Source: a bacterium (GTDB taxonomy: Bacteria; JAMCPX01). From it: a stretch of 58,103 bases of DNA. The stretch covers positions 1 through 58,103 of the forward strand of contig JAJYLN010000016.1 in the NCBI GenBank assembly GCA_021787665.1, given 5' to 3'. Under the pieces are notes generated by a model. That model saw only the letters and a program-made list of their open reading frames with translations, made no database searches and had not been told where the DNA came from. The position numbers were made by a program, and so were the translations under genes. Shown piece after piece: positions 1 through 58,103 of this stretch. Position 1 is the first letter of the stretch, and each line of letters starts with the position of its first letter.

Positions 1-200
1 ACAGGGCAGGTCCCGAAACCATTTGGTCTTGCGGTCGTAAAAAGTCCGATGCCCACGGCCACAGACCGGACACAGTGTTTTTTTTGATGCCGACTCAGAA
101 CGATGATCCGGGCATCGGGATCATCAGCCACACCAACAAGCTGTTTCTGAGGCGAAAAACCCGGGAAAGTATAGGCTTGATACAAACTCATTTTATTCAT
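1..200 (-). pseudogene. ISL3-like transposase, N-terminal fragment with a frame slip
   Basis: The start codon is at 200-198 (MNKMSLYQAYTF). The first 40 or so codons run into a run of eight A (T8 at 78-85 on the plus strand). The ISL3 zinc-ribbon sequence LCPVCGRGHRTFYDRK, followed by a WFRDLPC motif, continues in the -1 frame. Reading CAA-AAA-AAA with one base re-read restores the family sequence, so this is a one-base deletion (pseudogene), a homopolymer sequencing error, or a -1 frameshift on an A-AAA-AAA slippery heptamer. Only the N-terminal part is inside the window, so I cannot say whether the rest is intact. Confidence 0.6.
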
Positions 201-314
201 GCTTAAAAGATCGCATGAAATAGTACGCTTGCCAAGCTGTTTTTCTCTTTTAATTACAAGTGGTTGCTTCTATATAAGAGGTCTTTTTTACCCACTCACT
301 TTGGAGAAGAGCCC
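1..314. mobile_element. End of an ISL3-family insertion sequence
   Basis: The element runs off the left edge of the window. Its inner end appears to be at about 314: read on the minus strand the terminus begins GGGCTCTTCTCC, like the GG(G)CTCTT ends of ISL3 elements, and the transposase start codon lies about 110 nt inside it. The helicase reading frame on the plus strand is open across this junction but continues only to 278, inside the IS, with no start codon. The element therefore interrupts the helicase gene. The other end and the target duplication are outside the window, so the family call rests on this end and the transposase N-terminus. Confidence 0.7.
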
Positions 315-1633
315 AAATTCTTAAGTTAGTCGAGCCAATTACGCCAGAGAAGGATGCTAAACTACAAACGCTGAAGCACAAATTAAAAGAACTGCCCCTC
401 AAAGATGGCAAACGGCTGATATTTACACAATATGCTGATACAGCTCGATATCTTTTTGACAATCTAAAAAAGAATGGCGACGAAAGTGACATAGATGTTA
501 TTTACAGTGGTGATAAAAGTAAGGTCCGTATCGTTGGTAGATTTGCACCAAAAGCCAATCCTGAGTACCGGTTTCAATCCGGGGAAACAGAGCTTAATAC
601 CGTTATTGCAACCGATATATTAGCGGAAGGTTTGAATCTCCAGGACTGCAATAAAATCATAAATTATGATTTGCATTGGAACCCCGTACGTCTTATTCAG
701 CGGTTTGGCCGTATCGATCGTATAGGAAGTGAACATAATGTGGTATACGGCTTTAACTTCTTGCCGGAAACCGGTATAGAACGCAATCTTGGTCTACGTG
801 AGAAACTTCGGAATCGTATACAGGAAATTCACGATACCATTGGAGAGGATGCCGCGATTCTTGACAGTAGTGAGCAGATCAACGAGGAGGCAATGTACGC
901 AATATATGAAAAGCGGGGAAGCCAATTAAATTTATTTGAGGATGAGAAAGAAGAGTTTATCGATTTGAATGAAGCAGAAGAGATATTAAGGCAGCTTCGA
1001 AAGGAAAATCCGGTTGAATATGACCGTATTGCAAATCTGCGGGATGGAATTCGTGCTTCAAAGTCTTCAACTCATAAAGGATCATTTGTTTTCTGCGAGG
1101 CTTCATCTCCCAATCAAGAGCACGTAAAAGGCTATCAACAATTATTCCTTTTAGACGAGAAGGGGGATATTATATCACGAGATGTATCTCACATTCTTAG
1201 TGCTATTAAGTGCACACCAGAGACAATCGGGCATATTATCCCAAAAGATTATAATGCGGCTATTATGCGGGTTAAACGTCTATTTGCTGAAGAAGTTAAA
1301 CACCGTCAGTCTGAGTTTAAGCATACACTATCATCAACACAGGCTCAAAGGTACATAGTAAGAGAGCTGCGAATCACTTTTGAAGTAAGTGGGGATGATG
1401 ATGAGAAAGCACAAATAAATATCCTTGAAAAAGCGTTTCGCAGGTCTCTTTCATTTGCGATCAACAGGGAATTAAATAGAATCAGGCGGTATGGAAGTAC
1501 CGGTAAAGATCTCATAAAGCAATTGGCTGATCTCTACGTTCAACACAATATGCGAAATCAGAGTGACCAACAAAAAATACAACTTGAGGACCATCCGATA
1601 CCACGAATTATATGCAGCGAAAAGCTGGTATAA
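315..1633 (+). pseudogene. SNF2/HepA-like helicase, C-terminal remnant truncated by the IS
   Basis: The frame is continuous from 278 through 1633 and encodes the C-terminal RecA-like lobe of a superfamily-2 helicase: KRLIFTQYADTARYL (motif IV region), ATDILAEGLNLQ (motif V) and RLIQRFGRIDRIGS (motif VI with the arginine finger). A long helical tail ends in RIICSEKLV. There is no credible start codon: the upstream part, including the ATP-binding lobe, is missing at the IS junction near 314. A TTG at 632 gives a shorter ORF but lies in the middle of motif V. Such helicases occur in restriction-like and DISARM-type defence loci, but no partner gene is visible. The stretch is clearly more AT-rich than everything after about 1640, which suggests horizontal acquisition and then decay. 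Confidence 0.8.
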
Positions 1634-1679
1634 ATAATAGGTACCATGTCCTCCCTGGCAGGAGGGGGCGCGCCGGCGC

Positions 1680-2096
1680 CTACGGCTTGCCGGGGGGCTG
1701 CAGCGTCGTGGCGATCGCCAGCCGGTGCAGCCCGGCGGCACGTGCGGCCTCCATGACGGCCACGACCCTTCCGTGCAGGACGTCCTTGTCGGCCTCTATG
1801 ATGACGAGGACGTCCGGCCTGGTCTTCGCCAGCCGGTCCAGCGCGGCGCCGAGCTGGTCGATGCTGACCTGCTGCTTGTCGTACGAGATGGCGCCGCTCG
1901 CATAGATGTATATCCTGATGTCGCCCTTGGGCTTCATGATGATGTCGCCCTTGCCGTGGGGCAGATTCACTTTGATACCGGGCGACGATACGAACGAGGT
2001 GGACAGCATGAAGAATATCAGCAGGTTCAGGAAGACGTCTACCATGTTGATGACGTCGATGTGCAGCTCGTGTTTCTTCTTTATACCGAAGTCCAT
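1680..2096 (-). CDS. exbD: ExbD/TolR family biopolymer transport protein
   Basis: 138 aa, a normal ExbD length. A short cytoplasmic N-terminus is followed by one membrane helix (about residues 18-38: DVFLNLLIFFMLSTSF) whose MVDVFLNLLIFF contains the conserved, proton-pathway Asp of the family. A periplasmic domain of about 95 residues follows, with the typical VLVIIEADKDVLHGRVV strand-helix unit. The start at 2096 has GGGGAG upstream. It lies 21 nt after exbB and is the last gene of the minus-strand purine operon. With ExbB it should form an inner-membrane proton-driven motor. No tonB, tolA or tolB is near, so the partner it energises is unknown. The composition drops just beyond its stop, where the foreign helicase DNA begins. 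Confidence 0.9.
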   Translation of the reverse strand: MDFGIKKKHELHIDVINMVDVFLNLLIFFMLSTSFVSSPGIKVNLPHGKGDIIMKPKGDIRIYIYASGAISYDKQQVSIDQLGAALDRLAKTRPDVLVIIEADKDVLHGRVVAVMEAARAAGLHRLAIATTLQPPGKP

Positions 2097-2117
2097 GGCT
2101 CCCCGCCGTGTACCGGG

Positions 2118-2744
2118 TCAATCCGCGCCCGGAAATAGCTCGCCACCCTTCTGGGGAATCAGGGAGAGGACCCTCGTGGCGGTGCCGGCGAGTGCCGTGG
2201 CGATCGTGGTGAGTTTCCCGTCGATATACTTGTACGCGATGAAGGACACGACCGCAGCACCGAGTCCTGCTGCGGTGGCGAACAGTGCCTGGGATATGCC
2301 GCTCGCGAGGAGCGAGGGGTTACCCACGCCGCCAGCGGCTATGACCTCGAATGCCCTGATGATACCGAACACGGTGCCGAGCAGCCCGAGCAGCGGCGTT
2401 GTCGCTGCGACGGCGGACATACCCTCCCCGAACCTGCCCAATCTGAGGACCTCCTCCCTGCCCGCAGATTCAACGAGCTCCCTGATCGTGGCGTGGTCCT
2501 TCCCGATGTTGTTTATCGCAACGAGGGTTATCCGCGCGATCGAGCTGGCGTTCCTTTTACAGAGCCCGATAGCGCCCTCGAGATCGCCGTTCCTGATGAG
2601 GCTCTCTACGGCCGTTATGAAGTCGTCCGGCAAGACCCTGGCGGCCCGCAGCGACCAGAGTTTCTCCAGGAATATGCCTATCGAGAACACCGAGAATATG
2701 AATATCAGATAGACAAAAATCCCCCCTTTGGTAAGTACACCCAT
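2118..2744 (-). CDS. exbB: MotA/TolQ/ExbB proton channel family protein
   Basis: 208 aa. N-terminal membrane helix at about 8-28, then a cytoplasmic region, then the family core TTPLLGLLGTVFGIIRAF and GISQALFATAAGLGAAVVSFIAY, which form the second and third helices of the channel. AAGGGAGG stands 5 nt before the ATG at 2744. It sits between a lipoprotein gene and exbD, all on the minus strand with gaps of 11 and 21 nt, so the three are probably co-transcribed. The family couples the proton gradient to outer-membrane work or gliding. Whether this pair serves TonB-like, Tol-like or other machinery cannot be read from the window. Confidence 0.9.
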   Translation of the reverse strand: MGVLTKGGIFVYLIFIFSVFSIGIFLEKLWSLRAARVLPDDFITAVESLIRNGDLEGAIGLCKRNASSIARITLVAINNIGKDHATIRELVESAGREEVLRLGRFGEGMSAVAATTPLLGLLGTVFGIIRAFEVIAAGGVGNPSLLASGISQALFATAAGLGAAVVSFIAYKYIDGKLTTIATALAGTATRVLSLIPQKGGELFPGAD

Positions 2745-2755
2745 ATCAGCCTCCC

Positions 2756-3328
2756 TTAAAAGTCTGCATCGCCCTTCCCGAGGATGCCGGTCACGATAAA
2801 CCGCAGCCGGGCGCTGCCCTTGACCTCACCGGCCTGTCTCGGGAACTTTACCAGGTACACCTCGTCCCATGAGTTGATCTCCGGGAAGAACCCTTTCATC
2901 AGCTCACGTTGGGACTCCATCCTGCTCAGGGACGACGGGGACAGCGTCTTGCCGTCCGACTCGAGATACAGCTTCCATAGCGGATCGTCGCTGTTGAGCG
3001 AGGAATAGGTGCGCGGCGAGGTGTACACGATGAGGAAGAATGCGTCCCATTGTTTTGCCTGCGCTTTCTGCTCCTCGAGCATCGCCTGCTTCGCGGCCTT
3101 CGAGAGCATATAGGTCCCGGCGTATTCGTCCACGTACGCCTGTCTTACCTGCCTGCTCAGACGGATGATGTCCATGGACATCACGACGGTAAAGTCACGC
3201 TCTATCGTGATGCGCTTCGTGTTTCTGGCTATCGTGTCCTTAAAGCTGCCGGAAGCCGCATTGCGCGTCACCACGCTGCAGCCGGTCAGGAATAGTAAGA
3301 AGAGCACGCAGGGCCTAATCCTGTTCAC
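2756..3328 (-). CDS. Hypothetical lipoprotein in the pur-exb operon
   Basis: 190 aa from GTG at 3328 (TTG at 3331 is an alternative). The N-terminus has a short charged segment, a hydrophobic stretch and a lipobox (FLLFLTGC) with Cys near residue 17, predicting a signal-peptidase II lipoprotein. The rest is mostly helical and charged, with no domain I recognise; the segment from VRQAYVDEYAG to FFLIVYTSPR may be the conserved core. The start overlaps the end of pyrE by 14 nt, and exbB follows after 11 nt. The tight link with ExbB/ExbD suggests it might be an envelope partner of that motor; this is inference from context only. Confidence 0.75.
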   Translation of the reverse strand: MNRIRPCVLFLLFLTGCSVVTRNAASGSFKDTIARNTKRITIERDFTVVMSMDIIRLSRQVRQAYVDEYAGTYMLSKAAKQAMLEEQKAQAKQWDAFFLIVYTSPRTYSSLNSDDPLWKLYLESDGKTLSPSSLSRMESQRELMKGFFPEINSWDEVYLVKFPRQAGEVKGSARLRFIVTGILGKGDADF

Positions 3329-3875
3329 CAAGGTCTCTTTTTGTAAACAGAGAGAACAGCTTGTATCCCTTCGACTCTATGAGCTCCCTGCCGCCCTCGA
3401 GCCTGTCCACGATGGCCAGCACGCCGAGCACCTTCAGTCCGACGTCCTGCGCTTTTTCCACGGCCTTGATCGCGGAGCCGCCGGTCGTCACGACGTCCTC
3501 GAGAATGACGATACCGTCTCCGGGTCTAAAGCCCTTGAGGCCCTCGATCCACGCGCCGGTACCGTGGCCCTTCGGCTCTTTCCTCACGATGAATCCCCTG
3601 AGCTTCAGCCCCCTGGTGTACCCCACCACCATGACCGCGGATATGATCGGGTCGGCGCCGAGCGTGATGCCCCCCACGCCCTGTGCGCCGCTGAACTCCT
3701 TTTCAATGATATCCGCGAGCAGCCCGCCGGCAAGGAAAGCGCCTTCCGGATCGAGCGTCGTCTGTTTGCTGTCGATGTAGTAGCTGCTTTTCTTGCCCGA
3801 TGTCAGCGTGATCTCCCTCTTCTCGTAGGAAAGGGACTTTAGTATCTCGAGCAGTCTCCGCTTACGGTCTGACAT
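3315..3875 (-). CDS. pyrE: Orotate phosphoribosyltransferase
   Basis: 186 aa. It converts orotate and PRPP to OMP in pyrimidine synthesis. The PRPP-binding signature is clear (VILEDVVTTGGSA, about residues 117-129), as is the early substrate loop LTSGKKSSYYIDSKQ. I chose the ATG at 3875 (MSDRKRRLL) because AAGGCAGG lies just upstream and the family starts here; a longer reading of this frame would run deep into purF and its residues look like shadow sequence. It overlaps the last 14 nt of purF, so translation is probably coupled. It is the only pyrimidine-synthesis gene in this otherwise purine operon. Confidence 0.95.
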   Translation of the reverse strand: MSDRKRRLLEILKSLSYEKREITLTSGKKSSYYIDSKQTTLDPEGAFLAGGLLADIIEKEFSGAQGVGGITLGADPIISAVMVVGYTRGLKLRGFIVRKEPKGHGTGAWIEGLKGFRPGDGIVILEDVVTTGGSAIKAVEKAQDVGLKVLGVLAIVDRLEGGRELIESKGYKLFSLFTKRDLGEQD

Positions 3876-5283
3876 TGAGCCTGCCTTCATCGAAGAGAAT
3901 GAGCTGGTGGTCCCGCTTGGTGAGCTCGAAGGGCTCAGGGTAGTTGCCGGTAAAGCACGCGTAGCAGAAATTGTCCGCGTCCTCCCCGACGACGCCCCGC
4001 AGGGCATCGATGCTGAGGTACTCGAGGGAGTCTGCGCCGATGAAATCCCGTATCTCCTGCACGGTGTGGCTCGAGGATATGAGCTCTGCGCGCGTCGGCG
4101 TATCGATGCCGTAGTAGCACGAGTAGTTTATCGGTGGCGAGCTGATGCGCATGTGTACTTCCTTCGCACCCGAGTCCCTGAGCATCTTCACGAGGGTCCT
4201 GCTCGTGGTGCCCCGCACGATGGAGTCGTCGATAATGATGATGCGCTTGCCAGCGATGACCTCGGCTATGGGATTGAGCTTCACTTTGACGTTAAAGTCA
4301 CGGATCGACTGGCGTGGCTGTATGAAGGTCCTGCCCACGTAGTGGTTTCTGATGAGCGCCATCTGGAACGGGATGCCCGTCTGCTGCGAGAAGCCTACGG
4401 CCGCGGGTACGCCCGAATCCGGCACCGGGATGACCATGTCCGCTTGCACCGAAGACTCTGCACCGAGTGCCTTGCCGAGAGCCCTCCGTATGCTGTAGAC
4501 GCTCTTGCCGAAGATCAAGCTGTCTGGCCTCGCAAAGTAGATGTGCTCGAAGATGCACTGGGACGCCCGCTGTATCCTGTGCGAGAACAGGTAGCTGCGC
4601 ATGCCGTTGTTCGTCACGACGATCATCTCCCCGGCGAGCACGTCGCGCACGTACCGCGCCCCGATCAGATCCAGGGCGCACGTCTCTGACGCGAACACCA
4701 TGCTGCCGTTGAGCTCGCCGATCACGAGCGGCCTGAAGCCGTTGGGGTCGCGGGCCGCGATAAGCTCGTTCTCGGTAAGCACGACGAGGGAGTAGGCGCC
4801 CCTGAGCTCGTTCAGCGCGTAAGCGAGCCGCTCGTGCGTCGAGGGCCCGTCCGACTTCGCGATAAGGTGCACGATTACCTCGGTGTCCATCGTGGACTGA
4901 AATATGCTGCCTTCACCCTCGAGCCTCGAGCGGATGCCCTCGTAGTTCACGATGTTGCCGTTGTGTGCGATAGCGAGGCTGCCGTTCTTATACTCGACCG
5001 CGAACGGTTGTGCGTTCCTCAGCTCGCTCGCCCCATAGGTCGAGTACCGCACATGCCCTATCGCGTACTTGCCGTGCAGCATGGAGAGTATGTGCTCGTT
5101 GAACACGTCGTTCACGTAGCCCATCTGTTTGTACGAGTACAGCTTGCTCCCGTCGGATATCGCTATGCCCGCGCTCTCCTGTCCCCTGTGCTGGAGCGCG
5201 TACAGTCCGAGGTAGGTCAGCCGTGCCGCGTCAGCGTTGTTCCATATGCCGAACACGCCGCAGTCTTCTCTCAGCTCGTCCAT
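3862..5283 (-). CDS. purF: Amidophosphoribosyltransferase
   Basis: 473 aa. First committed step of purine synthesis: PRPP plus glutamine to phosphoribosylamine. The sequence begins MDELREDCGVFGIW: a seven-residue propeptide precedes Cys8, which becomes the N-terminal nucleophile after cleavage. The PRPP motif is IIIDDSIVRGTTS. Cysteines in RASQCIFEH, INYSCYYG and NFCYACF match the pattern of the [4Fe-4S] Bacillus-type enzyme, so this is the oxygen-sensitive class rather than the E. coli type. It lies 3 nt after purL and overlaps pyrE. The cluster type fits an anaerobic or microaerophilic host (inference). Confidence 0.97.
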   Translation of the reverse strand: MDELREDCGVFGIWNNADAARLTYLGLYALQHRGQESAGIAISDGSKLYSYKQMGYVNDVFNEHILSMLHGKYAIGHVRYSTYGASELRNAQPFAVEYKNGSLAIAHNGNIVNYEGIRSRLEGEGSIFQSTMDTEVIVHLIAKSDGPSTHERLAYALNELRGAYSLVVLTENELIAARDPNGFRPLVIGELNGSMVFASETCALDLIGARYVRDVLAGEMIVVTNNGMRSYLFSHRIQRASQCIFEHIYFARPDSLIFGKSVYSIRRALGKALGAESSVQADMVIPVPDSGVPAAVGFSQQTGIPFQMALIRNHYVGRTFIQPRQSIRDFNVKVKLNPIAEVIAGKRIIIIDDSIVRGTTSRTLVKMLRDSGAKEVHMRISSPPINYSCYYGIDTPTRAELISSSHTVQEIRDFIGADSLEYLSIDALRGVVGEDADNFCYACFTGNYPEPFELTKRDHQLILFDEGRLNVRP

Positions 5284-5286
5284 GTT

Positions 5287-7467
5287 TTATGGTCCCTTTT
5301 TGTATGCCGCCCGGAGCTCTTCCAGAGGAATGTCCAAAAGTCCGTCGAGCCTCAGATGGGTGCCCTGGACTCTGCCCAACACCTGAAACGGCACACTGTA
5401 TTTGTGCGCCATATTTTTAAACTTTTCAAGAGATCTGCCCGCTGTAGTTACCAGAATCCTGTGCTGCGACTCGGAAAACAGCTCTCTGTCAGGCCTGAAC
5501 TGCCATGCTATGCGTATCTCTGCACCCCGGTTTCCTGCGATGGCGGCCTCTGCAAGGGCGATGCCCACGCCGCCCTCCGAGCAGTCCGTTGCCGATGTTA
5601 TCATCCGCCCTTTGTTCATCTCGTGAACAAGGCCGATCAACCGAGCCTCCCTTGCCGGAGAGACTTTCGGCGGCCTGCCCGGTATCTGGCCCCCTGCGAG
5701 CTTAAGGTATTCACTTCCGCCACACTCATCAAGGGTCGTGCCGAGCAGGACGATGAGGTCGCCGCTGTCCTTGAAGCCCGGCGTTATTCTCGTAGCGATA
5801 TCGTCGATCAGACCGACCATCCCTATCACGGGAGTGGGGTAGATCGATTTCCCCTCGGTCTCGTTGTAGAAGCTCACGTTGCCGCTGATCACGGGTATGC
5901 CCAGCGCGAGGGACGCCGCGGCTATGCCGTTTACGGACTCGATGAACTGCCACATGACCTCCGGGTCCTCCGGGCTGCCGAAGTTGAGGCAGTCGGTCAG
6001 CGCGATGGGCCGTGCACCCACGCAGGCGATATTTCTTGCCGCCTCGCAAACGGCGATGCCGGCACCGGTGTACGGGTCGAGATACGTGTACCTCGCGTTG
6101 CCGTCCGTCGTGATGGCCAGCCCCTTCTTCGAGCCCTTGATCCGTACGAGCGCAGCGCCGGCACCGGGCTTTATGACCGTATCGGTCCCCACGCTGTGAT
6201 CATACTGCTCGTACACCCATGCCTTGCTGCCGATAGTGGGGGACGACAGGAGCCCGAGGAGCGTCTTGTGGTAGTCGGCAGGCTCCGGGATCTGGTCCGA
6301 AGGTCGTTCCTCGCTGGCCTCTGCCCGGTAAGCGGGCATGCTCGCGTGCCGCGTGTAGACCGGCGCCTTGTCAACGAGCGTATCGAGCGGAAGCCGCGCG
6401 TGGACTGCGCCGTTCGCTCTGACGATGATCTGCTTCTGCTGTGTCAGTATGCCGATCCTGCTGACGTCGAGTCCCCATTTTTTGAATACCCGTTCCACGG
6501 CTTTCTCGTGACCCTTCTTCGCTATGATCAGCATCCTCTCCTGCGATTCCGAGAGCATGATCTCGTGCGGCATCATGCCTTCTTCCCTCTGGGGTACCCG
6601 GTCGAGGTTTATCGCTATGCCGAGTCCGCCTTTGGCGGCCATCTCGACGGCGGATGATGTAAGACCGGCGGCCCCCATGTCCTGGATCGCAACGATATGG
6701 TCTGCCTTCATGAGCTCGAGGCATGCCTCCATGAGGAGCTTTTCCATGAACGGATCGCCGACCTGGACCGTGGGCTTCAGGACCGCAGTCTCCTCGGTGA
6801 ACGAGGCAGACGCCATGGTTGCCCCGTGGATACCGTCCCTGCCGGTCCTGGACCCGACATAAAAGACCGGGTTACCTGCTCCCGACGCTTTCGCAAGGAA
6901 GATTCGGTCCGCCGGCGCTATGCCGACCGCCATTGCGTTGACGATGATATTTTCCCTGTAGGTGGAATCGAAATAGATCTCCCCGCCCACCGTGGGTATG
7001 CCCATGCAGTTCCCGTAGCCGGCGATGCCCGCGACGACACCGTCTATGAGATACCTCATCCTGCTGTCGTCCGGCTCGCCGAACCTCAGCGAGTCGAGTA
7101 TCGCGACGGGTCGTGCGCCCATCGTGAATATGTCCCTGAGTATGCCGCCGACCCCGGTCGCTGCGCCGTTGTAAGGCTCTATGAAGGAGGGGTGGTTGTG
7201 GCTCTCCATCTTGAATATTACGGCAAGCCCGTCGCCAATGGACACCGCGCCGGCGTTTTCGCCCGGACCGATAAGGACGTCCTTGCCGGTCGACGGCATG
7301 CGCCCTAGGTACGGTCTGGAGCTCTTGTAGCTGCAGTGCTCGCTCCACATGGCGGAAAAGATCCAGAGCTCCGTGAGGCTGGGCTGCCTGCCCAGCTCCC
7401 CGGTTATCCTCGTATACTCGGTAGGGGTGAGGTTGAGCTCTTTCAAGAGGGTGTCGAGGTTTTCCAT
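5287..7467 (-). CDS. purL: Phosphoribosylformylglycinamidine synthase subunit PurL (small form)
   Basis: 726 aa. The ATP-dependent synthetase subunit that turns FGAR into FGAM together with PurQ and PurS. The length matches the small PurL that needs PurS. Family motifs include [22 protein letters not shown] and GAATGVGGI near the start and [15 protein letters not shown] near the end. The true start is ATG at 7467 (MENLDTLL): its A is also the last base of the purQ TGA stop, a one-base TGATG overlap. The frame is open upstream but that part is purQ shadow. Translational coupling with purQ fits the fixed stoichiometry of the complex. Confidence 0.97.
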
Positions 7468-8165
7468 CAGCGGAGTGCCTTCTTTATGGACAGGAATAGC
7501 CGGGTGCCGTCCTCGCTGCCGAGAAGCCTGTCCGCGGCCCTTTCCGGGTGCGGCATCATAGCGAGTATGTTCCGGCCGGCGCTGCACAGGCCCGCGATAC
7601 TGTTGACGGAACCGTTGGGATTTGCCGCCGCCGTGACCCCCCCCTTCTCGTCGACATACCGGAAGACGACCTGGCCGTTGTCTTCGATGTGCCTGAGCGT
7701 TTCATCGGACGCATAGTAGTTGCCTTCCGCATGGGCTATCGGTATGCTGAGCACCTCGCCCTTCCTGTAGAGCAGGGTAAAGGGCGTGTCGCTCCTTTCG
7801 ACCCGTACGTGGATCTCCCTGCATATGAACCTAAGTGTCTTGTTCTTCTGCATGGCGCCGGGCAGCATCGATGCTTCGAGGAGTACCTGGAAGCCGTTGC
7901 ATATGCCGAGTACCAGGCCGCCCCGGTCCGCGTACTCCCGTAGTGCCTCCATGACCGGGGAGAACCTGGCCAGCGCGCCGGCCCTGAGGTAATCGCCGTA
8001 GGAGAACCCGCCGGGGACGAGGACGATCTGGTAGTCCCGCAGCGTCTTCCTCTCGTACCAGAGATAATCCACCTCCATGCCCGCTGTCGATTCAACCACG
8101 TGGTAGGTGTCCCTGTCGCAGTTCGTGCCGGGGAATACGATGACACCCGCTCTGGCCCTTGTCAT
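7467..8165 (-). CDS. purQ: Phosphoribosylformylglycinamidine synthase glutaminase subunit PurQ
   Basis: 232 aa. A class I glutamine amidotransferase that supplies ammonia to PurL. The nucleophile Cys is in [10 protein letters not shown], the oxyanion region is [13 protein letters not shown], and the His-Glu pair is in MMPHPERA. It begins 9 nt after purS (minus strand) and its stop overlaps the purL start by one base. Length and motifs are normal. Confidence 0.97.
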
Positions 8166-8174
8166 GGTACGTCC

Positions 8175-8420
8175 TCAGTCATCCGCAATATCGAACGTAA
8201 AGTCCTCGATGACCTTGTTCACCAGCAGCGTATCGCACATCTTCTGGACGCCGGAGCGCGCAGCATCTCTGTCGCCGGTGTCGAGCCTGATCTCCACGTA
8301 CTTGCCGACCCTGACATCCCTGACCTGATTGAACCCGAGCTTGCCGAGCGCGCTGTGTACCGCCTTCCCCTGCGGGTCGAGGACGCCTTTTTTCGGTTTT
8401 ATGAATACCCTTGCGATCAC
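8175..8420 (-). CDS. purS: Phosphoribosylformylglycinamidine synthase subunit PurS
   Basis: 81 aa. The small structural subunit that bridges PurQ and PurL. Typical strand-helix pattern with VFIKPKKGVLDPQGKAV at the start and VRVGKYVEI in the middle. Its ATG overlaps the stop of the membrane PHP gene by four bases (ATGA), so expression is probably coupled to that unrelated upstream gene. Gene order purS-purQ-purL is as in Gram-positives and many Desulfobacterota. Confidence 0.95.
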   Translation of the reverse strand: MIARVFIKPKKGVLDPQGKAVHSALGKLGFNQVRDVRVGKYVEIRLDTGDRDAARSGVQKMCDTLLVNKVIEDFTFDIADD

Positions 8421-9856
8421 TTCAGTCTCCTCTTTCTCCTATGAGCGCTAGCGAGCCATAAGATGGATATCAATAGCATACCTGATGCATAAAACAATAC
8501 AACGTGCTCGACTGTCAATAGAAGCGTGTTCTCGACGGGTATGAAGGCGATCCTGGTAATCATCTGTATCGCGCGGAAGAGCGCTGCGAGGCTCGCACCG
8601 GTCAGCAGTATAGGGCCCAGCAGCCTCTGCCTGTCATAGAAGAACTGTTTGTGCACGAAGCCGTACCCGGCATAAAGGGACCACAACAGAAGGCTCCATA
8701 GGATCCATGATACGTACCCCGCAAAGGGCAGGGTAGAGAAGTAGTAGATGAAGTCGAACAGCGGCGCGAACACGAAGCGTACCGTGCCCCAGTACTGGTG
8801 CGGGTAGTCGTAGATGATAGGGGTGATGCCCCGGACCTGCCCGCTGCGCAGCATCGAGATTACGGCCTCGTTCAGCCTGGACGGACTGTACAGGGAGGCG
8901 TCCGGTATGTCGAAGGCAGTCCAGGTATAGGCATAGTTGCCCCAGCCGTGCCAGTCGCTCGAGGCGACCAGCGGTATGTGGAACCGCTGCGATGCTTCGT
9001 ACGCTGTGCGCCTGACCGCCGCGTCGAGCCCCTGCTTGTGTCCGGCATTGGCTATCTCGAAAGCATCGACGCCGTCCTTGACTTCGTGCTTCAGGTTCGT
9101 GCCCCGGTGGAGCCACCACAGCGCAAGAACGACAGCACCGCCCTGCCGGTGCACAGCGCTGGTAAGTGCCGATACGCTGGTCGTGTCTCTTGCAGACACC
9201 GGCGAGGTGATGCCCAGCGCGAGGAAAAAATGCGGGTCGTCCCGGACGCGTACCTCTTCGCCGATCAGGGACTTACGGCCGGCCATCAGTGCAAGGTCCT
9301 GCTCGTTGATGCCACCCTTGATGTTGTAGTGCTCCGTGACGTACCAGGCCGTAAAGCCCTGCTCCACGTGGTAGCGGATATTCTGCCAGGGGGTCACGAG
9401 ACCGTCGTGCGAATAGTCGGTATGGGAATGGGGATCTATCAGGCACTGAGCAGGGTCGTGCGGTACCACCTTCAGGAGTGGAAACCGGATAAAGAGGATA
9501 TAGAACGCAAAGAGGGAAAACCCGAGCAGGTACGATACGAGGTACACCGGGATCCTCCGGGGACGCCTCTTCACGACTGCGTACAGTACCACGAGCACGA
9601 GGCCCCAGACAAAGATGGATATGCTCTCGGCCTTTATATAATGGGTGGTGCTCAGGTACAGGGGGATACCGATGAAGGGCTCGAGGATAGTGACTATCCT
9701 GGGCACGATGAGACTGAAGCCCTTCACCGGGACATACGTGGCCGCGTCGAGCAGGGTGTAGGTGCCGGCCGGCACGAGCTGGAGCAGGGTGATCGAGAGG
9801 ATAAAAAGGGATATGAAAGGGTGGCCTTTCAGTATACGGATAAGCTTTGACTTCAT
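8417..9856 (-). CDS. Membrane protein with a PHP phosphoesterase domain
   Basis: 479 aa from ATG at 9856, which has GGAGA five bases upstream; a start at 9886 lacks this. Four N-terminal membrane helices (about 10-30, 45-65, 80-100, 108-130) are followed by a PHP domain at roughly 140-355, then three more helices. Metal-ligand motifs of the PHP family are visible: LIDPHSHTDYSHDG, VTEHYN, GEEVRV and VASSDWHGWG. It should be a metal-dependent phosphoesterase or related hydrolase held at the membrane; the substrate is unknown. It is the first gene of the operon and overlaps purS by 4 nt, so it may be co-regulated with purine synthesis. It is not a polymerase-type or histidinol-phosphatase PHP protein by architecture. 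Confidence 0.8.
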   Translation of the reverse strand: MKSKLIRILKGHPFISLFILSITLLQLVPAGTYTLLDAATYVPVKGFSLIVPRIVTILEPFIGIPLYLSTTHYIKAESISIFVWGLVLVVLYAVVKRRPRRIPVYLVSYLLGFSLFAFYILFIRFPLLKVVPHDPAQCLIDPHSHTDYSHDGLVTPWQNIRYHVEQGFTAWYVTEHYNIKGGINEQDLALMAGRKSLIGEEVRVRDDPHFFLALGITSPVSARDTTSVSALTSAVHRQGGAVVLALWWLHRGTNLKHEVKDGVDAFEIANAGHKQGLDAAVRRTAYEASQRFHIPLVASSDWHGWGNYAYTWTAFDIPDASLYSPSRLNEAVISMLRSGQVRGITPIIYDYPHQYWGTVRFVFAPLFDFIYYFSTLPFAGYVSWILWSLLLWSLYAGYGFVHKQFFYDRQRLLGPILLTGASLAALFRAIQMITRIAFIPVENTLLLTVEHVVLFYASGMLLISILWLASAHRRKRRLK

Positions 9857-10224
9857 GGTATCTCCTATAAACAGTATAGTGCCCAAAAAAGCAATGAAAA
9901 TTTTAGTCCCTGCCCGGCCCGGCTCTTCCTGCTTTTTGTCATGCAGACAGGGAGATGATCATGCCAAAGGTATCGTTCAGCCAAGCCAGAATTTCCATTA
10001 ATATCTACGGCCCCTTTGGGGTATGATTGATCCAGAGACCGGCAGCACCGACTTTATCAACGCTGAAGGTTGCTTGTTAAAGGCCGTAACAGGAGGCGTA
10101 CGATAGAGACCATGAAGCACATGAACAGCACTAACAGGGCGTAAGTTTGCCTTTTTTTCAGCTTACTCGTATGTGAAGGCTGTCCACTTCCCCAAGAAAA
10201 ATCCCTCCGCTCCGGCAACGGCAC

Positions 10225-10358
10225 CGAGTGCACGGAACTAGAGAGAGGCAGTACCGTACAGCTTTTGGGCTGTCCATGCCATGAAACCGGGGAGTCCTCG
10301 GAACGTGGAAACGCATGGGTTGAAATCCGCCTGATAATCTGGTAACCGTAAGCTGCTT
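10225..10358 (+). ncRNA. Strongly folded stretch before dcd (possible group II intron domain I relic or leader RNA)
   Basis: The 520 nt between the PHP gene and dcd contain no convincing gene; 9857-10220 shows nothing else clear. From about 10225 to 10358 the plus strand folds into consecutive hairpins: ACAGC/GCTGT inside GGCA/TGCC (10242-10280), CCGGGGAGTCCTCGG (10287-10301, six pairs with a three-base loop), CGT-GGAA-ACG with a GNRA loop, and GGGT-TGAA-ATCC. The run of small GNRA-type loops is reminiscent of domain I of bacterial group II introns, but no reverse transcriptase or domain V was found. A cis-acting leader of dcd is the other reading. The class is unproven. Confidence 0.3.
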
Positions 10359-10376
10359 TATATAAGGAGGCAGTGT

Positions 10377-10931
10377 ATGACCATAAAGTCGGATAAATGG
10401 ATCAGGAGGATGGCCGTGGAGCACGGCATGATAGGGCCCTTTGCCGAGAAGCAGGTTTCCCGGGGGGTCATCTCGTACGGCCTTTCGTCCTATGGCTACG
10501 ACATCAGGATCGCGGACGAGTTCAAGATCTTCACCAATATCAACACCGCGACCGTCGATCCCAAGGCGTTCGACACGAAGTCGTTCGTCGACTTCAGGGG
10601 CGACGTCTGCATCGTCCCGCCGAACTCCTTCGCGCTGGGCAGGTCCGTGGAGTATTTCAAAGTGCCGAGGAACGTCATGACTATTTGCGTGGGCAAATCC
10701 ACGTACGCCCGCTGCGGCATCATCACGAACGTCACGCCCCTGGAGCCGGAATGGGAGGGCTTCATAACGCTGGAGATCTCGAACACTACCCCGCTGCCGG
10801 CAAGGATATACGCGAATGAGGGCGTGGCACAGATACTGTTCTTCGAGAGCGACGAGGCGTGCGAGACCTCGTATAGTGACAGGAAGGGCAAGTACCAGGG
10901 ACAGCGGGGCATCACTATTCCGAAGGTTTGA
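10377..10931 (+). CDS. dcd: dCTP deaminase
   Basis: 184 aa. Deaminates dCTP to dUTP (or to dUMP in bifunctional members) for dTTP synthesis. Recognised by the start [13 protein letters not shown], the [13 protein letters not shown] region, the STYARCGI active-site segment and [17 protein letters not shown], where the Glu is catalytic. AAGGAGG lies 7 nt before the ATG. The gene comes after the folded stretch and 19 nt before a permease gene, so the three plus-strand genes may form an operon although they are functionally unrelated. Confidence 0.96.
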
Positions 10932-10950
10932 GAAATAAGGGGGAAAGAGT

Positions 10951-11922
10951 TTGCTTCTGCGGTTTGTCGGAAAGAGGCTCCTCCTCATGATCCCGGTGAT
11001 GCTCGGCATCACCTTCATCTCCTTCGTTATCATCTCGCTCGCCCCGGGCAACATCCTCACTTCTCTCAGGATGAATCCCTATATCTCGGAAGCGACGATC
11101 CGCATGATGGAGCAGGCGTACGGGCTGAACAGGCCCCTGCTCGAGAGGTACTGGCTGTGGCTCTGGCAGGTGCTTCACCTCAACCTGGGCGTCAGCGTTT
11201 ACTACCACGCCAGCGTACTGGGCCTTATCCTGTCGAGGGCGGCCAATACCCTGATCCTCTCCGTCTCGGTAATCCTGGTCTCGTGGCTCATCGCTCTGCC
11301 CGTGGGTATTGCGACCGGCATGAAGGCGGGCAGCCGGGCGGACGCCGTCGTGGGCGGCCTGAGCTACACGGGCATATCCATCCCCGGGTTTTTCATCGCA
11401 TTCATCATGCTCCTGATCGTCGCGCAGACCGGCATCCTTCCGACCGGGGGAACGACCAGTCCTCTGTACAACTTGCTGAGCCCGGCGGACAAACTGTACG
11501 ACAGACTGATCCACCTTATCCTGCCGGTGACCGCACTCGCTATCCCGCAGACCGCCTCGTATGCGCGGCTGATACGGGCCAACGTGATCGAGACCAAGAA
11601 GGGCGAGTTCGTGGCCACGCTCAGGGCAAGGGGGCTGGCCGGCCGCAGGGTGGTGTATGTGCACATCCTGAAAAACGCGATCAACCCGTTCATCACGCTC
11701 GCCGGCTATGACTTCGCGAGTCTGCTCGGCGGGGCCGCGCTCGTCGAGACCATCCTGAATCTCCAGGGGCTCGGGACCCTGCTCCTGAAGGCGGTGATGT
11801 CCATGGACGTGTTTCTGATCATGGGTGATATCCTGATCGGCTCCGGCATGCTCCTCATCGGCAACCTGGTCGCGGACATCGCGCTGCTGTATGTGGACCC
11901 GAGGATACGGTCCGGCCTATGA
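10951..11922 (+). CDS. ABC transporter permease, DppB/OppB type
   Basis: 323 aa from TTG at 10951 with AAGGGGGAAAG in front. Six membrane helices; N-terminal GKRLLLMIPVMLGITFISFV is typical of DppB/OppB permeases, and the EAA loop is in the segment VATLRARGLAGRRVVYVHILKN cut at its centre by the conserved Gly. Pairs with the next gene, which it overlaps by 4 nt. Transports peptides or nickel in this family. No substrate-binding protein and no ATPase gene is adjacent, so the rest of the importer must lie elsewhere. Confidence 0.9.
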   Translation: MLLRFVGKRLLLMIPVMLGITFISFVIISLAPGNILTSLRMNPYISEATIRMMEQAYGLNRPLLERYWLWLWQVLHLNLGVSVYYHASVLGLILSRAANTLILSVSVILVSWLIALPVGIATGMKAGSRADAVVGGLSYTGISIPGFFIAFIMLLIVAQTGILPTGGTTSPLYNLLSPADKLYDRLIHLILPVTALAIPQTASYARLIRANVIETKKGEFVATLRARGLAGRRVVYVHILKNAINPFITLAGYDFASLLGGAALVETILNLQGLGTLLLKAVMSMDVFLIMGDILIGSGMLLIGNLVADIALLYVDPRIRSGL

Positions 11923-12911
11923 GTATGCGGGGGCAGAGGAAGTCCGGCGTGCCCGCGGCCGCAGCCGGCGTCGTCCTCTTCATATTCTACGCGTGCGCGA
12001 TATTCGCCGGCTTTGTCGCCCCGTACTCGTACAAGCTGCAGGACCGGACCATACCGGACGAACCGCCCACAGCCGTCCATATCACGGTGCGCGAGGACGG
12101 GAGGACGCGCCTCGTACGCCCGTATGTCTATCGGTATGTGCTGACCGACGTCCATAGCCAGACGTACCGGGAGATTCGGGACAAGAGATACCCTGTGCGC
12201 TTCTTCTCTGGCGGCAAGCTGTTCTCCGTACCCGGTGCAGGCATACACCTCCTCGGCACCGACCCGCTCGGCAGGGACTATTTCTCCATGCTCGTGTACG
12301 GCGGGAGGATCAGCCTGTTCATCGGCCTGATAGGCGCCGGCATAAGCTTCGCGATCGGCATCGTGCTGGGCACGCTCTCGGGATATTTCGGAGGTATCGT
12401 GGACACCCTCATTATGAGACTCACCGAGGTGATCATGTCCCTGCCGACCTTCTATTTCCTGCTGACGCTCGCGGTGATAATACCGGCGGGTGTAAGTTCC
12501 TCGGTCACCTTCATGCTTATCGTGGCGATCCTCAGCCTGATAGGATGGGCCGGCTTCGCGCGTGTCATCAGGGGCATGGTGCTGAGCCTCAGGGAGCGCG
12601 ACTTCGTCATCGCCTCGAAGGCATACGGCGACTCAGCGTACGGCATCATGCGCAAGCAGCTCATACCCAACCTCATGTACTACACCATCGTCTCGATAAC
12701 CCTGGCCGTCCCCGGCTACATCATCAGCGAGTCCGCGCTAAGCATGCTCGGGCTCGGGATAAGGGCCCCGGACGTGAGCTGGGGAAACATGCTGAGCGAG
12801 GCGACGAATATCCAGGCGCTGATGTCTAGGCCGTGGATGCTCGCATCGGGTGTCTGTATCGTCGTGACCATTCTGTGCCTCAACGTGATCGGCGATTACC
12901 TGAGATCGTAA
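11919..12911 (+). CDS. ABC transporter permease, DppC/OppC type, with a long periplasmic insert
   Basis: 330 aa. The first helix (about 18-40) is followed by some 80 residues of extracytoplasmic sequence before LLGTDPLGRDYFS, longer than in ordinary DppC. Then come five helices with an EAA-type segment. The start ATG at 11919 overlaps the preceding stop (ATGA). The insert resembles permeases of the YejE/peptide class that carry an enlarged loop. It partners the upstream permease. Confidence 0.88.
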   Translation: MSMRGQRKSGVPAAAAGVVLFIFYACAIFAGFVAPYSYKLQDRTIPDEPPTAVHITVREDGRTRLVRPYVYRYVLTDVHSQTYREIRDKRYPVRFFSGGKLFSVPGAGIHLLGTDPLGRDYFSMLVYGGRISLFIGLIGAGISFAIGIVLGTLSGYFGGIVDTLIMRLTEVIMSLPTFYFLLTLAVIIPAGVSSSVTFMLIVAILSLIGWAGFARVIRGMVLSLRERDFVIASKAYGDSAYGIMRKQLIPNLMYYTIVSITLAVPGYIISESALSMLGLGIRAPDVSWGNMLSEATNIQALMSRPWMLASGVCIVVTILCLNVIGDYLRS

Positions 12912-13022
12912 TGAGCGGGGCTGCCTTCATAGGACAAGAAACAGGAAAGAAAAGTTTTTGACGAAATAATATTTTCCTCGGTCAGGCCCTTGCACGATCG
13001 CCGCCGGGGGGTCTTTAGAAGT

Positions 13023-13041
13023 ATTTATCTTTTACATAAAT
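13023..13041. promoter_or_regulatory. Inverted repeat upstream of the response regulator
   Basis: ATTTAT-N7-ATAAAT lies about 50 nt before the regulator's ATG in an AT-rich pocket of an otherwise GC-rich gap (12912-13091). It could be an operator, perhaps for autoregulation. No clear -35/-10 pair was recognised here. Confidence 0.3.
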
Positions 13042-13091
13042 CGTGGTAGCGATGCCTTATTCCTTGAGACAGTCGTCACGGGCGAGGACGT

Positions 13092-14489
13092 ATGAATATA
13101 CTGATCATAGATGACGAGAAAGTTCTGACCATGTTTATAACTGATGCCCTGCGGCAGCAGGGCCACAGCGTTTTCGCGGCGTCCACGGCAGGGGAAGGCC
13201 TCGGTGTCCTGAAGAGAGAGCGCGTCGACATCGTCATCATGGACCTCGTCCTCCCGGACATGCACGGCCTGATGTTGCTCAAGGAAATAAAGGCAAGGGA
13301 CGAGTCTTACGAGATCATCCTGATGACCGCGCACAGCTCCAGCAGGGACGCCATGACAGCCGTAAAGATGGGCGCGGACGGCTACTTGGTAATGCCCTTC
13401 CAGCTCGAGGAGCTCGAGATCGCCGTCAGGAAGGTCGCGGAGAAGATACGGACGCACCGGGAGCTCAGCTTGCTGAGGAGCAAAAGTGCGGCGGTGACGC
13501 TCAACTACCATATCGGCACGTCGAAAGAGATAAAGGACGTCTACGCCCGGGCGATGAGGATCGCCGGGGCCGCGCACCCGGTGGTGTTGATCGAAGGAGA
13601 GAGCGGTACCGGCAAGGAACTGCTCGCGAACTTCATACACAGGGCCTCCCGGAGAGCCAGAGAAGTGTTTATAGCGGTAAACTGCGCCGCTCTATCTGAG
13701 CATCTCCTCGAGGAGGAGTGCTTCGGATACGAGCCGGGCGCCTTCGCGGACGCGAAGAAGCGCAAGAAAGGGCTGGTCGAGCTGGCCGACGGCGGATCGA
13801 TATTTCTCGACGAGGTATCCGAGCTTTCCCCGTTGCTCCAGGCCAGGCTGCTCAGAATCATAGAGACGAAGGCGTTCTCGAGGATCGGCGGAGAAAAAGA
13901 GATGAAGATCGACGTCAGGTTCATCGTCGCGACGAACAGGGAGCTGAAAGCGCTCGTCGTCAGAGGTCTGTTCAGGAACGACCTGTACGACAGGGTCTCG
14001 GTGATGCCGATACGGCTTCCGGCCCTGGCGGACCGGAAGGAGGACATCCCGGTGCTCGCGGGCGAGTTCGTACGGTCCATGAGTGAGACCATGCAGAAGA
14101 GGATTGCCGGGATAAGCTCCGGCGCCATGAAATTGCTGCTGGACTACGACTGGCCGGGTAATATCAGGGAGCTGAAAAATGTCATAGAGCGGGCGGTCAT
14201 GCTGACGGACGGGGAGCGGATACAGGAGCAGGCTGTCCTCCTGCCGAAGGGTATGGCTCAAAACGGTTGGAGTACGTACGCGGAGGGAATAGCGAAGACC
14301 GTGCTTGAAGGCAAGGAACCCCTCGGTGACATGCTCAAAAAGATAGAGAACAGCGCCATTCTCGATGCGCTTGAGAAGACCGGGTGGAACGTGACGAGGG
14401 CCGCGGCAATGCTCGGCATATCAAGGAACATGATCAACTACAAATTCAGGAAAAAGGAGATCCCGGCCAGGGGGCGGGACCGGTCGTAG
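13092..14489 (+). CDS. NtrC-family response regulator with altered GAFTGA loop and receiver Lys
   Basis: 465 aa. Receiver domain 1-120 with acidic pocket D7-D8 and phospho-acceptor D51 (IVIMDLVLPD). The switch Thr is T79. The conserved receiver Lys is replaced by Met101 (GYLVMPFQ). AAA+ domain about 140-375: Walker A GESGTGKE, Walker B GGSIFLDE, DWPGNIRELKN. The L1 loop that contacts sigma-54, normally GAFTGA, reads GAFADA. Fis-type helix-turn-helix at the C-terminus (NVTRAAAMLGISRNMINYKF). Lineage is clearly sigma-54 activator, but the loop change makes classic sigma-54 activation doubtful. No sensor kinase is adjacent. It stands directly before the surface-protein cluster and is a natural candidate regulator of it. 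Confidence 0.92.
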   Translation: MNILIIDDEKVLTMFITDALRQQGHSVFAASTAGEGLGVLKRERVDIVIMDLVLPDMHGLMLLKEIKARDESYEIILMTAHSSSRDAMTAVKMGADGYLVMPFQLEELEIAVRKVAEKIRTHRELSLLRSKSAAVTLNYHIGTSKEIKDVYARAMRIAGAAHPVVLIEGESGTGKELLANFIHRASRRAREVFIAVNCAALSEHLLEEECFGYEPGAFADAKKRKKGLVELADGGSIFLDEVSELSPLLQARLLRIIETKAFSRIGGEKEMKIDVRFIVATNRELKALVVRGLFRNDLYDRVSVMPIRLPALADRKEDIPVLAGEFVRSMSETMQKRIAGISSGAMKLLLDYDWPGNIRELKNVIERAVMLTDGERIQEQAVLLPKGMAQNGWSTYAEGIAKTVLEGKEPLGDMLKKIENSAILDALEKTGWNVTRAAAMLGISRNMINYKFRKKEIPARGRDRS

Positions 14490-14519
14490 GAGGCGGTGCC
14501 GTATGCGCCTGAGCATCAG

Positions 14520-14543
14520 AATATATACCAGGAACCATATATT
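14520..14543. promoter_or_regulatory. Dyad AATATAT-N10-ATATATT
   Basis: A perfect 7-bp inverted repeat with a 10-bp spacer (ACCAGGAACC) lies 30 nt after the regulator stop and about 140 nt before the -35 box of the surface cluster. That distance suits an upstream activator site. The gap 14490-14795 holds no gene, only this dyad, the A-tracts and a promoter. Confidence 0.4.
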
Positions 14544-14612
14544 GATTCAATCCGTAAACGCTAAAACCATGCGGAGGGGGCAGGACAGGAGATTCCGGTG
14601 CGCAGGTCCTTG

Positions 14613-14686
14613 AAAAAAAAGCAAAAAAAAGTCAAAAAAAAGGTCAAAAAAAAGATCTTGACAAGCGCATCCCTGTTTGGTACGTT
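14613..14686 (+). promoter_or_regulatory. Phased A-tracts and promoter of the surface-protein cluster
   Basis: Four runs of exactly eight A start at 14613, 14623, 14634 and 14646, spaced 10, 11 and 12 bp, close to one helical turn, which predicts intrinsic bending. Four bases later comes TTGACA (14658-14663), a 17-bp spacer and TACGTT (14681-14686). The A-tracts can also act as an UP element for RNA polymerase. The leader to the ATG at 14796 would be about 100 nt and includes AAGGAGG. Confidence 0.6.
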
Positions 14687-14795
14687 TACATCAAAGCCAG
14701 TTTATGTTTGAACAATTAAAGGCGAAAGCCTTTGCAGATAGATGAATTACGGAATCAGTACAGAGGGAAGAATAAAAAACTTAAGGAGGTTAAGT

Positions 14796-17636
14796 ATGAA
14801 GGTCAAAAGGGGCATTAAACTCTTGGTTGCGGCTGCGGTTGCGTTCGCAGGGGTTGCAATCCTTGGTAATGCTAAAAATTCCTATGCAGCTCTCCCGGAG
14901 GTTGACAGCTATACGTTCCAGGTGAGTGTTACGAATAGTATGCTGACATACCTCGACACGCAGGTGTACAACATCCTGACGTCGCCTACCGTCACGACGA
15001 TGATCCAGAGCCTGATCACCAACGCATTTACGGACGGGACCACGGGCGCACCGAAGGCACTGGTAGACACCTGTCTCAGCATTCCCCTCGTGGGAATGAC
15101 GTGTATTGCTGTCTATATCGAGGACTTCGATAATGACGGCGTCGTCTTTACGTACACGGTACCGTCCAACGGCATCGTACTTGCAGCGACCCCGGGAGGC
15201 GCCTATGTGAACGCGCCCCGCGGCACACTCTCGGTTGGCATTAACCTCGCCAACGTGAAGCTCGATGTCTCGCTGTACACAGGTACGGCGTATACACAGA
15301 CGGCGGGCGCAACGGTGACCGACTATGTGCTTGCTTCTGGTCAGGCGATGGTACCGAACATCTCCCTGGCCCTCGATATGGCGGTCATCGGAGGTAATTT
15401 ATCGACCTACGATCCGACCGAGGCGAACCCGATTACATGGCCGACCCTCCACGGAAACCCGCCCAACCCCATGCCGGGCACAGAGGTCGGTATCCGGGTG
15501 GTCGGTGCTGATATCGGCGTCGGCTTCCATTTCGGTCTAACGCCTTCAGCTACCACCGGGCTGGTAAACGAGGGGCTCTGCACCTCGGCGTATGCTTCCG
15601 GCTGTCCGAACGTGCTCGTGAACGACGGAAGTGAATGTTATAAGTCGTGTCTGGTGTCGTCCCTTATCCCGTACATCGATGCGCAGTTCAACATCCATGC
15701 GGCAGATAACTTCAATGCAGCGCTCGAGTACTACCTCGGACCGACCATGCTCCTCGATGCTGCAACACTGTTGACATCCACGATCACGGACCCGCTGACC
15801 GGCGGTGGGATCAGTATCAATGCTGGCTTCTTCTGGGACTTTACCGCGACCAGCAATGGCTTCAATCTCTACCCAGGCGGTCTCGGGCTTGCCTTGTCAT
15901 ACACCCTCGGTACCTGCGTTACGCAGCCCGTGGGCGCAAAGCCTATCACTGATACCGTAAGTCTGGCACCCTATCTTCTCGGTGCGACGACGCCGAACGG
16001 CCAGCCCTACATGCTCGGGCTCCTGATACACGAGAACCCCCTGTCTGAGCTGCTGTACAATGTCTACACGGACGGTATCCTGTGTATGGACTTAAACAAC
16101 AATACGCCGATGATTGGCTCGCTCCTCGGTACCCTCTTCTCGACGAGTATATTCGGTCTGCTCTTTACGCCGCTCAATACGTACTATCCGAACAGGCCCA
16201 TGCAGATAGAGGTGGTACCGACGCTGGTAAATCCGGCATCGCTTACCTTCAACAATAATATCGATACCCCGTACATTGAGACCGGGGCAGATATAACGAC
16301 CTCGAACCCGGCATTGACGTTCCCGACGACCACCGTCGGGCCTGCAGGGACGAACGGATCGCTCGTCGTGGGCATTCCGCACCTGCTCCTTAACTTCGAC
16401 GTCGATACGACCGGGACGGGCACGTACAACAGGGTGTTCGGCCTTGACCTTGGCCTCACGGCGGGTATCGGTATATCCGTATGGACCGATCCGACGCTGC
16501 CGACATGGGGCACCGGGAGCCCGACAGGAAGAGTAATAAGGATATTGATGGGGGACACTCCCACGGTCAATTCGTATATTCCTTATTCAGCGGCCATCCC
16601 TGCTACCGTTACCGGTATGGCGCACATCCTCGGCGAAGTTCTGCCGACGATTCTGACAGCGGCCATCAACGGCAGACTCGACCTTGCGATAGATATCTAT
16701 CCGCTCCTCGGCATTACCTTTACGGTTCCGTATATCGGAACGACTGGACCTCTGGATGCGAGAGGCCTTCCGAGTAATCTGGGTGCGTTTGTAGGACTGG
16801 AGTACAACCTGGATCCGGGACTCGTGTTTTCGCTCCTGGACACGCTGGGTCTGTCTCTGACCTCCCTTACCAGCGGCTTGAAACTGGACGCGCCGCAGTT
16901 GAGTGGCGTGCAGCTCGGTATGCCGTACCCTGTAGTATATGCGAACGTGGGAGACGTCAGCGGATCGAACATCGTCCTCAACGCGAAGCAGACGAGGGAG
17001 GCAGGAATGACTGCTTACTCGTCCGTCATAGACCTCTCTTCGTACGAGGCGAACGGACAGAACCCGGGCATCGCCTACAGCTACAGTCTTGACAACGGCC
17101 CGTGGAGCTTCCTGAGTCCGTCAGGCCAGATCGCCCTGAGCGACCTGTACGAGGGCAAGCACACGATCGAAGTGCAGGCAGTCGACTCCAATATGGTGAT
17201 GTCTGCCAACACCGCAAAAGTCAGCTTCGACATTGACTCGGTACCGCCGACACTCTCTGTGGCGGGTCCGCAGGGTGTCGTGAACGGGAGCAGCGCGACC
17301 TATGTCGTCGACGCCTCGGACGCACAGACACCGGCTGATCAGATAACGGTGTCGTACAAGCTCGACAATAAGTCGTGGAGCATACCGACGACCGATAAGG
17401 ATATCACCCTGAGCGGGTTGACTTCCGGAAGTCACACGGTCGAGATACGCGCATTCGATCTTGCCGGCAATGCAAGTCAGGTAACGGCAAACCTGAATAT
17501 CGCGAATGGTGTGAAGGCAGGGTTCTTCGGCTGTTCGACTGCGGACAGCGGGAACGCCGGTATACCGGCCATGCTGATCATACTGCTTGCTCCGCTCGCG
17601 TTCGTGATTGTACTGAAGAGAAAGACTGTTAGATAG
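14796..17636 (+). CDS. Large exported surface protein A (possible BPI-like/TULIP fold, Ig-like domains, C-terminal anchor)
   Basis: 946 aa from ATG at 14796, preceded by AAGGAGG; an in-frame ATG at 14742 lacks a site. Signal peptide of about 31 residues ending NSYA. The body (about 32-720) is hydrophobic and beta-rich with amphipathic helices (VSVTNSMLTYLDTQVYNIL; LSELLYNVYTDGILCMDL; HILGEVLPTILTAAI) in the order seen in the two barrels of BPI-like lipid-binding proteins; this fold call is inference. Two Ig-like repeats follow (about 745-905, each with a SLDNGPW/KLDNKSW strand and DSVPPTLSV between). The tail has Cys in GFFGCSTADSG, one membrane helix, and LKRKTVR, resembling MYXO-CTERM sorting tails. 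Full-length paralog of the protein at 20366-23848. A strong terminator follows. Confidence 0.8.
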   Translation: MKVKRGIKLLVAAAVAFAGVAILGNAKNSYAALPEVDSYTFQVSVTNSMLTYLDTQVYNILTSPTVTTMIQSLITNAFTDGTTGAPKALVDTCLSIPLVGMTCIAVYIEDFDNDGVVFTYTVPSNGIVLAATPGGAYVNAPRGTLSVGINLANVKLDVSLYTGTAYTQTAGATVTDYVLASGQAMVPNISLALDMAVIGGNLSTYDPTEANPITWPTLHGNPPNPMPGTEVGIRVVGADIGVGFHFGLTPSATTGLVNEGLCTSAYASGCPNVLVNDGSECYKSCLVSSLIPYIDAQFNIHAADNFNAALEYYLGPTMLLDAATLLTSTITDPLTGGGISINAGFFWDFTATSNGFNLYPGGLGLALSYTLGTCVTQPVGAKPITDTVSLAPYLLGATTPNGQPYMLGLLIHENPLSELLYNVYTDGILCMDLNNNTPMIGSLLGTLFSTSIFGLLFTPLNTYYPNRPMQIEVVPTLVNPASLTFNNNIDTPYIETGADITTSNPALTFPTTTVGPAGTNGSLVVGIPHLLLNFDVDTTGTGTYNRVFGLDLGLTAGIGISVWTDPTLPTWGTGSPTGRVIRILMGDTPTVNSYIPYSAAIPATVTGMAHILGEVLPTILTAAINGRLDLAIDIYPLLGITFTVPYIGTTGPLDARGLPSNLGAFVGLEYNLDPGLVFSLLDTLGLSLTSLTSGLKLDAPQLSGVQLGMPYPVVYANVGDVSGSNIVLNAKQTREAGMTAYSSVIDLSSYEANGQNPGIAYSYSLDNGPWSFLSPSGQIALSDLYEGKHTIEVQAVDSNMVMSANTAKVSFDIDSVPPTLSVAGPQGVVNGSSATYVVDASDAQTPADQITVSYKLDNKSWSIPTTDKDITLSGLTSGSHTVEIRAFDLAGNASQVTANLNIANGVKAGFFGCSTADSGNAGIPAMLIILLAPLAFVIVLKRKTVR

Positions 17637-17645
17637 ATTTTTGTC

Positions 17646-17700
17646 AGGGACGGGACAGCGCCACACCGTGGCGCTGTCCGTCCCTTTGTTTTTATTTTTG
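17646..17700 (+). terminator. Rho-independent terminator after surface protein A
   Basis: An 18-bp stem (17646-17664 with 17668-17685, one bulged G) closes on a three-base loop and is followed by TTTGTTTTTATTTTT. It begins 9 nt after the stop codon. It should limit transcription into the lipoprotein genes, whose first start codon lies 5 nt beyond it. Confidence 0.9.
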
Positions 17701-17705
17701 CACTT

Positions 17706-18938
17706 ATGAAGCTTCTGCACAGAGTATATAGTGTATCCATCCTGAGTATCGCCGTACTGATATCGTGCGGGAGAAGTTTCCAGCAGAAGACTACCAACCC
17801 CATCGGAATCCCCATGCAGACCCGTATTATCGACTCCGGGAGCGGTGTAGGCATCTATCCGTCGCTCGGCTACAGCTCGTCCGGCGTTCCCTATGTATCG
17901 TATCAGGACAGCTCGACCGGCACCCTGAAACTTGCATGGCTCGACATTACCGGTCTGTGGGACAACGTGGACGTTGCAGGAGGGAATGGGTATGTGAATG
18001 CCGGCTCCTTCGACTCCATGGACATAGCGAACGATACGTATTACATCAGTTATTTCGACCCACAAATACACGGCCTCGAGATGGTCAACGGGCCGCTGCC
18101 GGTGGTAGAGGCGCCTCTGTACCCGGCTGTCATCACGCTCGACAAGCCGACGAACAGCACCTATTCTGCGGGCGTCTATACCTCCCTGAAAATGGGGCCG
18201 GGCGGCACGGCCTATATAGGCTACATGGACATCCTCGGATCGGACCCTGCCAAGATCTATGGAGCCTATCCGCGGTTCATCACGTGGACGCCCTCCGGGC
18301 CCTCTGCGCCGGAGGTCGTGGATCCGGGCATGGAAGGGAAGGCATTCTCGGTCCCTCTCCGCAGCGTTGCCTGCTCGACCTCCCTGGCCGTTGCAAAGGA
18401 CGGCACGGTTTGGCTTGCCTATTACGACGTGTTCGACAGGGAACTGAAGATTGCCAGTAAGAAGGTCGGCGGGACGTGGACCTCGCAGGTCGTGGACACG
18501 TTCGGGGGTATCGAGGGCGACGGCGAGTATCTGAGCCTCGCGCTCGATAGTAAGGGCTTCCCGCACCTGTCCTATATCGACGATACGTACGGCGTCACGA
18601 GGGCGCTGAAGTATGCGTGGTACGACGGCACGACTTTCCATACGGAGGATGTGGACAGGGAGTTCGGCGTGATGTACGGGCCCAACTCCCTGGTCATGAA
18701 CCCGTCGTCGGAGCCGGTGATAGCGTATTTCGACGAGACCTTCAATGACCTGAAGATCGCGTTCCAGTACAACGGCGGATGGTACACCTACGTCCTCGAC
18801 ACGGCCCTGCTGTCCGGCGAGTACCCGTCACTGGCCCTCGCACCCACCGGCGTTCCGACCGTCGCGTACCGTCAGTACGCGCCGGGGTTTCAAAGGGTTA
18901 CGCTGAAGTTCGGTATCATTGACTACAATAATCTATGA
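17706..18938 (+). CDS. Lipoprotein with seven propeller-type repeats (1)
   Basis: 410 aa. Lipoprotein signal VSILSIAVLISC with Cys at residue 21. The mature part is seven repeats of about 50 residues with the core S-L-x-hydrophobic-x-x-x-G-x-P-x-V/I-x-Y-x-D followed by an LK-A strand (for example SLALDSKGFPHLSYIDD and SLALAPTGVPTVAY). The count of seven suggests a closed beta-propeller, which is inference. There is no clear ribosome site and the ATG stands in the tail of the terminator, so it may be expressed by read-through or from a promoter I cannot see. It overlaps the next gene by 4 nt. Function unknown; likely anchored in the outer membrane. Confidence 0.8.
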   Translation: MKLLHRVYSVSILSIAVLISCGRSFQQKTTNPIGIPMQTRIIDSGSGVGIYPSLGYSSSGVPYVSYQDSSTGTLKLAWLDITGLWDNVDVAGGNGYVNAGSFDSMDIANDTYYISYFDPQIHGLEMVNGPLPVVEAPLYPAVITLDKPTNSTYSAGVYTSLKMGPGGTAYIGYMDILGSDPAKIYGAYPRFITWTPSGPSAPEVVDPGMEGKAFSVPLRSVACSTSLAVAKDGTVWLAYYDVFDRELKIASKKVGGTWTSQVVDTFGGIEGDGEYLSLALDSKGFPHLSYIDDTYGVTRALKYAWYDGTTFHTEDVDREFGVMYGPNSLVMNPSSEPVIAYFDETFNDLKIAFQYNGGWYTYVLDTALLSGEYPSLALAPTGVPTVAYRQYAPGFQRVTLKFGIIDYNNL

Positions 18939-20215
18939 AAATGAGGCAGGGAACATACCAGAACATAATCCCCGTTTTTTCGTGCAGAGAAGAGGGGGCG
19001 GAGCGGCCAGGCTTTGCAGCGCGCCTCCGGCACCGTATCCGCGCTGCCGGGACCGCCGCGGCATGCACCGTTATCTTTGCCGTGTCCCTGCTCGCGGGCT
19101 GCGGCAGGCCGGGGAACCTTACCAGCTCAAATATCCTGCCGGGAGTGCTTACCTATACCATCGACAGCAGCGACGATACCGGGTACTTTACCTCCCTCGC
19201 TATGGATGCCAACAACAACCCGTGGATCGCCTATTACGACAATACGGCCGGGGCACTCAAGCTCGTGCATTATAACGGCGCGAGCTTCGTGACCGAGGTG
19301 GTCGACGACAGCGGCGATGCCGGCTGGTATCCCTCGCTCGCGCTGGATGCGAGCGGCGAACCGCATATAACCTACTACGACGCAAAGGACCGGGACCTGA
19401 AATATGCGTATAAGACGCAGCAGGGCTGGGTCATCAATACCGTGGACGACCTGAATATCGGCGGGTACGGCGAGTATTCCTCGTTAAAGCTCGACGTCGC
19501 CGGCAACCCGCATTTCTGTTACATTACCCACGTCCTCAATGACGAGCTGCGGTACGGCTTCGTCACGACGCAAGGCTTTGTGCTCCAGACCGTGGACAGC
19601 GGCCAGTCCATTTTGCCGACCACGGGCACCGGTAATATCGATATGACGACCTCCCTGCAGCTTCTGCCCAACGGCAGCCCGGTGATAAGCTATTACGATG
19701 CCTCGAACGGCATCCTGAAGATGGCGCAGTACGACTCGGCGACCCAGACCTGGAACGATCAGGTCGTTGCCGATGGCTCGGAGCTGCCCTCCCCGGGCAA
19801 TTTGCCGCCGTCGAGGGACGTGGGGATGTACAACTCTCTGGTGCTGGACGGCGACAACAATCCGCACATAAGCTATTACGACGCGGACTACGGCACGCTG
19901 CGGTACGCCTATTTCAACGGCGTCATATGGACGTACCAGTACATCGATCCGAAGGGCTTTACCGGCGCGTACAACTCGATTGCGCTCGACCAGTCCGGCA
20001 ACCCGGTCGTGGCATATCAGGACGTGACCAACGGGGCCGTGAAGATAGCATTCGACCAGAAAGGATCGTGGAAGACCTACTATATCGATAGCTCGAACTA
20101 CTACAGGACCGGCTACTGGATCAGCCTGGCAATAGCCGGAAACAACGGCATCGGGATCAGCTACCGGAACGCGACTACTCATGCGCTCGTATTTTCATTT
20201 GTCAATTATTATTAG
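18935..20215 (+). CDS. Lipoprotein with seven propeller-type repeats (2)
   Basis: 426 aa, paralog of the previous gene, starting at an ATGA overlap. The N-terminus is unusually long for a lipoprotein signal: about 45 residues, rich in Arg, before the hydrophobic run and lipobox SLLAGC; a later start may be used, though none has a good ribosome site. Seven repeats again, more regular than in the first protein (SLALDASGEPHITYYDAKDRDLKYA; SLVLDGDNNPHISYYD; SIALDQSGNPVVAYQD). Probably a seven-bladed propeller exposed on the outer membrane. No catalytic motif recognised. Confidence 0.82.
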   Translation: MKMRQGTYQNIIPVFSCREEGAERPGFAARLRHRIRAAGTAAACTVIFAVSLLAGCGRPGNLTSSNILPGVLTYTIDSSDDTGYFTSLAMDANNNPWIAYYDNTAGALKLVHYNGASFVTEVVDDSGDAGWYPSLALDASGEPHITYYDAKDRDLKYAYKTQQGWVINTVDDLNIGGYGEYSSLKLDVAGNPHFCYITHVLNDELRYGFVTTQGFVLQTVDSGQSILPTTGTGNIDMTTSLQLLPNGSPVISYYDASNGILKMAQYDSATQTWNDQVVADGSELPSPGNLPPSRDVGMYNSLVLDGDNNPHISYYDADYGTLRYAYFNGVIWTYQYIDPKGFTGAYNSIALDQSGNPVVAYQDVTNGAVKIAFDQKGSWKTYYIDSSNYYRTGYWISLAIAGNNGIGISYRNATTHALVFSFVNYY

Positions 20216-20251
20216 TAAAAATGACAGAGACTATATGGAAGAAAAAAGGGC

Positions 20252-20280
20252 TTGACTTTGACGATCCTGTATGGTAAAAA
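20252..20280 (+). promoter_or_regulatory. Putative promoter of surface protein B
   Basis: TTGACT (20252-20257), 17-bp spacer, TAAAAA (20275-20280). The spacer end GATCCTGTATGGTA closely matches CATCCCTGTTTGGTA at the same place in the promoter of paralog A, so the two paralogs probably share control. A purine run GAAAAAAGGG precedes the -35 box. Confidence 0.45.
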
Positions 20281-20365
20281 AAAGACGAGGATTGGCTGTC
20301 CGATCGATAGTCCCGGTACGAGTGTGCCGGGGAAAGGGTGATCGACTGCCGGAAGGAGGGACAAC

Positions 20366-23300
20366 ATGAAGCTAAAATATATCTTGCTCGGCGCGGGCTC
20401 GTTGTTGGTGCTGCTCCTCGGGAGTGTGATCTTACTGTCTGCGAGCACACGGTTTTCCATCGGTCATTATTCGGTAAGCATCCTCGATATCATAGAGTCC
20501 GAACTCCACAGCTCGCTCGTGCCAAAAAAGATCGCGCAGACCGTGCCGGTGATAGACACCGCTGCAAAGACGGGCACCCAGGCCGGGAACGGCGGGGGCT
20601 TGGTAGAGGTGGCGCAGGAGCTTCAGAACGCACAGCAGCCCATCACCCAGAACGGCGCTATTGCACCGGTGCGGCCTGCGTACACCAAGCAATCATATCA
20701 GCAGGTGTTCAAGCAAGGGTTCGATTTCGAGAGGGCCCAGATCCTGTCATCGACCACGCAGCCACAGGCCGCGGCTCAGCCGCAGCTCACCCCCCAGGGC
20801 CTGCCGGACAACTATAGTACCGACGGCGTGATGCCGGACGGCCTGGTCGTACGGCTTACGAACAATGCAATCGCCGCACTCCCGGCGCAGCTCGCGAACA
20901 TGCTGGAGAGCCAGTATATCAATCAATATTTGAACGCTGCCATCGTGACACAGACCTTTTCCGGCAACTTCTGCTATGCCGAACCCAACTGGACGTGTCC
21001 GTTCAAGTGTCTCGGCAATTGCGGACAGTGTTCCGGTAATTCCTATACCCTCACCGGCTGCGGGGCAGGGGCCATCAATGCCTGCAACAGCGGCCAGACC
21101 ACGACCTGCAGTTGGTCAGCGGGCACGTCGACTTGCGGCGTGACAAATTCATGCTATTCCTGTCAGACTACAGGGCAGACATGGCAGTGTACGTCCAACG
21201 GGGGGTACCCGAGCGATTGCTGCGGCTCTGTCCCGTACGGAGGAGAGATCACCGACAACTGTCAGCCATCTGCGTGTGCCTTGCCTGCCAATGACGGCAT
21301 CGTCCTGTACTACGACAAGGCCGCGGTCACGATCGCCCAGAACCCCATAACCTGCCCCGGCTATGCGCCGGCAACGCTGAACATCTCTATAGTGCTGAGC
21401 TACGACGGCATTACGCCGTCATGGGCGCCTGTCCAGCCCTGGCCCACCTGCAGCAACCCGAACGGCAACGGCAGCCCGCCCATTGCGGTCGGGGACATCA
21501 ACTATACGGCAACATTGCCGGTCATCGGGACCATGAGCGGCAACGGCTATGCTGCGGCGAACGAGATCGACATCCAGGCCTACGCGACCCCGGCCATCAC
21601 CACCGGGACGACCACATGGGGCCCGGACACGACCCTGAGCTTTACCGCGGCCGGCGTCGGCGTTTCGTCCGTGACCATGCCGGGGTTCTATGTGACCCTG
21701 ATAACCTGGTCGTGCTCCATCTTCGGATGGGACCCGTGTTTGGACTATCTCGACCCATGGCTCAATGGCATGATATCCGGCATGGCGCAGGGCATGGTCC
21801 AGAGCGCCGTGACCAGCATGCTGAACGCCCAGCTTGCCAAGATGCTGAACTCCGCTATCGGTCTGCCCCTCGACCTGAATTCCAAGATAGGGAACCCCTT
21901 TACCCTCGGGACGAACTGCTATCTGCTGGGGCTATACCCGGAGCCGAACTGTACCAGTCAGCTCGGGTACAGCGGCATGTATGGAGACTGTTACGGCCTC
22001 AAAATAGCGCTCGACTTCGGTATGCTCCCGGCCATCTATACGCCGTATTATAATGCGGGCAACGCGTGCGACAACTCGTGCGTCGATACCACGAGCTTTA
22101 ACCCGGTGAACGTGCTGCTGCAGAACCCGCCCACGACCGGCGTGAATGTCGCTGCGAACGTGTTCAATAACGATACCGTGCCCAGCGGCTCATACCTCTA
22201 TGGCGGCACCTCCGTTCCGATTCCCTGGTCCGGCTACCCGTACGACCTCGGCATAGGTCTGTCTCAGGACGTGCTCAACGAGCTGTTATATGACCTGTAT
22301 ACCTCCGGGCTTACCTGTATCAACATCAATGTCAATTCGTTCCCGTCGCTCGCATCGATGCTCAACGTCAATGCCTTCAAGGCCATCGTTCCTGCGATTA
22401 CGGACATAGCTGACCCGGGTACCTATGTCTCCATAGCGCTGGTGCCGAGGTCGTCCGGCTCGAACACCCCGCCGCCCATATACGCGCAGTTGGGGCATAC
22501 CTTGTCCGTGAACTCGTTTGCCGCAGGCTCGACGTGGAGCTCCGGGACCGGGTATAATCAGTCGAACTCCCTGACCACGAGTATGATCTATGCCGACATA
22601 CCGAACTACCAGATAGACTTCTATGCCACCGTGGGCGGCATACCGGAGCGGATGTTTACCCTGAACTGGAACCTGCAGGCCGGCGTCGACGTGAACTATC
22701 TTGTCCCCACGCCCTTGGGCGGCAACGGAGAGCCCACGACGTTCGGCGTGCTCCACCTGGGGGCCCTCCTTGTGCCGCAGATCAATGGCATCACCAACAT
22801 ATACCCGGGCATAACGCCGTACATGGCGCACGGCATCTCGCAGTTGATCCCGACCATCCTGTCCGCTGCGATAGGCACGACGATCAATATGCCTATCAAC
22901 CTCGGGGCGCTCGGCATCAACGTGGGGTTCTGGTACATAGGCCCTGACCCGGAGGCAGTTGATGCGGACGGCAACGGCACGCCGGACTTCCTGTCGATGT
23001 ATGCGTACGCGTACGGGAACCTGAACTGGAGCGCCATACTGCCCTCTTCACAGTATAATGCCCTGACGACACAGGGCGCGCCGCGTGCGTACATCGTGGT
23101 GCCCAACGGCAGCGACGTGGGCCTTGCCCCGGGTCCCCTTGCGCTGGGGACACTGAACGTCGACGGCAAGCAGTCCAAGCAGCTCGGTCTCCAGCCGCTC
23201 AACAGCACGATAAATTACGTGGGCTATGATCCCATGGACTACAATGCGCCCCTGGAATACACCTACCGGATCGACGGCGGGCTGTGGTCGCCCTTCACGG

Positions 23301-23848
23301 TGTCCACGCAGGCAGAACTGCCGTACCTGACCGAGGGTGTGCATACCTTCGAGGTGATGGCGAAGAACGAGGGCGGGTTCTCGAACCTGACGCCAGCATG
23401 CCTCACCTTCCGTGTGGACTCGGTCCCGCCGACGCTGTCGGTCAAGAACATGAAGAACGGGGCTGTGGTCGGTTCGGACGTGGAGATCGATACCAAGGCA
23501 TGGGACTATCAGACCCCGGCAGACCAGATCGCGGTCAAGTACAGCCTTGATAACGGCGCGTTTAAGACCGTGAGCACGTCCGGCAGCGGCAGCTCGCGGA
23601 TATTCCTCGATGAGCTTTCCATGGGACAGCACCAGGTGGTCATTACGGCCACGGACAGGAGCGGCAATACTTCGAAACTCGACCTCGCCTTCGTATCGAA
23701 GGCATCGAGCAGTATGGGGTGCGGCTGTGCAGGTACACGCCCGGCAGGCAAGGGCGACGACCTCGGCATGCTGCTTCTGGTGATGTCTTTTATGGCAGCG
23801 CTGATGCTGAAGAGAAGGCTTGCTTACCAGAAGCACGCGGCAAAATAA
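20366..23848 (+). CDS. Large exported surface protein B (paralog of A, with a Cys-rich insert)
   Basis: 1160 aa; GGAAGGAGGG lies before the ATG. N-terminal hydrophobic helix (about 5-28) with no obvious cleavage site, so it may be a signal anchor. Residues 30-160 are polar and Gln/Ala-rich. DGLVVRLTNNAIAALPAQL opens the first barrel-like part, in the style of BPI proteins. Residues about 208-310 are a Cys-rich insert with 16 Cys, including the segment CPFKCLGNCGQCSG, absent from A. LNELLYDLYTSGLTCININ and GISQLIPTILSAAI correspond to the segments in A. Two Ig-like repeats near 945-1110, then GCGCAGT, a membrane helix and KRR: a MYXO-CTERM-like tail. TULIP assignment is inference. Confidence 0.8.
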   Translation: MKLKYILLGAGSLLVLLLGSVILLSASTRFSIGHYSVSILDIIESELHSSLVPKKIAQTVPVIDTAAKTGTQAGNGGGLVEVAQELQNAQQPITQNGAIAPVRPAYTKQSYQQVFKQGFDFERAQILSSTTQPQAAAQPQLTPQGLPDNYSTDGVMPDGLVVRLTNNAIAALPAQLANMLESQYINQYLNAAIVTQTFSGNFCYAEPNWTCPFKCLGNCGQCSGNSYTLTGCGAGAINACNSGQTTTCSWSAGTSTCGVTNSCYSCQTTGQTWQCTSNGGYPSDCCGSVPYGGEITDNCQPSACALPANDGIVLYYDKAAVTIAQNPITCPGYAPATLNISIVLSYDGITPSWAPVQPWPTCSNPNGNGSPPIAVGDINYTATLPVIGTMSGNGYAAANEIDIQAYATPAITTGTTTWGPDTTLSFTAAGVGVSSVTMPGFYVTLITWSCSIFGWDPCLDYLDPWLNGMISGMAQGMVQSAVTSMLNAQLAKMLNSAIGLPLDLNSKIGNPFTLGTNCYLLGLYPEPNCTSQLGYSGMYGDCYGLKIALDFGMLPAIYTPYYNAGNACDNSCVDTTSFNPVNVLLQNPPTTGVNVAANVFNNDTVPSGSYLYGGTSVPIPWSGYPYDLGIGLSQDVLNELLYDLYTSGLTCININVNSFPSLASMLNVNAFKAIVPAITDIADPGTYVSIALVPRSSGSNTPPPIYAQLGHTLSVNSFAAGSTWSSGTGYNQSNSLTTSMIYADIPNYQIDFYATVGGIPERMFTLNWNLQAGVDVNYLVPTPLGGNGEPTTFGVLHLGALLVPQINGITNIYPGITPYMAHGISQLIPTILSAAIGTTINMPINLGALGINVGFWYIGPDPEAVDADGNGTPDFLSMYAYAYGNLNWSAILPSSQYNALTTQGAPRAYIVVPNGSDVGLAPGPLALGTLNVDGKQSKQLGLQPLNSTINYVGYDPMDYNAPLEYTYRIDGGLWSPFTVSTQAELPYLTEGVHTFEVMAKNEGGFSNLTPACLTFRVDSVPPTLSVKNMKNGAVVGSDVEIDTKAWDYQTPADQIAVKYSLDNGAFKTVSTSGSGSSRIFLDELSMGQHQVVITATDRSGNTSKLDLAFVSKASSSMGCGCAGTRPAGKGDDLGMLLLVMSFMAALMLKRRLAYQKHAAK

Positions 23849-23865
23849 GCAAACAGGGAAGAGGC

Positions 23866-24891
23866 ATGGTCGGGCAAGCGGCCGTTGAGGGAGTGCCCGG
23901 AGCAGGTAATGAACGGTACCGTATGGTGGACGCAGACCGACAGAAAGACCTGATTACCCGGCGCCTGCGTGCATCGTACTATCCCTATAAAACCGCGACA
24001 TCCGAGTTCTTCCTTGGACATTTCCTCAAGCAGTTCAAGGGCATAGCATGCGTCTTCATGTACGGCTCGATGCTCAACCCGGGGCTCTCCACGCCCACCA
24101 GCTTCCCGGACTTTTATATCGTCGTGGACCGTTATGCAGGGTTCTACGGCTCGCGCGTGCACACGCTCCTGAACAGGTTCCTGCCCCCGAACTCCTATTT
24201 CCTGAGGCTGAGCGAGAACGGCACTCCCCGGCCGTCGAAGTATTGCGTGATCGATCGGCAGGACCTGTACCGGTATACCCACTACCCGCATATCAAGGAC
24301 TTCTTTATCGCCGGCAGGCTCGCGAAGCGCATCGCCATACTCTATGCGAAGGACGATGAATTCCTGGCGGAGTTTATCGGCAGCATCTACCAGGCGATGC
24401 GCTTCAATGTCATGTTCGCCCTTTCGGAGCTGTCGTATGCCGGGGCGTACGCAGACGGCTTCTCGTTCGACGATTTTATGATCCGGCTGCTCGGTCTGAG
24501 CTACCGGGCCGAGATCAGGACCGAGACACACGACAAGATAACGAGCCTGTATACCGGCGAGAAGGAGTTTTACCGGGATATCTACAGCCAGTTCCTCGAG
24601 CAGGAGGTACAGGACCGGACCGTAGAGAGGACAGGCCGGGCCTACCGGACCATCAGGCCTTACTTTACGCCGGCATATATGGCAGGGTTTATCAGCAGGA
24701 GCAGGAGGAGGGCCGTGTACCGGTGGCCCAAGAGCATCTACACCTTCAGCAATTATGTCGACTATCTCGTCCTGAAGGTGGAGCGGACGACCGGGGAAGA
24801 GCTGCGGCTGTCGCACTGGGACCGCAGGCTGCCGCTCGTGTTCGGCTGGAGGCACCTGTTCCGTCTGCTCAGGAAGAAGGCCATTAAATAG
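23866..24891 (+). CDS. Tam41-like nucleotidyltransferase (possible CDP-DAG synthase)
   Basis: 341 aa from ATG at 23866 with AGGGAAGAGG in front; the frame is open further upstream inside the preceding gene but that part is shadow. CVFMYGSMLNPG followed by PDFYIVVDRY matches the GS...DxxVVD nucleotidyltransferase core of the Tam41 family, the mitochondrial-type phosphatidate cytidylyltransferase. The C-terminus (TTGEELRLSHWDRRLPLVFGW) is typical of bacterial homologues usually left as hypothetical. If correct it would make CDP-diacylglycerol at the membrane. It starts 17 nt after the surface protein B gene and converges with the DedA gene 9 nt away. The link between a phospholipid enzyme and putative lipid-binding surface proteins is suggestive only. 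Confidence 0.65.
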   Translation: MVGQAAVEGVPGAGNERYRMVDADRQKDLITRRLRASYYPYKTATSEFFLGHFLKQFKGIACVFMYGSMLNPGLSTPTSFPDFYIVVDRYAGFYGSRVHTLLNRFLPPNSYFLRLSENGTPRPSKYCVIDRQDLYRYTHYPHIKDFFIAGRLAKRIAILYAKDDEFLAEFIGSIYQAMRFNVMFALSELSYAGAYADGFSFDDFMIRLLGLSYRAEIRTETHDKITSLYTGEKEFYRDIYSQFLEQEVQDRTVERTGRAYRTIRPYFTPAYMAGFISRSRRRAVYRWPKSIYTFSNYVDYLVLKVERTTGEELRLSHWDRRLPLVFGWRHLFRLLRKKAIK

Positions 24892-24900
24892 CGGGACGCT

Positions 24901-25500
24901 TTACCGGGGCTTTCCCCGGGAGTGCAGGTAGCCGATCACGATGAACGCGATGACGAACGGCAGGGCGAGCACGAACAGGTATTCGAAGTCCTTTGCATAC
25001 CTGAGGACCAGGTCGAAATCGCTTCCCATGATGTACGCCGGGACCACCCACAGGGGTACGGACAGGATCCCGGCGGCCGAGTCGACCAGCAGGAATTTCT
25101 TTACCCTGGTCCCCATGATGCCGGCGGACAGAAACACCGCGATCCGCAGGCCGCTGATGAACCGTGCTATGAATATCGCCTTGCTTCCGTGACTGCTGTA
25201 GAAGCGCGTCACCCTCTCGAGCCCGGCGTCGCCGACGAACCGCCGTATGATCGCGTGGTCGCGTATGCCCTTTGCCCACCTCCTGCCTATCGCGAACAGG
25301 ATGAGGTCACCCCCTATGACACCGAGAAAATCGACGATGCCGGTTATATACAGGGAAGTGATGCCCTTGTAGGCCACGTAGCCCGATATGACGAGGAGCA
25401 CCTCCTCCGGCACGGGCAGGCCGAGCCCGCACAGGATGAGGAACACGAACAGGGCAGCGTAGGTGAAATGCTCCGCATAGGCGGTCAGGAAGAGCTCCAT
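24901..25500 (-). CDS. DedA/VTT-domain membrane protein
   Basis: 199 aa. Family motif PVPEEVLLVISGYVAY near the start, GGDLILFAIGRRW, and FIARFISGLRIAVFLSAGIMG in the centre, with four to five membrane segments. DedA proteins affect membrane homeostasis and act as lipid carriers such as undecaprenyl-phosphate or phosphatidylethanolamine flippases. It is the last gene of a minus-strand set with the patatin gene (4-nt gap) and the SpoIID-like gene, all envelope-related. Confidence 0.92.
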   Translation of the reverse strand: MELFLTAYAEHFTYAALFVFLILCGLGLPVPEEVLLVISGYVAYKGITSLYITGIVDFLGVIGGDLILFAIGRRWAKGIRDHAIIRRFVGDAGLERVTRFYSSHGSKAIFIARFISGLRIAVFLSAGIMGTRVKKFLLVDSAAGILSVPLWVVPAYIMGSDFDLVLRYAKDFEYLFVLALPFVIAFIVIGYLHSRGKPR

Positions 25501-25504
25501 GGTA

Positions 25505-26344
25505 TCAACGTGCCGGCGTCCTGCTCCTGATGAGCTCGATGTGCTTCGAGACCGCTTCCTTGCCCCGGTGGATGAGCAGCGGCACCCTCTCGAAATCGAA
25601 CGGCCCTATGTCGTGCACGTCCGGGGCGATGATGACATCCGCAAACCGCAGCCTCTCCATGCGCGTCTCATTCACGATCACCTGGATGCTCTTCGTTATG
25701 ACGTCGAAGATGTTCGTCGGCTCCTTCTTGAGTTGTTCCTTGTTCACGAGCTCCACGCCTATGACGAAGTCGATCCCCCGGATCTTCAATATCTGGCAGG
25801 GCACATCCGTGAGCAGGGAGCCGTCCACATAGGTGTGGCCGTCTATCTTCATGGGTACGAAGATACCGGGTATGGCGCTGCTCGCCATGACCGCGTCCGC
25901 GACGCTCACGTGCTCGAACAGATGCGGCGCGGCTGTCGTCAGGTCCGTAGCAGGTATGTAGAGGGGGATAGGCGCATCCTCGATCTTCGCATCCCCGAGA
26001 AACTCGCGGACCAGCGCGCCGATGCCCTCGGTCGAGGCGAGCCCCATCCTCGGTACCCGCAGCTTCAATATGTCCGACATGCGGAGCTTCTCCGCGCGTG
26101 CCTTGATCCGCTCGAGGCTTATCCCGAAGGCGAACAGGGCCGCGACGATACTCCCGGCTGACGACCCGGCCACCGCGTCTATCGTAATGCCTTCCTGTGC
26201 GATAGCTTCGAGCACGCCGATGTGGGCAGTGCCCCATACGACGCCCCCGCCCAGGGCGATCCCTATGGTCTTCGCCCTTTCTTTCTTTATGAAGGATCTC
26301 AGCCTGTTCAGGATAGGGATTCTTCTCGATTTCCTTTCTTCCAT
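25505..26344 (-). CDS. Patatin-like phospholipase
   Basis: 279 aa from ATG at 26344; the open frame extends upstream into the SpoIID gene without a good start. Catalytic Ser in GSSAGS, oxyanion loop GGGVVWG, and the dyad Asp in VDGSLL, the full patatin set. No signal peptide, so it should act in the cytoplasm or on the inner leaflet, hydrolysing acyl esters of lipids (RssA-like). The start has no clear ribosome site and is 5 nt from the upstream stop, so coupling to the SpoIID-like gene is likely. Confidence 0.92.
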   Translation of the reverse strand: MEERKSRRIPILNRLRSFIKKERAKTIGIALGGGVVWGTAHIGVLEAIAQEGITIDAVAGSSAGSIVAALFAFGISLERIKARAEKLRMSDILKLRVPRMGLASTEGIGALVREFLGDAKIEDAPIPLYIPATDLTTAAPHLFEHVSVADAVMASSAIPGIFVPMKIDGHTYVDGSLLTDVPCQILKIRGIDFVIGVELVNKEQLKKEPTNIFDVITKSIQVIVNETRMERLRFADVIIAPDVHDIGPFDFERVPLLIHRGKEAVSKHIELIRSRTPAR

Positions 26345-26349
26345 GACAA

Positions 26350-27510
26350 TCAGTACAGCTTCTCTATGCGGACGCCCGTATAGTAAAAATGGATGATCTG
26401 CCGGTAGGTGTAGCCTTTTCTCGCCATCCCGTACGCTCCCCACTGGCACATGCCCACGCCGTGACCAAAGCCCCTCCCCTTAAAAAACAGTGTCCCGTTC
26501 TTTGCGCGGACATGGAACAGGGTGCTCCTGAGCTTATCGTACCCTACCACCGAACGCAGGGTGGCACCGTCGAGATCGATGTTGCCGTGGTCCGTGACGA
26601 CCCTTGCGACGGTGACCCGCTGCGTCCTGCTTCTCTTCATTACCCTGAAACCGTACACGTGGGACAGGGTATACCCCTTTACGATCAGTCTCCGGGCAAG
26701 CTGCTGAAGGGAGAGGGCGTATTTCCAGTTTAACCCTGGCGCCCCTTTGCAGAAGTTGCATTTGACCGATCGCAGGTACGGGTAACGGTAGCCAATAGCG
26801 TCCTCAGAATTCTCAGTCTCGCCGCCGCACTCGGAGTGGTACATAGCGAGGATCGGCTTGCCCTGGTAGGTGATGATCTGGCCCCGGGTAGCGTTGACGG
26901 CCTTCCAGCCCCTGCTGTCCTCGGAGCCGGCGCCGCTGTACACCTGGTCCATGAAGTCGGCCGCCATGTCGTAGTATTGGTTGAGGTGGCGCTCCTTCTG
27001 CCACAGCGCGTAGGTCCTCGCCACGACGGCCTGTGCTTCGAGAGCCTCCAGGGGCCAGTTGTGCGGCATCTCCGCATTGACGAGGCCTGCCACATAGGAC
27101 TCGAGGTTGACGACGTCGATGACCACGAGGTGGCTGTTGTCTATGTTCGCTATCTCGAGGTGGCCCCGCAGGAGCCGGTCGTTTATCTTCACCACGCCGC
27201 CGGAGAACAACAGCGTCACCATGCGTGCGGGATACAGTTTCCGATCCACCACCAGGCCGTTGTTGCCCGCAGACAGGATGAGGTAGGAGTAGCCGGGGTT
27301 CCTGAACAGGGCGAGGTTCCGGTAGGTGTCGATGATCTGAATGCCTTTGCCCTCTATGTGCAGGGTGGATGCATCGCCGAATATCTCGACCCGTATCCCC
27401 GGTACCGTGCCATTCCCGGAGACCATGGACGGGGCAAGAAGCACGGCGGCGGCCAGGGCGCATGCCCGGACGATGGCTTTCCCGGTGATAGTCCTTCGCA
27501 TGTCGCCCAT
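26350..27510 (-). CDS. SpoIID/LytB-domain protein
   Basis: 386 aa with a signal peptide (hydrophobic 14-28). SpoIID core: LVNAEMPHNWPLEALEAQAVVARTYAL cut to its key part AEMPHNW..EALEAQA, and near the end GRGFGHGVGMCQWGAYGMA. Family members are lytic transglycosylases or amidase enhancers acting on denuded peptidoglycan, and they occur in non-sporulating diderms. Position 3 before the GQWGA motif is Cys where Ser is common. First gene of the minus-strand set; the divergent gene at 27587 shares the upstream region. Confidence 0.9.
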   Translation of the reverse strand: MGDMRRTITGKAIVRACALAAAVLLAPSMVSGNGTVPGIRVEIFGDASTLHIEGKGIQIIDTYRNLALFRNPGYSYLILSAGNNGLVVDRKLYPARMVTLLFSGGVVKINDRLLRGHLEIANIDNSHLVVIDVVNLESYVAGLVNAEMPHNWPLEALEAQAVVARTYALWQKERHLNQYYDMAADFMDQVYSGAGSEDSRGWKAVNATRGQIITYQGKPILAMYHSECGGETENSEDAIGYRYPYLRSVKCNFCKGAPGLNWKYALSLQQLARRLIVKGYTLSHVYGFRVMKRSRTQRVTVARVVTDHGNIDLDGATLRSVVGYDKLRSTLFHVRAKNGTLFFKGRGFGHGVGMCQWGAYGMARKGYTYRQIIHFYYTGVRIEKLY

Positions 27511-27536
27511 TGTAGACAGAGATGGGGCCGTGTTGC

Positions 27537-27558
27537 AATATTTTATTGAATATTTTAT
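27537..27558. repeat. Direct repeat AATATTTTAT x2 in a divergent promoter region
   Basis: Two perfect 10-bp copies (27537-27546 and 27549-27558) with a 12-bp period lie in the 76-bp gap between the divergent SpoIID-like and DUF4388 genes. The AT-rich repeat may be a shared operator or a melting/UP element. Confidence 0.45.
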
Positions 27559-27586
27559 CGTTCTGGTCTAAGAGGATCATACAGCT

Positions 27587-29065
27587 ATGGCACCTTTTAG
27601 CGATTCAGGAAATGTTGGCAGCCCCCGGCTCGTTACGGTCTTGAACAACATCGCGACAAAGAGGCTCGAGGGCATCTTGCGGGTAGAATTGGGTAAGTTC
27701 AAGAAAGAACTCTACTTCAGGAACGGCCTGCTCGTGGGCGGCAGGTCTAACATTTTGAAAGAGACCTTCGGCAGGGTGCTGTACGAGAACGGGTTCATCA
27801 ACCAGCAAGACTATAAGGACTCCCTGAAAGAGGTCATGGAAGAGCGGAAGAAACATGGGCTTGTGCTGCAGGAGCGCGGGCTGCTCCCGCTGAACATCAA
27901 GGACGCATTGAAGCTGCAGCTCCGCATGAGGTTCGTCTATACCTTCAGTATGGTGGAAGGGAATTTTCATTTCAGGGAGGCCCACGTCCCGGACAATCTC
28001 ATAGTGCCGTGCTCGCTGCCGGTGATGGTCCTCGTCATGGAGGGCATCAAGATACACCTGCCGAAGAGCGCTGTGTCGGAGTACGTGAACAAAAGGATGG
28101 ACCTGGTGTGTGCGAGAGGCGGCTCGCAGTATGATCCGTCTCAGGTGAGCCTGTCACAGGAGGAATTGAACCTGCTGACGATAGTTGCCTCCAATAGGCC
28201 GCTCAGGCAGTCCCTGGCGGGTGTACGGATGGATGCCGATGACGCGATGAGGCTCCTGTTCCTGTTCATCGGCATGGGGTTCGCCGTATTGAAGGACCTG
28301 CAGCGGGAGTCGCCCGAGAAGAAGGCGGTGCCGCTGTCGGAGGAGCACCGGAAACTGCTGGAAGGGTTCAGAGACAGGCTCGACGATATGAAAGAGAAGA
28401 ACCATTACGAGGTCCTGGGTGTGGCCCAGGGTGCGGACAGGTCCGCCATAAAGAAATCATACTTTGCGCTTGCGAAGCAGTATCACCCTGATCACTTTTT
28501 CGATTATCCGGCGGAGGTCAGGGAGGCGGCGTCCGAGGTCTTCACACGCGTGACCACGGCATACGAGGGCTTAGCGGACGACGGCGAGCGGAGCAAATAC
28601 GACGAGTACCTCAAGTCCGGCGAGAAGGAGATAAAGAACAACGAAGCGGAGAACATCGTGAATGCGGAGCTGCAATTCCAGAAGGGCATGATACTGCTCA
28701 AGGCGAACAACTTCAAGGACGCGTACCAGAGCCTCAAGTGGGCCGTGGATCTGAACCCCACCGAAGGAGAATACCTGTCGTATTTTGGATGGGTCATCTT
28801 CAGACTCGAGCCTGACTCCGACGCGGCACGGGCAAAGGGTATAGAGTATATCCAGAGGGGCCTGCAGTTGAACAAGGAGCAGGACACGGGCAACTATTTC
28901 CTCGGCAGGATACTCAAGGTCAAGGGCGAGGAGCAGAAGGCGCTGGAGGCCTTCAAGACTGCCTATGCGAAGAACCCGCAGAACATCGATGCCCTGAGGG
29001 AGATACGGGCGTACGAGCTCTCGCAGAGGAGCCAGAAAGGCATGTTCAAGAAATTCTTTAAATGA
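27587..29065 (+). CDS. DUF4388 (PATAN) - DnaJ - TPR protein
   Basis: 492 aa. N-terminal DUF4388/PATAN-like domain (about 10-130: LEGILRVELGKFKKELYFRNGLLVGG), a middle region, a J domain at about 270-345 with the HPD triad (AKQYHPDHF), and C-terminal TPR helices (about 365-485). The J domain should stimulate an Hsp70; PATAN domains occur with two-component and signalling proteins. The combination is known in Desulfobacterota and myxobacteria, where it is not assigned a function. It lies 15 nt before ilvE. Confidence 0.88.
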   Translation: MAPFSDSGNVGSPRLVTVLNNIATKRLEGILRVELGKFKKELYFRNGLLVGGRSNILKETFGRVLYENGFINQQDYKDSLKEVMEERKKHGLVLQERGLLPLNIKDALKLQLRMRFVYTFSMVEGNFHFREAHVPDNLIVPCSLPVMVLVMEGIKIHLPKSAVSEYVNKRMDLVCARGGSQYDPSQVSLSQEELNLLTIVASNRPLRQSLAGVRMDADDAMRLLFLFIGMGFAVLKDLQRESPEKKAVPLSEEHRKLLEGFRDRLDDMKEKNHYEVLGVAQGADRSAIKKSYFALAKQYHPDHFFDYPAEVREAASEVFTRVTTAYEGLADDGERSKYDEYLKSGEKEIKNNEAENIVNAELQFQKGMILLKANNFKDAYQSLKWAVDLNPTEGEYLSYFGWVIFRLEPDSDAARAKGIEYIQRGLQLNKEQDTGNYFLGRILKVKGEEQKALEAFKTAYAKNPQNIDALREIRAYELSQRSQKGMFKKFFK

Positions 29066-29080
29066 CGGAGGCAGGAAGGG

Positions 29081-30004
29081 ATGATTCAGAAGACGAAGTA
29101 TATCTGGATGGACGGCAAGCTGGTAAAGTGGGATGACGCAAAGGTCCACGTACTGACGCATTCGCTCCACTACGGCGTGTCAGTGTTCGAGGGGATACGA
29201 TCGTACCAGACGCAGGACGGCAGGTCTGCGGTGTTCAGGCTCGACCGGCATATCGAGCGTTTTTTCGATTCCGCCCATGTCATGATGATGGAGTACCCCT
29301 TCTCGGAGAAGGACATACAGAACGCTATCATGAACGTGCTCAGGGAGAACAGGCTGAAGGCAGGCTACATACGGCCGATCTCGTTCATCGGGTACGGCGA
29401 TATGGGACTGTACGTGGAGCACAACCCGGTCCACATAGCCGTGGCCGCGTGGCCCTGGGGCGCGTACTTGGGGGAGGACGGCCTGGAGAGCGGCATACGG
29501 ATAAAGATATCCTCCTTCGTACGGTACAACGTCAATGCGGCGATGAGCAAGGCGAAGATCAGCGGCCACTATGTGAATTCGATCCTCGCGAAGAGGGAAT
29601 CGAAGCTGGGCGGCTATGACGAGACCATACTCCTCGACGAGGACGGGTACGTCGCCGAGGGCAGCGGCGAGAACGTCTTCATCGTCAGGAACGGCGTACT
29701 GAAGACACCGCCGCTGACGTCCATCCTGCCCGGCATAACGAGGGAGACGATCATTCAGCTTGCACGGGAGGGCGGGATACCCGTCGAAGAGGTCCGATTT
29801 ACCCGGGATGAGCTCTACATAGCGGACGGCGCATTCCTTACCGGGACGGCAGCGGAGATCACGCCCATCAGGGAGGTCGATGACAGAAGGATAGGCAGCG
29901 GGAAGCCGGAGCCGATCACCAGACACCTCCAGAAGAAATTTTTCGATATCGTGAAAGGGAAAGACAGGAAGCACAGGAGCTGGCTCTTCTACTACAAGGT
30001 ATGA
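29081..30004 (+). CDS. ilvE: Branched-chain amino acid aminotransferase
   Basis: 307 aa, fold-type IV PLP enzyme. HSLHYGVSVFEGIRSY at the start, the PLP Lys region MSKAKISGHYVNSI, and ETILLDEDGYVAEGSGENVF are the family signatures. It catalyses the last step of Leu, Ile and Val synthesis or the first step of their breakdown. The stop overlaps the start of the K+ channel gene (ATGA), an unusual pairing. Confidence 0.96.
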   Translation: MIQKTKYIWMDGKLVKWDDAKVHVLTHSLHYGVSVFEGIRSYQTQDGRSAVFRLDRHIERFFDSAHVMMMEYPFSEKDIQNAIMNVLRENRLKAGYIRPISFIGYGDMGLYVEHNPVHIAVAAWPWGAYLGEDGLESGIRIKISSFVRYNVNAAMSKAKISGHYVNSILAKRESKLGGYDETILLDEDGYVAEGSGENVFIVRNGVLKTPPLTSILPGITRETIIQLAREGGIPVEEVRFTRDELYIADGAFLTGTAAEITPIREVDDRRIGSGKPEPITRHLQKKFFDIVKGKDRKHRSWLFYYKV

Positions 30005-31011
30005 AGTCGTACCAGAATATCTCCCGGTACCTCGTTGTCCTCGTGAGCATCCTTACTGTCGGTACCGTGGGCTTCATGTACATCGAGAAGTTCAGCTTCG
30101 TTGAGTCGCTCTACACCACGGTCGTTATCCTCAGTACGGTTGGCTACAGCGGCGGGGCGCGGGTGCTGGACCAGCGGGGCGAGCTGTTTGCGGTCTTCAT
30201 GATAACGATCGGGATAGGCTTCGTTACCTACAGCGCCGGCGGCCTGTTCAGGGCGCTGATAGAGGGTGAGTTCAGGAAGTCCATAGGGAGGTTCAAGGTG
30301 ACAAAGGCGATAGAAAATCTCAGGGACCATTATATCCTGTGCGGGCTCGGCAGGATCGGTACCACGGTCGCACAGAAGCTCAAGGCGAACGGCGTGTCCT
30401 TTATTGCTATAGACAAGGACCTGCAGGTCCTGCCGCTGATAGAGAAGAACGAGTACCTGTTCCTGCAGGGCGACGGGACAGACGAGGGGCTGCTGGAAAG
30501 GGCAGGCATAAAAAGGGCAAAGGGGCTCATCGCGGTGATGGCCAACGACGCGGACAACGTCTACACGGTCCTCACCGCGAGGGACTTAAACCCCTCCCTG
30601 TTCATCATCTCGAGGGCAGGGGATTCCGGCTCGATATCCAAGCTGTACAAGGCCGGTGCAAACCGGGTCATATCGCCGTATATCATCGGCGGGGAGAAGA
30701 TTGCCCAGAGCATCATGAAGCCGAACGTGATAGATTTTATGGAACTCGCGACCGAGGAGACCAATCTCGATCTCAAGATAGAAGAGCTGACCATACAGGA
30801 GGGCTCGGAACTCGACGGGAAATCGGTCGAACAGTCGAAGATACGGCAGCTCCACGATGTCACGATCGTTGCCGTGCGGAGACCGGACGAAGGGTTCGTC
30901 TACAACCCCTCGCCGCAGTTCGTTCTGAACAGGAAGGACATTCTTATCGCGGTAGGCAGGTCGGAAGCGATAGAGAAGTTCGAGCGGTCGACCTCCCCGA
31001 GCAGAAGATAA
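30001..31011 (+). CDS. Potassium channel with RCK/TrkA domains
   Basis: 336 aa. Two membrane helices (about 9-27 and 58-80) flank a pore loop with selectivity filter TVGYSG. A TrkA-N/RCK Rossmann domain follows (LCGLGRIGTTVAQKL, about 115-235), then a TrkA-C domain ending near 325. This is a complete two-helix ligand-gated K+ channel that would form tetramers in the inner membrane and respond to nucleotides or ions. It overlaps ilvE by 4 nt and converges with pgi 3 nt away. Confidence 0.95.
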   Translation: MKSYQNISRYLVVLVSILTVGTVGFMYIEKFSFVESLYTTVVILSTVGYSGGARVLDQRGELFAVFMITIGIGFVTYSAGGLFRALIEGEFRKSIGRFKVTKAIENLRDHYILCGLGRIGTTVAQKLKANGVSFIAIDKDLQVLPLIEKNEYLFLQGDGTDEGLLERAGIKRAKGLIAVMANDADNVYTVLTARDLNPSLFIISRAGDSGSISKLYKAGANRVISPYIIGGEKIAQSIMKPNVIDFMELATEETNLDLKIEELTIQEGSELDGKSVEQSKIRQLHDVTIVAVRRPDEGFVYNPSPQFVLNRKDILIAVGRSEAIEKFERSTSPSRR

Positions 31012-31014
31012 GGC

Positions 31015-32325
31015 TTACGTAAGACTCTGCCGGAGAATCCGCTTGCCCTCTTCGACGCCGGGCTGATCGAATGGGTTTATATTGTACAGGTGCCCCATGA
31101 AGACGACCAGCAGCTCAAAAAACACGAAAAGCTCTCCCATGATCTTGGGGCTCAGTTCGGGCACGGACAGGGTCACGGACGGGCGCGATGAGTTGATGAG
31201 CGATGTCCTTGTCGCGTTCATCTCCGCGTGCAGCAGCTCTTCGAGGGTCTTGCTGAAGAGGTAGGAGAACTCCACGTCCACCGGCGGCACCGGCACGAGC
31301 TTCTTTCCCTTTGCGCCGGATTTGACTACCTCAATGAACGTGATGAGCTTGTCCGCCGGCCCCTCCTTGTAGAGCTGGAGCTGGGAATGCTGGTCTGTGA
31401 CGCCGAGCGCCCGCACCGGCGTGCTGCCGGTGTACACCTCCCTGCCGTCCCGCGAGTGCTTTTTCCCCAGGCTCTCGGCCCAGAGCTGGGCGATCCATTC
31501 GCTGAAGTCCGACAGCAGGGACGAGTACGGCATGAATACCGCGATGTTCTTGTTCAGGTGCAGGTGCGTCAGGTGATAGATGACAGCGATCTCGCCGATG
31601 TTGTTGCCCCGGGACCGTACGAACGATTCCCGTACCTTCTTCCCGCCCTCTATCAGCTCCGCTATGTTGTCTACCATGAACGCTGCCGGAAACAAGCCTA
31701 CCGGGGAGAGCACGGAGTACCTGCCGCCGACGTTTGCCGGGACCGGCAGGACCGGGATACCGTACTTCTGCGATAGCCCGTACAGCGACCCGGTGCCCCG
31801 GGTCGTTATGAACACGAAATGCCTGTCCAGCGACTTCGCGCCCACTGCCTTTTTGAATTCGTTGATGAGCAGGAAGAGCTGGGCCATGGTCTCGACCGTT
31901 TGTCCGGACTTGCTGATCGCGATGACCAGCGTCTTTTTCGGGTTCATACCCTGCAGGGCGAGCGAGAACTGGACCGGGTCTATGTTGTCCAGTATCCGCA
32001 CGTTCTGCTTTGCGTCCTGCGCGAGCGCCTGCCGTACGGCACGCGCTCCCAGGGCGGAGCCGCCGATCCCGAGTACGATGACGTCTGTATACTTGCTCGA
32101 AGGGTACTGTCCTGCAAGTGCCTTTGTTTCTTTGAGGGTCTGGGCGTCGTCGAGCATGGTCAGAAAGCCGAGCCTGTTGCTCGCTATCGACTGCATCATG
32201 TCTTCCGCGGCAACGTTGAGCCTGTTCTGTACCTCCAGCAGGGCGTTCTGGGGGAGGCCGTCCCTGCCGGCCAGGTACTGGCTCATGGCGAAGTTCGTGT
32301 TTATGGAAAGATCAGCGACATTCAT
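31015..32325 (-). CDS. pgi: Glucose-6-phosphate isomerase
   Basis: 436 aa, the shorter form found in Bacillus and Desulfobacterota. Sugar-phosphate-binding SIS core (VLGIGGSALGARAV; AISKSGQTVET) and the family signature ALGVTDQHSQLQLY. It interconverts glucose-6-P and fructose-6-P. Last gene of a minus-strand operon with an SCP2-like gene, an iron-dependent alcohol dehydrogenase and an SCP2 protein; 27 nt separate it from the upstream gene. Confidence 0.96.
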   Translation of the reverse strand: MNVADLSINTNFAMSQYLAGRDGLPQNALLEVQNRLNVAAEDMMQSIASNRLGFLTMLDDAQTLKETKALAGQYPSSKYTDVIVLGIGGSALGARAVRQALAQDAKQNVRILDNIDPVQFSLALQGMNPKKTLVIAISKSGQTVETMAQLFLLINEFKKAVGAKSLDRHFVFITTRGTGSLYGLSQKYGIPVLPVPANVGGRYSVLSPVGLFPAAFMVDNIAELIEGGKKVRESFVRSRGNNIGEIAVIYHLTHLHLNKNIAVFMPYSSLLSDFSEWIAQLWAESLGKKHSRDGREVYTGSTPVRALGVTDQHSQLQLYKEGPADKLITFIEVVKSGAKGKKLVPVPPVDVEFSYLFSKTLEELLHAEMNATRTSLINSSRPSVTLSVPELSPKIMGELFVFFELLVVFMGHLYNINPFDQPGVEEGKRILRQSLT

Positions 32326-32352
32326 GACCGGACGCCCGTGAGCATGGTGGCC

Positions 32353-32775
32353 TCAATAAACCGAGAACAGCTTCGTGATGTGCGTCAGGAGCAATGGGTG
32401 CTTGAACAGGCCCTCGATCCTGAGCTTGCCCCGGAACAGCAGGGCGAGCACCTCCCGTCCGGTCCTGTCGAAGTAGTAGGGCAGACCTGCCTTGATCTTC
32501 AGGGTGCTGAGCTTCAGGATGTTGTCCGAGTTCGTCTCTATCCTCAGCTTGTACGGTGGTCTCTCGCCGTCGTACACCGTGATCCTTCCGTCCCGGCATG
32601 CGAGCGTGAGCCGAACATCGATGTCCGGCGCCGCGATGACGATGTTGCCGTCCAGTGCTGCCACGTCCTTCAGGCGCTCCGGGTGGTTAGCCATGTTCTG
32701 TGATAGGAGGTCCCGCAGCATGGCCGCGAGCCCGTTGTCCTGCGCGCCCCTGTCTGTCGCTATGACGTCCGTCAT
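32353..32775 (-). CDS. SCP2-like sterol/lipid-carrier family protein
   Basis: 140 aa. Sequence pattern of the SCP2-like fold: VYDGERPPYKLRIETNSDNILKL and LLFRGKLRIEGLFKHP resemble the strand and helix elements that form the lipid cavity. No signal peptide. It lies 2 nt after the alcohol dehydrogenase stop. Weaker match than the second SCP2 gene of the operon (33949-34416), so the family call is moderate. Confidence 0.6.
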   Translation of the reverse strand: MTDVIATDRGAQDNGLAAMLRDLLSQNMANHPERLKDVAALDGNIVIAAPDIDVRLTLACRDGRITVYDGERPPYKLRIETNSDNILKLSTLKIKAGLPYYFDRTGREVLALLFRGKLRIEGLFKHPLLLTHITKLFSVY

Positions 32776-32777
32776 CC

Positions 32778-33938
32778 TCAGAATGCCTGCTTCAGTATCT
32801 TCAGGGTCTCTTCCGGATCGAAGATCGGCTTGGCGTTGTACACGATCGAGCCGTCCGATATGGCGTCTTCCGCGACCTGCCTGAGCCCCTCTTCCTTCAC
32901 GCCGACCTCGTGCAGCTTCTGCGGCATGCCCACGCGTCTGGTGAATGCCCGCAGGGCCTCAGCGGCCTTATGTGAGGCGTCTTCGTCGCCCAACCCCCTG
33001 ACATCCACGCCCAGGGCCTCTGCAGCCAGCCTGTACTTGTCTGCGACCGCATCGAGGTTGTACTCGATGCAGTAGGGCAGCAGGATACTGTTGGCGATGC
33101 CGTGCGGTACGCCGAACCTCCCTCCCACGCTGTGCGCAAGCGCATGGACGACCCCGACCTGTGCATTGCCGAACGCAACGCCGGCGACGTTCGCAGCTAT
33201 CTGCATCTGCCCCCGTGCAAGGAGGTCCTTGCCGTTGTCCACCGCCTTGGGAAGATATGCCACGATAAGCCGTATGCCCTGGAGCGCGAGCCCGTCCGTT
33301 ATGGGGTTTGCCTGCTGCGAGTGCAGTGCCTCGATGCAGTGGCTCATCGCGTCCATGCCCGTGCCGGCGGTCACCTTGGCCGGCATGCTCACGGTCATCG
33401 TGGGATCGAGTATGCCGACGTTGGGAATGATGTGGTTGTCCGCGTATATCAGCTTCCGGTGCTTTTCGTGGTCTTTGATGACCGCTGCGTACGTCACCTC
33501 GCTGCCCGTACCCGCGGTGGTCGGGATGACGATGTGCGGCGTTATGGGCGCGTCGAGGAAGTTGACGCCGGAGTGGTCTCCTATCCTGCCTCCGAGCGCA
33601 AGGACCACGGCTATGCCCTTTGCGGTATCGATGGAGCTGCCGCCGCCGACCGTTACGATGCAGTCCGCACCGATGGACCGTGCATAGTCTGCGCCCTTGT
33701 CAACGATGTGCGTGCCGGTGTCGGGCTCGATGTCGGAGAACATGCCAGCGCATTTGCCCCCGAGTGCCTTTTTAACCTTTTCCACCATCTCGCTCTTCTC
33801 GAGGAACTTGTCCGTTACCAGCAGTGCCTTCTTACCTTTCAGGCCGTTGACCTCTTCCTGTACCTCGCCTGCCGAGCCCTTGCCGAAGATGATCTTTGTC
33901 GGATTTCGGAATATAAAATTCAGGTCTGCGTCGTACAT
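32778..33938 (-). CDS. Iron-containing alcohol dehydrogenase
   Basis: 386 aa from ATG at 33938 (MYDADLNFIF), with GAGGAG 6 nt upstream; an earlier in-frame ATG at 33959 would overlap the preceding SCP2 gene and lacks such a site. Family III dehydrogenase: VTVGGGSSIDTAKGI for nucleotide binding, IVIPTTAGTGSEVT, and metal ligands in MDAMSHCIEAL and VGVVHALAHSVGGRFGVPHG. It probably oxidises or reduces short alcohols/aldehydes with NAD(P). Flanked by two SCP2-type lipid carriers, hinting at a hydrophobic substrate (inference). Confidence 0.93.
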   Translation of the reverse strand: MYDADLNFIFRNPTKIIFGKGSAGEVQEEVNGLKGKKALLVTDKFLEKSEMVEKVKKALGGKCAGMFSDIEPDTGTHIVDKGADYARSIGADCIVTVGGGSSIDTAKGIAVVLALGGRIGDHSGVNFLDAPITPHIVIPTTAGTGSEVTYAAVIKDHEKHRKLIYADNHIIPNVGILDPTMTVSMPAKVTAGTGMDAMSHCIEALHSQQANPITDGLALQGIRLIVAYLPKAVDNGKDLLARGQMQIAANVAGVAFGNAQVGVVHALAHSVGGRFGVPHGIANSILLPYCIEYNLDAVADKYRLAAEALGVDVRGLGDEDASHKAAEALRAFTRRVGMPQKLHEVGVKEEGLRQVAEDAISDGSIVYNAKPIFDPEETLKILKQAF

Positions 33939-33948
33939 ACCATGCTCC

Positions 33949-34416
33949 TCATTCATCAATAAACTTCGTGTCGACCATGGTGGCCGAGTCCACGAGGTCC
34001 TGTGCGGCCTTGACGAACCTCACGATGGTCGGCAAGTCGCCCTTGAGCTTCAGCTTGCCCTGCATCATGCCCTTGACCGGGTCGAGCTCCTTCTTCATCA
34101 CGGACTTCCACCGCGGGTATTCGCCCTGTATCACGAACTTTGCCTTCTGTGCCTCCTCGGCCGATACCCGCTTCGCCTCTTTGCATACACCGTGATACAG
34201 ATCGAGCCATACCCCTACCGCGGTCTCGCCGGCTTTCATCTGCTTGCTCAATACCGGATCTTTCTTCATCCGGTCGAGCATGTCCTGATCAAACTGCATG
34301 ATGAGCGATATCGTTCCGTGTTCCCAGTTTGCTCCGGACTCTTTGTAGTTCGGGTTGGAATTGATCTTATCCTTAAATGCCACTATCCATTCTTCGCTTG
34401 GAAACGGAATACCCAT
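33949..34416 (-). CDS. SCP2 sterol-binding domain protein
   Basis: 155 aa. The C-terminal part (KLKLKGDLPTIVRFVKAAQDLVDS) is the standard end of bacterial SCP2 proteins, and DPVKGMMQGK precedes it. The ATG at 34416 has a strong AAGGAGG. It binds lipids or acyl-CoA in the family. First gene of the operon, so its promoter lies in the gap 34417-34524, where I see no confident box for the minus strand. Confidence 0.82.
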   Translation of the reverse strand: MGIPFPSEEWIVAFKDKINSNPNYKESGANWEHGTISLIMQFDQDMLDRMKKDPVLSKQMKAGETAVGVWLDLYHGVCKEAKRVSAEEAQKAKFVIQGEYPRWKSVMKKELDPVKGMMQGKLKLKGDLPTIVRFVKAAQDLVDSATMVDTKFIDE

Positions 34417-34524
34417 GGTCCTTACCTCCTTTATTTCCGGAGCGGATCGGCCTCCGGCTGGAATTTTTCTATCACATCATTTAAAATAAACAAGCTATTT
34501 GTGCGTGAGCCGGGCGTCCTGCCG

Positions 34525-34553
34525 TTGACAGGTCTCCTGTCTCGCGTTATGCT
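34525..34553 (+). promoter_or_regulatory. Sigma-70 promoter for the M23 peptidase gene
   Basis: TTGACA (34525-34530), 17-bp spacer, TATGCT (34548-34553). The predicted leader is about 150 nt long before the ATG at 34713; I see no known riboswitch in it. Confidence 0.65.
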
Positions 34554-34712
34554 GACAAAAGCATCGGACCTACGATCGAGGCTACGTATAGTCAAGACGC
34601 GTGGACAACGTCAAACAGTACCGGGGCAGCCGATCGGTGTTTCTTCGCCCGTACGTTTCTGGACGTAGCCTGAAGTCGTCATCCGGGAAAGGCAAGGAAA
34701 GGAGTCGTTCAC

Positions 34713-35537
34713 ATGATCATGATTGCATTGCTGGCCATTATGGCGCATATCCAATCGCCGTCCGTATCCGTTCGCCCGGCGCACCTGCACCCGGGGAGCC
34801 CTTTTGTCCTTACGATACGGGGACTTACTGCCGGCAGCACGTACGATGTCGAGCTCGACGGGCGCAAGCTTGGCTTCAGGGGCGGCATGGAAGTCACCCT
34901 CCTGCTCGGCATCGATCTCGGTCATCCGGCAGGTCCGGACAACATAACCGTGTACCGGCAGGGCATGGCTGCACCGGTGACGTCGGTTACGGTCCTGGTG
35001 CACCGCCACAGCTATCCGGCCCAATACCTGAAGCTGCCTCGGTATTTTGTATCGCTCACGCCTGTCGAGCTGAAGAGGGCTGAACGGGAGCAGGCCGAGC
35101 TGGAGCGGATCTTTGCAAGCGATACGACAAGACGGGAGTGGAGCGGCAGGTTCATCATGCCGGTCCGCGGTATGATAACCACGCCCTTCGGTGTCAGGAG
35201 GTTCCTGAACGGTGAGCCGCGCGCGCCGCATACCGGCATCGATATAGCGGCAAGGCCGGGTACGCCCGTCGTTGCGACCAACAGCGGTACCGTGTGTTTC
35301 GAGGGCAGTCTTTTTTTCGGAGGCGGGAGCATACTGATCAACCACGGACAGGGCATATATTCCATGTATTTCCATCTCAGGGGCTATGCGGTAAAGGACG
35401 GGGCCCGTGTCAGGAAGGGCCAGACGGTGGGCTATGTCGGAAGCACGGGCCGTGTCACCGGGCCGAGCCTGCACTTCGGCGTAAGGATAGTCGACAGCAA
35501 GATAGATCCCAGCCTTTTGTTCCGGCTCGTGCATTAG
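34713..35537 (+). CDS. M23-family peptidoglycan peptidase
   Basis: 274 aa. Short N-terminal hydrophobic segment, an Ig-like N-domain (LHPGSPFVLTIRGLTAGSTYDV), a charged linker (KRAEREQAELERI), then an M23 domain with HTGIDIA (metal His and Asp), HLRGYAVKDGARVRKGQ and LHFGVR. All LytM metal and catalytic positions are visible, so it should be an active zinc endopeptidase in the periplasm. AAGGAAAGGAG lies before the start. Confidence 0.93.
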   Translation: MIMIALLAIMAHIQSPSVSVRPAHLHPGSPFVLTIRGLTAGSTYDVELDGRKLGFRGGMEVTLLLGIDLGHPAGPDNITVYRQGMAAPVTSVTVLVHRHSYPAQYLKLPRYFVSLTPVELKRAEREQAELERIFASDTTRREWSGRFIMPVRGMITTPFGVRRFLNGEPRAPHTGIDIAARPGTPVVATNSGTVCFEGSLFFGGGSILINHGQGIYSMYFHLRGYAVKDGARVRKGQTVGYVGSTGRVTGPSLHFGVRIVDSKIDPSLLFRLVH

Positions 35538-35563
35538 CCGTACCGCTGCGGCATGTAGCCGTT

Positions 35564-35612
35564 TCTACAAGTTCAGCTTGATTTTGTCTGCTGTTTGTAG
35601 ATAAGGTATGAA
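35564..35612 (+). promoter_or_regulatory. Putative purH promoter with inverted repeat
   Basis: Two overlapping promoter readings fit: TTGATT (35578) with TAAGGT (35602), or TTGTCT (35584) with TATGAA (35607) at 17 bp. A perfect inverted repeat TCTACAA (35564-35570) / TTGTAGA (35595-35601) brackets the -35 region and could be an operator. It does not resemble the enteric PurR site. Confidence 0.45.
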
Positions 35613-35637
35613 AAACTATCATGCAAAGGAGTAGGGT

Positions 35638-37182
35638 ATGGTATATTCACGGGCGCTTATCAGCGTGTCGGACAAAACAGGTATGGAAGAGCTCGGCCGG
35701 GGCCTGGCAGACCTCGGGATAGGGATCCTCTCGACCGGCGGAACCGCACGGCTCCTGAAAGAGAAGGGGGTGCCGGTGACCGATGTTGCCGACTACACGG
35801 GCTTTCCGGAGATGCTCGACGGCAGGGTCAAAACGCTGCATCCGAAGATACACGGCGGGATTCTCGCCATGAGGGGCAACAGCAGTCATATGAAGTCCCT
35901 GAAGGAGCATTCCATAGGCCTGATCGATATCGTCATCGTCAACCTGTACCCGTTCAGTGCGACGGCGAGAAAGAAGGACGTGGCGTTCGACGAGGTTGTC
36001 GAGATGATAGACATCGGCGGCCCGTCGATGGTGCGGGCTGCATCGAAAAACTTCAAGGACGTCGTCGTTATCGTTGACCCGTCCGACTATCCGTGGCTGC
36101 TGTCGCACCTCAAGAAAAACGATATAACCGCGGAGGACAGGTTGCGCCTTGCCGCGAAGGCCTTCAACCACACGGCTGCGTACGACAGCGTCATCGCCAA
36201 CTGGCTCAACGCGAAGACCGCAAAGGACATGCCGGGGCAGATCCACGTCACGCTCGACAGAGTGCAGTCCATGAGATACGGAGAGAACCCGCACCAGCAG
36301 GCGGCACTGTACGCGACGTCCGGCCTTGATCAGCACCGTGACCTCAGGTTCGGCCAGCGCGGCGGCAAGGAGCTCTCCTATAACAATATCGTGGACATGA
36401 GCAGCGCGTATGAGCTTGTCCGGGAGTTCCGCCAGCCGGCGTGCATCATCATAAAACACACGAACCCGTGCGGTGCCGCGGTTGCGGGAAGCATCCCGAA
36501 GGCGTACGAGCTTGCCTTCGGTACGGACCCGTTATCGAGCTATGGGGGTATCTGCGGCTTCAATGGCGAGGTCGATGACGCAACTGCGCGGCTCATCGCG
36601 GACACCTTCTATGAGGTCATCGTCGCCCCGTCGTTCTCGCCCGCCGCGCTTGAGATGCTCTCGAAGAAGAAGAACCTGAGGCTCATTGAGGTCGACCGCG
36701 GCGCTGCGGACGCCCCCGGCGATGGCCAGCTCGAGCTCCACGATACCGCGTTCGGGGTACTCGTGCAGACGAGGGACACTCTGTCGGATGAGCTGAAGGG
36801 CAGCAAGGTCGTCACCAGGAGGACGCCCACGGAAGGCGAGATGAAGGACATGGACTTCGCCATGAAGGTTTGCAAACACACGAAGAGCAACACGATCATC
36901 GTTGCACGGTCCCTCCAGCTCATCGGCGTTGGTGCCGGGCAGATGAGCAGAGTGGACTCCGCGAAGATAGCGATCATGAAGTCTGTCCTCGGCACCAAGG
37001 GTGCCGTGGGGGCATCGGACGCTTTCTTCCCGTTCGCCGACGGGCTCAAGGTACTGGCGGACGCGGGCGTCACGGCTGTCGCACAGCCGGGCGGATCGAT
37101 CCGGGACCAGGAGGTCATCCGTGCTGCGGACGAGGCCGGTATCGCCATGGTGTTTACCGGCGTACGACACTTCAAGCACTGA
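35638..37182 (+). CDS. purH: Bifunctional AICAR formyltransferase / IMP cyclohydrolase
   Basis: 514 aa. Last two steps to IMP. N-terminal MGS-like cyclohydrolase domain (ILSTGGTARLLKEKG; MLDGRVKTLHPKIHGGIL) and C-terminal formyltransferase domain (YGENPHQQAALY; KHTNPCGAAV; AFGTDPLSSYGG; AQPGGSIRDQEVI). Full length. GCAAAGGAGTAGGGT precedes the ATG. It leads a two-gene purine unit with purD, 26 kb from the purSQLF operon. Confidence 0.97.
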   Translation: MVYSRALISVSDKTGMEELGRGLADLGIGILSTGGTARLLKEKGVPVTDVADYTGFPEMLDGRVKTLHPKIHGGILAMRGNSSHMKSLKEHSIGLIDIVIVNLYPFSATARKKDVAFDEVVEMIDIGGPSMVRAASKNFKDVVVIVDPSDYPWLLSHLKKNDITAEDRLRLAAKAFNHTAAYDSVIANWLNAKTAKDMPGQIHVTLDRVQSMRYGENPHQQAALYATSGLDQHRDLRFGQRGGKELSYNNIVDMSSAYELVREFRQPACIIIKHTNPCGAAVAGSIPKAYELAFGTDPLSSYGGICGFNGEVDDATARLIADTFYEVIVAPSFSPAALEMLSKKKNLRLIEVDRGAADAPGDGQLELHDTAFGVLVQTRDTLSDELKGSKVVTRRTPTEGEMKDMDFAMKVCKHTKSNTIIVARSLQLIGVGAGQMSRVDSAKIAIMKSVLGTKGAVGASDAFFPFADGLKVLADAGVTAVAQPGGSIRDQEVIRAADEAGIAMVFTGVRHFKH

Positions 37183-37197
37183 GGCTGGGGACAGACT

Positions 37198-38448
37198 ATG
37201 AATGTACTGGTCATAGGCTCCGGAGGCAGGGAGCACGCCATCGTCCACAAGATGAAGCAGGACGGCATAAAAAATATCTACTGCGCGCCGGGTAACGCCG
37301 GCATCGAGGAGCTTGCTACCTGTGTGCCCCTGAAGGTCGATGATGTCAGAGGACTGGTGGACTTCGCTCTGGAGAAGAAGGTATACCTCACCGTCGTCGG
37401 ACCTGAATCGGCGCTGCAGGCAGGCGTCGTGGACGCCTTTACGGCGAGCGGTCTGACCATATTCGGTCCCACGAGGCAGGCCGCGCTGCTCGAGACCTCC
37501 AAGTCCTTCGCGAAGACGCTGCTCAAGAAGTACGATATTCCTTCGCCGCATTTCGAGGTCTTTGACACCTCGGCCGACGCCCTCGACTATGCCGGGACGA
37601 TAGCATATCCTGCCGTTATCAAGGCGGACGGTATTGCAGCGGGCAAGGGTGTTATCATCGTGGCGGACCGCTCGCAGGCGGCGGCCGCGATACGGGACAT
37701 CATGGACAACAGGGTTTTCGGCGACGCCGGCAAGGTCGTGCTTATCGAGGAGTTTCTCAAGGGCGCCGAGTCGAGCTATTTCGTCGTGGCCAACGAGCGC
37801 GGTTTCGTACCGCTGGGGAGCGCGAGGGACTACAAGAGGCTGTGCGACCATGATGACGGTCCGAACACGGGCGGGATGGGGGCACTGTCCCCGTCGGACA
37901 AGCTCAGCCCGCAGCTCGAGGAAAAGGTCGTGAACAAAATCGTGTCCCCGCTCATGGGGGCACTCGAAAAGGAGGGCATCGTCTACCGGGGTGTGCTGTA
38001 CGCCGGACTCATGATCGTCGGCGGCGAGCCGTACGTGCTGGAGTTCAACGCACGGTTCGGAGACCCGGAAACACAGGCGTTGCTTCCCCGGCTGGAAGGC
38101 GAGATGATCGGCATTCTGACCGACAGCGCCAAGGGCAGGACGTTCTCGGACAGGCTCAGCCTGAGACAGGACGTCTCCGTGTGTGTCGTCATGGCATCGA
38201 AGGGCTATCCGGCCGGTCCTCAGGCGAATACGGTCATCGAGGGACTGAAAGACGCCGTGGGCAAAGACATCTTTATATTCCATGCAGGGACGAAGAACGA
38301 GAGGGGCGTCATTAAGACGGCAGGAGGCAGGGTACTCGGGGTGACGGCCCTCGGGGAGAACGCGCACGGGGCACGGGAGCGGGTGTATAAGGCAATCAAC
38401 AGCATCGTGTTCGATGGCGCCCAGTTCAGGAGCGATATAGGTCTCTGA
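37198..38448 (+). CDS. purD: Phosphoribosylamine-glycine ligase
   Basis: 416 aa, ATP-grasp enzyme that joins glycine to phosphoribosylamine. VIGSGGREHAIVHKM at the start, VIKADGIAAGKGVIIV in the ATP-binding region, and LEFNARFGDPETQALLPRL for metal binding. It starts 15 nt after purH. Together with purF and purSQL the window covers much of the pathway to IMP; purN, purM, purK/E, purC and purB are not here. Confidence 0.97.
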   Translation: MNVLVIGSGGREHAIVHKMKQDGIKNIYCAPGNAGIEELATCVPLKVDDVRGLVDFALEKKVYLTVVGPESALQAGVVDAFTASGLTIFGPTRQAALLETSKSFAKTLLKKYDIPSPHFEVFDTSADALDYAGTIAYPAVIKADGIAAGKGVIIVADRSQAAAAIRDIMDNRVFGDAGKVVLIEEFLKGAESSYFVVANERGFVPLGSARDYKRLCDHDDGPNTGGMGALSPSDKLSPQLEEKVVNKIVSPLMGALEKEGIVYRGVLYAGLMIVGGEPYVLEFNARFGDPETQALLPRLEGEMIGILTDSAKGRTFSDRLSLRQDVSVCVVMASKGYPAGPQANTVIEGLKDAVGKDIFIFHAGTKNERGVIKTAGGRVLGVTALGENAHGARERVYKAINSIVFDGAQFRSDIGL

Positions 38449-38458
38449 AAGCTTTGGG

Positions 38459-38482
38459 GCTGCGGCTGATAGCCGCCGCAGC
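38459..38482. terminator. Weak hairpin between convergent purD and oxidoreductase genes
   Basis: GCTGCGG/CCGCAGC with an inner CGGC/GCCG pair in a 62-bp convergent gap. There is no T-run on either side, so intrinsic termination is doubtful; it may be a Rho-independent-like stop in name only or an mRNA 3' barrier. Confidence 0.3.
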
Positions 38483-38510
38483 ACACGGAACACGTGCTTC
38501 CTGAGAGCGG

Positions 38511-39536
38511 TTATCCTGCCTTCAGCACGATCTTGCCGAAGTTCTTCCGTTCAAGCATTTCCCGCTGTGCCCCTGCTGCATCTTTAAGGTCGAAGACCTT
38601 GTGCACCACCGGCCTGAGCCTGCCTGACTCGACGAATTTCAGTACCTCCAGCAGCTCCGCTTTTCTGCCCATATACGAGCCGAGCAGCGCGAGATGCCGC
38701 GAGAACACGTACCTTAGGTCGAAACTGACGGACGGGCCGCTCGTAGAGCCGCACGTCACGAGCCTTCCGTTCTTTGCGAGGCTTCTGACGCTCTTTTCCC
38801 ACACCTCAGGGCCGATGTGATCGATGATGATGTCGACACCCCGTTTGCCAGTCAGAATCTTCACCTCTTCCTCGAAGTCCTGCTTCCGGTAGTTTATGAC
38901 ATTATCGGCCCCGAGTGCCTTTGCCTTTTCTATCTTATCGTCGCTGCCCACGGTCGTTATGACCTGCGCACCGAAGAGCTTCGCGATCTGGATGGCAGCG
39001 ATGCCGACACCGCTGCCACCCGCCTGTACGAGCACGCTGTCACCAGGCCTTACACCTGCGCGGCCCACGAGCATGTGCCATGCTGTCAGGAAAACGAGGG
39101 GAACTGATGCCGCCTCTTCGAACGAGAGGTGCCCCGGCTTCGGAAGGACATTGACCTCGGGCACAGATACGAATTCCGCGTACCCGCCGTGGTTCCTGTA
39201 TCCGAGGATGTCGTAGTGGCTGCACTGATTGTCGTCGCCGGCAAGACACTGCCCGCACTTCATACAGCTTATGCCCGGGGATACGATGACCTCGTCCCCC
39301 TTTTTAAGGTCTCCGGCCCCGGACCCGGCGTCCGCCACAATGCCCGAGACGTCCGCACCGGCTATGTGCGGGAGGGTGACCCCGGGTAGCCCCTTGCGCT
39401 GCCATATATCGAGATGGTTCAACGCGCATGCCTTAACCCGGACGATCACCTGCCCCGGCCTGACTTCCGGGTCCGGAAAGTCTGTGTACTGGAGTGTGTC
39501 TACGTCCCCGAATTTCCGAAATACGACTGCCTTCAT
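38511..39536 (-). CDS. Zinc-type alcohol dehydrogenase / quinone-reductase family oxidoreductase
   Basis: 341 aa from ATG at 39536 (MKAVVFRKFGDVDTL), with AAGGAGGA just upstream; the frame is open for 30 more codons without a site. Medium-chain dehydrogenase: GADVSGIVADAG, structural zinc Cys cluster CMKCGQCLAGDDNQC, and NAD(P) motif VLVQAGGSGVGIAAIQIAK. It keeps the structural zinc, so it is closer to alcohol dehydrogenases than to quinone reductases. Substrate unknown. Divergent from the DsbA-like gene. Confidence 0.92.
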   Translation of the reverse strand: MKAVVFRKFGDVDTLQYTDFPDPEVRPGQVIVRVKACALNHLDIWQRKGLPGVTLPHIAGADVSGIVADAGSGAGDLKKGDEVIVSPGISCMKCGQCLAGDDNQCSHYDILGYRNHGGYAEFVSVPEVNVLPKPGHLSFEEAASVPLVFLTAWHMLVGRAGVRPGDSVLVQAGGSGVGIAAIQIAKLFGAQVITTVGSDDKIEKAKALGADNVINYRKQDFEEEVKILTGKRGVDIIIDHIGPEVWEKSVRSLAKNGRLVTCGSTSGPSVSFDLRYVFSRHLALLGSYMGRKAELLEVLKFVESGRLRPVVHKVFDLKDAAGAQREMLERKNFGKIVLKAG

Positions 39537-39663
39537 CCATTCCTCCTTAAAGCATCTCGTTGCTGAGACGTGTAGCAGAAAACAGCGAACAAATGAATCT
39601 TTTGGAAAGACGGTTCTTTCCTTCAAGTCAAAGAGACACCCGTGAAGGACGCTATCGCCTTAT

Positions 39664-39705
39664 CCGTCAAGGACCGTTGACTTACCGTCAACGTTCGGGT
39701 ATAAC
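39664..39705 (+). promoter_or_regulatory. Promoter of the DsbA-like gene with overlapping inverted repeats
   Basis: TTGACT (39677-39682), 17-bp spacer, TATAAC (39700-39705). The -35 box is embedded in alternating copies of one half-site: CGTCAA, CGTTGAC and GTCAACG, which form two overlapping palindromes (GTCAA-N6-TTGAC and CGTTGAC-N5-GTCAACG). A repressor bound here would cover the -35 box. Confidence 0.6.
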
Positions 39706-39791
39706 CTGCATACGCTGAATAACGGGAAGGCCCAATGTGCTTGATAGCAAGCTGACGGTCGTGTTTAGCAGGGTGTATACAGGAGCATAGG

Positions 39792-40487
39792 ATGAAAAAA
39801 GGTTCAAGAGCTGGTATTGCGGGCGTCGTTGCGGCCATGGCTTTGGGTCTGTTTGTCTGGTTTTCCGCAAGAGAAATGAGGAGAGGGCTGGGAAAGGGAG
39901 CAGTGCCCGCAGCGGTGCAGGGCGTTACTATAGTGGCTCAACCGCCGTCTCAGCCGACCGGGGACCCGCCAGGGCTGACCATAGGGAAAAGCCCGTATGA
40001 AGGCAAGAAAGACGCCCCTGTCATCATGATCGAATGTTCGGATTTCCAATGTCCGTTCTGTGCCAGATTCGCCCACGATGACCTCAGGCAGCTCAGAGAA
40101 AATGACATCAGGAAAGGTAAGGTCATGCTGGTATTCAAGAACTTCCCGCTGCCGTTCCATCGGTATGCCGAGAAAGCAGCAGAAGCAGCCGCATGTGCAT
40201 ACAAGCAAGGTAAATTCTGGCAGATGCACGACCGTATGTTCAGTGCGAGCGGTATGCTGGACGTCAACAGCCTGAAATCGTACGCAAAGGAAATAGGATT
40301 GAACGCACGGAAATTCGACCATTGTCTCGATTCCGGTGAAACAGCAGGCATGGTGCAAGCCGATAAATCGGCGTGTGCTGCGGCAGGGGTAACAGGCACG
40401 CCCACGTTCTTTCTCAACGGGAGGATGCTGGTCGGCGTCCAGCCGTATGAACGGTTCGAGAGTGCCATAGTGCAGGCTGAAAAATAG
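39792..40487 (+). CDS. DsbA-like thioredoxin-fold protein, membrane-anchored
   Basis: 231 aa. N-terminal membrane anchor (about 7-25), a linker, then a thioredoxin domain with active site CPFC in CSDFQCPFCARF and cis-Pro in GVTGTPTFFLNG. Close to DsbA/DsbG-like proteins of the thioredoxin_4 type, acting in the periplasm on disulfides. CAGGAG precedes the start. No DsbB or VKOR gene is adjacent. The neighbouring yggT follows after 52 nt. Confidence 0.92.
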   Translation: MKKGSRAGIAGVVAAMALGLFVWFSAREMRRGLGKGAVPAAVQGVTIVAQPPSQPTGDPPGLTIGKSPYEGKKDAPVIMIECSDFQCPFCARFAHDDLRQLRENDIRKGKVMLVFKNFPLPFHRYAEKAAEAAACAYKQGKFWQMHDRMFSASGMLDVNSLKSYAKEIGLNARKFDHCLDSGETAGMVQADKSACAAAGVTGTPTFFLNGRMLVGVQPYERFESAIVQAEK

Positions 40488-40539
40488 AACAGAGGAGGGC
40501 GCTTGTCATGTCCGGACGTTCTGTGTTACACGCAAAGCC

Positions 40540-40842
40540 ATGCTTTCCAATCTTCTGATAGTACTGGCGAACATTATCGATGCCGTGCTCACGATCTATT
40601 ACTGGCTCATCATCGTGAACGCCCTGCTGAGCTGGGTGAATCCTGACCCGTACAACCCTGCGGTGAGATTTTTAAACAGGGTCACCGAGCCGGTGCTTGC
40701 ACCCGTGCGCAGGGTATTGCCGCTGGGCACGGGCTACGGGATCGACCTGTCTCCGCTGATTGCGATCTTTGCGATCTACGCGATCAAGGCGCTGATCGTG
40801 GGAGCATTGCTCAAGCTTGCGGCAAGACTCGCCCTGTCGTAG
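40540..40842 (+). CDS. YggT family membrane protein
   Basis: 100 aa with two membrane segments. The family motif INALLSWVNPDPYNPAVRFL is obvious here as VNALLSWVNPDP, followed by RVTEPVLAPVRRVLP. YggT proteins take part in osmotic tolerance, division-site or photosystem functions in different phyla. No good ribosome site is visible for the ATG. Confidence 0.9.
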   Translation: MLSNLLIVLANIIDAVLTIYYWLIIVNALLSWVNPDPYNPAVRFLNRVTEPVLAPVRRVLPLGTGYGIDLSPLIAIFAIYAIKALIVGALLKLAARLALS

Positions 40843-40864
40843 CCGCAAGGGGCCTGTATTTCGT

Positions 40865-40882
40865 CCGTGTAAAATCCGTGTA
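40865..40882 (+). promoter_or_regulatory. Pho box upstream of pstC
   Basis: CCGTGTA-AAAT-CCGTGTA: two identical 7-bp direct repeats with a 4-bp spacer, i.e. an 11-bp period, the architecture of PhoB sites (consensus halves CTGTCAT). It lies about 50 nt before the pstC start, correctly placed for a promoter activated at low phosphate. Confidence 0.75.
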
Positions 40883-40933
40883 ACTTACAATTTACTTGTC
40901 TGTATAGATCGCTAACGGTAGTCTGGGGCCATC

Positions 40934-41842
40934 ATGAAGCTCGTGACCGGTGACAGGGCGATAAGGTTTATTGCGACGATATTCGCCTCCGTGATACTCG
41001 CGCTCATTGTGCTGATCGTGTACGAGCTCCTCAAGGGTTCGGTGCCGTCCATACATAAGTTCGGTCTGAAGTTCCTCGTTACCTCAACCTGGGACCCGGT
41101 GAGCGAGCACTTCGGCGCCCTGCCGTTCGTTTTCGGCACGATCGTCTCGTCCGTGATCGCGCTGGTTATCGCACTCCCGGTGAGCATCGGCATAGCCGTC
41201 TTTCTCTCGGAGCTTGCCCCGCGGCCCGTACGGCCCGCCGTGTCGCTCATGGTGGAGCTGCTCGCAGCTATCCCGAGCATCATCTACGGACTCTGGGGGC
41301 TGTTCGTGATGGTCCCGTTCCTCCAGATGTACGTCGAGCCGGCGCTTGGCAGATACTTCGGCTTCCTGCCGCTGTTCAGCGGTGCGCCCATCGGGGTGGG
41401 CATGCTGGCAGGTGGCATCATCCTATCTATCATGATTATCCCCACGATTGCCGCCGTATCCAGGGACATATTCAACACGGTGCCGATGCTGTACAAGGAG
41501 GCTGGCTTCGCCCTCGGCATGACGCGGTGGGAGGTGATAGAGAAAATTGTCTTCCCCCATGCACGATCCGGCCTGATCGGCGCTGTCATGCTCGGGTTCG
41601 GCAGGGCCCTCGGCGAGACGATGGCCGTGACGATGGTGATAGGCAATGCGCCGACGATAGCGGCATCCCTGTTCGCTCCCTCCTACACCATCGCGAGCGT
41701 ACTGGCCAACGAGTTTACGGAAGCGACGACGAAGCTCTATCTTTCCTCCCTCATAGAACTCGCCCTCATTCTCTTCGTGATCTCCATGCTGTTCAACGCC
41801 GTGGCACGGCTGCTGGTGATCAGGGAGCGGACGGCAAAATGA
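40934..41842 (+). CDS. pstC: Phosphate ABC transporter permease PstC
   Basis: 302 aa, six membrane helices. [29 protein letters not shown] and the EAA region ([20 protein letters not shown]) are PstC hallmarks. It imports phosphate with PstA and PstB. Preceded by a Pho box. The periplasmic phosphate-binding protein PstS is not in the window, nor are PhoR/PhoB. Confidence 0.96.
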
Positions 41843-42684
41843 GCTCCCTGAGCTATTTAAGGAGGCGTGCCATCAACGGGCTCATGCTTGTCCTGTCGTA
41901 CGGCTCCGCGCTCCTCGGCGTGGCCATGCTGCTTCTGATACTCCTTTATACGGTAGGGAGGGGCGCGGCGGCGATAAACTGGGACTTCTTCGTCCGGCTG
42001 CCAAGGCCTCCCGGGGAGACCGGTGGCGGTATCGCGAACGCCATTGTCGGAAGCTTTATCGTGGTGGGGGTAGCATCGGCCATGGCCATACCGGTCGGCA
42101 TCATGGCGGGGATATACCTGTCCGAGTTCGGAAGGGGAAGGTTCGCGTCTGTGGTACGGTATTTTGCGGACGTGCTGAACGGCATACCCTCCATCGTTGC
42201 AGGCATCGTGGCGTATGCGATCGTTGTCCTCCCGATGCACGGGTTCTCCGCGTTCTCCGGCGGCGTGGCGCTTGCCATACTCATGCTTCCCATCATCACC
42301 AGGACCAGCGAGGAGCTCCTGAAAACGGTGCCGGGCACGATACGGGAAGCGGCCCTTGCCCTCGGGATACCGCAGTGGAAGGTTACCATCTTCGTGGTCC
42401 TGAGGACTGCGCTGACCGGTATCATAACGGGTGTCATGCTCGCGGTCGCACGGGTCGGCGGGGAGACGGCCCCCCTGCTCTTCACGGCGTTCAACAACTC
42501 GTTCTTGAGCCTCAGGCTGGACCAGCCGATATCCACGATGACCGTGCTCATCTACAACTACGCGTCGTCCCCGTACCGGGACTGGAACGAGATAGCGTGG
42601 GGGGCAGCATTCGTCCTCATCGCCATCGTCCTCATCGTCAATGTGGTGTCGAAGCTATTTACAAAAACAAAATATGCTTTATAA
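41839..42684 (+). CDS. pstA: Phosphate ABC transporter permease PstA
   Basis: 281 aa from ATG at 41839, overlapping the pstC stop (ATGA). Six helices; [19 protein letters not shown] and [21 protein letters not shown] are typical. The reading frame is open far upstream inside pstC but that is shadow. Confidence 0.96.
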
Positions 42685-42692
42685 CTATAGGT

Positions 42693-43451
42693 ATGGCGAA
42701 GAAGCTTGTCATTGAGCACCTGAACGCGTGGTTCGGCGCTGTCCAGGCTATCAGGGACATCACCATCGATATCGAGGAGAACGGCGTGACCGCGGTCATA
42801 GGGCCGTCCGGGTGCGGCAAAACGACGTTCGTGAGGTGTCTGAACAGAATCCACGAGGTGGTCGACAACGCGATGGTGAGCGGCAGGGTCATGCTCGACG
42901 GCGTGGACATCTACTCGAAGACGAGCGACCCGGTGCTCGTGCGCAGGCGCATCGGCATGGTGTTCCAGAAGCCGAACCCCTTCCCTACCATGAGCATCTT
43001 CGAGAACGTCGCCGCCGGCGTGAAGCTCAACGGCGTCAGGCGGAAGGACAGGATTGCGGACACGGTGGAGCGGAGCCTCAAGAGCGCTGCCCTGTGGGAA
43101 GAAGTCAAGGACAAGCTCCATAAGCCTGCCACGACCCTGTCGGGCGGTCAGCAGCAGAGGCTCTGTATAGCGAGGACCATCGCAATAGAGCCGGAGGTCG
43201 TGCTGATGGACGAGCCCGCGTCGGCGCTCGACCCGATCTCGACCGCGCGTATCGAGGAGCTCATCCAGCAGATAAAGGAACGGTACACGATCGTCATCGT
43301 GACGCACAACATGCAGCAGGCCGCGAGGGTCTCGGATTATACCGGGTTCTTCCTCCTCGGCGAGCTCATAGAGTTCGACAGGACGTCCGACATCTTTACA
43401 AATCCAAGGGACAAGCGTACGGAAGACTATATAACGGGCAGGTTCGGATAA
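42693..43451 (+). CDS. pstB: Phosphate ABC transporter ATP-binding protein PstB
   Basis: 252 aa from ATG at 42693 ([15 protein letters not shown]). Walker [11 protein letters not shown]-loop [10 protein letters not shown], signature LSGGQQQRL, Walker B VVLMDEP, and the switch His in VTHNMQQA. The energy-coupling subunit. It begins 8 nt after pstA and 10 nt before phoU. Confidence 0.97.
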
Positions 43452-43461
43452 AGGAGAATCG

Positions 43462-44124
43462 ATGGAAAGAAAGTTTGACGAAGAGCTGAAGGAACTGTCG
43501 GGCATGCTGATGAAGATGGGCAGCCTCGCGCAGACCATGATTCACAAATCGGTCAAGGCGCTGACCGACAGGGACACGGTCATGCTCAACGAGGTCTATA
43601 AGCTCGAGGAGTCGGTCAATGCCATGCACGTCGAGATCGACGATTTCTGCCTCAAGCTCCTCGCCCTGCGGCAGCCCCAGGCCAGCGACCTGCGCATGAT
43701 AACCGCAGCGATCAAGATTAATACCGACCTCGAGAGACTCGGTGATCAGGCCGTCAACATAGCGCAGAGGACCGAGTCCCTGCTCGAGAGGCCCGTGATC
43801 AAGCCGCTCGTGGACATACCGCGGGAGTCCGCTATAGCGCAGAAGATGGTGAGCGACAGCCTCGACGCCTTCATCAGGAAGGACGTCAAGCTCGCGGAGG
43901 ACGTCCTCACGAGGGACGATACCATAGACGATATCAACAACCAGGTCTTCAGGGAGCTGCTCACCTATATGATGAGCGACCACGCGACCATCCCCACTGC
44001 CATCGATCTCATATTCGTATCGAAAAACCTCGAACGTATTGCGGACCACGCTACCAATATAGCAGAGGACGTCATATTCATGGTGATCGGCAAGGATATA
44101 CGTCACCACATGGCGATAACATGA
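43462..44124 (+). CDS. phoU: Phosphate signalling regulator PhoU
   Basis: 220 aa, all helical, two repeats of the PhoU three-helix bundle with metal-binding motifs (NTDLERLGDQAVNIAQR and SKNLERIADHATNIAED). It links PstSCAB activity to the PhoR/PhoB pathway. Its stop overlaps the bamD-like start by 4 nt. Confidence 0.96.
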   Translation: MERKFDEELKELSGMLMKMGSLAQTMIHKSVKALTDRDTVMLNEVYKLEESVNAMHVEIDDFCLKLLALRQPQASDLRMITAAIKINTDLERLGDQAVNIAQRTESLLERPVIKPLVDIPRESAIAQKMVSDSLDAFIRKDVKLAEDVLTRDDTIDDINNQVFRELLTYMMSDHATIPTAIDLIFVSKNLERIADHATNIAEDVIFMVIGKDIRHHMAIT

Positions 44125-44873
44125 AGATCGGAAGATACAGGGCCCTGTCGTTCGTACTGGTAGCTCTCGTGGCCGGCTGTGCGACCGCGCCCGTAAAGGA
44201 ACAGCCGGGCCCCCAGGGGTTCTACGACAAGGCGCTCAGCGAGCTCAAGGGCGGTTCGATATTCGGTACGGACTACGAGCAGGCCAGGGAGATCCTGAAC
44301 CGGATCATCGATACGTATCCGTATTCGACCTATGCCCCGCTCGCCCAGCTCCGCATCGCGGACACCTACTTCAAGGAGGGCAGGTACCTTGAGTCAGCGG
44401 AGGGGTACGAGCACTTCATCAAGATGTACCCCAATGACAGCAACATCCCCTACGCCATCTTCATGGAGGGAAAATCGTACCTCGACAACCAGAAGACATG
44501 GCTTTTCAAGAGCATACCGTACGACATAGACCAGACCGGCATCCGTAATGCGCTCGACGAATTCAGGTACATCGTGGGCAACTACCCGTCGTCGCACTAT
44601 GCCCCGAAGGCAAAGCAGTATGCTAAAAAGTGCGAGTACACGCTGGGGATGCACGATATGTATATAGCAGACTTCTACATACACGAGGGGCATTACGAGG
44701 CAGCCATCGGCAGGCTCAAGGAGGTCTACGACAAGTATCCGGAGGGCGGTCTCGGGGCAAGGGCGTTGTACAAGCTCGCCTCAGTCTACAAGAGTTTAGG
44801 AGCTTCGGAAGACTACCGGCAGGCCATGGAAATGCTGAAAGAGGCATACCCGGCAAGCAGCTATAACAAGTGA
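44121..44873 (+). CDS. bamD: BamD-like outer-membrane assembly lipoprotein
   Basis: 250 aa. Lipobox LVALVAGC with Cys at residue 20, then five TPR-like helical pairs (YEQAREILNRIIDTYPYSTYAPLAQLRIADTYFKEG is the typical first repeat, here given only in outline). BamD links BamA to its partners during beta-barrel insertion. It is the last gene of the pst operon by overlap, so part of its expression could depend on phosphate; normally bamD is expressed constitutively. Confidence 0.9.
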   Translation: MKIGRYRALSFVLVALVAGCATAPVKEQPGPQGFYDKALSELKGGSIFGTDYEQAREILNRIIDTYPYSTYAPLAQLRIADTYFKEGRYLESAEGYEHFIKMYPNDSNIPYAIFMEGKSYLDNQKTWLFKSIPYDIDQTGIRNALDEFRYIVGNYPSSHYAPKAKQYAKKCEYTLGMHDMYIADFYIHEGHYEAAIGRLKEVYDKYPEGGLGARALYKLASVYKSLGASEDYRQAMEMLKEAYPASSYNK

Positions 44874-44905
44874 TACCATGAGGGAGATATCGTGAGGTGG
44901 TCCGG

Positions 44906-45625
44906 ATGGACATGAGCGACAGGGAGCATTACAAGCTGGGCAAGGAATTCTTTCTCCGGAACAGCTACGATATCGCCCTCCAGCACCTCCTCCTGTTCGA
45001 GGAGAGGAACAAGGGCTTTGCGGACGTGTACAACATGCTGGGGGTCATATGCCATGTAAACGGGAAGATCAAGGACGCCATACAGTCCTTCGAGGAAGCC
45101 CTCAGGATAAACCCGGGGTACATGGAGGCGGCCACCAACCTGGCAGTCACGTTCAACGACATAGGCCAGTACGAGAAGGCGAAGGGCGTTCTGGAGAACG
45201 CGAAAAAGTCGTCCCATGCCGGCAGTATCAAGGAGATGGAGAACCGGCTCGTCAAATCGAAGCTGTCGAACATGCACGCGGAGATAGGGGACCTTTACGT
45301 GGAAATAAACGATATCGATGCAGCGATAGAGGAGTACAAGAAGGCATTGAAGCTCCAGCCGGCATTCGTCGACATAAAGACAAAGCTCGCCGTCGCCCTC
45401 AGGGAGAAGGGCATGATCGCGCAGGCGATCAAGGAACTGGAAGATGCGAAGTTCATCAATGCCGACTACCTGCCGGCACGTGCCAACCTCGGTATCATGT
45501 ACTACCTCATGAGCAGGCTCGACGATGCCGTGGCAGAATGGGAGAACGTCCTGAAGCATGACCCCGGTAACGGCATAGCCAGGATGTACCTGAATGCAGC
45601 GAGGAAGGAAAAGGAGAAGTCGTGA
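44906..45625 (+). CDS. TPR-repeat protein
   Basis: 239 aa from ATG at 44906 with GAGGTGG 5 nt upstream (GTG at 44897 is possible but carries that site inside it). At least five tetratricopeptide repeats (YNMLGVICHVNGKIKDAIQ; YMEAATNLAVTFNDIGQYEKA; AAIEEYKKALKLQPAF). No signal peptide, so it is cytoplasmic and probably a scaffold. It overlaps the LpoA-like gene by 4 nt (GTGA), and a link with envelope assembly is likely. Confidence 0.85.
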   Translation: MDMSDREHYKLGKEFFLRNSYDIALQHLLLFEERNKGFADVYNMLGVICHVNGKIKDAIQSFEEALRINPGYMEAATNLAVTFNDIGQYEKAKGVLENAKKSSHAGSIKEMENRLVKSKLSNMHAEIGDLYVEINDIDAAIEEYKKALKLQPAFVDIKTKLAVALREKGMIAQAIKELEDAKFINADYLPARANLGIMYYLMSRLDDAVAEWENVLKHDPGNGIARMYLNAARKEKEKS

Positions 45626-47559
45626 AGCGCGGGAAGAAGCATAGTTTGCGTCGCTCCATCGCGTACGCTGTCGTGGCGGGCATCGCGGCTGTTCTGGCGG
45701 GCTGTGTTACCAGGATGGTCAACTATCAGGGCGTACACATGAGCGCGAGCAGGGCGATCGATCTCGTGGAACAGAAGGCAGAGCGGCGGGAAGCCCGCAA
45801 GGACTACCGGGGTGCCGTCGAACTCTATGCATCGATACCGTCTATCGATACCAGGAGCTCGCGGGCGCCGTACGGTCTGCTGAAGGCCGCTGACCTCGCC
45901 TTGCACATGGACGCGTACGGGCAGGCATCCTCGTACTACCGTGCTGTAATCGACAGCTATGCCGGAAGCGACTACGCGGACGATGCGAGGATAGGCGTGA
46001 ACGTGGTGGCCATGAGGGAAAAAAAGTTTACGGATGCCATCGCCGGCTTCAACGCCATCGTGCACGGGCTGAGCGGCGAGCGTAAGGGCAGGGCGTACTT
46101 CCTGCTGGGAGAGTCCTGCTACGATACCGGGGCGTACCGGGACGCCTTCGAGGCGCTGGCGCACGCATCGGCCCATTTCGAGAGTGATAAGGAAAAGGAA
46201 CTCGCGCGACTCCTGCTCAGAAAGGTGGTCAGGGAGCGCCTGGCAGAAGCCGACCTGCAGCAACTGCTGCAGGGCAGCTATGGGACGTACGTGATGTCGC
46301 TCCTGAGGCTCAAGCTTGCGCAGGACCTGTTTTCGTCGAACAAGTACCGGCAGGCACTGGATCTCGTCAATGCCGTAATCGCGTCCGGTATCAGCGCACC
46401 GGACGTCATGAACAGCGCTGTGTCCCTGAGACGGGAGATAGCCGACATAACGCAGGTCGATATGACCAGCGTGGGTTGTATCCTGCCGCTCAGCGGAGAC
46501 TTCGGTCCCTACGGACAACAGGTATTGAACGGCATCGAGCTTGCGCTCGGGTTGTTCAGCTCCACTGCCTCGCGGTACACCCTCTATATCATGGACTCCA
46601 GAGGCATACCGGAGCTGGCAGCCAGGGAGGCCAGCGAGCTTGTCAAAAAGGACCATGTAGCTGCAGTTATCGGTCCCCTGCTCAACAGCACGGCCCAGGA
46701 GGCTGCCTATAAGCTCCAGGGTTACGGTGTCCCGATGGTCAGTCTGAGCCAGAAGTCCGACATAACGGCGACCGGTGACTACATTTTTCAGGACAGCCTT
46801 ACGCCGGAGGACCAAGCGCAGAACATCGTGAGCTACGCGATGGTGAGTCTCGGGATCAAGCAGTTTGCGGTCCTCTATCCGGAGAGTACGTACGGCGAAG
46901 ACATGATGAGGGCATTCGTAAAGCAGGTGATCGGGCACGGCGGCATGATCACCGCGCTCGAAGGATATTCACCCGCGGAGACCGACTTCAAAACACAGAT
47001 AAAAAAACTGGTGGGTACCTACTATCTCGACCTCAGGAAGCAGGACATCAAGAAGCTTCCCGCGGACCAGAAGGACCATCCACCGCCCCTTATCGATTTT
47101 TCCGCTATCTTCATACCCGACTATTATGAAAAGGTCGCCATGATAGCGCCCCAGCTCCTCTACTATGATATCAACAACGTCCAGCTTCTCGGGGGCAACG
47201 GCTGGAGCGGAGAAGGGCTCATCCGGATGGGCGGCCGGTATGTGGACGGTGCCGTTTACACGGACGGGTTCTTCACACAGGGCACGGCCGGGAACACCGG
47301 GCCTTTCGTCGATGCGTACCGGTCCCTGTTCCACAGCGATCCGAACATACTCTCCGCTCTCGGGTACGACACGGCGAGGATAGTCACCGGGGCCCTGTAT
47401 GACGCAGTGAACAGGATGGACATCAGGAACAATCTGCTCGGGATAAAGGACTTCCGGGGAGTTACCGGGGTGACCTCGTACAGCGGAAGCAGGGTGCCCG
47501 TCAAAAGGCTTTACTTGTTGAAGGTACATGGTAAGAAGATAGTCGAGGTACCACGCTGA
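45622..47559 (+). CDS. LpoA-like penicillin-binding protein activator / periplasmic-binding-fold lipoprotein
   Basis: 645 aa from GTG at 45622. Lipoprotein signal with lipobox AAVLAGC. Residues about 50-270 are helical TPR-type; about 285-640 is a type I periplasmic-binding fold (VGCILPLSGDFGPYGQQVLNGIELAL; AAVIGPLLNSTAQEA; FAVLYPESTYGEDMM). This two-part layout is that of LpoA, which activates PBP1A from the outer membrane. It could also be a Leu-type binding receptor, but the TPR half and lipid anchor favour LpoA. Confidence 0.85.
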   Translation: MKRGKKHSLRRSIAYAVVAGIAAVLAGCVTRMVNYQGVHMSASRAIDLVEQKAERREARKDYRGAVELYASIPSIDTRSSRAPYGLLKAADLALHMDAYGQASSYYRAVIDSYAGSDYADDARIGVNVVAMREKKFTDAIAGFNAIVHGLSGERKGRAYFLLGESCYDTGAYRDAFEALAHASAHFESDKEKELARLLLRKVVRERLAEADLQQLLQGSYGTYVMSLLRLKLAQDLFSSNKYRQALDLVNAVIASGISAPDVMNSAVSLRREIADITQVDMTSVGCILPLSGDFGPYGQQVLNGIELALGLFSSTASRYTLYIMDSRGIPELAAREASELVKKDHVAAVIGPLLNSTAQEAAYKLQGYGVPMVSLSQKSDITATGDYIFQDSLTPEDQAQNIVSYAMVSLGIKQFAVLYPESTYGEDMMRAFVKQVIGHGGMITALEGYSPAETDFKTQIKKLVGTYYLDLRKQDIKKLPADQKDHPPPLIDFSAIFIPDYYEKVAMIAPQLLYYDINNVQLLGGNGWSGEGLIRMGGRYVDGAVYTDGFFTQGTAGNTGPFVDAYRSLFHSDPNILSALGYDTARIVTGALYDAVNRMDIRNNLLGIKDFRGVTGVTSYSGSRVPVKRLYLLKVHGKKIVEVPR

Positions 47560-47595
47560 GGTCGTACGACGAAATTGAAGGATTTAAGGAAAACC

Positions 47596-48000
47596 ATGCA
47601 AGGGATGGACTTCACGGACTTTACCATCAAAACGATTGAGAGCTGGCTCGAAGAGGACGTGAGCGTCCCCGTCATAAAGAGCGACATCTACGAGAAAAAC
47701 AGGGAACTCGTCATAGAGATGGACATCCCGGGCATCGACACGGACAGCATGGAGTGCTTCATCCAGAGTAGTATTATCTATGTCCGGGGAATAAAGGCCG
47801 AGACGGTAGCGCCGGACGTCGTGCGATACGACCAGATCGAGAGATCGTTCGGCAATTTCACCAAGGCGATACCGATACCGATCACGTGCGATACCAGGGA
47901 CGTGAGGGCCGTTTTGAAGAACGGGGTGTTGAAGATTATCTTAAAGAAGATAGAGGAGCGAAGGCACGCGAAGGCGCACATAAAAGTAGAGAGAGGATAA
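47596..48000 (+). CDS. Hsp20/alpha-crystallin family small heat-shock protein
   Basis: 134 aa from ATG at 47596 with AAGGAAAACC in front; a TTG at 47575 is less likely. Alpha-crystallin domain about 35-125 with SDIYEKNRELVIEMDIPGI at its start and AVLKNGVLKIILKK at its end. It binds unfolding proteins without ATP. The gene stands 3 nt before lon, a chaperone-protease pair that may answer to heat or misfolding together. Confidence 0.92.
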   Translation: MQGMDFTDFTIKTIESWLEEDVSVPVIKSDIYEKNRELVIEMDIPGIDTDSMECFIQSSIIYVRGIKAETVAPDVVRYDQIERSFGNFTKAIPIPITCDTRDVRAVLKNGVLKIILKKIEERRHAKAHIKVERG

Positions 48001-48003
48001 CCC

Positions 48004-50463
48004 ATGGCTGAAGAAGTAGAAATAAAACAGACGAACGAGCAGTCCCAGGAAAAGCTCAAGATACCGTCGGAGCTGCCGCTTGTCCCGATACGGGACATTG
48101 TGCTCTTCCCGAACATGATCCTTCCTCTCTTCGTGGGGAGGGAGGCGTCCATCTCCGCGATAGACTTCGCGCTTACGAAGGAGCGGCTCGTCGCCTTCTC
48201 GGTGCAGAAGGACATGAACGAAGAGGCCCCGGCGCCGGACGGCATATTCCCTATCGGCACGGTGGGCTCCATTACCAGAATGCTCAAGTTGCCTGACGGA
48301 AGGGTCAAGATACTCATCCAGGGCCTGTCCAGGATACGCATAAAGGAGTACAAGCAGATCCAGCCGTTCTTCTCCGTTTCCGTAGACATCATCCAGGACG
48401 ATCCGGTCAGCGAGACCGTGGAGGTGCAGGCACTCACGAGGACGGTAAAAGAGCAGGTCGAGAAGGTTGTCTCGATGGGCAAGGCGATACAGCCGGACGC
48501 GCTCATCCTGATAGAGAACATAGGCGACGCGGGCAAGATAGCCGACATCATCGTGACAAACTACGGCCTGAAGACCGTTGACCTCCAGGCGTTCCTCGAG
48601 ATCGTAGACCCGGTCGAGCGGCTCAAAAAGGTCATCGACATGCAGAACAAGGAGATCGAGCTCCTGACCGTGCAGGCCAAGATACAATCCCAGGCGAGAG
48701 AGGAGATGGGCAAGGTCCAGAGGGAATACTTCCTGCGGGAGCAGTTGAAGGCCATCAAGGGCGAGCTCGGAGAGATAGACGAGAAAGAGAAAGACATCCA
48801 GGACTTCAAGAACAAGATAAAGAAGTCCAACATGCCCAGGGAGGTAGAGGAAGAGGCGAACAGCCAGCTCAACAGGCTCGAGATGATGCACCCGGACTCC
48901 GCAGAGGCATCGATCGTGCGGACGTACCTCGAATGGCTCGTGGACATCCCCTGGACGAAGCAGACGAAGGAGAATATCGATATCAACCATGCGCGGAAAG
49001 TCCTCGACGAGGACCACTATGATCTCGAGAAGGTCAAGGATCGCATCCTCGAGTACCTCTCCGTCAGGAGGCTGAAGCAGAAAATTAAAGGACCGATCCT
49101 GTGCTTTGTCGGCCCCCCCGGCGTGGGCAAGACGTCGTTGGGCAGGTCGATCGCGCGGGCCCTGAACAGAAAGTTCGTGAGGATGTCTCTCGGCGGCATA
49201 CGGGACGAGGCCGAGATACGGGGACACCGGAGGACATACATCGGCGCGATGCCGGGCAGGATCATCCAGGGCATCAAGCAGGCAGGCACGAATAACCCGG
49301 TATTCATGCTCGACGAGATCGACAAGGTGGGCACGGACTTCAGGGGCGATCCCTCGTCCGCGCTTCTCGAGGTGCTCGACCCGGAGCAGAATTATACCTT
49401 CTCAGACAACTATCTGAACGTGCCCTATGACCTCAGCAACGTCCTCTTCATAACGACCGCCAACGTCATGGACCCCATACCGCCCGCCCTGCGGGACAGG
49501 ATGGAGGTCATTACCCTGTCAGGTTACACCGACGAGGAGAAGCTCCGCATCGCGAAGAAATTCATCGTACCGAGGCAGGAGGAGGAGACCGGCGTCGGAA
49601 AGGACAAGGTGTCCTTCGATGACGAGGCCCTGCTCTTCATCACCAACAGCTACACGAGGGAGGCCGGGCTGAGGAACCTCGAGAGGGAGGTCTCGTCCGT
49701 CTTCAGGAAAATCGCCCAGAAGATCGCGGAGGGCGAGAAGCCGCCGTTCAAGGTCACCAGAGACCTCGTCAGGAAGTTCCTCGGTGTGCCCAAGACGGCC
49801 CCGGAAGAGCTGATGACGAAAGACGAGGTCGGCATAGCGACCGGGCTGGCGTGGACGCCCTATGGAGGGGACGTGCTCTACATAGAGGTCACGACCATGA
49901 AGGGCAAGGGCAGACTGACCCTCACGGGCCAGCTCGGGGACGTCATGAAGGAATCGGCGATGGCGGCGGTGAGCTATCTCAGGGCGAACGCGGGCAAGCT
50001 TGGTATGGACGCCTCCAGGTTCGATACGCTCGATATTCACATTCATATTCCTGCAGGAGCCATCCCCAAGGATGGTCCCTCGGCCGGCATCACGATGGCC
50101 GTAGCGACCGCGTCGGCGCTGACCGGCGAAAAAGTGAGAAAAGACTTTGCGATGACCGGAGAGATTACCCTCAGGGGCAACGTCCTCCCCATCGGGGGGC
50201 TCAAGGAAAAGTCACTCGCCGCGCTCAGGGCAAAGATATACAAAGTCATCATACCGGAGGCCAATAAGCCGGATCTCGAAGAGTTGCCGGACTATATCAA
50301 GGAAAAGATCGAGTTTATTCCGGTCACCCACATCAGGGAAGTCCTGTCACAACTGCTCGTCAACGGTACTGCGGATGTCAAGAGGACAAGGGGCAGGCGC
50401 AACGATAGTGAAAGGTTGGGAAGAGCTAAAGCTGATACAAGGCATACGCGCTCGCGCCGGTAG
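48004..50463 (+). CDS. lon: ATP-dependent protease Lon
   Basis: 819 aa. N-domain (LPLVPIRDIVLFPNMILPL), Walker A GPPGVGKT near residue 370, Walker B VFMLDEIDKVG, sensor region and the protease domain with Ser in KDGPSAGITM (about 689) and Lys in GGLKEKSLAAL (about 734). Full length. The C-terminus carries an extra basic, low-complexity tail of about 30 residues after LSQLLVNG that overlaps thiL by 56 nt; normal Lon ends near there. Confidence 0.97.
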   Translation: MAEEVEIKQTNEQSQEKLKIPSELPLVPIRDIVLFPNMILPLFVGREASISAIDFALTKERLVAFSVQKDMNEEAPAPDGIFPIGTVGSITRMLKLPDGRVKILIQGLSRIRIKEYKQIQPFFSVSVDIIQDDPVSETVEVQALTRTVKEQVEKVVSMGKAIQPDALILIENIGDAGKIADIIVTNYGLKTVDLQAFLEIVDPVERLKKVIDMQNKEIELLTVQAKIQSQAREEMGKVQREYFLREQLKAIKGELGEIDEKEKDIQDFKNKIKKSNMPREVEEEANSQLNRLEMMHPDSAEASIVRTYLEWLVDIPWTKQTKENIDINHARKVLDEDHYDLEKVKDRILEYLSVRRLKQKIKGPILCFVGPPGVGKTSLGRSIARALNRKFVRMSLGGIRDEAEIRGHRRTYIGAMPGRIIQGIKQAGTNNPVFMLDEIDKVGTDFRGDPSSALLEVLDPEQNYTFSDNYLNVPYDLSNVLFITTANVMDPIPPALRDRMEVITLSGYTDEEKLRIAKKFIVPRQEEETGVGKDKVSFDDEALLFITNSYTREAGLRNLEREVSSVFRKIAQKIAEGEKPPFKVTRDLVRKFLGVPKTAPEELMTKDEVGIATGLAWTPYGGDVLYIEVTTMKGKGRLTLTGQLGDVMKESAMAAVSYLRANAGKLGMDASRFDTLDIHIHIPAGAIPKDGPSAGITMAVATASALTGEKVRKDFAMTGEITLRGNVLPIGGLKEKSLAALRAKIYKVIIPEANKPDLEELPDYIKEKIEFIPVTHIREVLSQLLVNGTADVKRTRGRRNDSERLGRAKADTRHTRSRR

Positions 50464-51382
50464 TGCCGGGCACGGAGTGCTGCTCGGTATCGGCGACGAT
50501 ACCGCTGTGGTAAAGACACCGGCGGGCGGTAGGCTACTCTGCACGGTCGACAGCATCGTCGACGGCGTCCACTTCCTCGGCGATCTCAACAGATGGGACT
50601 CTGCCGGCAGGAGGGCGCTCGGCGCAGCAGTCAGCGACATCGCCGCCATGGGGGGGGTGCCGCTCTACGTGATGCTCTCCCTGTTCCTGCCGGGCGGTTT
50701 CCCGGCGCGGCGCGTCGACAGGTTCATGGACGGCTTTATGTCACGTGCGCGCGAGTACGGGATACGTCTCATCGGAGGCAACATCGCGGCCACACACGGC
50801 AGCTTTGCAGCGGACACCGTCATCATAGGGAAAGCCTACCGGGGCAGGTTCGTCAGGAGGAGCGGGGCCCGGGAGGGCGATGCGATCTGCATCGCGGGCA
50901 CGACCGGCGAAGCCATGGCCGGACTGGATCTGATTCGGCTGAAGGACACCAGGTCGTACCCCGTGCTGATCAGAAGGTACCTCGAGCCTTCCCCGATGCT
51001 GAACGAGGGCACCCGCATCGTTGACACGGTAGCTCCGACCTCGATGATAGATGTATCGGACGGGCTGCTGCAGGATCTGTCCCATATACTCGAAGAGAGC
51101 GGGAGGGGCGCACGGATAGATCTCGACCGTGTGCCAGTAACGGAGGGTGTGAAATACGCAGCTAGGCTGCTCGGGAAATCGCCCTATGCTTATGTTTTGA
51201 CAGGCGGTGACGACTATGTTCTACTCTTTACCGTTCCGGCGGAAAGGTACAGGAGGAGGATTAGCGGCACCGAGATATACCGTATCGGAGAGATCGTAAA
51301 GCGCAGCGGCATCGCGTTCTACGAGTACGGCAGGAAGGTGTCCCTGAATCTTGATACGACCGGGTACGTGCATCAGGGTTAG
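50408..51382 (+). CDS. thiL: Thiamine-monophosphate kinase
   Basis: 324 aa from GTG at 50408 (VKGWEELKLIQGI); ATG at 50375 gives 335 aa but overlaps lon by 89 nt. ThiL signatures: GIGDDTAVV, AVSDIAAMGGVPLYVMLS and GGNIAATHG. It phosphorylates thiamine monophosphate to the diphosphate. No other thi gene is present. The start is the uncertain part because lon and thiL share up to 89 nt in different frames and the ribosome site is weak. Confidence 0.9.
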   Translation: MKGWEELKLIQGIRARAGSAGHGVLLGIGDDTAVVKTPAGGRLLCTVDSIVDGVHFLGDLNRWDSAGRRALGAAVSDIAAMGGVPLYVMLSLFLPGGFPARRVDRFMDGFMSRAREYGIRLIGGNIAATHGSFAADTVIIGKAYRGRFVRRSGAREGDAICIAGTTGEAMAGLDLIRLKDTRSYPVLIRRYLEPSPMLNEGTRIVDTVAPTSMIDVSDGLLQDLSHILEESGRGARIDLDRVPVTEGVKYAARLLGKSPYAYVLTGGDDYVLLFTVPAERYRRRISGTEIYRIGEIVKRSGIAFYEYGRKVSLNLDTTGYVHQG

Positions 51383-51393
51383 GCAGGGGGACC

Positions 51394-51804
51394 ATGATGG
51401 AGAAGGACAAGCTCAGAAAGCTGCTGACCGAGGTGCAGGAGGGTACGCGGGGAGTGGACGATGCGGTCAGGATAATGAGGCACCTGCCCTTCATCGACAT
51501 CGGCTTTGCAAAGTACGATACCCATCGGTCCCTCAGACAAGGCTTCCCGGAAGTCATCTTCGGACAGGGAAAGACGGACACACAGATAGTGAAGCTGTGC
51601 AGGGTTGCCCGGAGCACGGGTAACAGGGTGATGGTAACGCGGATCGGTGCTGCTGCGGCGCGCCGCGTGGAGCGCGCAATACCGGGGTTCAGGTATCACC
51701 GCAGTGCACGGATGCTCACCCACGGGAAAGTGAAGGAAGAGAGGAGAGGAGAGGAGAGGAATCTTGATCGTCACGGCAGGGACTACCGACATACCCGCTG
51801 CTGA
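51394..51804 (+). CDS. larB: LarB-like protein, N-terminal half (frame interrupted at an AGAGG repeat)
   Basis: 136 aa as read. LarB carboxylates and hydrolyses nicotinic acid adenine dinucleotide on the way to the nickel-pincer nucleotide cofactor of lactate racemase. This half has the family start: [30 protein letters not shown]-type sequence with [14 protein letters not shown] as its most telling motif. After [10 protein letters not shown] the frame meets four AGAGG units (51740-51759) and goes on into unrelated sequence until 51804. The C-terminal half continues in the next frame. No larA, larC or larE is in the window. Confidence 0.8.
51740..51759 (+). repeat. Pentanucleotide repeat (AGAGG)4 inside larB
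   Basis: Four perfect AGAGG units. The N-terminal frame and the C-terminal frame of larB are offset by one: adding one unit (five copies), or removing two, would bring them into one ORF, while four and three copies leave it split. The tract is also a strong Shine-Dalgarno-like sequence for the TTG at 51764. Confidence 0.8.
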
Positions 51805-52147
51805 GGAAGCGAAGGTCACAGCCCAGATGTTCGGTAATATCGTCGAAACCGCATACGACGTCGGCGTTGCCGGGCTCCAGAGGCTGCTTGCCCAGCTCGA
51901 TATGCTGACGGGCGCGCGGGTCGTGATTGTCGCAGCAGGCATGGACGGGGTGCTCCCGAGCGTTGTCGGCGGGCTCGTGGAAAGGCCGGTCATCGCGGTC
52001 CCGGTAAGCTCCGGATACGGTGCCAGCTTCAACGGCCTCTCGAGTCTCCTCACCATGCTGAACAGTTGCTCGCCCACCGTGTCCGTCGTCAACATCGATA
52101 ACGGCTTCGGCGAAGGGGTCGTAGCGTCTCTCATCAACAGGACGTAG
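51764..52147 (+). CDS. larB: LarB-like protein, C-terminal PurE-like half
   Basis: 127 aa from TTG at 51764, 4 nt after the AGAGG tract. It begins [21 protein letters not shown] and contains [15 protein letters not shown], the catalytic PurE-like domain of LarB, complete to the C-terminus ([13 protein letters not shown]). It overlaps the N-terminal ORF by 41 nt. It could be made as a separate polypeptide using the repeat as its ribosome site, or be part of a full-length protein in cells with five repeat units, or be the result of a sequencing/assembly indel. Confidence 0.8.
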
Positions 52148-52148
52148 C

Positions 52149-53783
52149 GTGGCGGGCATGGTCAGGGGCATACCGGTATCGACGGGCGACCTATCAGCGG
52201 AGGACATGCTGAGGGAGCTCTCGTTTATCTACCGACGGATGACGGGCGTGGCTTCGTACAGGGACATCCTCGGTATATTCTCGGAGTCGCTCAAGAAAAG
52301 ACTGGGCCTGTTCGAGGTGAGCATCATGATGTTCGCGGACGAGAAGAAGGACAGGATAGAGGTCCTTGCGAGCAGCGAGATCAACGATGACAGGACGGTC
52401 GTGGTGGCATTGGACAAGTACCCCGAGATACTTGCCGCTGTACGGAAGAAAGAGGCCATGATCATCGAGGACGTCATCAACAGCCCGCTGCTGGACAGCG
52501 CGCAAAAGGAGCTTATTCTCAAGAAAGATATACAATCCATGTTTATCGTACCGATACTCGACATCAACGACGTCATGGGCGTTATCTTCATTAAGGCAAG
52601 GAAGGCAATCAAGCTGTCGCCGTTCCTCCAGAGGTACTACTTCATACAGGCGAACATGCTCGCAAGCGCCGTACTGAACATAGCGAAGATGAAGGTGCTT
52701 GAGGAATCGATGAAGGAAGCCTACGAGCTCCTCACGATGAACAAAGAGTACGAGTTTCTTTTCAACAATGCTCTGGAGGGCATGCTCCTCGTGGACCGGG
52801 AAGGCAGGGCCAGGAACGTCAACGATACCTTCCTGAAGCTCACCGGCTATTCAAGGAGAGAGATTATCGGGGCGCACTACTCGATCGGCATAGCCGACAC
52901 CTCGAGCCGGCAGGCTGCAGACGCCGTCTTTGTGAAGTACCTCCAGGGTGACTTCGTGAACAAGTTCGAGCTCAACATCAAAACAAAAAACGGTACGGCG
53001 AAAGCCATCTCCGTGCGGGCGACACCCCTGCCGGGAAGAAAGGACGTCTCACTCATCTCGATACGGGACGTTACCGAGGAGAAGCTGCTCAGCAGGGAGC
53101 TCCTCAAGACGACCGACCTGCTCCTGAAGACGATCAGCAGCTCGCCGGACTCGATCATCGCCGTCGATACGAGAGGGAAGCTCCTCTTCTTCAACGAGGA
53201 GGCCGCGAGGCTCTTCGGCTATCCGCGGGAGGAGGCAATACAGCACATCCATGTCACCCAGCTCTACCCGGAGAATGTGGCCAAAGAAGTCATGAGGATG
53301 CTCCGTCAGAGCCCGACGAAGCACATCATGAACTACCCGGTCGAGGTGCGGGCGCGCAACGGAGAGCTGATCCCGGTCACCCTGTCCGGGGCCATCGTGT
53401 ACAGTGAGAAGGGAGAAGAGCAGATGACCGTGGGCTACCTTAGGGACGAGCGGGAGAAGATCAGGATGGAAAAGTCCCTCGACGAGGCTCTGTCGAAGCT
53501 GATAGACGCCGAGAAAAACGATGCAATGACCAGCCTGGCCGGTGCCGCCGCCCATAATCTGAACCAGCCCCTGTCTGCCATCCAGGGCTACTCGGAACTG
53601 CTCGTCAACAAGCTCCGCGACAAGGACCCCACGACCGTGGACTATGCGACGAAAATCATCAGCGAAGTGGCGAAGATGGCGGACATCATAAAACAGATCA
53701 GCAAGATAACCAGGTTCGAGATACGGCCGTATGCAGGGAAGGGCAGGATCGTCGAGCTCATGGAGAAGAAGACGAAGTCCTGA
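52149..53783 (+). CDS. GAF-PAS-PAS protein with HisKA domain but no ATPase domain
   Basis: 544 aa from GTG at 52149. GAF domain about 20-185, a coiled linker, PAS about 205-310 (FLFNNALEGMLLVDREGRARNVNDTF begins it), PAS about 320-435, then a DHp domain with the H-box SLAGAAAHNLNQPLSAI. The ORF ends some 50 residues after that, with no N/G1/F boxes, and none is visible in the next 150 nt in any frame. So it is either a histidine-bearing relay protein that needs a partner ATPase, or a truncated kinase. It starts 1 nt after larB. Confidence 0.85.
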   Translation: MAGMVRGIPVSTGDLSAEDMLRELSFIYRRMTGVASYRDILGIFSESLKKRLGLFEVSIMMFADEKKDRIEVLASSEINDDRTVVVALDKYPEILAAVRKKEAMIIEDVINSPLLDSAQKELILKKDIQSMFIVPILDINDVMGVIFIKARKAIKLSPFLQRYYFIQANMLASAVLNIAKMKVLEESMKEAYELLTMNKEYEFLFNNALEGMLLVDREGRARNVNDTFLKLTGYSRREIIGAHYSIGIADTSSRQAADAVFVKYLQGDFVNKFELNIKTKNGTAKAISVRATPLPGRKDVSLISIRDVTEEKLLSRELLKTTDLLLKTISSSPDSIIAVDTRGKLLFFNEEAARLFGYPREEAIQHIHVTQLYPENVAKEVMRMLRQSPTKHIMNYPVEVRARNGELIPVTLSGAIVYSEKGEEQMTVGYLRDEREKIRMEKSLDEALSKLIDAEKNDAMTSLAGAAAHNLNQPLSAIQGYSELLVNKLRDKDPTTVDYATKIISEVAKMADIIKQISKITRFEIRPYAGKGRIVELMEKKTKS

Positions 53784-53907
53784 CGTTCGGCTCCCTGCCC
53801 GAGGTCATCCAGTCTCCGGCTCCGCGGCGTTCCCGGTTTTCGACTGTCCTGTTCTGCTCCGGCCAAAAGGTGACTGAGAAAAGCCTTGACACGCATTCAA
53901 TACGACA

Positions 53908-53922
53908 GCTATTCATAATAGT
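53908..53922. promoter_or_regulatory. Palindrome GCTATT-CAT-AATAGT
   Basis: A 15-bp near-palindrome (5 of 6 arm positions paired) about 24 nt before the small ORF at 53946. It is nearly identical to the 6-3-6 palindrome at 55882-55896 upstream of sod. A TTGACA lies 17 nt upstream of it at 53886-53891. A common regulator is likely. Confidence 0.5.
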
Positions 53923-53945
53923 GCGTGACACGATGGACAACGGAT

Positions 53946-54296
53946 ATGCATGAAAGGAAGCGTTCCTCCACGAGGCTGACGGTAATGATGGCGATGACAC
54001 TGCTGAGTCTGACCAACTGCATGGGCTCGGCAGGCACGGTCCTCAACGCCCTTTCGCTGTACCATCAGTCGGGCAGGCAAATCGGAAGATACAGGGTATC
54101 GGGAATGGACACTGTTCTCGCTGACGTGGATGATGATCCAAGCGGCTGCGACACAATCAGCGACTCCAGCCCCATGACCGGTCCGGCGTTCTGCAGCACA
54201 AAACCGGTAGTTCCCCTGCTTACCCCGGCGAGGTTACCGATCGGTACAAAAAAAAGCCGTTGTCATTTTCTCAAAAGAAGGGTCATACGGTGTTAG
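53946..54296 (+). CDS. Small putative lipoprotein, unrecognised
   Basis: 116 aa. MHERKRSSTRLTVMMAMTLL then SLTNC looks like a charged n-region, hydrophobic core and lipobox, although Asn before the Cys is unusual. The rest is polar with three further Cys and no known domain; the last 20 residues are basic and may be out of the real coding range. No ribosome site is visible. The gap 53784-54472 otherwise has only the palindrome and no second ORF I would support. Confidence 0.35.
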   Translation: MHERKRSSTRLTVMMAMTLLSLTNCMGSAGTVLNALSLYHQSGRQIGRYRVSGMDTVLADVDDDPSGCDTISDSSPMTGPAFCSTKPVVPLLTPARLPIGTKKSRCHFLKRRVIRC

Positions 54297-54472
54297 GAGT
54301 CATTCGTACGGTCGTATCGACCGCTTTACCTGCCTGTGTCAGTTCCCGTGAGTGCATGCTCATTAAAAAAATCTATGTGTCCGACTATCTATCGAAACAA
54401 ACTCTGTATGGTACCATGGACATGAAGACCGGACCGTTCCCCCCCTGTATTTCACCGAAAAAGGAGATCCAG

Positions 54473-55153
54473 ATGATGAAACTCACTCTCTATGATAGCT
54501 CGGTCAGCGATCCGATACGGCTGAAGTCCCTGATAAAGATACTCAACACAATCGCCTCATCACGGTCGCGGCGGCGGTATCGTCATGGCGTTCGGGTGGG
54601 GATCTATGCCGCTATCATCGCCGATGCCGTCGGCATGACGAAGCAGAGCAGCAGTTATGTTCGGATGGCCGGCCTGGTACATGACGTCGGGCTTTCTGCC
54701 GTAAACGACGCCATACTCGACAAGCCCTCCAGACTGACGGCGGACGAGTACAGGATCGTCAAGGCCCATCCGGAGATCGGTGCAAAGATGCTGGATTTCG
54801 TCAATCTGCCCGACGAGATCGTAAAAGCGGTCGCACAGCACCACGAGACATTCGACGGGGCTGGCTATCCGCTCGGCCTGAAGGGAGAGCAGATCAGCCT
54901 TCCGGGGAGGATTGTCCATCTCGCGGAAGCCTTCGATATGATGACAAACGATACGCCGTACAGGAGGGCCTCTACCGTAGATGCCGCGATAGATATGATC
55001 CAAGGCCTCGCCGGCAGGAACTTCGATCCCCTGTTAGTCGACGCCCTTCTGAACTCCGAGGATATAACCAGCTTCTATATGCGAAAAGACATGGTACCTC
55101 TCGATATGACGCTGCTGGCCTTCGATTTCCGCACTATGTGGACCTTGAAGTAA
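54473..55153 (+). CDS. HD-GYP domain protein
   Basis: 226 aa from ATG at 54473 with AAGGAG 6 nt upstream; the open frame begins at 54260 but that stretch has no protein-like pattern. HD motif in GLVHDVG, further His in HHETFDGAGYP (the GYP element) and HLAEAFDMMTN. Stand-alone HD-GYP proteins are c-di-GMP or cGAMP phosphodiesterases; here no receiver domain is attached. It sits near the GAF-PAS protein and may take part in the same signal pathway (inference). Confidence 0.9.
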   Translation: MMKLTLYDSSVSDPIRLKSLIKILNTIASSRSRRRYRHGVRVGIYAAIIADAVGMTKQSSSYVRMAGLVHDVGLSAVNDAILDKPSRLTADEYRIVKAHPEIGAKMLDFVNLPDEIVKAVAQHHETFDGAGYPLGLKGEQISLPGRIVHLAEAFDMMTNDTPYRRASTVDAAIDMIQGLAGRNFDPLLVDALLNSEDITSFYMRKDMVPLDMTLLAFDFRTMWTLK

Positions 55154-55200
55154 AGGCGCACCATGCCCGGGAGTCAGCCTGTTTCGTCAAAACCAGGGTT

Positions 55201-55779
55201 CTATTTCAGTCTCGTCTCCACTGACGTCCAGTCTATGTTCTTGAAGAAGGCCTCGATATAGTCAGCCCTCTTCAGTCCATAGTCGAGTAGAAAGGCGTGC
55301 TCAAACACATCCATGATAAGGAGGGGAGTGCAGCCCGATGGATGACCGGTATCGTGCTCATTGATCCAGAAATTTATAAGGCTGCCGTTGGTATTGTCTT
55401 GATAGAGTATGGCCCATCCTATACCCCTCATCGCGCCGACCGCCCTGAAGTCTTTTTCCCAGTTTTCTATGCTCCCGAAACTCTCTGTCAGCTTCTTGCC
55501 GATCTTGCCAGCCTTGTTGATGGGCTCCTTACCGCCCAGGTTCTCGAAGTATAGCTCGTGGAGCCTCATGCCGTTGAACTCCCACCCGAGCCTCCTCTTG
55601 AGCTCGGCATACTCCGGCGCAGCGGACTTGCCGTCTTTAAACAGCGCGCCGAGAGAATCGATGACTTTGTTGGTGTTCGCCACATAGCCCTGATAAAGGG
55701 TAAAATGATTTTTCAGAAGCTGCTCGCTGAACCCCTTCATCCCTATCAACCTGCCGTAGTCCTTTGCGTTGTACGCCAT
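55201..55779 (-). CDS. sodB: Superoxide dismutase, Fe/Mn type
   Basis: 192 aa from ATG at 55779 (MAYNAKDYG), preceded by AAGGAGG; an upstream in-frame start at 55821 would lie inside the promoter. Metal ligands: His in KNHFTLYQG and LHELYFENL, Asp in LLIMDVFEHAF with His at the end. Metal choice (Fe or Mn) cannot be decided by eye. A perfect sigma-54 promoter is directly upstream. It follows the perR-ahpC pair on the same strand and belongs to the same oxidative-stress set. Confidence 0.92.
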   Translation of the reverse strand: MAYNAKDYGRLIGMKGFSEQLLKNHFTLYQGYVANTNKVIDSLGALFKDGKSAAPEYAELKRRLGWEFNGMRLHELYFENLGGKEPINKAGKIGKKLTESFGSIENWEKDFRAVGAMRGIGWAILYQDNTNGSLINFWINEHDTGHPSGCTPLLIMDVFEHAFLLDYGLKRADYIEAFFKNIDWTSVETRLK

Positions 55780-55804
55780 TTCACTTACCTCCTTTGTTAT
55801 ATAA

Positions 55805-55820
55805 TGCAATTCGCGTGCCA
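55805..55820 (-). promoter_or_regulatory. Sigma-54 (-24/-12) promoter of sod
   Basis: Read on the minus strand: TGGCACG-CGAA-TTGCA, an exact match to the sigma-54 consensus TGGCACG-N4-TTGC(A/T). Transcription would start near 55794, about 15 nt before the sod ATG and just ahead of the AAGGAGG. Sigma-54 control of superoxide dismutase is unusual. Confidence 0.75.
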
Positions 55821-55881
55821 AAAAAACAGGTGAAGTTTTTCATTTTAAAATCGATGCCTTACAAGAGGAGTGCTTATTTAA

Positions 55882-55896
55882 GCTATTATAAATAGC
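55882..55896. promoter_or_regulatory. Palindrome GCTATT-ATA-AATAGC
   Basis: A perfect 6-3-6 palindrome about 95 bp upstream of the predicted sod start site, where activators of sigma-54 promoters commonly bind. It may instead be a PerR/Fur-like site. A close copy is at 53908-53922. Confidence 0.5.
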
Positions 55897-55911
55897 GGCC
55901 AATTCTGGCCG
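55896..55911 (-). terminator. Weak hairpin after the peroxiredoxin gene
   Basis: CGGCCA-ATTC-TGGCCG (6-bp stem, 4-base loop) lies about 55 nt beyond the peroxiredoxin stop on the minus strand, followed by CTATTTATAAT. The T-content is low, so termination would be partial. Confidence 0.4.
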
Positions 55912-55963
55912 ATGGATCCATAACAACCCCTCTCGGGAAGGAAAACCGATCATTTATGTCCTG

Positions 55964-56566
55964 TTATTTGCTCTGCACCTTCTTGTAGACGTTGCCTACC
56001 ATGGCCTCGTCCGGCTTCAGGGTCTTTGCCCCGGGCTTCCATTTTGCAGGGCATACCTCCTCCGGGTGCTCTCTCACATAGATGAATGCGTTCACCTTTC
56101 TCACGAGCTCGTCGGCGTTCCTTCCCACATTGTTGAGGTTGACCTCGGTGCTGACAATGTTCCCGTCCGGGCTTACGATAAAGGTGCCCCTGAACGCAAG
56201 TCCGCTGTTCTCGTCGTACACGCCGAACATCCTCGACAGGGAGCCGTTCGGGTCTGCGCCCATATGATACTTTACCCTGTCCAGCAGCTTCTCCTGGAGC
56301 TGCCACGCGAGGTGGACGAACTTGGTGTCCGTGCTCACGGACACGACCTCGCACCCTATCGCTTTGAACTCTTCCTGCCTGTCCGCGAGGTCCGACAGCT
56401 CGGTCGGGCAGACGAAGGTAAAGTCCGCGGGATAGAACACGAGTATCGTCCAGTGCTTCTTCGCTATGGCGTCCCTCAACGTAAACCTGCCGTACCTGCC
56501 TTCCTGTGGCTCGTAGGTGTCCAGCTCGAACTCCGGAACCTTTTGACCTATCTTTAAAGCTTCCAT
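55964..56566 (-). CDS. ahpC: Typical 2-Cys peroxiredoxin (AhpC type)
   Basis: 200 aa. Peroxidatic Cys in DFTFVCPTEL and resolving Cys in EEVCPAKWKPG, plus the GGLG-type region replaced here by HMGADPNGSLS. It reduces hydrogen peroxide and organic peroxides. AAAGGAGGGACGGT precedes the ATG. No ahpF is near, so electrons probably come from thioredoxin or another reductase. It is 27 nt after the PerR-like gene and probably in its operon. Confidence 0.95.
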   Translation of the reverse strand: MEALKIGQKVPEFELDTYEPQEGRYGRFTLRDAIAKKHWTILVFYPADFTFVCPTELSDLADRQEEFKAIGCEVVSVSTDTKFVHLAWQLQEKLLDRVKYHMGADPNGSLSRMFGVYDENSGLAFRGTFIVSPDGNIVSTEVNLNNVGRNADELVRKVNAFIYVREHPEEVCPAKWKPGAKTLKPDEAMVGNVYKKVQSK

Positions 56567-56593
56567 ACCGTCCCTCCTTTCTCAATCATTGCC

Positions 56594-57010
56594 TCAGTCC
56601 TTGTCCTTCCCTCTGCACTGCGCGCATACCCCGTAGAACTCTATATGATTGCCCATCATGGTAAATCCGGCCAGCTTGTCTTCCGGTACGCCGATCGAAA
56701 AGTCCATGTCCAGGTCTATTATCTTCCTGCACTTTATGCACACGAGGTGGTGGTGGGTGCTCATGTAGGGATCGAACCTCTTCTTGTCGGGATCGATGGA
56801 GATCTCCTTTACCACGTTGTGCTTGACCAGGGTATTGAGCACGTTGTAGACGGTCGCGTACGACATCGACGGGAAGCGTCTCGATACGTACTTGAATATC
56901 TGCTCGACGGAGGGGTGCATCTTGTTCCCCTCGAGGTAGTTGAGTATGGCAAGCCGCTGGGGCGTCAGCTTGATCTTCAGCGATTTGTACTTCTTGATCC
57001 TATTTTCCAT
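56594..57010 (-). CDS. perR: Fur-family regulator, PerR-like
   Basis: 138 aa. Winged helix (KLTPQRLAILNYLEGN; SYATVYNVLNTLV) and dimerisation domain with regulatory metal ligands HHHLVCIKCRKI and the structural zinc pair CAQC near the end. The gene context (peroxiredoxin, superoxide dismutase) and an exact PerR-type operator over its own promoter favour PerR over Fur. It would sense peroxide by metal-catalysed oxidation and derepress itself and ahpC. Confidence 0.9.
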   Translation of the reverse strand: MENRIKKYKSLKIKLTPQRLAILNYLEGNKMHPSVEQIFKYVSRRFPSMSYATVYNVLNTLVKHNVVKEISIDPDKKRFDPYMSTHHHLVCIKCRKIIDLDMDFSIGVPEDKLAGFTMMGNHIEFYGVCAQCRGKDKD

Positions 57011-57011
57011 T

Positions 57012-57026
57012 TTATAAATATTATAA
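57012..57026. promoter_or_regulatory. PerR box upstream of the Fur-family gene
   Basis: TTATAAATATTATAA matches the 7-1-7 PerR box TTATAATnATTATAA with one arm mismatch. It lies 1 nt from the ATG, so it would overlap the promoter and start region and mediate autorepression. Confidence 0.7.
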
Positions 57027-57079
57027 TCTAATAAAACATATTGTCAAGTAATTTGTTTTGTAGTGACACACGGGAGTGT

Positions 57080-57107
57080 TTGTCTTGTGCCGCAGATTTT
57101 GTATACT
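57080..57107 (+). promoter_or_regulatory. Promoter of smpB
   Basis: TTGTCT (57080-57085), 16-bp spacer, TATACT (57102-57107). The expected start site, 6-7 nt after the -10 box, coincides with the A of the smpB ATG at 57114. Confidence 0.5.
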
Positions 57108-57113
57108 ACCGGT

Positions 57114-57569
57114 ATGTCCGGTACCGAGCACATAAAACAGATAACCGTCAACAGGGCGGCGTCCCATAACTACGAGCTCTACGACCGTTACGAGGCAGGG
57201 ATCGTGCTGAAGGGCTACGAGGTCAAGTCGCTCAGGGCCGGCGCCATGAACATACGGGACGGCTACGTCGTCATAAAGAACAACGAGGCCTTCCTCGTGG
57301 GCGCCCACATACCGCCCTACAGCCATATGACGTCGGAGAGGTACGATCCCACGCGCACGAGGAAGCTCCTGCTGAACCGTTCGGAGATCGACAGGCTGAT
57401 AGGCAGAGTAAAGGAGAAGGGCTTTACTTTGGTGCCGGTACGTGCATATTTTAAGAAGGGGCTTGCAAAGCTCGAGTTCGCCGTTGCAAAAGGCAGGAAG
57501 GCCTTTGACAAGAGAGAGCAGATCAAGAAAAAGGACATCGAAAGAGAGCAGCGGCGTGGGCTCTCATAA
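57114..57569 (+). CDS. smpB: SsrA-binding protein SmpB
   Basis: 151 aa from ATG at 57114 (MSGTEHIKQITVNRAA); the frame is open for 17 more codons without family likeness. Core motifs EAGIVLKGYEVKSLRAGAMNI (shown here in full only up to the conserved KGYEVKSLR) and the C-terminal helix KGRKAFDKREQIKKKD that enters the ribosome mRNA channel. It delivers tmRNA to stalled ribosomes. No ribosome site precedes the ATG. The gene ends 2 nt before ssrA. Confidence 0.95.
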   Translation: MSGTEHIKQITVNRAASHNYELYDRYEAGIVLKGYEVKSLRAGAMNIRDGYVVIKNNEAFLVGAHIPPYSHMTSERYDPTRTRKLLLNRSEIDRLIGRVKEKGFTLVPVRAYFKKGLAKLEFAVAKGRKAFDKREQIKKKDIEREQRRGLS

Positions 57570-57571
57570 TC

Positions 57572-57918
57572 GGGGGCGAAGGGTTTCGACACGGCTACGA
57601 TAGCCTCTTGGTGCATGCCGAGGTCCCATCTACTCGTTAAAAGGATGGAAACAGATAGTCGCAAACGACTACGCACTCGCTGCTTAATTAAAAGCAGCTG
57701 AGTTGAGACGGCCACCCTGCGGGCTGCTTCAACAACAAAAGCGTGAGCAGGGCGAGTCCGGGAATTTATTCCGTTTTACCCGGGGTCGCACCCCAAACGG
57801 AATAGCTGTCCGGGCCTTGCCCGTAAGGCGAAGGCAGCGAATGTTCTGGTACGGGACAAGCATGTAGTGCCGGGGGTGAAAATGGCTGTGGACGCGGGTT
57901 CAACTCCCGCCGCCTCCA
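57572..57918 (+). ncRNA. ssrA: Transfer-messenger RNA (tmRNA)
   Basis: The 5' end GGGGGCGAAGGGTTTCGACA pairs with the 3' end CGCCTCC (7-bp acceptor stem, one G-T), and the T-arm is GCGGGTTCAACTCCCGC. The CCA end is not encoded. The tag reading frame starts at 57661 with the usual upstream context (ATAGTC) and reads ANDYALAA then two in-frame stops (TAA TTAA), two residues shorter than the E. coli ANDENYALAA. It lies 2 nt after smpB, so it is either processed from a common transcript or has a promoter inside smpB. Confidence 0.96.
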
Positions 57919-57934
57919 TTATGTATAGGGGTCT

Positions 57935-57969
57935 GGTTTGTAGGGTTAATTCTCTGCAAACCCTTATTT
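57935..57969 (+). terminator. Possible tmRNA terminator
   Basis: GGTTTGTAG / CTGCAAACC (9 pairs, one G-T) with a 10-base loop, followed by CTTATTTA. It begins 17 nt after the mature 3' end of tmRNA. The T-run is short, so strength is uncertain. Confidence 0.45.
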
Positions 57970-57984
57970 AGACTGCGTTAATGT

Positions 57985-58103
57985 CCTCTTCGGGGATGGT
58001 TGAAATCCCTCGCCTTTAGGCGAAGAGAAGAATGTGCTAATGTGGTTGCATGCGACAATATCGTACAGGGACGCACACGAAATACGATATCAAGGTACAT
58101 CTG
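57985..58103 (+). mobile_element. Left end of an IS200/IS605-family element
   Basis: The hairpin TCGCC-TTTA-GGCGA (58010-58023) about 27 nt upstream of a transposase start is the subterminal stem-loop type recognised by Y1 transposases. The exact outer boundary is not visible and is estimated. The element starts within about 70 nt of the tmRNA 3' end. Confidence 0.65.
58050..58103 (+). CDS. tnpA: IS200/IS605-family transposase TnpA, N-terminal fragment
   Basis: 18 codons before the window edge: MRQYRTGTHTKYDIKVHL, the characteristic N-terminus of IS200-type Y1 transposases (YDIKYHLVW in most members). The catalytic HUH and Tyr are outside the window. Confidence 0.75.
   Translation, partial: MRQYRTGTHTKYDIKVHL

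Follow-up and report, generated by a model that had tools for sequence, protein, structure and literature searches.

A candidate surface module of probable BPI/LBP-type (TULIP) proteins and propeller lipoproteins in a bacterial genome

The window, i.e. the whole stretch of 58,103 nucleotides that was analysed, carries a four-gene module (A, L1, L2 and B). On balance, its two large products A and B are likely to be secreted, surface-anchored BPI/LBP-type TULIP double barrels that bind lipids, with the propeller lipoproteins L1 and L2 as partners. For this module we infer that lipids are bound, that the proteins are displayed at the surface and that tubes and propellers are physical partners.

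Gene layout and transcription signals

All four genes lie on the forward strand, and the order and coordinates proposed for them in the initial annotation were confirmed: (i) gene A (14796..17636) codes for a protein of 946 aa with a signal peptide, a predicted BPI/LBP-type TULIP region (residues ~33-735), an Ig-like pair and a GC-type C-terminal tail, (ii) gene L1 (17706..18938) codes for a lipoprotein of 410 aa with a lipobox VLIS/C and seven propeller repeats, (iii) gene L2 (18935..20215) codes for a lipoprotein of 426 aa with a lipobox LLAG/C, seven propeller repeats and a Pfam BNR_4 match above the cut-off, and (iv) gene B (20366..23848) codes for a protein of 1160 aa with a signal peptide, a linker, a predicted TULIP region with a Cys-rich insert (~150-935), an Ig-like pair and a GC-type tail. 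The start of A at 14796 is preceded by a good Shine-Dalgarno sequence (AAGGAGG) and agrees more closely with the orthologue than does 14742, the start called mechanically. The 4-nt overlap reported between L1 and L2 is real, the stop of the former and the start of the latter sharing ATGA (18935..18938, forward strand), and it is retained in the orthologues of genome G007. A search of the module's own genome returned no further copies of A/B or of the propellers.

Sigma-70-like promoters are predicted on the forward strand 5' of A (14658..14686; TTGACA-17-TACGTT) and 5' of B (20252..20280; TTGACT-17-TAAAAA), where G007 has TTGACA-17-TATAAA and a perfect TTGACA-17-TATAAT, respectively; each of these sites is a consensus match only. 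The gap between A and L1 contains a hairpin with a T-rich tract resembling an intrinsic terminator (17646..17700, forward strand; -35.5 kcal/mol, z -8.4), and a weaker hairpin occupies the equivalent place in G007. A single operon of four genes was rejected in view of this hairpin and of the promoter-like site before B, and because of the strength of the hairpin the four genes are called here a module, not one operon. An NtrC-type regulator adjoins the module; given this neighbour, a sigma-54 site was sought 5' of A, and none was found at three or fewer mismatches.

A, B and C as probable TULIP proteins

The description of A and B as full-length paralogues proved to be overstated. Their C-terminal ~560 residues, which take in the second half together with the Ig-like pair and the tail, are clearly homologous (A 386-943 versus B 603-1151: BLASTP E 4e-40, 30% identity, 588 columns), but between the N-terminal halves a profile comparison gives only a short and weak match, which is correctly placed (39 columns, p 0.004), and B has an additional N-terminal linker and a Cys-rich insert. 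Another large relative of A and B, protein C, is encoded by the first gene of an operon found in three genomes belonging to a third genus (g3).

Judging from their sequences, A, B and C are probably divergent double barrels of the BPI/LBP type (TULIP), with Ig-like domains and then a Gly-Cys/TM/basic tail behind them, and their TULIP homology is supported but not proven. Indeed, Pfam LBP_BPI_CETP_C is the sole family matched by the second halves of A (14.9 bits, E 0.019) and of its G007 orthologue A' (20.1 bits, E 4.6e-4), with the same entry position in the model, and neither protein reaches the gathering score (cut-off 23). A PDB profile search listed LBP (4m4d) at E 0.53 in the same register as this Pfam match; no TULIP match was returned from PDB by four TULIP-only searches or by two second-half profiles. 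A joint A/B/C profile led by C scored 39.7 against BPI, LBP and CETP together, over 220 collinear columns covering both domains, with p ~4e-7 as the best among ~11 profiles and a support that varies with the alignment. In comparison, 120 column shuffles gave a mean of 14.4 and a maximum of 19.7, the reversed target scored 18.5 and other beta-rich families scored at most 19.2. Other joint profiles gave p values from 2e-4 to 0.0014, and single families or subsets from 0.006 to 0.16. AlphaFold was run on the TULIP region of A, the input also containing B and three C relatives (pLDDT 26.5), and on C's second half (pLDDT 33.4), in both cases leaving out the G007 sequences; as both models are too low in confidence, the TULIP fold is only probable and has no structural match.

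Compared with human BPI (1ewf), mouse LBP (4m4d) and CETP (2obd), the three bacterial proteins share a weak collinear profile similarity in both domains and, in the low-confidence models, the same order of helix, short helix, strands, long helix and strand in the second half. They differ by the length of the region (500-800 aa versus ~460 aa), by the Ig-like stalk and the anchor tail, by the Cys-rich insert in B, and by being acidic instead of cationic. Indeed, the TULIP regions have overall ~2% Lys+Arg (2.1% in A, for a net charge of -34), and a charge count indicates that they lack the cationic tip with which BPI binds LPS. DUF4403 (PF14356) is a predicted bacterial full-length homologue of BPI, with a double barrel in a region of ~460 aa (Levine 2019, PMC6791001). 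This predicted family, which shares with A, B and C a bacterial origin and a predicted BPI-type double barrel, is the only bacterial full-length BPI-type pseudodimer found described in the open literature. Membership of A, B and C in DUF4403 was rejected, as a Pfam scan of eight proteins gave no PF14356 match; the nine genomes compared gave none either, and nor did control genomes.

Propeller lipoproteins and sorting route

The paralogy of L1 and L2 (E 8e-28, 27% identity, 409 columns) and the seven repeats attributed to each were borne out. In L2, one regular expression retrieved all seven repeats (at 85, 132, 181, 238, 299, 346 and 395); in L1, the same expression retrieved four (51, 102, 158 and 373), and three were recognised by eye (~225, 276 and 327). 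L2 matches Pfam BNR_4 with 30.7 bits (cut-off 27.3), L1 alone has no BNR_4 match in the Pfam scan, and a joint L1/L2 profile matches 5mum in PDB (E 6.4e-7). The seven repeats and the BNR_4 match of L2 liken the pair to BNR_4 and seven-bladed propellers related to 5mum and 4irt, from which they differ in being short lipoproteins, with no enzyme family detected, arranged as a tandem pair beside TULIP-like proteins.

The sorting tails of A (17508..17633, forward strand; E 1.1e-14) and B (23696..23842, forward strand; E 8.4e-19) consist of Gly-Cys, in the form GCGC in B, a hydrophobic stretch and a basic end. GC is invariant in the tails compared (9/9) and is followed by the hydrophobic stretch and basic residues; in the module's own genome only four tail matches were obtained at E 0.1, three of them strong, including A and B. 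A myxosortase-family protease acting with a type II secretion system (T2SS) is a known route for Gly-Cys/TM/basic tails. The sole CPBP protease of this genome matches NF040914 Mrt_core (113.1 bits, cut-off 100) and falls under the cut-offs of MrtX, MrtC and MrtP, and the T2SS secretin GspD is encoded (549 bits). Among the named CTERM models, MYXO-CTERM included, none matched the tails apart from Synerg-CTERM, at E 0.22 for A. The route thereby shares with MYXO-CTERM/myxosortase sorting (PMC11980579) the C-terminal Cys motif, the TM helix, the basic end, the myxosortase-core protease and GspD, whereas the A and B tails differ in not matching the MYXO-CTERM model.

At the sequence level, the lipoboxes of L1 and L2, the tails of A and B, the Mrt_core protease and GspD support the surface location that had been proposed. 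A and B would each be a TULIP double barrel mounted on an Ig-like stalk, secreted and anchored at the outer membrane, and their hydrophobic tubes may serve to bind lipids or other hydrophobic molecules at the cell surface and to shuttle them there. L1 and L2 would be outer-membrane lipoproteins with seven-bladed propellers, acting as partners or as ligand-presenting platforms. The initial annotation gave lipid handling or recognition as a plausible role of the four genes together; lipid handling is independently favoured by the weak, consistently registered similarity of A, B and C to LBP/BPI/CETP. The genes do not form one simple transcription unit, and their joint role is still one that we infer.

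Conservation, alternative explanations and significance

The A-L1-L2-B order recurs in another genus (G007), with all four orthologues 56-63% identical, different surroundings and a tandem duplication of B. The g3 operon encodes C, an OmpA-domain barrel protein, a propeller lipoprotein (P) and a lipoprotein (Q); in G007, the C-type gene is located on a contig other than that of OmpA-P-Q. Among the nine genomes (G000-G008), TULIP-like proteins and propellers are both present in G000, G003, G004, G005 and G007 and both absent from G001, G006 and G008, and the C gene of G002 is truncated at a contig end. Homologues occurring independently of one another, which had been named as an argument against the module, were not seen in this sample; as all the genomes belong to one small phylum, the co-occurrence rests on few independent events. 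A scan of a genome collection with one degenerate motif led from 46 candidate stretches to three relatives, all C-type and apparently those of G003, G004 and G005, so that the distribution beyond the nine genomes was probed shallowly. No relatives were found in viral contigs, and the similarity in plasmids did not go beyond short Ig-like or generic propeller matches.

A, B and C could instead be large secreted adhesins or matrix proteins of an ordinary beta-rich kind that carry Ig-like domains and an anchor, devoid of a lipid tube and similar to BPI/LBP by chance; this is rather unlikely, though it deserves consideration. Ig-like domains and a very low charge, both found in A, B and C, are common among surface adhesins, and the pLDDT values of 26 and 33, which provide no usable structure, and the Pfam LBP_BPI_CETP_C scores under the cut-off are consistent with such proteins. 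However, three divergent families show the BPI/LBP signal in one collinear register, with the best joint profile scoring above all the shuffled, reversed and beta-rich controls. It is likewise unlikely that the four products are separate surface proteins, neighbours by position only, whose tubes and propellers do not cooperate: the gene order and the L1/L2 overlap persist from one genus to the other despite different flanking genes, and presence and absence coincide over the nine genomes, although the strong terminator-like hairpin after A, the promoter-like site of B and the separate contigs of the C gene and OmpA-P-Q in G007 would agree with independent proteins.

By analogy with the sorted receptor and OmpA-type partner of the myxobacterial TraA/TraB system, the module might also be an apparatus for cell-cell recognition or outer-membrane exchange, which appears quite improbable. 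TraA is a myxosortase substrate (PMC11980579), and in g3 the sorted surface protein C, with its myxosortase-type tail, precedes the OmpA-domain barrel protein in one operon; however, no PA14 domain was detected in the proteins scanned (0/8), and the OmpA neighbour is restricted to g3, no OmpA gene being adjacent to the module in the window.

In summary, A and B are best explained as surface-anchored TULIP double barrels accompanied by propeller lipoproteins. Tentatively, and short of an even chance, the module may be a bacterial counterpart of serum LBP/CETP on the outer surface, in which BPI-type tubes, carried by Ig stalks and sorted by a myxosortase, would capture or transfer lipids extracellularly together with dedicated propeller lipoproteins. 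Bacterial TULIP proteins are few and almost unstudied; if true, surface-anchored proteins of the BPI type, with their conserved partner genes, would extend this kind to the cell exterior. They would also be relevant to whether the BPI architecture originated in bacteria, provide a possible system for handling lipids outside the cell and link myxosortase-type sorting with a small, little-studied phylum.

Composition, paralogy and possible expression of the module

The window, a contig of a 2.25 Mb genome, encodes, at the positions and in the order initially annotated, (i) a large exported protein A (14796-17636), (ii) a propeller lipoprotein L1 (17706-18938), (iii) a second propeller lipoprotein L2 (18935-20215) and (iv) a second large exported protein B (20366-23848). 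L1 and L2 are indeed paralogs, matching over their whole length (E 8e-28), and each carries the seven repeats ascribed to it, all detected by pattern in L2 and four by pattern plus three by eye in L1. The description of A and B as full-length paralogs holds for residues 386-943 of A, which match B (E 4e-40), but not for the N-terminal halves, where similarity is confined to 39 columns right at the beginning (p 0.004); the N-terminal half of B matches better that of C (p 3.5e-6), a related large protein of genus g3. A cysteine pair, a possible disulfide, flanks the start of the second barrel in the three families (A Cys374/Cys430; B Cys568 or 572/Cys651; C3 Cys284/Cys334).

Sigma-70-like promoters with 17-nt spacing, recognized by consensus match only, precede A and B, and their position is conserved in genome G007, from another genus, with a perfect consensus at its B gene; in a general scan such sites were no commoner than chance. 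The A-L1 gap contains a hairpin (-35.5 kcal/mol, z -8.4), after which comes a T-rich tract; the hairpin of G007 is smaller. Given this hairpin and the promoter-like sites, expression of L1-L2 may depend on partial read-through, with B transcribed on its own. Despite the NtrC-type sigma-54 response regulator encoded just upstream of A (13092-14489), no sigma-54 promoter with up to three mismatches was found before A.

Recurrence in related genomes

The comparison covered nine genomes of the phylum, all from one family and four genera. The gene order recurs in G007, where A', L1', L2', B' and B'' lie on a single strand, with 57%, 57%, 63% and 56% protein identity for A, L1, L2 and B, respectively, and the 4-nt L1/L2 overlap retained. 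The flanks differ: G007 has a barrel-like protein on the upstream side and a papain-family protease on the downstream side, whereas the module here lies between the sigma-54-type response regulator and a Tam41-like protein. The tandem B copies of G007 (L013:3123-9623) are roughly 61-85% identical per 150-bp block in a 5' portion of about 1.4 kb and 100% identical over the next 1.9 kb or so, downstream region included. This pattern, in which the first barrel is the divergent part, suggests a recent gene conversion, unless assembly produced it.

C, of about 785 aa, is a shorter relative of A and B with the same Ig-like pair and tail. In genus g3 it is the first gene of an operon C-OmpA-P-Q with overlapping or near-touching genes (L040:9071-15506; L041:377-6812; L042:2161-8479), in which P is a propeller lipoprotein (40% identity to L2) and Q a lipoprotein with glycoside-hydrolase-130-like propeller repeats. 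The OmpA-type barrel has 5-8 matching places in each of the nine genomes, apparently a lineage-wide expansion. Furthermore, parts of two very long proteins of G003 (L067 on C21 and L068 on C42, with 1551 and 1590 codons in their open frames) match the propeller profile; after each of them another exported repeat protein is encoded.

Similarity to TULIP proteins

In A, B and C, standard libraries recognize Ig-like domains alone, in the C-terminal part. The second halves of A' (E 4.6e-4) and A (E 0.019) match a sole Pfam family, LBP_BPI_CETP_C, below its curated cut-off, both entering the model at position 35. An A/B/C profile retrieved LBP (4m4d) from PDB at E 0.53 in the same register. BPI, LBP and CETP sequences were obtained through PDB searches; Smith-Waterman comparison against shuffles gave p 0.0026 for A with BPI and p 2.7e-4 for C with LBP, and no signal for the second half of B. 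The C-led joint A/B/C profile, the strongest of about eleven tried, aligned with BPI/LBP/CETP over 220 collinear columns across both BPI domains with a score of 39.7, versus at most 19.7 for 120 column-shuffled targets, 18.5 for the reversed target and at most 19.2 for control families (propeller, OmpA and Ig). When these sequences were aligned in other ways, scores were lower (p 2e-4 to 0.16), and such matches as arose mostly fell in the same registers. For B the register covers the helix at the N-terminus of the first barrel; for A and C it covers the linker together with the opening helix of the second. Low-confidence models, which carry little weight, give the second half the TULIP succession of helix, short helix, several strands, long helix and strands. 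TULIP homology of A, B and C is judged probable, though not established.

Bacterial TULIP families already described include P47, OrfX2, YceB, DUF4403, DUF2140 and DUF2993 (PMC6791001). DUF4403 is the predicted full-length BPI homologue among them (PMC6791001), but has no match in A, B, C or the nine genomes. In the open-access literature, which leaves out most subscription journals, no account was found of BPI-type proteins that are sorted to the surface and accompanied by propeller lipoproteins.

Proposed sorting and role

In L1 and L2 the lipobox is followed by Gly-Arg and residue +2 is not Asp; by the enterobacterial rule, should it hold here, this would favour the outer membrane. The C-termini of A, B, C and two other proteins share a tail in which an invariant Gly-Cys precedes a hydrophobic segment and basic residues; a model of it finds four places in the genome at E 0.1, three of them strong (A, B and one more long ORF). 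Long proteins with this tail are those at L103 (G000:C3, near 34432-34551) and in G007 (L037:2284-6024), the latter by eye resembling a subtilisin-type protease with FG-GAP-like repeats. The genome also encodes a GspD secretin and one CPBP protease, which passes the curated threshold of NF040914, the myxosortase core model, but not those of the MrtX, MrtC and MrtP subfamilies. In Myxococcus, a myxosortase cuts such tails and the proteins reach the surface via type II secretion (PMC11980579). By analogy, A and B are likely sorted by this route, and would be lipidated and surface-exposed.

The next gene after B, transcribed in the same direction, encodes a Tam41-like relative of phosphatidate cytidylyltransferase (CDP-diacylglycerol synthase; 23866-24891; PF09139 above cut-off), adjoined on the opposite strand by DedA/VTT-domain and patatin-like phospholipase genes (24901-26449). 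This neighbourhood is absent around the G007 module and is weak evidence for the lipid role suggested initially.

A, B and C could instead be ordinary adhesins, as their Ig-like domains would allow; set beside the BPI-type matches, this is the less probable reading, at somewhat over one chance in four. About as doubtful is that the genes are co-located but independent surface proteins: OmpA-P-Q lie together on one G007 contig and C on another, and the conserved order and profile searches point the other way, since large proteins of this type and propellers co-occur by genome, and G001, G006 and G008 lack both (soft absences, several genomes being just 80-87% complete; C lies at a contig end in G002). 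The pairing of C with OmpA is reminiscent of traAB, and a TraA/TraB-like exchange system is improbable. These alternatives overlap with the lipid reading.

In that lipid reading, which is the favoured one, A and B would be two lipid tubes anchored at the surface, with the L1 and L2 propellers as partners. Since the predicted tubes are acidic, with about 2% Lys+Arg, BPI-like electrostatic LPS binding is unlikely, and a CETP-like neutral cargo would fit better.

Follow-up and report, generated by a model that had tools for sequence, protein, structure and literature searches.

A bacterial BPI-like TULIP protein with Ig-like domains and an anchor-type tail, and its relatives in other bacterial genomes

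The gene cluster and the architecture of protein A

The window, which is the whole stretch of 58,103 nucleotides that was analysed, comes from an uncultured bacterium and contains a cluster of genes for a long predicted surface protein (protein A), two propeller-like lipoproteins and a paralogue of the first protein (protein B), the features of which are collected in Table 1. The coordinates originally given for protein A proved exact and the open reading frame is real, as judged from its ribosome binding site, its orthologue and the HMM matches compared with shuffled sequences described below. The AAGGAGG sequence 5' of the ATG at position 14796 supports a start at this position, and the stop codon ends at position 17636; a start at 14742 was rejected, as the longer reading frame is a mechanical extension only. 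The family has an orthologue in a second genus (contig G004:C31), which is 60% identical over residues 1-943 and of nearly equal length, which confirms that this is a genuine gene, and it is located in the same gene order.

Table 1. Coordinates of the protein A gene cluster in the window, with the predicted parts of protein A
Feature	Position	Strand	Description	Basis
Ribosome-binding site of protein A	14782..14788	+	AAGGAGG	read directly from the DNA
Protein A	14796..17636	+	946 aa; predicted tandem TULIP protein of the BPI type; Ig-like stalk, then an anchor at the C-terminus	
Putative signal peptide	14796..14888	+	residues 1-31 (about), ends ...NSYA	hydrophobic N-terminus, by eye
N-terminal domain	14892..15968	+	residues 33-391, probable TULIP (BPI-N-like)	HMM match
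C-terminal domain	15969..16895	+	residues 392-700, TULIP domain, BPI-C-like	profiles, HMMs, model
Two Ig-like domains	17028..17510	+	residues about 745-905, OmpL47-type/Big_13/Y_Y_Y-like	sub-cut-off matches
Putative sorting/anchor tail	17529..17633	+	Gly-Cys 912-913, hydrophobic stretch, basic end KRKTVR	
Propeller-like lipoprotein 1	17706..18938	+	410 aa, lipobox LISC	
Propeller-like lipoprotein 2	18935..20215	+	424-426 aa, lipobox LAGC	BNR_4 above cut-off
Protein B	20366..23848	+	1160 aa; paralogue sharing the C-domain, Ig-like and tail parts of A; Cys-rich N-domain	

The comparison with BPI in the original prediction leaves out the last 200 residues of protein A, which are made up of the Ig-like domains and the membrane anchor. 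The matches of the Ig-like region to Pfam Big_13 (4.1e-5) and Y_Y_Y (3.5e-5) and to NCBIfam barrel_OmpL47 (1.5e-8) are all below the respective cut-offs. In the tail, G912 and C913 are invariant in 11/11 aligned sequences, including one that is truncated by the end of its contig. The tail resembles that of the MYXO-CTERM and Synerg-CTERM surface proteins in having a cysteine, a hydrophobic stretch and a basic C-terminal end, but it falls below the cut-offs of these models: Synerg-CTERM scores 11.6 bits against a cut-off of 22.5 (NCBIfam), and there was no MYXO-CTERM match among the NCBIfam models listed for protein A. Since an export signal, an Ig-like stalk and an anchor tail come together in one protein, we infer that protein A would be exported and held at the cell envelope by its Cys-TM-basic tail.

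Protein B is 30% identical to protein A over 588 columns (E 4e-40), and its residues 148-612 form an unusual cysteine-rich insert with 25 cysteines, versus seven in the N-domain region of protein A. The order protein A, lipoprotein, lipoprotein, protein B is also present in G004, with the gene for protein B doubled. The two copies (L031, 5125-8241 and 8497-11622 of G004:C31) are 87% identical overall and seemingly identical from mid-protein to the C-terminus, which suggests a recent duplication or gene conversion. Directly 3' of the protein B gene in the window, the gene at 23719-24891 (+) matches PF09139 (Tam41, mitochondrial CDP-diacylglycerol synthase; 30.2 bits, cut-off 24), and hence a Tam41-type lipid-synthesis gene adjoins the lipid-binding cluster; further downstream are genes for a patatin-like phospholipase (25505-26449, -) and a DUF4388-DnaJ-TPR protein (27587-29065, +). 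With regard to the upstream region, A-rich near-repeats (runs of a interrupted by gc, gtc or ggtc) are located at 14610-14660, between a regulator gene and the gene for protein A. Because this upstream regulator is of the NtrC type, a sigma-54 promoter was considered and rejected, as there were no sites in 14490-14795, and the window as a whole has 19 sites versus 21.6 expected; the sole mismatch-free match in the window to the pattern used is at 55805-55820 (-).

Profiles and a predicted structure link the C-terminal domain to BPI

The original prediction was that protein A may be a bacterial BPI-like protein of low identity, based on four segments which correspond to residues 43-57, 416-433, 464-483 and 610-624. 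BPI was not among the matches listed for protein A in a single-sequence search of the PDB, and thus the link to BPI runs via its relatives. The PDB profile searches covered 177,635 distinct PDB sequences, in which a profile of 11 C-domains (A2) gave two matches only, both BPI (E 0.016), and a profile of 30 bacterial C-domains (A5) matched BPI only (E 9.7e-5). The C-domain of the relative L081 on its own matched BPI residues 256-429 with an E-value of 0.014. The near-invariant glycine and proline positions of the family C-domain lie within the stretch aligned to BPI, and the alignment of the family profiles falls exactly on the AGVL and PNMKIQI segments, which the original prediction had cited as features of BPI. 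The BPI-like pattern is thus borne out, with the family profiles matching proteins of the BPI fold only.

The same relationship is visible with the Pfam model PF02886 (cut-off 23 bits), which was proposed as a check together with PF01273, and which gave 12.9 bits (E 0.074) for the whole of protein A and 15.1 bits (E 0.016) for its C-domain alone; this part of the check thus gave a match below the cut-off, and PF01273 was not among the Pfam matches listed for protein A (E<=1). The orthologue of protein A matches PF02886 at 6.4e-4, in L081 the match covers positions 40-234 of 238 (1.4e-8), and two relatives are above the cut-off with 38.6 and 37.6 bits. By Pfam's own cut-offs, protein A is therefore outside PF02886 and close relatives are inside.

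A template-free AlphaFold2 model of residues 388-735, made from a six-row alignment, had a mean pLDDT of 56.6 and a pTM of 0.52. A Foldseek search with this model gave BPI (2.3e-5), LBP (two chains) and CETP as the top four rows, down to 7.7e-4, followed by SPLUNC1. In VIA-align, which is a second look at the Foldseek matches only, the model matched BPI with a Z-score of 11.3 (203 residues, rmsd 4.8 A, chain residues 246-454, which is the C-domain), followed by LBP (10.6), CETP (8.8), P47 (6.4), SPLUNC1 (6.3) and YceB (6.0), and rows 1-23 were all TULIP or P47/OrfX proteins. There was no match at E <= 0.001 when the model was compared with a viral structure library. With this modest confidence the model would not suffice alone, and it is decisive for the C-domain when taken together with the profiles: protein A belongs to the TULIP (tubular lipid-binding) superfamily, in which long curved strands and two helices make up the barrel, as they do in the BPI C-domain, and its residues 392-700 (approximately) form a domain of the BPI/LBP/CETP type. 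This upholds the proposed BPI-like TULIP assignment, as no other PDB entries match the model of the C-domain as well as BPI, LBP and CETP do.

It is very improbable that protein A is a member of a previously described bacterial TULIP family (YceB/DUF1439, DUF4403, DUF2140, DUF2993 or P47/OrfX2). The P47 and YceB scores do place it in the same superfamily by structure, and YceB/DUF1439 and P47/OrfX2 share the TULIP barrel with its C-domain, but BPI, LBP and CETP score well above both. By sequence, no model for these families, DUF4403, DUF2140 and DUF2993 included, was among the Pfam matches listed for the 30 C-domains (hmmscan, E<=1, which misses remote relatives), whereas PF02886 was listed for 8/30, with a best E-value of 5.4e-10.

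The N-terminal half and the tandem arrangement

The N-terminal half was studied with the alignment A7, which contains both halves of eight compact relatives, without proteins A and B. These relatives are 8/30 of the A5 set and were chosen for compactness, and A8, A9 and A10 are likewise chosen subsets. The A7 profile gave ten matches in the PDB up to E 10, all with the BPI fold, with only BPIFA1 following after BPI and LBP. BPI was matched at 2.1e-11 (profile 9-445 to chain 5-428) and LBP at 1.4e-10 (profile 11-474 to chain 11-465), and the compact relatives are thus predicted to be colinear with BPI and LBP over both halves, at nearly full length. The corresponding HMM matches protein A at 4.5e-14 and protein B at 2.6e-13. 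Among 900 shuffled copies of protein A, protein B and G4A none was better than 0.15, and the best other of the 228 open reading frame segments of the window reached 0.093. As the match of protein A is far below both controls, its resemblance to BPI is more than chance, which suggests that protein A may be colinear with BPI overall.

An HMM of the N-domains of the eight compact relatives (A6) matches the N-domain of protein A with an E-value of 1.7e-4 (best of 960 shuffles 0.34), starting at residue 38. In the PDB, the matches listed for A6 were LBP (0.14) and BPIFA1 (0.19-0.69), without any other fold. PF01273 was not among the matches listed for the N-domains of eight relatives (E<=10), only 36 columns could be aligned when the profiles of A-type N-domains and A6 were compared locally, and an internal-repeat test gave no useful similarity between the N-domain and C-domain profiles. 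A match of B-type N-domains to the C-domain profile in iteration 2 was set aside as partly self-inflated, one such segment already being in the profile.

We consider it quite unlikely that the N-terminal half is an unrelated domain, which would make protein A a single BPI-C-like barrel with additional domains. The weak match of A6 to LBP, the place of PF01273 outside the listed matches and the 36 columns are what such an arrangement would give, and the full-length AlphaFold2 model of protein A, made from the six-row alignment, has a mean pLDDT of 39.7 and lends the N-terminal half no structural support. Against this, the A6 match begins at the mature N-terminus, where the first domain of BPI begins too, and the compact relatives align in order with both halves of BPI and LBP. 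The N-terminal half of protein A is therefore probably a second TULIP domain. The full-length model was not used for the barrels, and its Foldseek matches to Ig and fibronectin proteins stem mainly from the C-terminal Ig domains. Of the two-barrel protein that was originally proposed, the C-terminal barrel has structural support and the N-terminal barrel relies on HMM matches. Likewise, the suggested comparison of a predicted structure with BPI worked for the C-domain and not for the full-length model.

Relatives, lipoprotein partners and a possible role in lipid handling

The A2 profile has a match at E <= 0.001 in 25/386 genomes, including 6/9 genomes of the phylum of the window. In the same 386 genomes PF02886 matches three, two of them above the cut-off, all at loci found with A2 and one being the orthologue of protein A; it matches 0/14 control genomes. 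A7 matches are present in 7/7 genomes of the phylum of G187, mostly at full length and with at least two per genome, and weaker A7 matches are present in 2/2 genomes of the phylum of G158. Where the relatives come from named records, these are metagenome bins, and one bears the label Candidatus Dadabacteria. A scan of contigs with protein A alone found no relative and the same scan with alignment A3 found four loci; no relative was found in viral contigs. In one phylum with several copies per genome, the TULIP pair of the relatives L081, L091, L094, L098 and L100 is preceded by Ig-like domains and stretches rich in Asp, and some of these proteins are lipoprotein-like.

With regard to the neighbouring lipoproteins, a relative of the propeller-like lipoproteins was found on the fetched stretch of 9/29 other TULIP loci, in five families (numbered as by the tool), and the pairing of TULIP and propeller genes recurs in other phyla. 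In the phylum of the window, TULIP and lipoprotein genes are both present in 5/9 genomes (always on the same contig), the TULIP gene alone in 1/9 and neither in 3/9. The genome of the window has only two copies of the propeller-like lipoprotein, both in this cluster. Members of the lipoprotein family are found apart from TULIP genes as well (G321 has 72 matches), and since the family is abundant elsewhere in larger genomes, the pairing with TULIP genes is specific only in some lineages. A lipobox regular expression flagged the longest downstream reading frame for 9/30 TULIP genes (A, G22b, G51a, G56b, G196_247, G158_3, G296_44, G022_55 and G042), and on visual inspection the genes that follow G4A, G22a and G51b are lipoprotein-like too.

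In BPI and LBP, a cationic N-terminal tip grips LPS. By charge count such a tip is absent from residues 32-391 of protein A, which contain 6 Lys plus Arg versus 26 Asp plus Glu (net -20), and residues 32-700 contain 13 versus 47. BPI-like binding of LPS by this acidic protein is unlikely, and its very low Lys and Arg content makes neutral lipids or phospholipids likelier than an electrostatic grip on LPS. TULIP barrels, as described in a review, hold lipid in a hydrophobic pocket and carry it through water (PMC5507252).

With the fold of the C-domain established by the profiles and model, we favour the overall reading (rough probability 0.75, fold included) that protein A would be a surface-anchored tandem TULIP protein that binds or hands over lipid together with a lipoprotein partner, such a partner being suggested by the co-encoded lipoproteins. 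The barrels would hold the acyl chains of lipids in hydrophobic pockets and the Ig-like stalk would keep them away from the membrane, with protein A taking lipid up or passing it on, either on the outer surface or within the periplasm. Its substrates may be neutral lipids or phospholipids, like those of CETP and PLTP, the propeller-like lipoproteins may be its partners in lipid handling, and its paralogue protein B could have the same role with another ligand or in another direction.

The TULIP domains, with the BPI fold in the C-terminal half, might also have become adhesive or structural modules of a surface protein without lipid transport, which we regard as unlikely. Surface adhesins typically have large inserts, Ig-like domains and a tail of the sorting type, all of which are found in protein A, and in some relatives the TULIP pair is preceded by Ig-like domains (in L081, Big_7 and Glucodextran_B), but the barrel pattern is kept in relatives that have no Ig-like domains (L083, 465 aa and cut at a contig end, and L099, 510 aa), and the barrel is the part common to the whole family.

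Compared with the BPI/LBP/CETP/PLTP family (PF01273 plus PF02886), protein A shares the fold and sequence profile of the C-domain, and the compact relatives share the full N- plus C-domain order and length, whereas protein A is bacterial, strongly acidic and below the PF02886 cut-off, and differs further in its large inserts, its pair of Ig-like domains and its membrane tail. In the available passages of the literature on this superfamily, Levine's 2017 review names YceB as a prokaryotic TULIP (PMC5507252), and his 2019 paper names P47, OrfX2, YceB, DUF4403, DUF2140 and DUF2993 as bacterial TULIPs (PMC6791001); the family of protein A is not among the bacterial TULIPs in those passages. The DUF4403 proteins are described there as pseudo-dimeric and bacterial, with two TULIP domains in tandem (PMC6791001), and protein A is likewise bacterial and probably has such a tandem, but the link to BPI reported here is by ordinary HMM E-values, and not by HHsearch probability, for which 63% is the strongest eukaryotic-bacterial TULIP link given in the same passages (PMC6791001). 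A literature search by title, covering few subscription papers and no bioRxiv preprints, found no description of bacterial BPI/LBP-family proteins of this kind. We class these bacterial proteins as a sister group to the BPI/LBP/CETP family.

In the same passages, the question of where the BPI/CETP family came from is left undecided, with the known bacterial TULIPs being too distant to choose between convergence, transfer and common descent (PMC5507252, PMC6791001). Because the bacterial family can be aligned with BPI and LBP by HMM over both domains, this question becomes testable with trees and structures. As a tentative proposal, BPI-type tandem TULIPs may be old and widespread bacterial surface lipid carriers which are closer to the eukaryotic BPI/LBP/CETP family than the described bacterial TULIPs are, and which may have been its source (or be a clear case of transfer), forming a two-part lipid-handling unit with an adjoining propeller-like lipoprotein gene in several candidate phyla. 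The well-known animal BPI/LBP family thus has little-noticed relatives in several bacterial groups, which probably carry lipid at the cell surface and would provide a bacterial and genetically tractable version of proteins known mainly for their part in human immunity and in the transport of cholesterol.

Follow-up and report, generated by a model that had tools for sequence, protein, structure and literature searches.

A larB gene split at an AGAGG repeat is probably a young frameshift amid loss of the nickel-pincer nucleotide pathway

Introduction

Several described systems resemble the split gene that we report here. In L. plantarum, larC1/larC2 is a gene of the nickel-pincer nucleotide (NPN) cofactor that lies in two reading frames, and a programmed frameshift has been reported for it. 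Bacterial slippage frameshift pseudogenes carry an indel at a short tandem repeat, with both halves still readable and with partner genes that are damaged or absent. The phase-variable opa genes of Neisseria have a pentanucleotide tract, CTCTT, inside the coding frame, mostly of about 8 to 13 or more units (PMC6735796). The enzymes LarB, LarE and LarC together make the NPN that is used by LarA, and around 15% of surveyed genomes carry larB, larE and larC without larA (PMC11796402). A genome that lacks only larA need not, therefore, have lost the function.

The gene considered here encodes LarB, the pyridinium-3,5-biscarboxylic acid mononucleotide synthase, in a bacterial genome (G000) of 2.25 Mb in 35 contigs that is 92.7% complete. 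It lies in a stretch of 58,103 nucleotides, hereafter the window, which is the entire contig C32. It has in common with other LarB proteins (structure 7mj0, NCBIfam family NF033503) both domains, their order, their motifs and the cysteine aligned with C221 of L. plantarum, but it occupies two frames where the LarB of relatives has one continuous frame. Like larC1/larC2 it is an NPN-cofactor gene in two frames, but it is a different gene, and we found no recoding signal in it. It shares with the opa genes a pentanucleotide tract inside the coding frame, but its tract has far fewer units and is not conserved, the protein has no surface function and the 469 kb of the genome that we sampled hold no other such tracts. 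It fits the features of slippage frameshift pseudogenes given above, except that it would be a very young one, lacking stops and having few other lesions. We argue that larB is probably an early pseudogene in a lineage that is losing the cofactor pathway.

Results

The frame of larB changes at four AGAGG units

The N-terminal half of larB extends on the forward strand from the ATG at 51394 to 51804 (frame 0), with homology to LarB up to about 51747 followed by an out-of-frame tail to the stop. The C-terminal half, which holds the PurE/AIRC-like catalytic domain, is in the frame shifted by +1 on the same strand; this frame opens past the stop at 51731-51733, offers its first usual start codon at TTG 51764 and ends at 52147. 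Reading the sequence where the two meet gives four AGAGG units at 51740-51759 (+), or 22 bp with the partial units (51739-51760). A homology-free Viterbi segmentation based on codon usage placed the switch of frame at 51761/51762. An earlier note on this DNA had claimed that larB is split exactly at the four units and that this number leaves the frame off; the sequence itself, the matches to NF033503 and the Viterbi path all agree with it.

The tract is exceptional in this genome. No other period-5 repeat of at least 15 bp occurs in the 469 kb of genome sequence that we sampled, in which there were also no period-4 tracts of four copies and no period-6, period-7 or period-8 tracts of three copies. 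Three consecutive AGAGG units do not occur again in the 2.25 Mb of the genome. Under a first-order Markov model built on the window, 0.05 period-5 tracts of at least 15 bp are expected per 58 kb, and tracts of at least 20 bp were produced in 0 of 300 trials. The tract is not a chance occurrence, and it is likely to be the cause of the frameshift. The only other notable microsatellite in the 469 kb is a (CA)11.5 tract on contig C17 (L140 7645-7667). Elsewhere in the window, four A8 runs spaced by 10-12 nt (14613-14653) form phased A-tracts, likely bent DNA, and are directly followed by a TTGACA at about 14659, upstream of an open reading frame at 14742-17633.

A tandem tract is a weak point for assemblers and polishers, and its length rests here on a single genome assembly. 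The majority sequence might thus truly be in frame, or the population might be mixed, with the published contig showing one length; the split lon gene of the sister genome (see below) lends this some weight. We regard such an effect as unlikely overall, although the AGAGG tract alone might carry a consensus error or represent a minority allele. The tract of 22 bp fits well within a short read, and the switch in larB is the sole unexplained frame change that the Viterbi analysis found in the contig: the remaining same-strand frame changes resemble ordinary gene boundaries, and the other contig genes that we checked have neither internal stops nor unexplained frame changes. The neighboring lon and kinase genes are exactly as long as in a relative with intact larB (G002), and thiL departs from its G002 counterpart by four residues. 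With all these genes intact, indel errors throughout the contig are improbable. Nor would an assembly effect explain two independent lesions described below, the truncation of larC and the replacement of a histidine in LarB.

The break falls in a variable linker between the LarB domains

The N-terminal half matches positions 2-78 of the 209 positions of NF033503 and the C-terminal half positions 83-208, which puts the break in a gap of four profile positions. Both the N-terminal and the PurE-like domain of LarB therefore match the family model, but across two frames, and the C-terminal half by itself, at 192.5 bits, exceeds the cut-off of 175. In structure 7mj0 the two halves match residues 30-109 and 121-245, so that the break corresponds to the inter-domain linker (residues 110-120). 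Comparison of about 100 relatives shows that the sequence of this linker is variable and that its length differs by a few residues; the range seen in relatives is 20-25 residues between anchors. A search for a second intact larB in the source genome found none; the other weak match, on contig C28, is probably PurE.

The position of the break makes a two-part LarB worth considering, whose N and C domains would be translated as separate proteins and then come together again in an active enzyme, the AGAGG tract serving as the Shine-Dalgarno sequence for a C domain started at TTG 51764. Split cofactor enzymes exist, and neither half of larB has a stop. The earlier proposal that the tract would serve well as a ribosome site holds up, for the predicted duplex before TTG 51764 has an energy of -7.8 kcal/mol, better than that of most genes of the window, and the C domain may for this reason still be made. 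On the other hand, the two frames overlap by 41 nt instead of meeting at a tidy stop-start junction, split LarB is not established among relatives, the C-terminal half has lost an invariant residue while the gene changed at an accelerated rate on this branch, and the partners in the pathway are broken or absent (all below). We therefore think it improbable that the halves form a working enzyme.

Full-length LarB could instead result if ribosomes underwent a programmed +1 shift at the AGG-AGA codons, comparable to the case of larC1/larC2 in L. plantarum. The required shift is indeed +1, and the shift point has a purine tract resembling a Shine-Dalgarno sequence with tandem AGG and AGA codons. 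Yet AGG is the commonest arginine codon here (232/512), so that there is no hungry codon at the shift site and frameshifting of that kind can be dismissed. There is also no stop codon at the site, the frame-0 stop lying about 43 nt further on, and relatives do not conserve the tract. Recoding of this sort is highly improbable.

LarB has lost an invariant histidine and changed rapidly

In PurE, the histidine of the 'SAHR' motif has a catalytic role. The aligned position of LarB (158 in L. plantarum) is a histidine in 103/103 other LarB proteins, and is replaced here by glutamine (CAG, 51878-51880, +). The family also has alanine near the C-terminus (99/103, with glycine in 3/103) where this protein has glutamate (GAA, 52112-52114, +), and a change of valine to alanine at 51797-51799 is likewise unusual. 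The cysteine aligned with the catalytic C221 of L. plantarum is retained in the C-terminal half. Identity between the N-terminal half and its nearest relatives is 55-56%, compared with 63% between those relatives themselves. The description of both halves as fully conserved is thus right in that both match LarB, but it overlooks the lost histidine and the divergence of the N-terminal half. Both frames are open, most conserved residues are kept, and the scarcity of other lesions and absence of stops agree with the view of the earlier note that this is not an old pseudogene.

As synonymous sites are saturated between genera, we used relative-rate counts in place of dN/dS. Unique amino-acid substitutions in G000, G002 and G004 (the latter another relative with intact larB) numbered 30, 12 and 17 in larB; the four flanking genes together had 134, 97 and 276 (Fisher p = 2e-4 when G002 and G004 are pooled). 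Amino-acid change in larB on the branch of G000 is about threefold over-represented relative to flanking genes; the excess of G000 over G002 alone, against the controls, is not significant (p = 0.12). The corresponding numbers for larE are 34, 19 and 28 (p = 0.005). Together with the loss of the invariant histidine, the excess of change points to relaxed selection on larB, though it does not prove it.

Relatives in the family have either an intact larB or none

LarB orthologs are present in 3/9 genomes of the family. In G002 and G004, larB is intact (246 and 248 residues) and occupies the slot lon-thiL-larB-kinase. The source genome has a disrupted frame at this locus, where these orthologs are intact. 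The flanking genes are intact in the window: thiL, for thiamine-phosphate kinase (50375-51382, +), lies upstream and is kept in relatives with and without larB, and a gene for a PAS-type sensor kinase-like protein (52149-53783, +) lies downstream. Both genus g3 and the sister species G001, which belongs to the genus of G000 and whose kinase is 86% identical, have no larB, and there thiL directly adjoins the kinase gene. A tree of lon, thiL and the kinase requires that larB, present in an ancestor, was lost independently two times or more. The lon of G001 (L167 6224-8664) is in two frames, probably by an indel in that draft.

The intact larB genes of G002 and G004 lack the AGAGG repeat. The earlier note held that a fixed in-frame gene without the repeat in close relatives would refute its reading, and at the level of the family this is what we found. 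Among 80 loci picked by the N-terminal half alone and surveyed for splits, there was one other split larB, in Geotalea toluenoxydans JCM 15764 (L092), at the same linker. Because the larC of that genome also looks frame-shifted, draft errors are the likely cause, and we set it aside as a second natural split LarB.

The NPN pathway appears incomplete in the source genome

The source genome has an intact larE. Its larC (L132 4579-5112, on contig C8) matches positions 1-140 of 375 of the profile and is cut at about 140-142 residues, after which about 35 unrelated residues follow in frame. The cut lies well inside a contig of 137 kb and is probably a deletion; it suggests that NPN pathway function has been lost. 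We did not find larA in this genome, but the assembly is 92.7% complete and may simply lack larA or a complete larC that the organism has. Within the completeness of its own assembly, the sister species G001 has no ortholog of larB, larC or larE. G004 retains intact larB (L135 5852-6595) and larE (L136 4623-5429), with neither larC nor larA found. In G002, LarC (L134 16727-17455) has 243 aa and matches positions 1-234 of 375 of PF01969; this is apparently the LarC1 part alone, though larA is present in that genome.

These observations bear on the proposal of the earlier note that larB is phase-variable, reversible changes in the number of AGAGG units turning LarB on and off. A pentanucleotide tract does lie within the coding frame, and the in-frame states that had been named (two or five units) would give inter-domain lengths within the range of relatives. 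However, the tract has four units only, the 469 kb of genome hold no set of comparable tracts, and the repeat is absent from the larB of relatives. The target would moreover be a cytoplasmic cofactor enzyme that lacks its invariant histidine, in a pathway broken at larC and with no larA found. We consider a switch very unlikely. With larC truncated, larA not detected and larB, larC and larE all missing from the sister species, ordinary recent decay is the better account.

Discussion

Our results are best accounted for, with reasonable but far from complete confidence, by a young frameshift produced by slippage, which has made larB an early pseudogene while the cofactor pathway is being lost. 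The AGAGG tract would have arisen, or changed its length, by replication slippage in the linker between the domains, where changes are tolerated. With four units, the second domain no longer lies in the frame of the first. The activity of LarB would thereby be lost. The lineage presumably needs the cofactor little, and the frameshift probably persists because the NPN pathway is disappearing from it. Translation of the C-terminal half perhaps still starts at the TTG that follows the purine tract, in which case the product would be a non-functional by-product.

The most interesting alternative to this young frameshift is the two-part LarB. The intact larE of the source genome, and the retention of both larB and larE in G004 where larC and larA were not found, suggest that LarB and LarE may serve some purpose by themselves, and in G004 a role of these enzymes without nickel insertion is possible. 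We find it doubtful, to a marked degree, that a two-domain LarB, possibly tuned by the number of AGAGG units, works with LarE in the source genome with no full LarC or LarA. If it did, the NPN precursor (P2CMN or its thio form) would have another use.

The split of larB is a caution against taking every reading frame that breaks at a short tandem repeat for a switch. If larB is indeed an early pseudogene, the family would offer a view of the NPN pathway being lost piece by piece, through larB, larC and larA and through the losses of the sister species.
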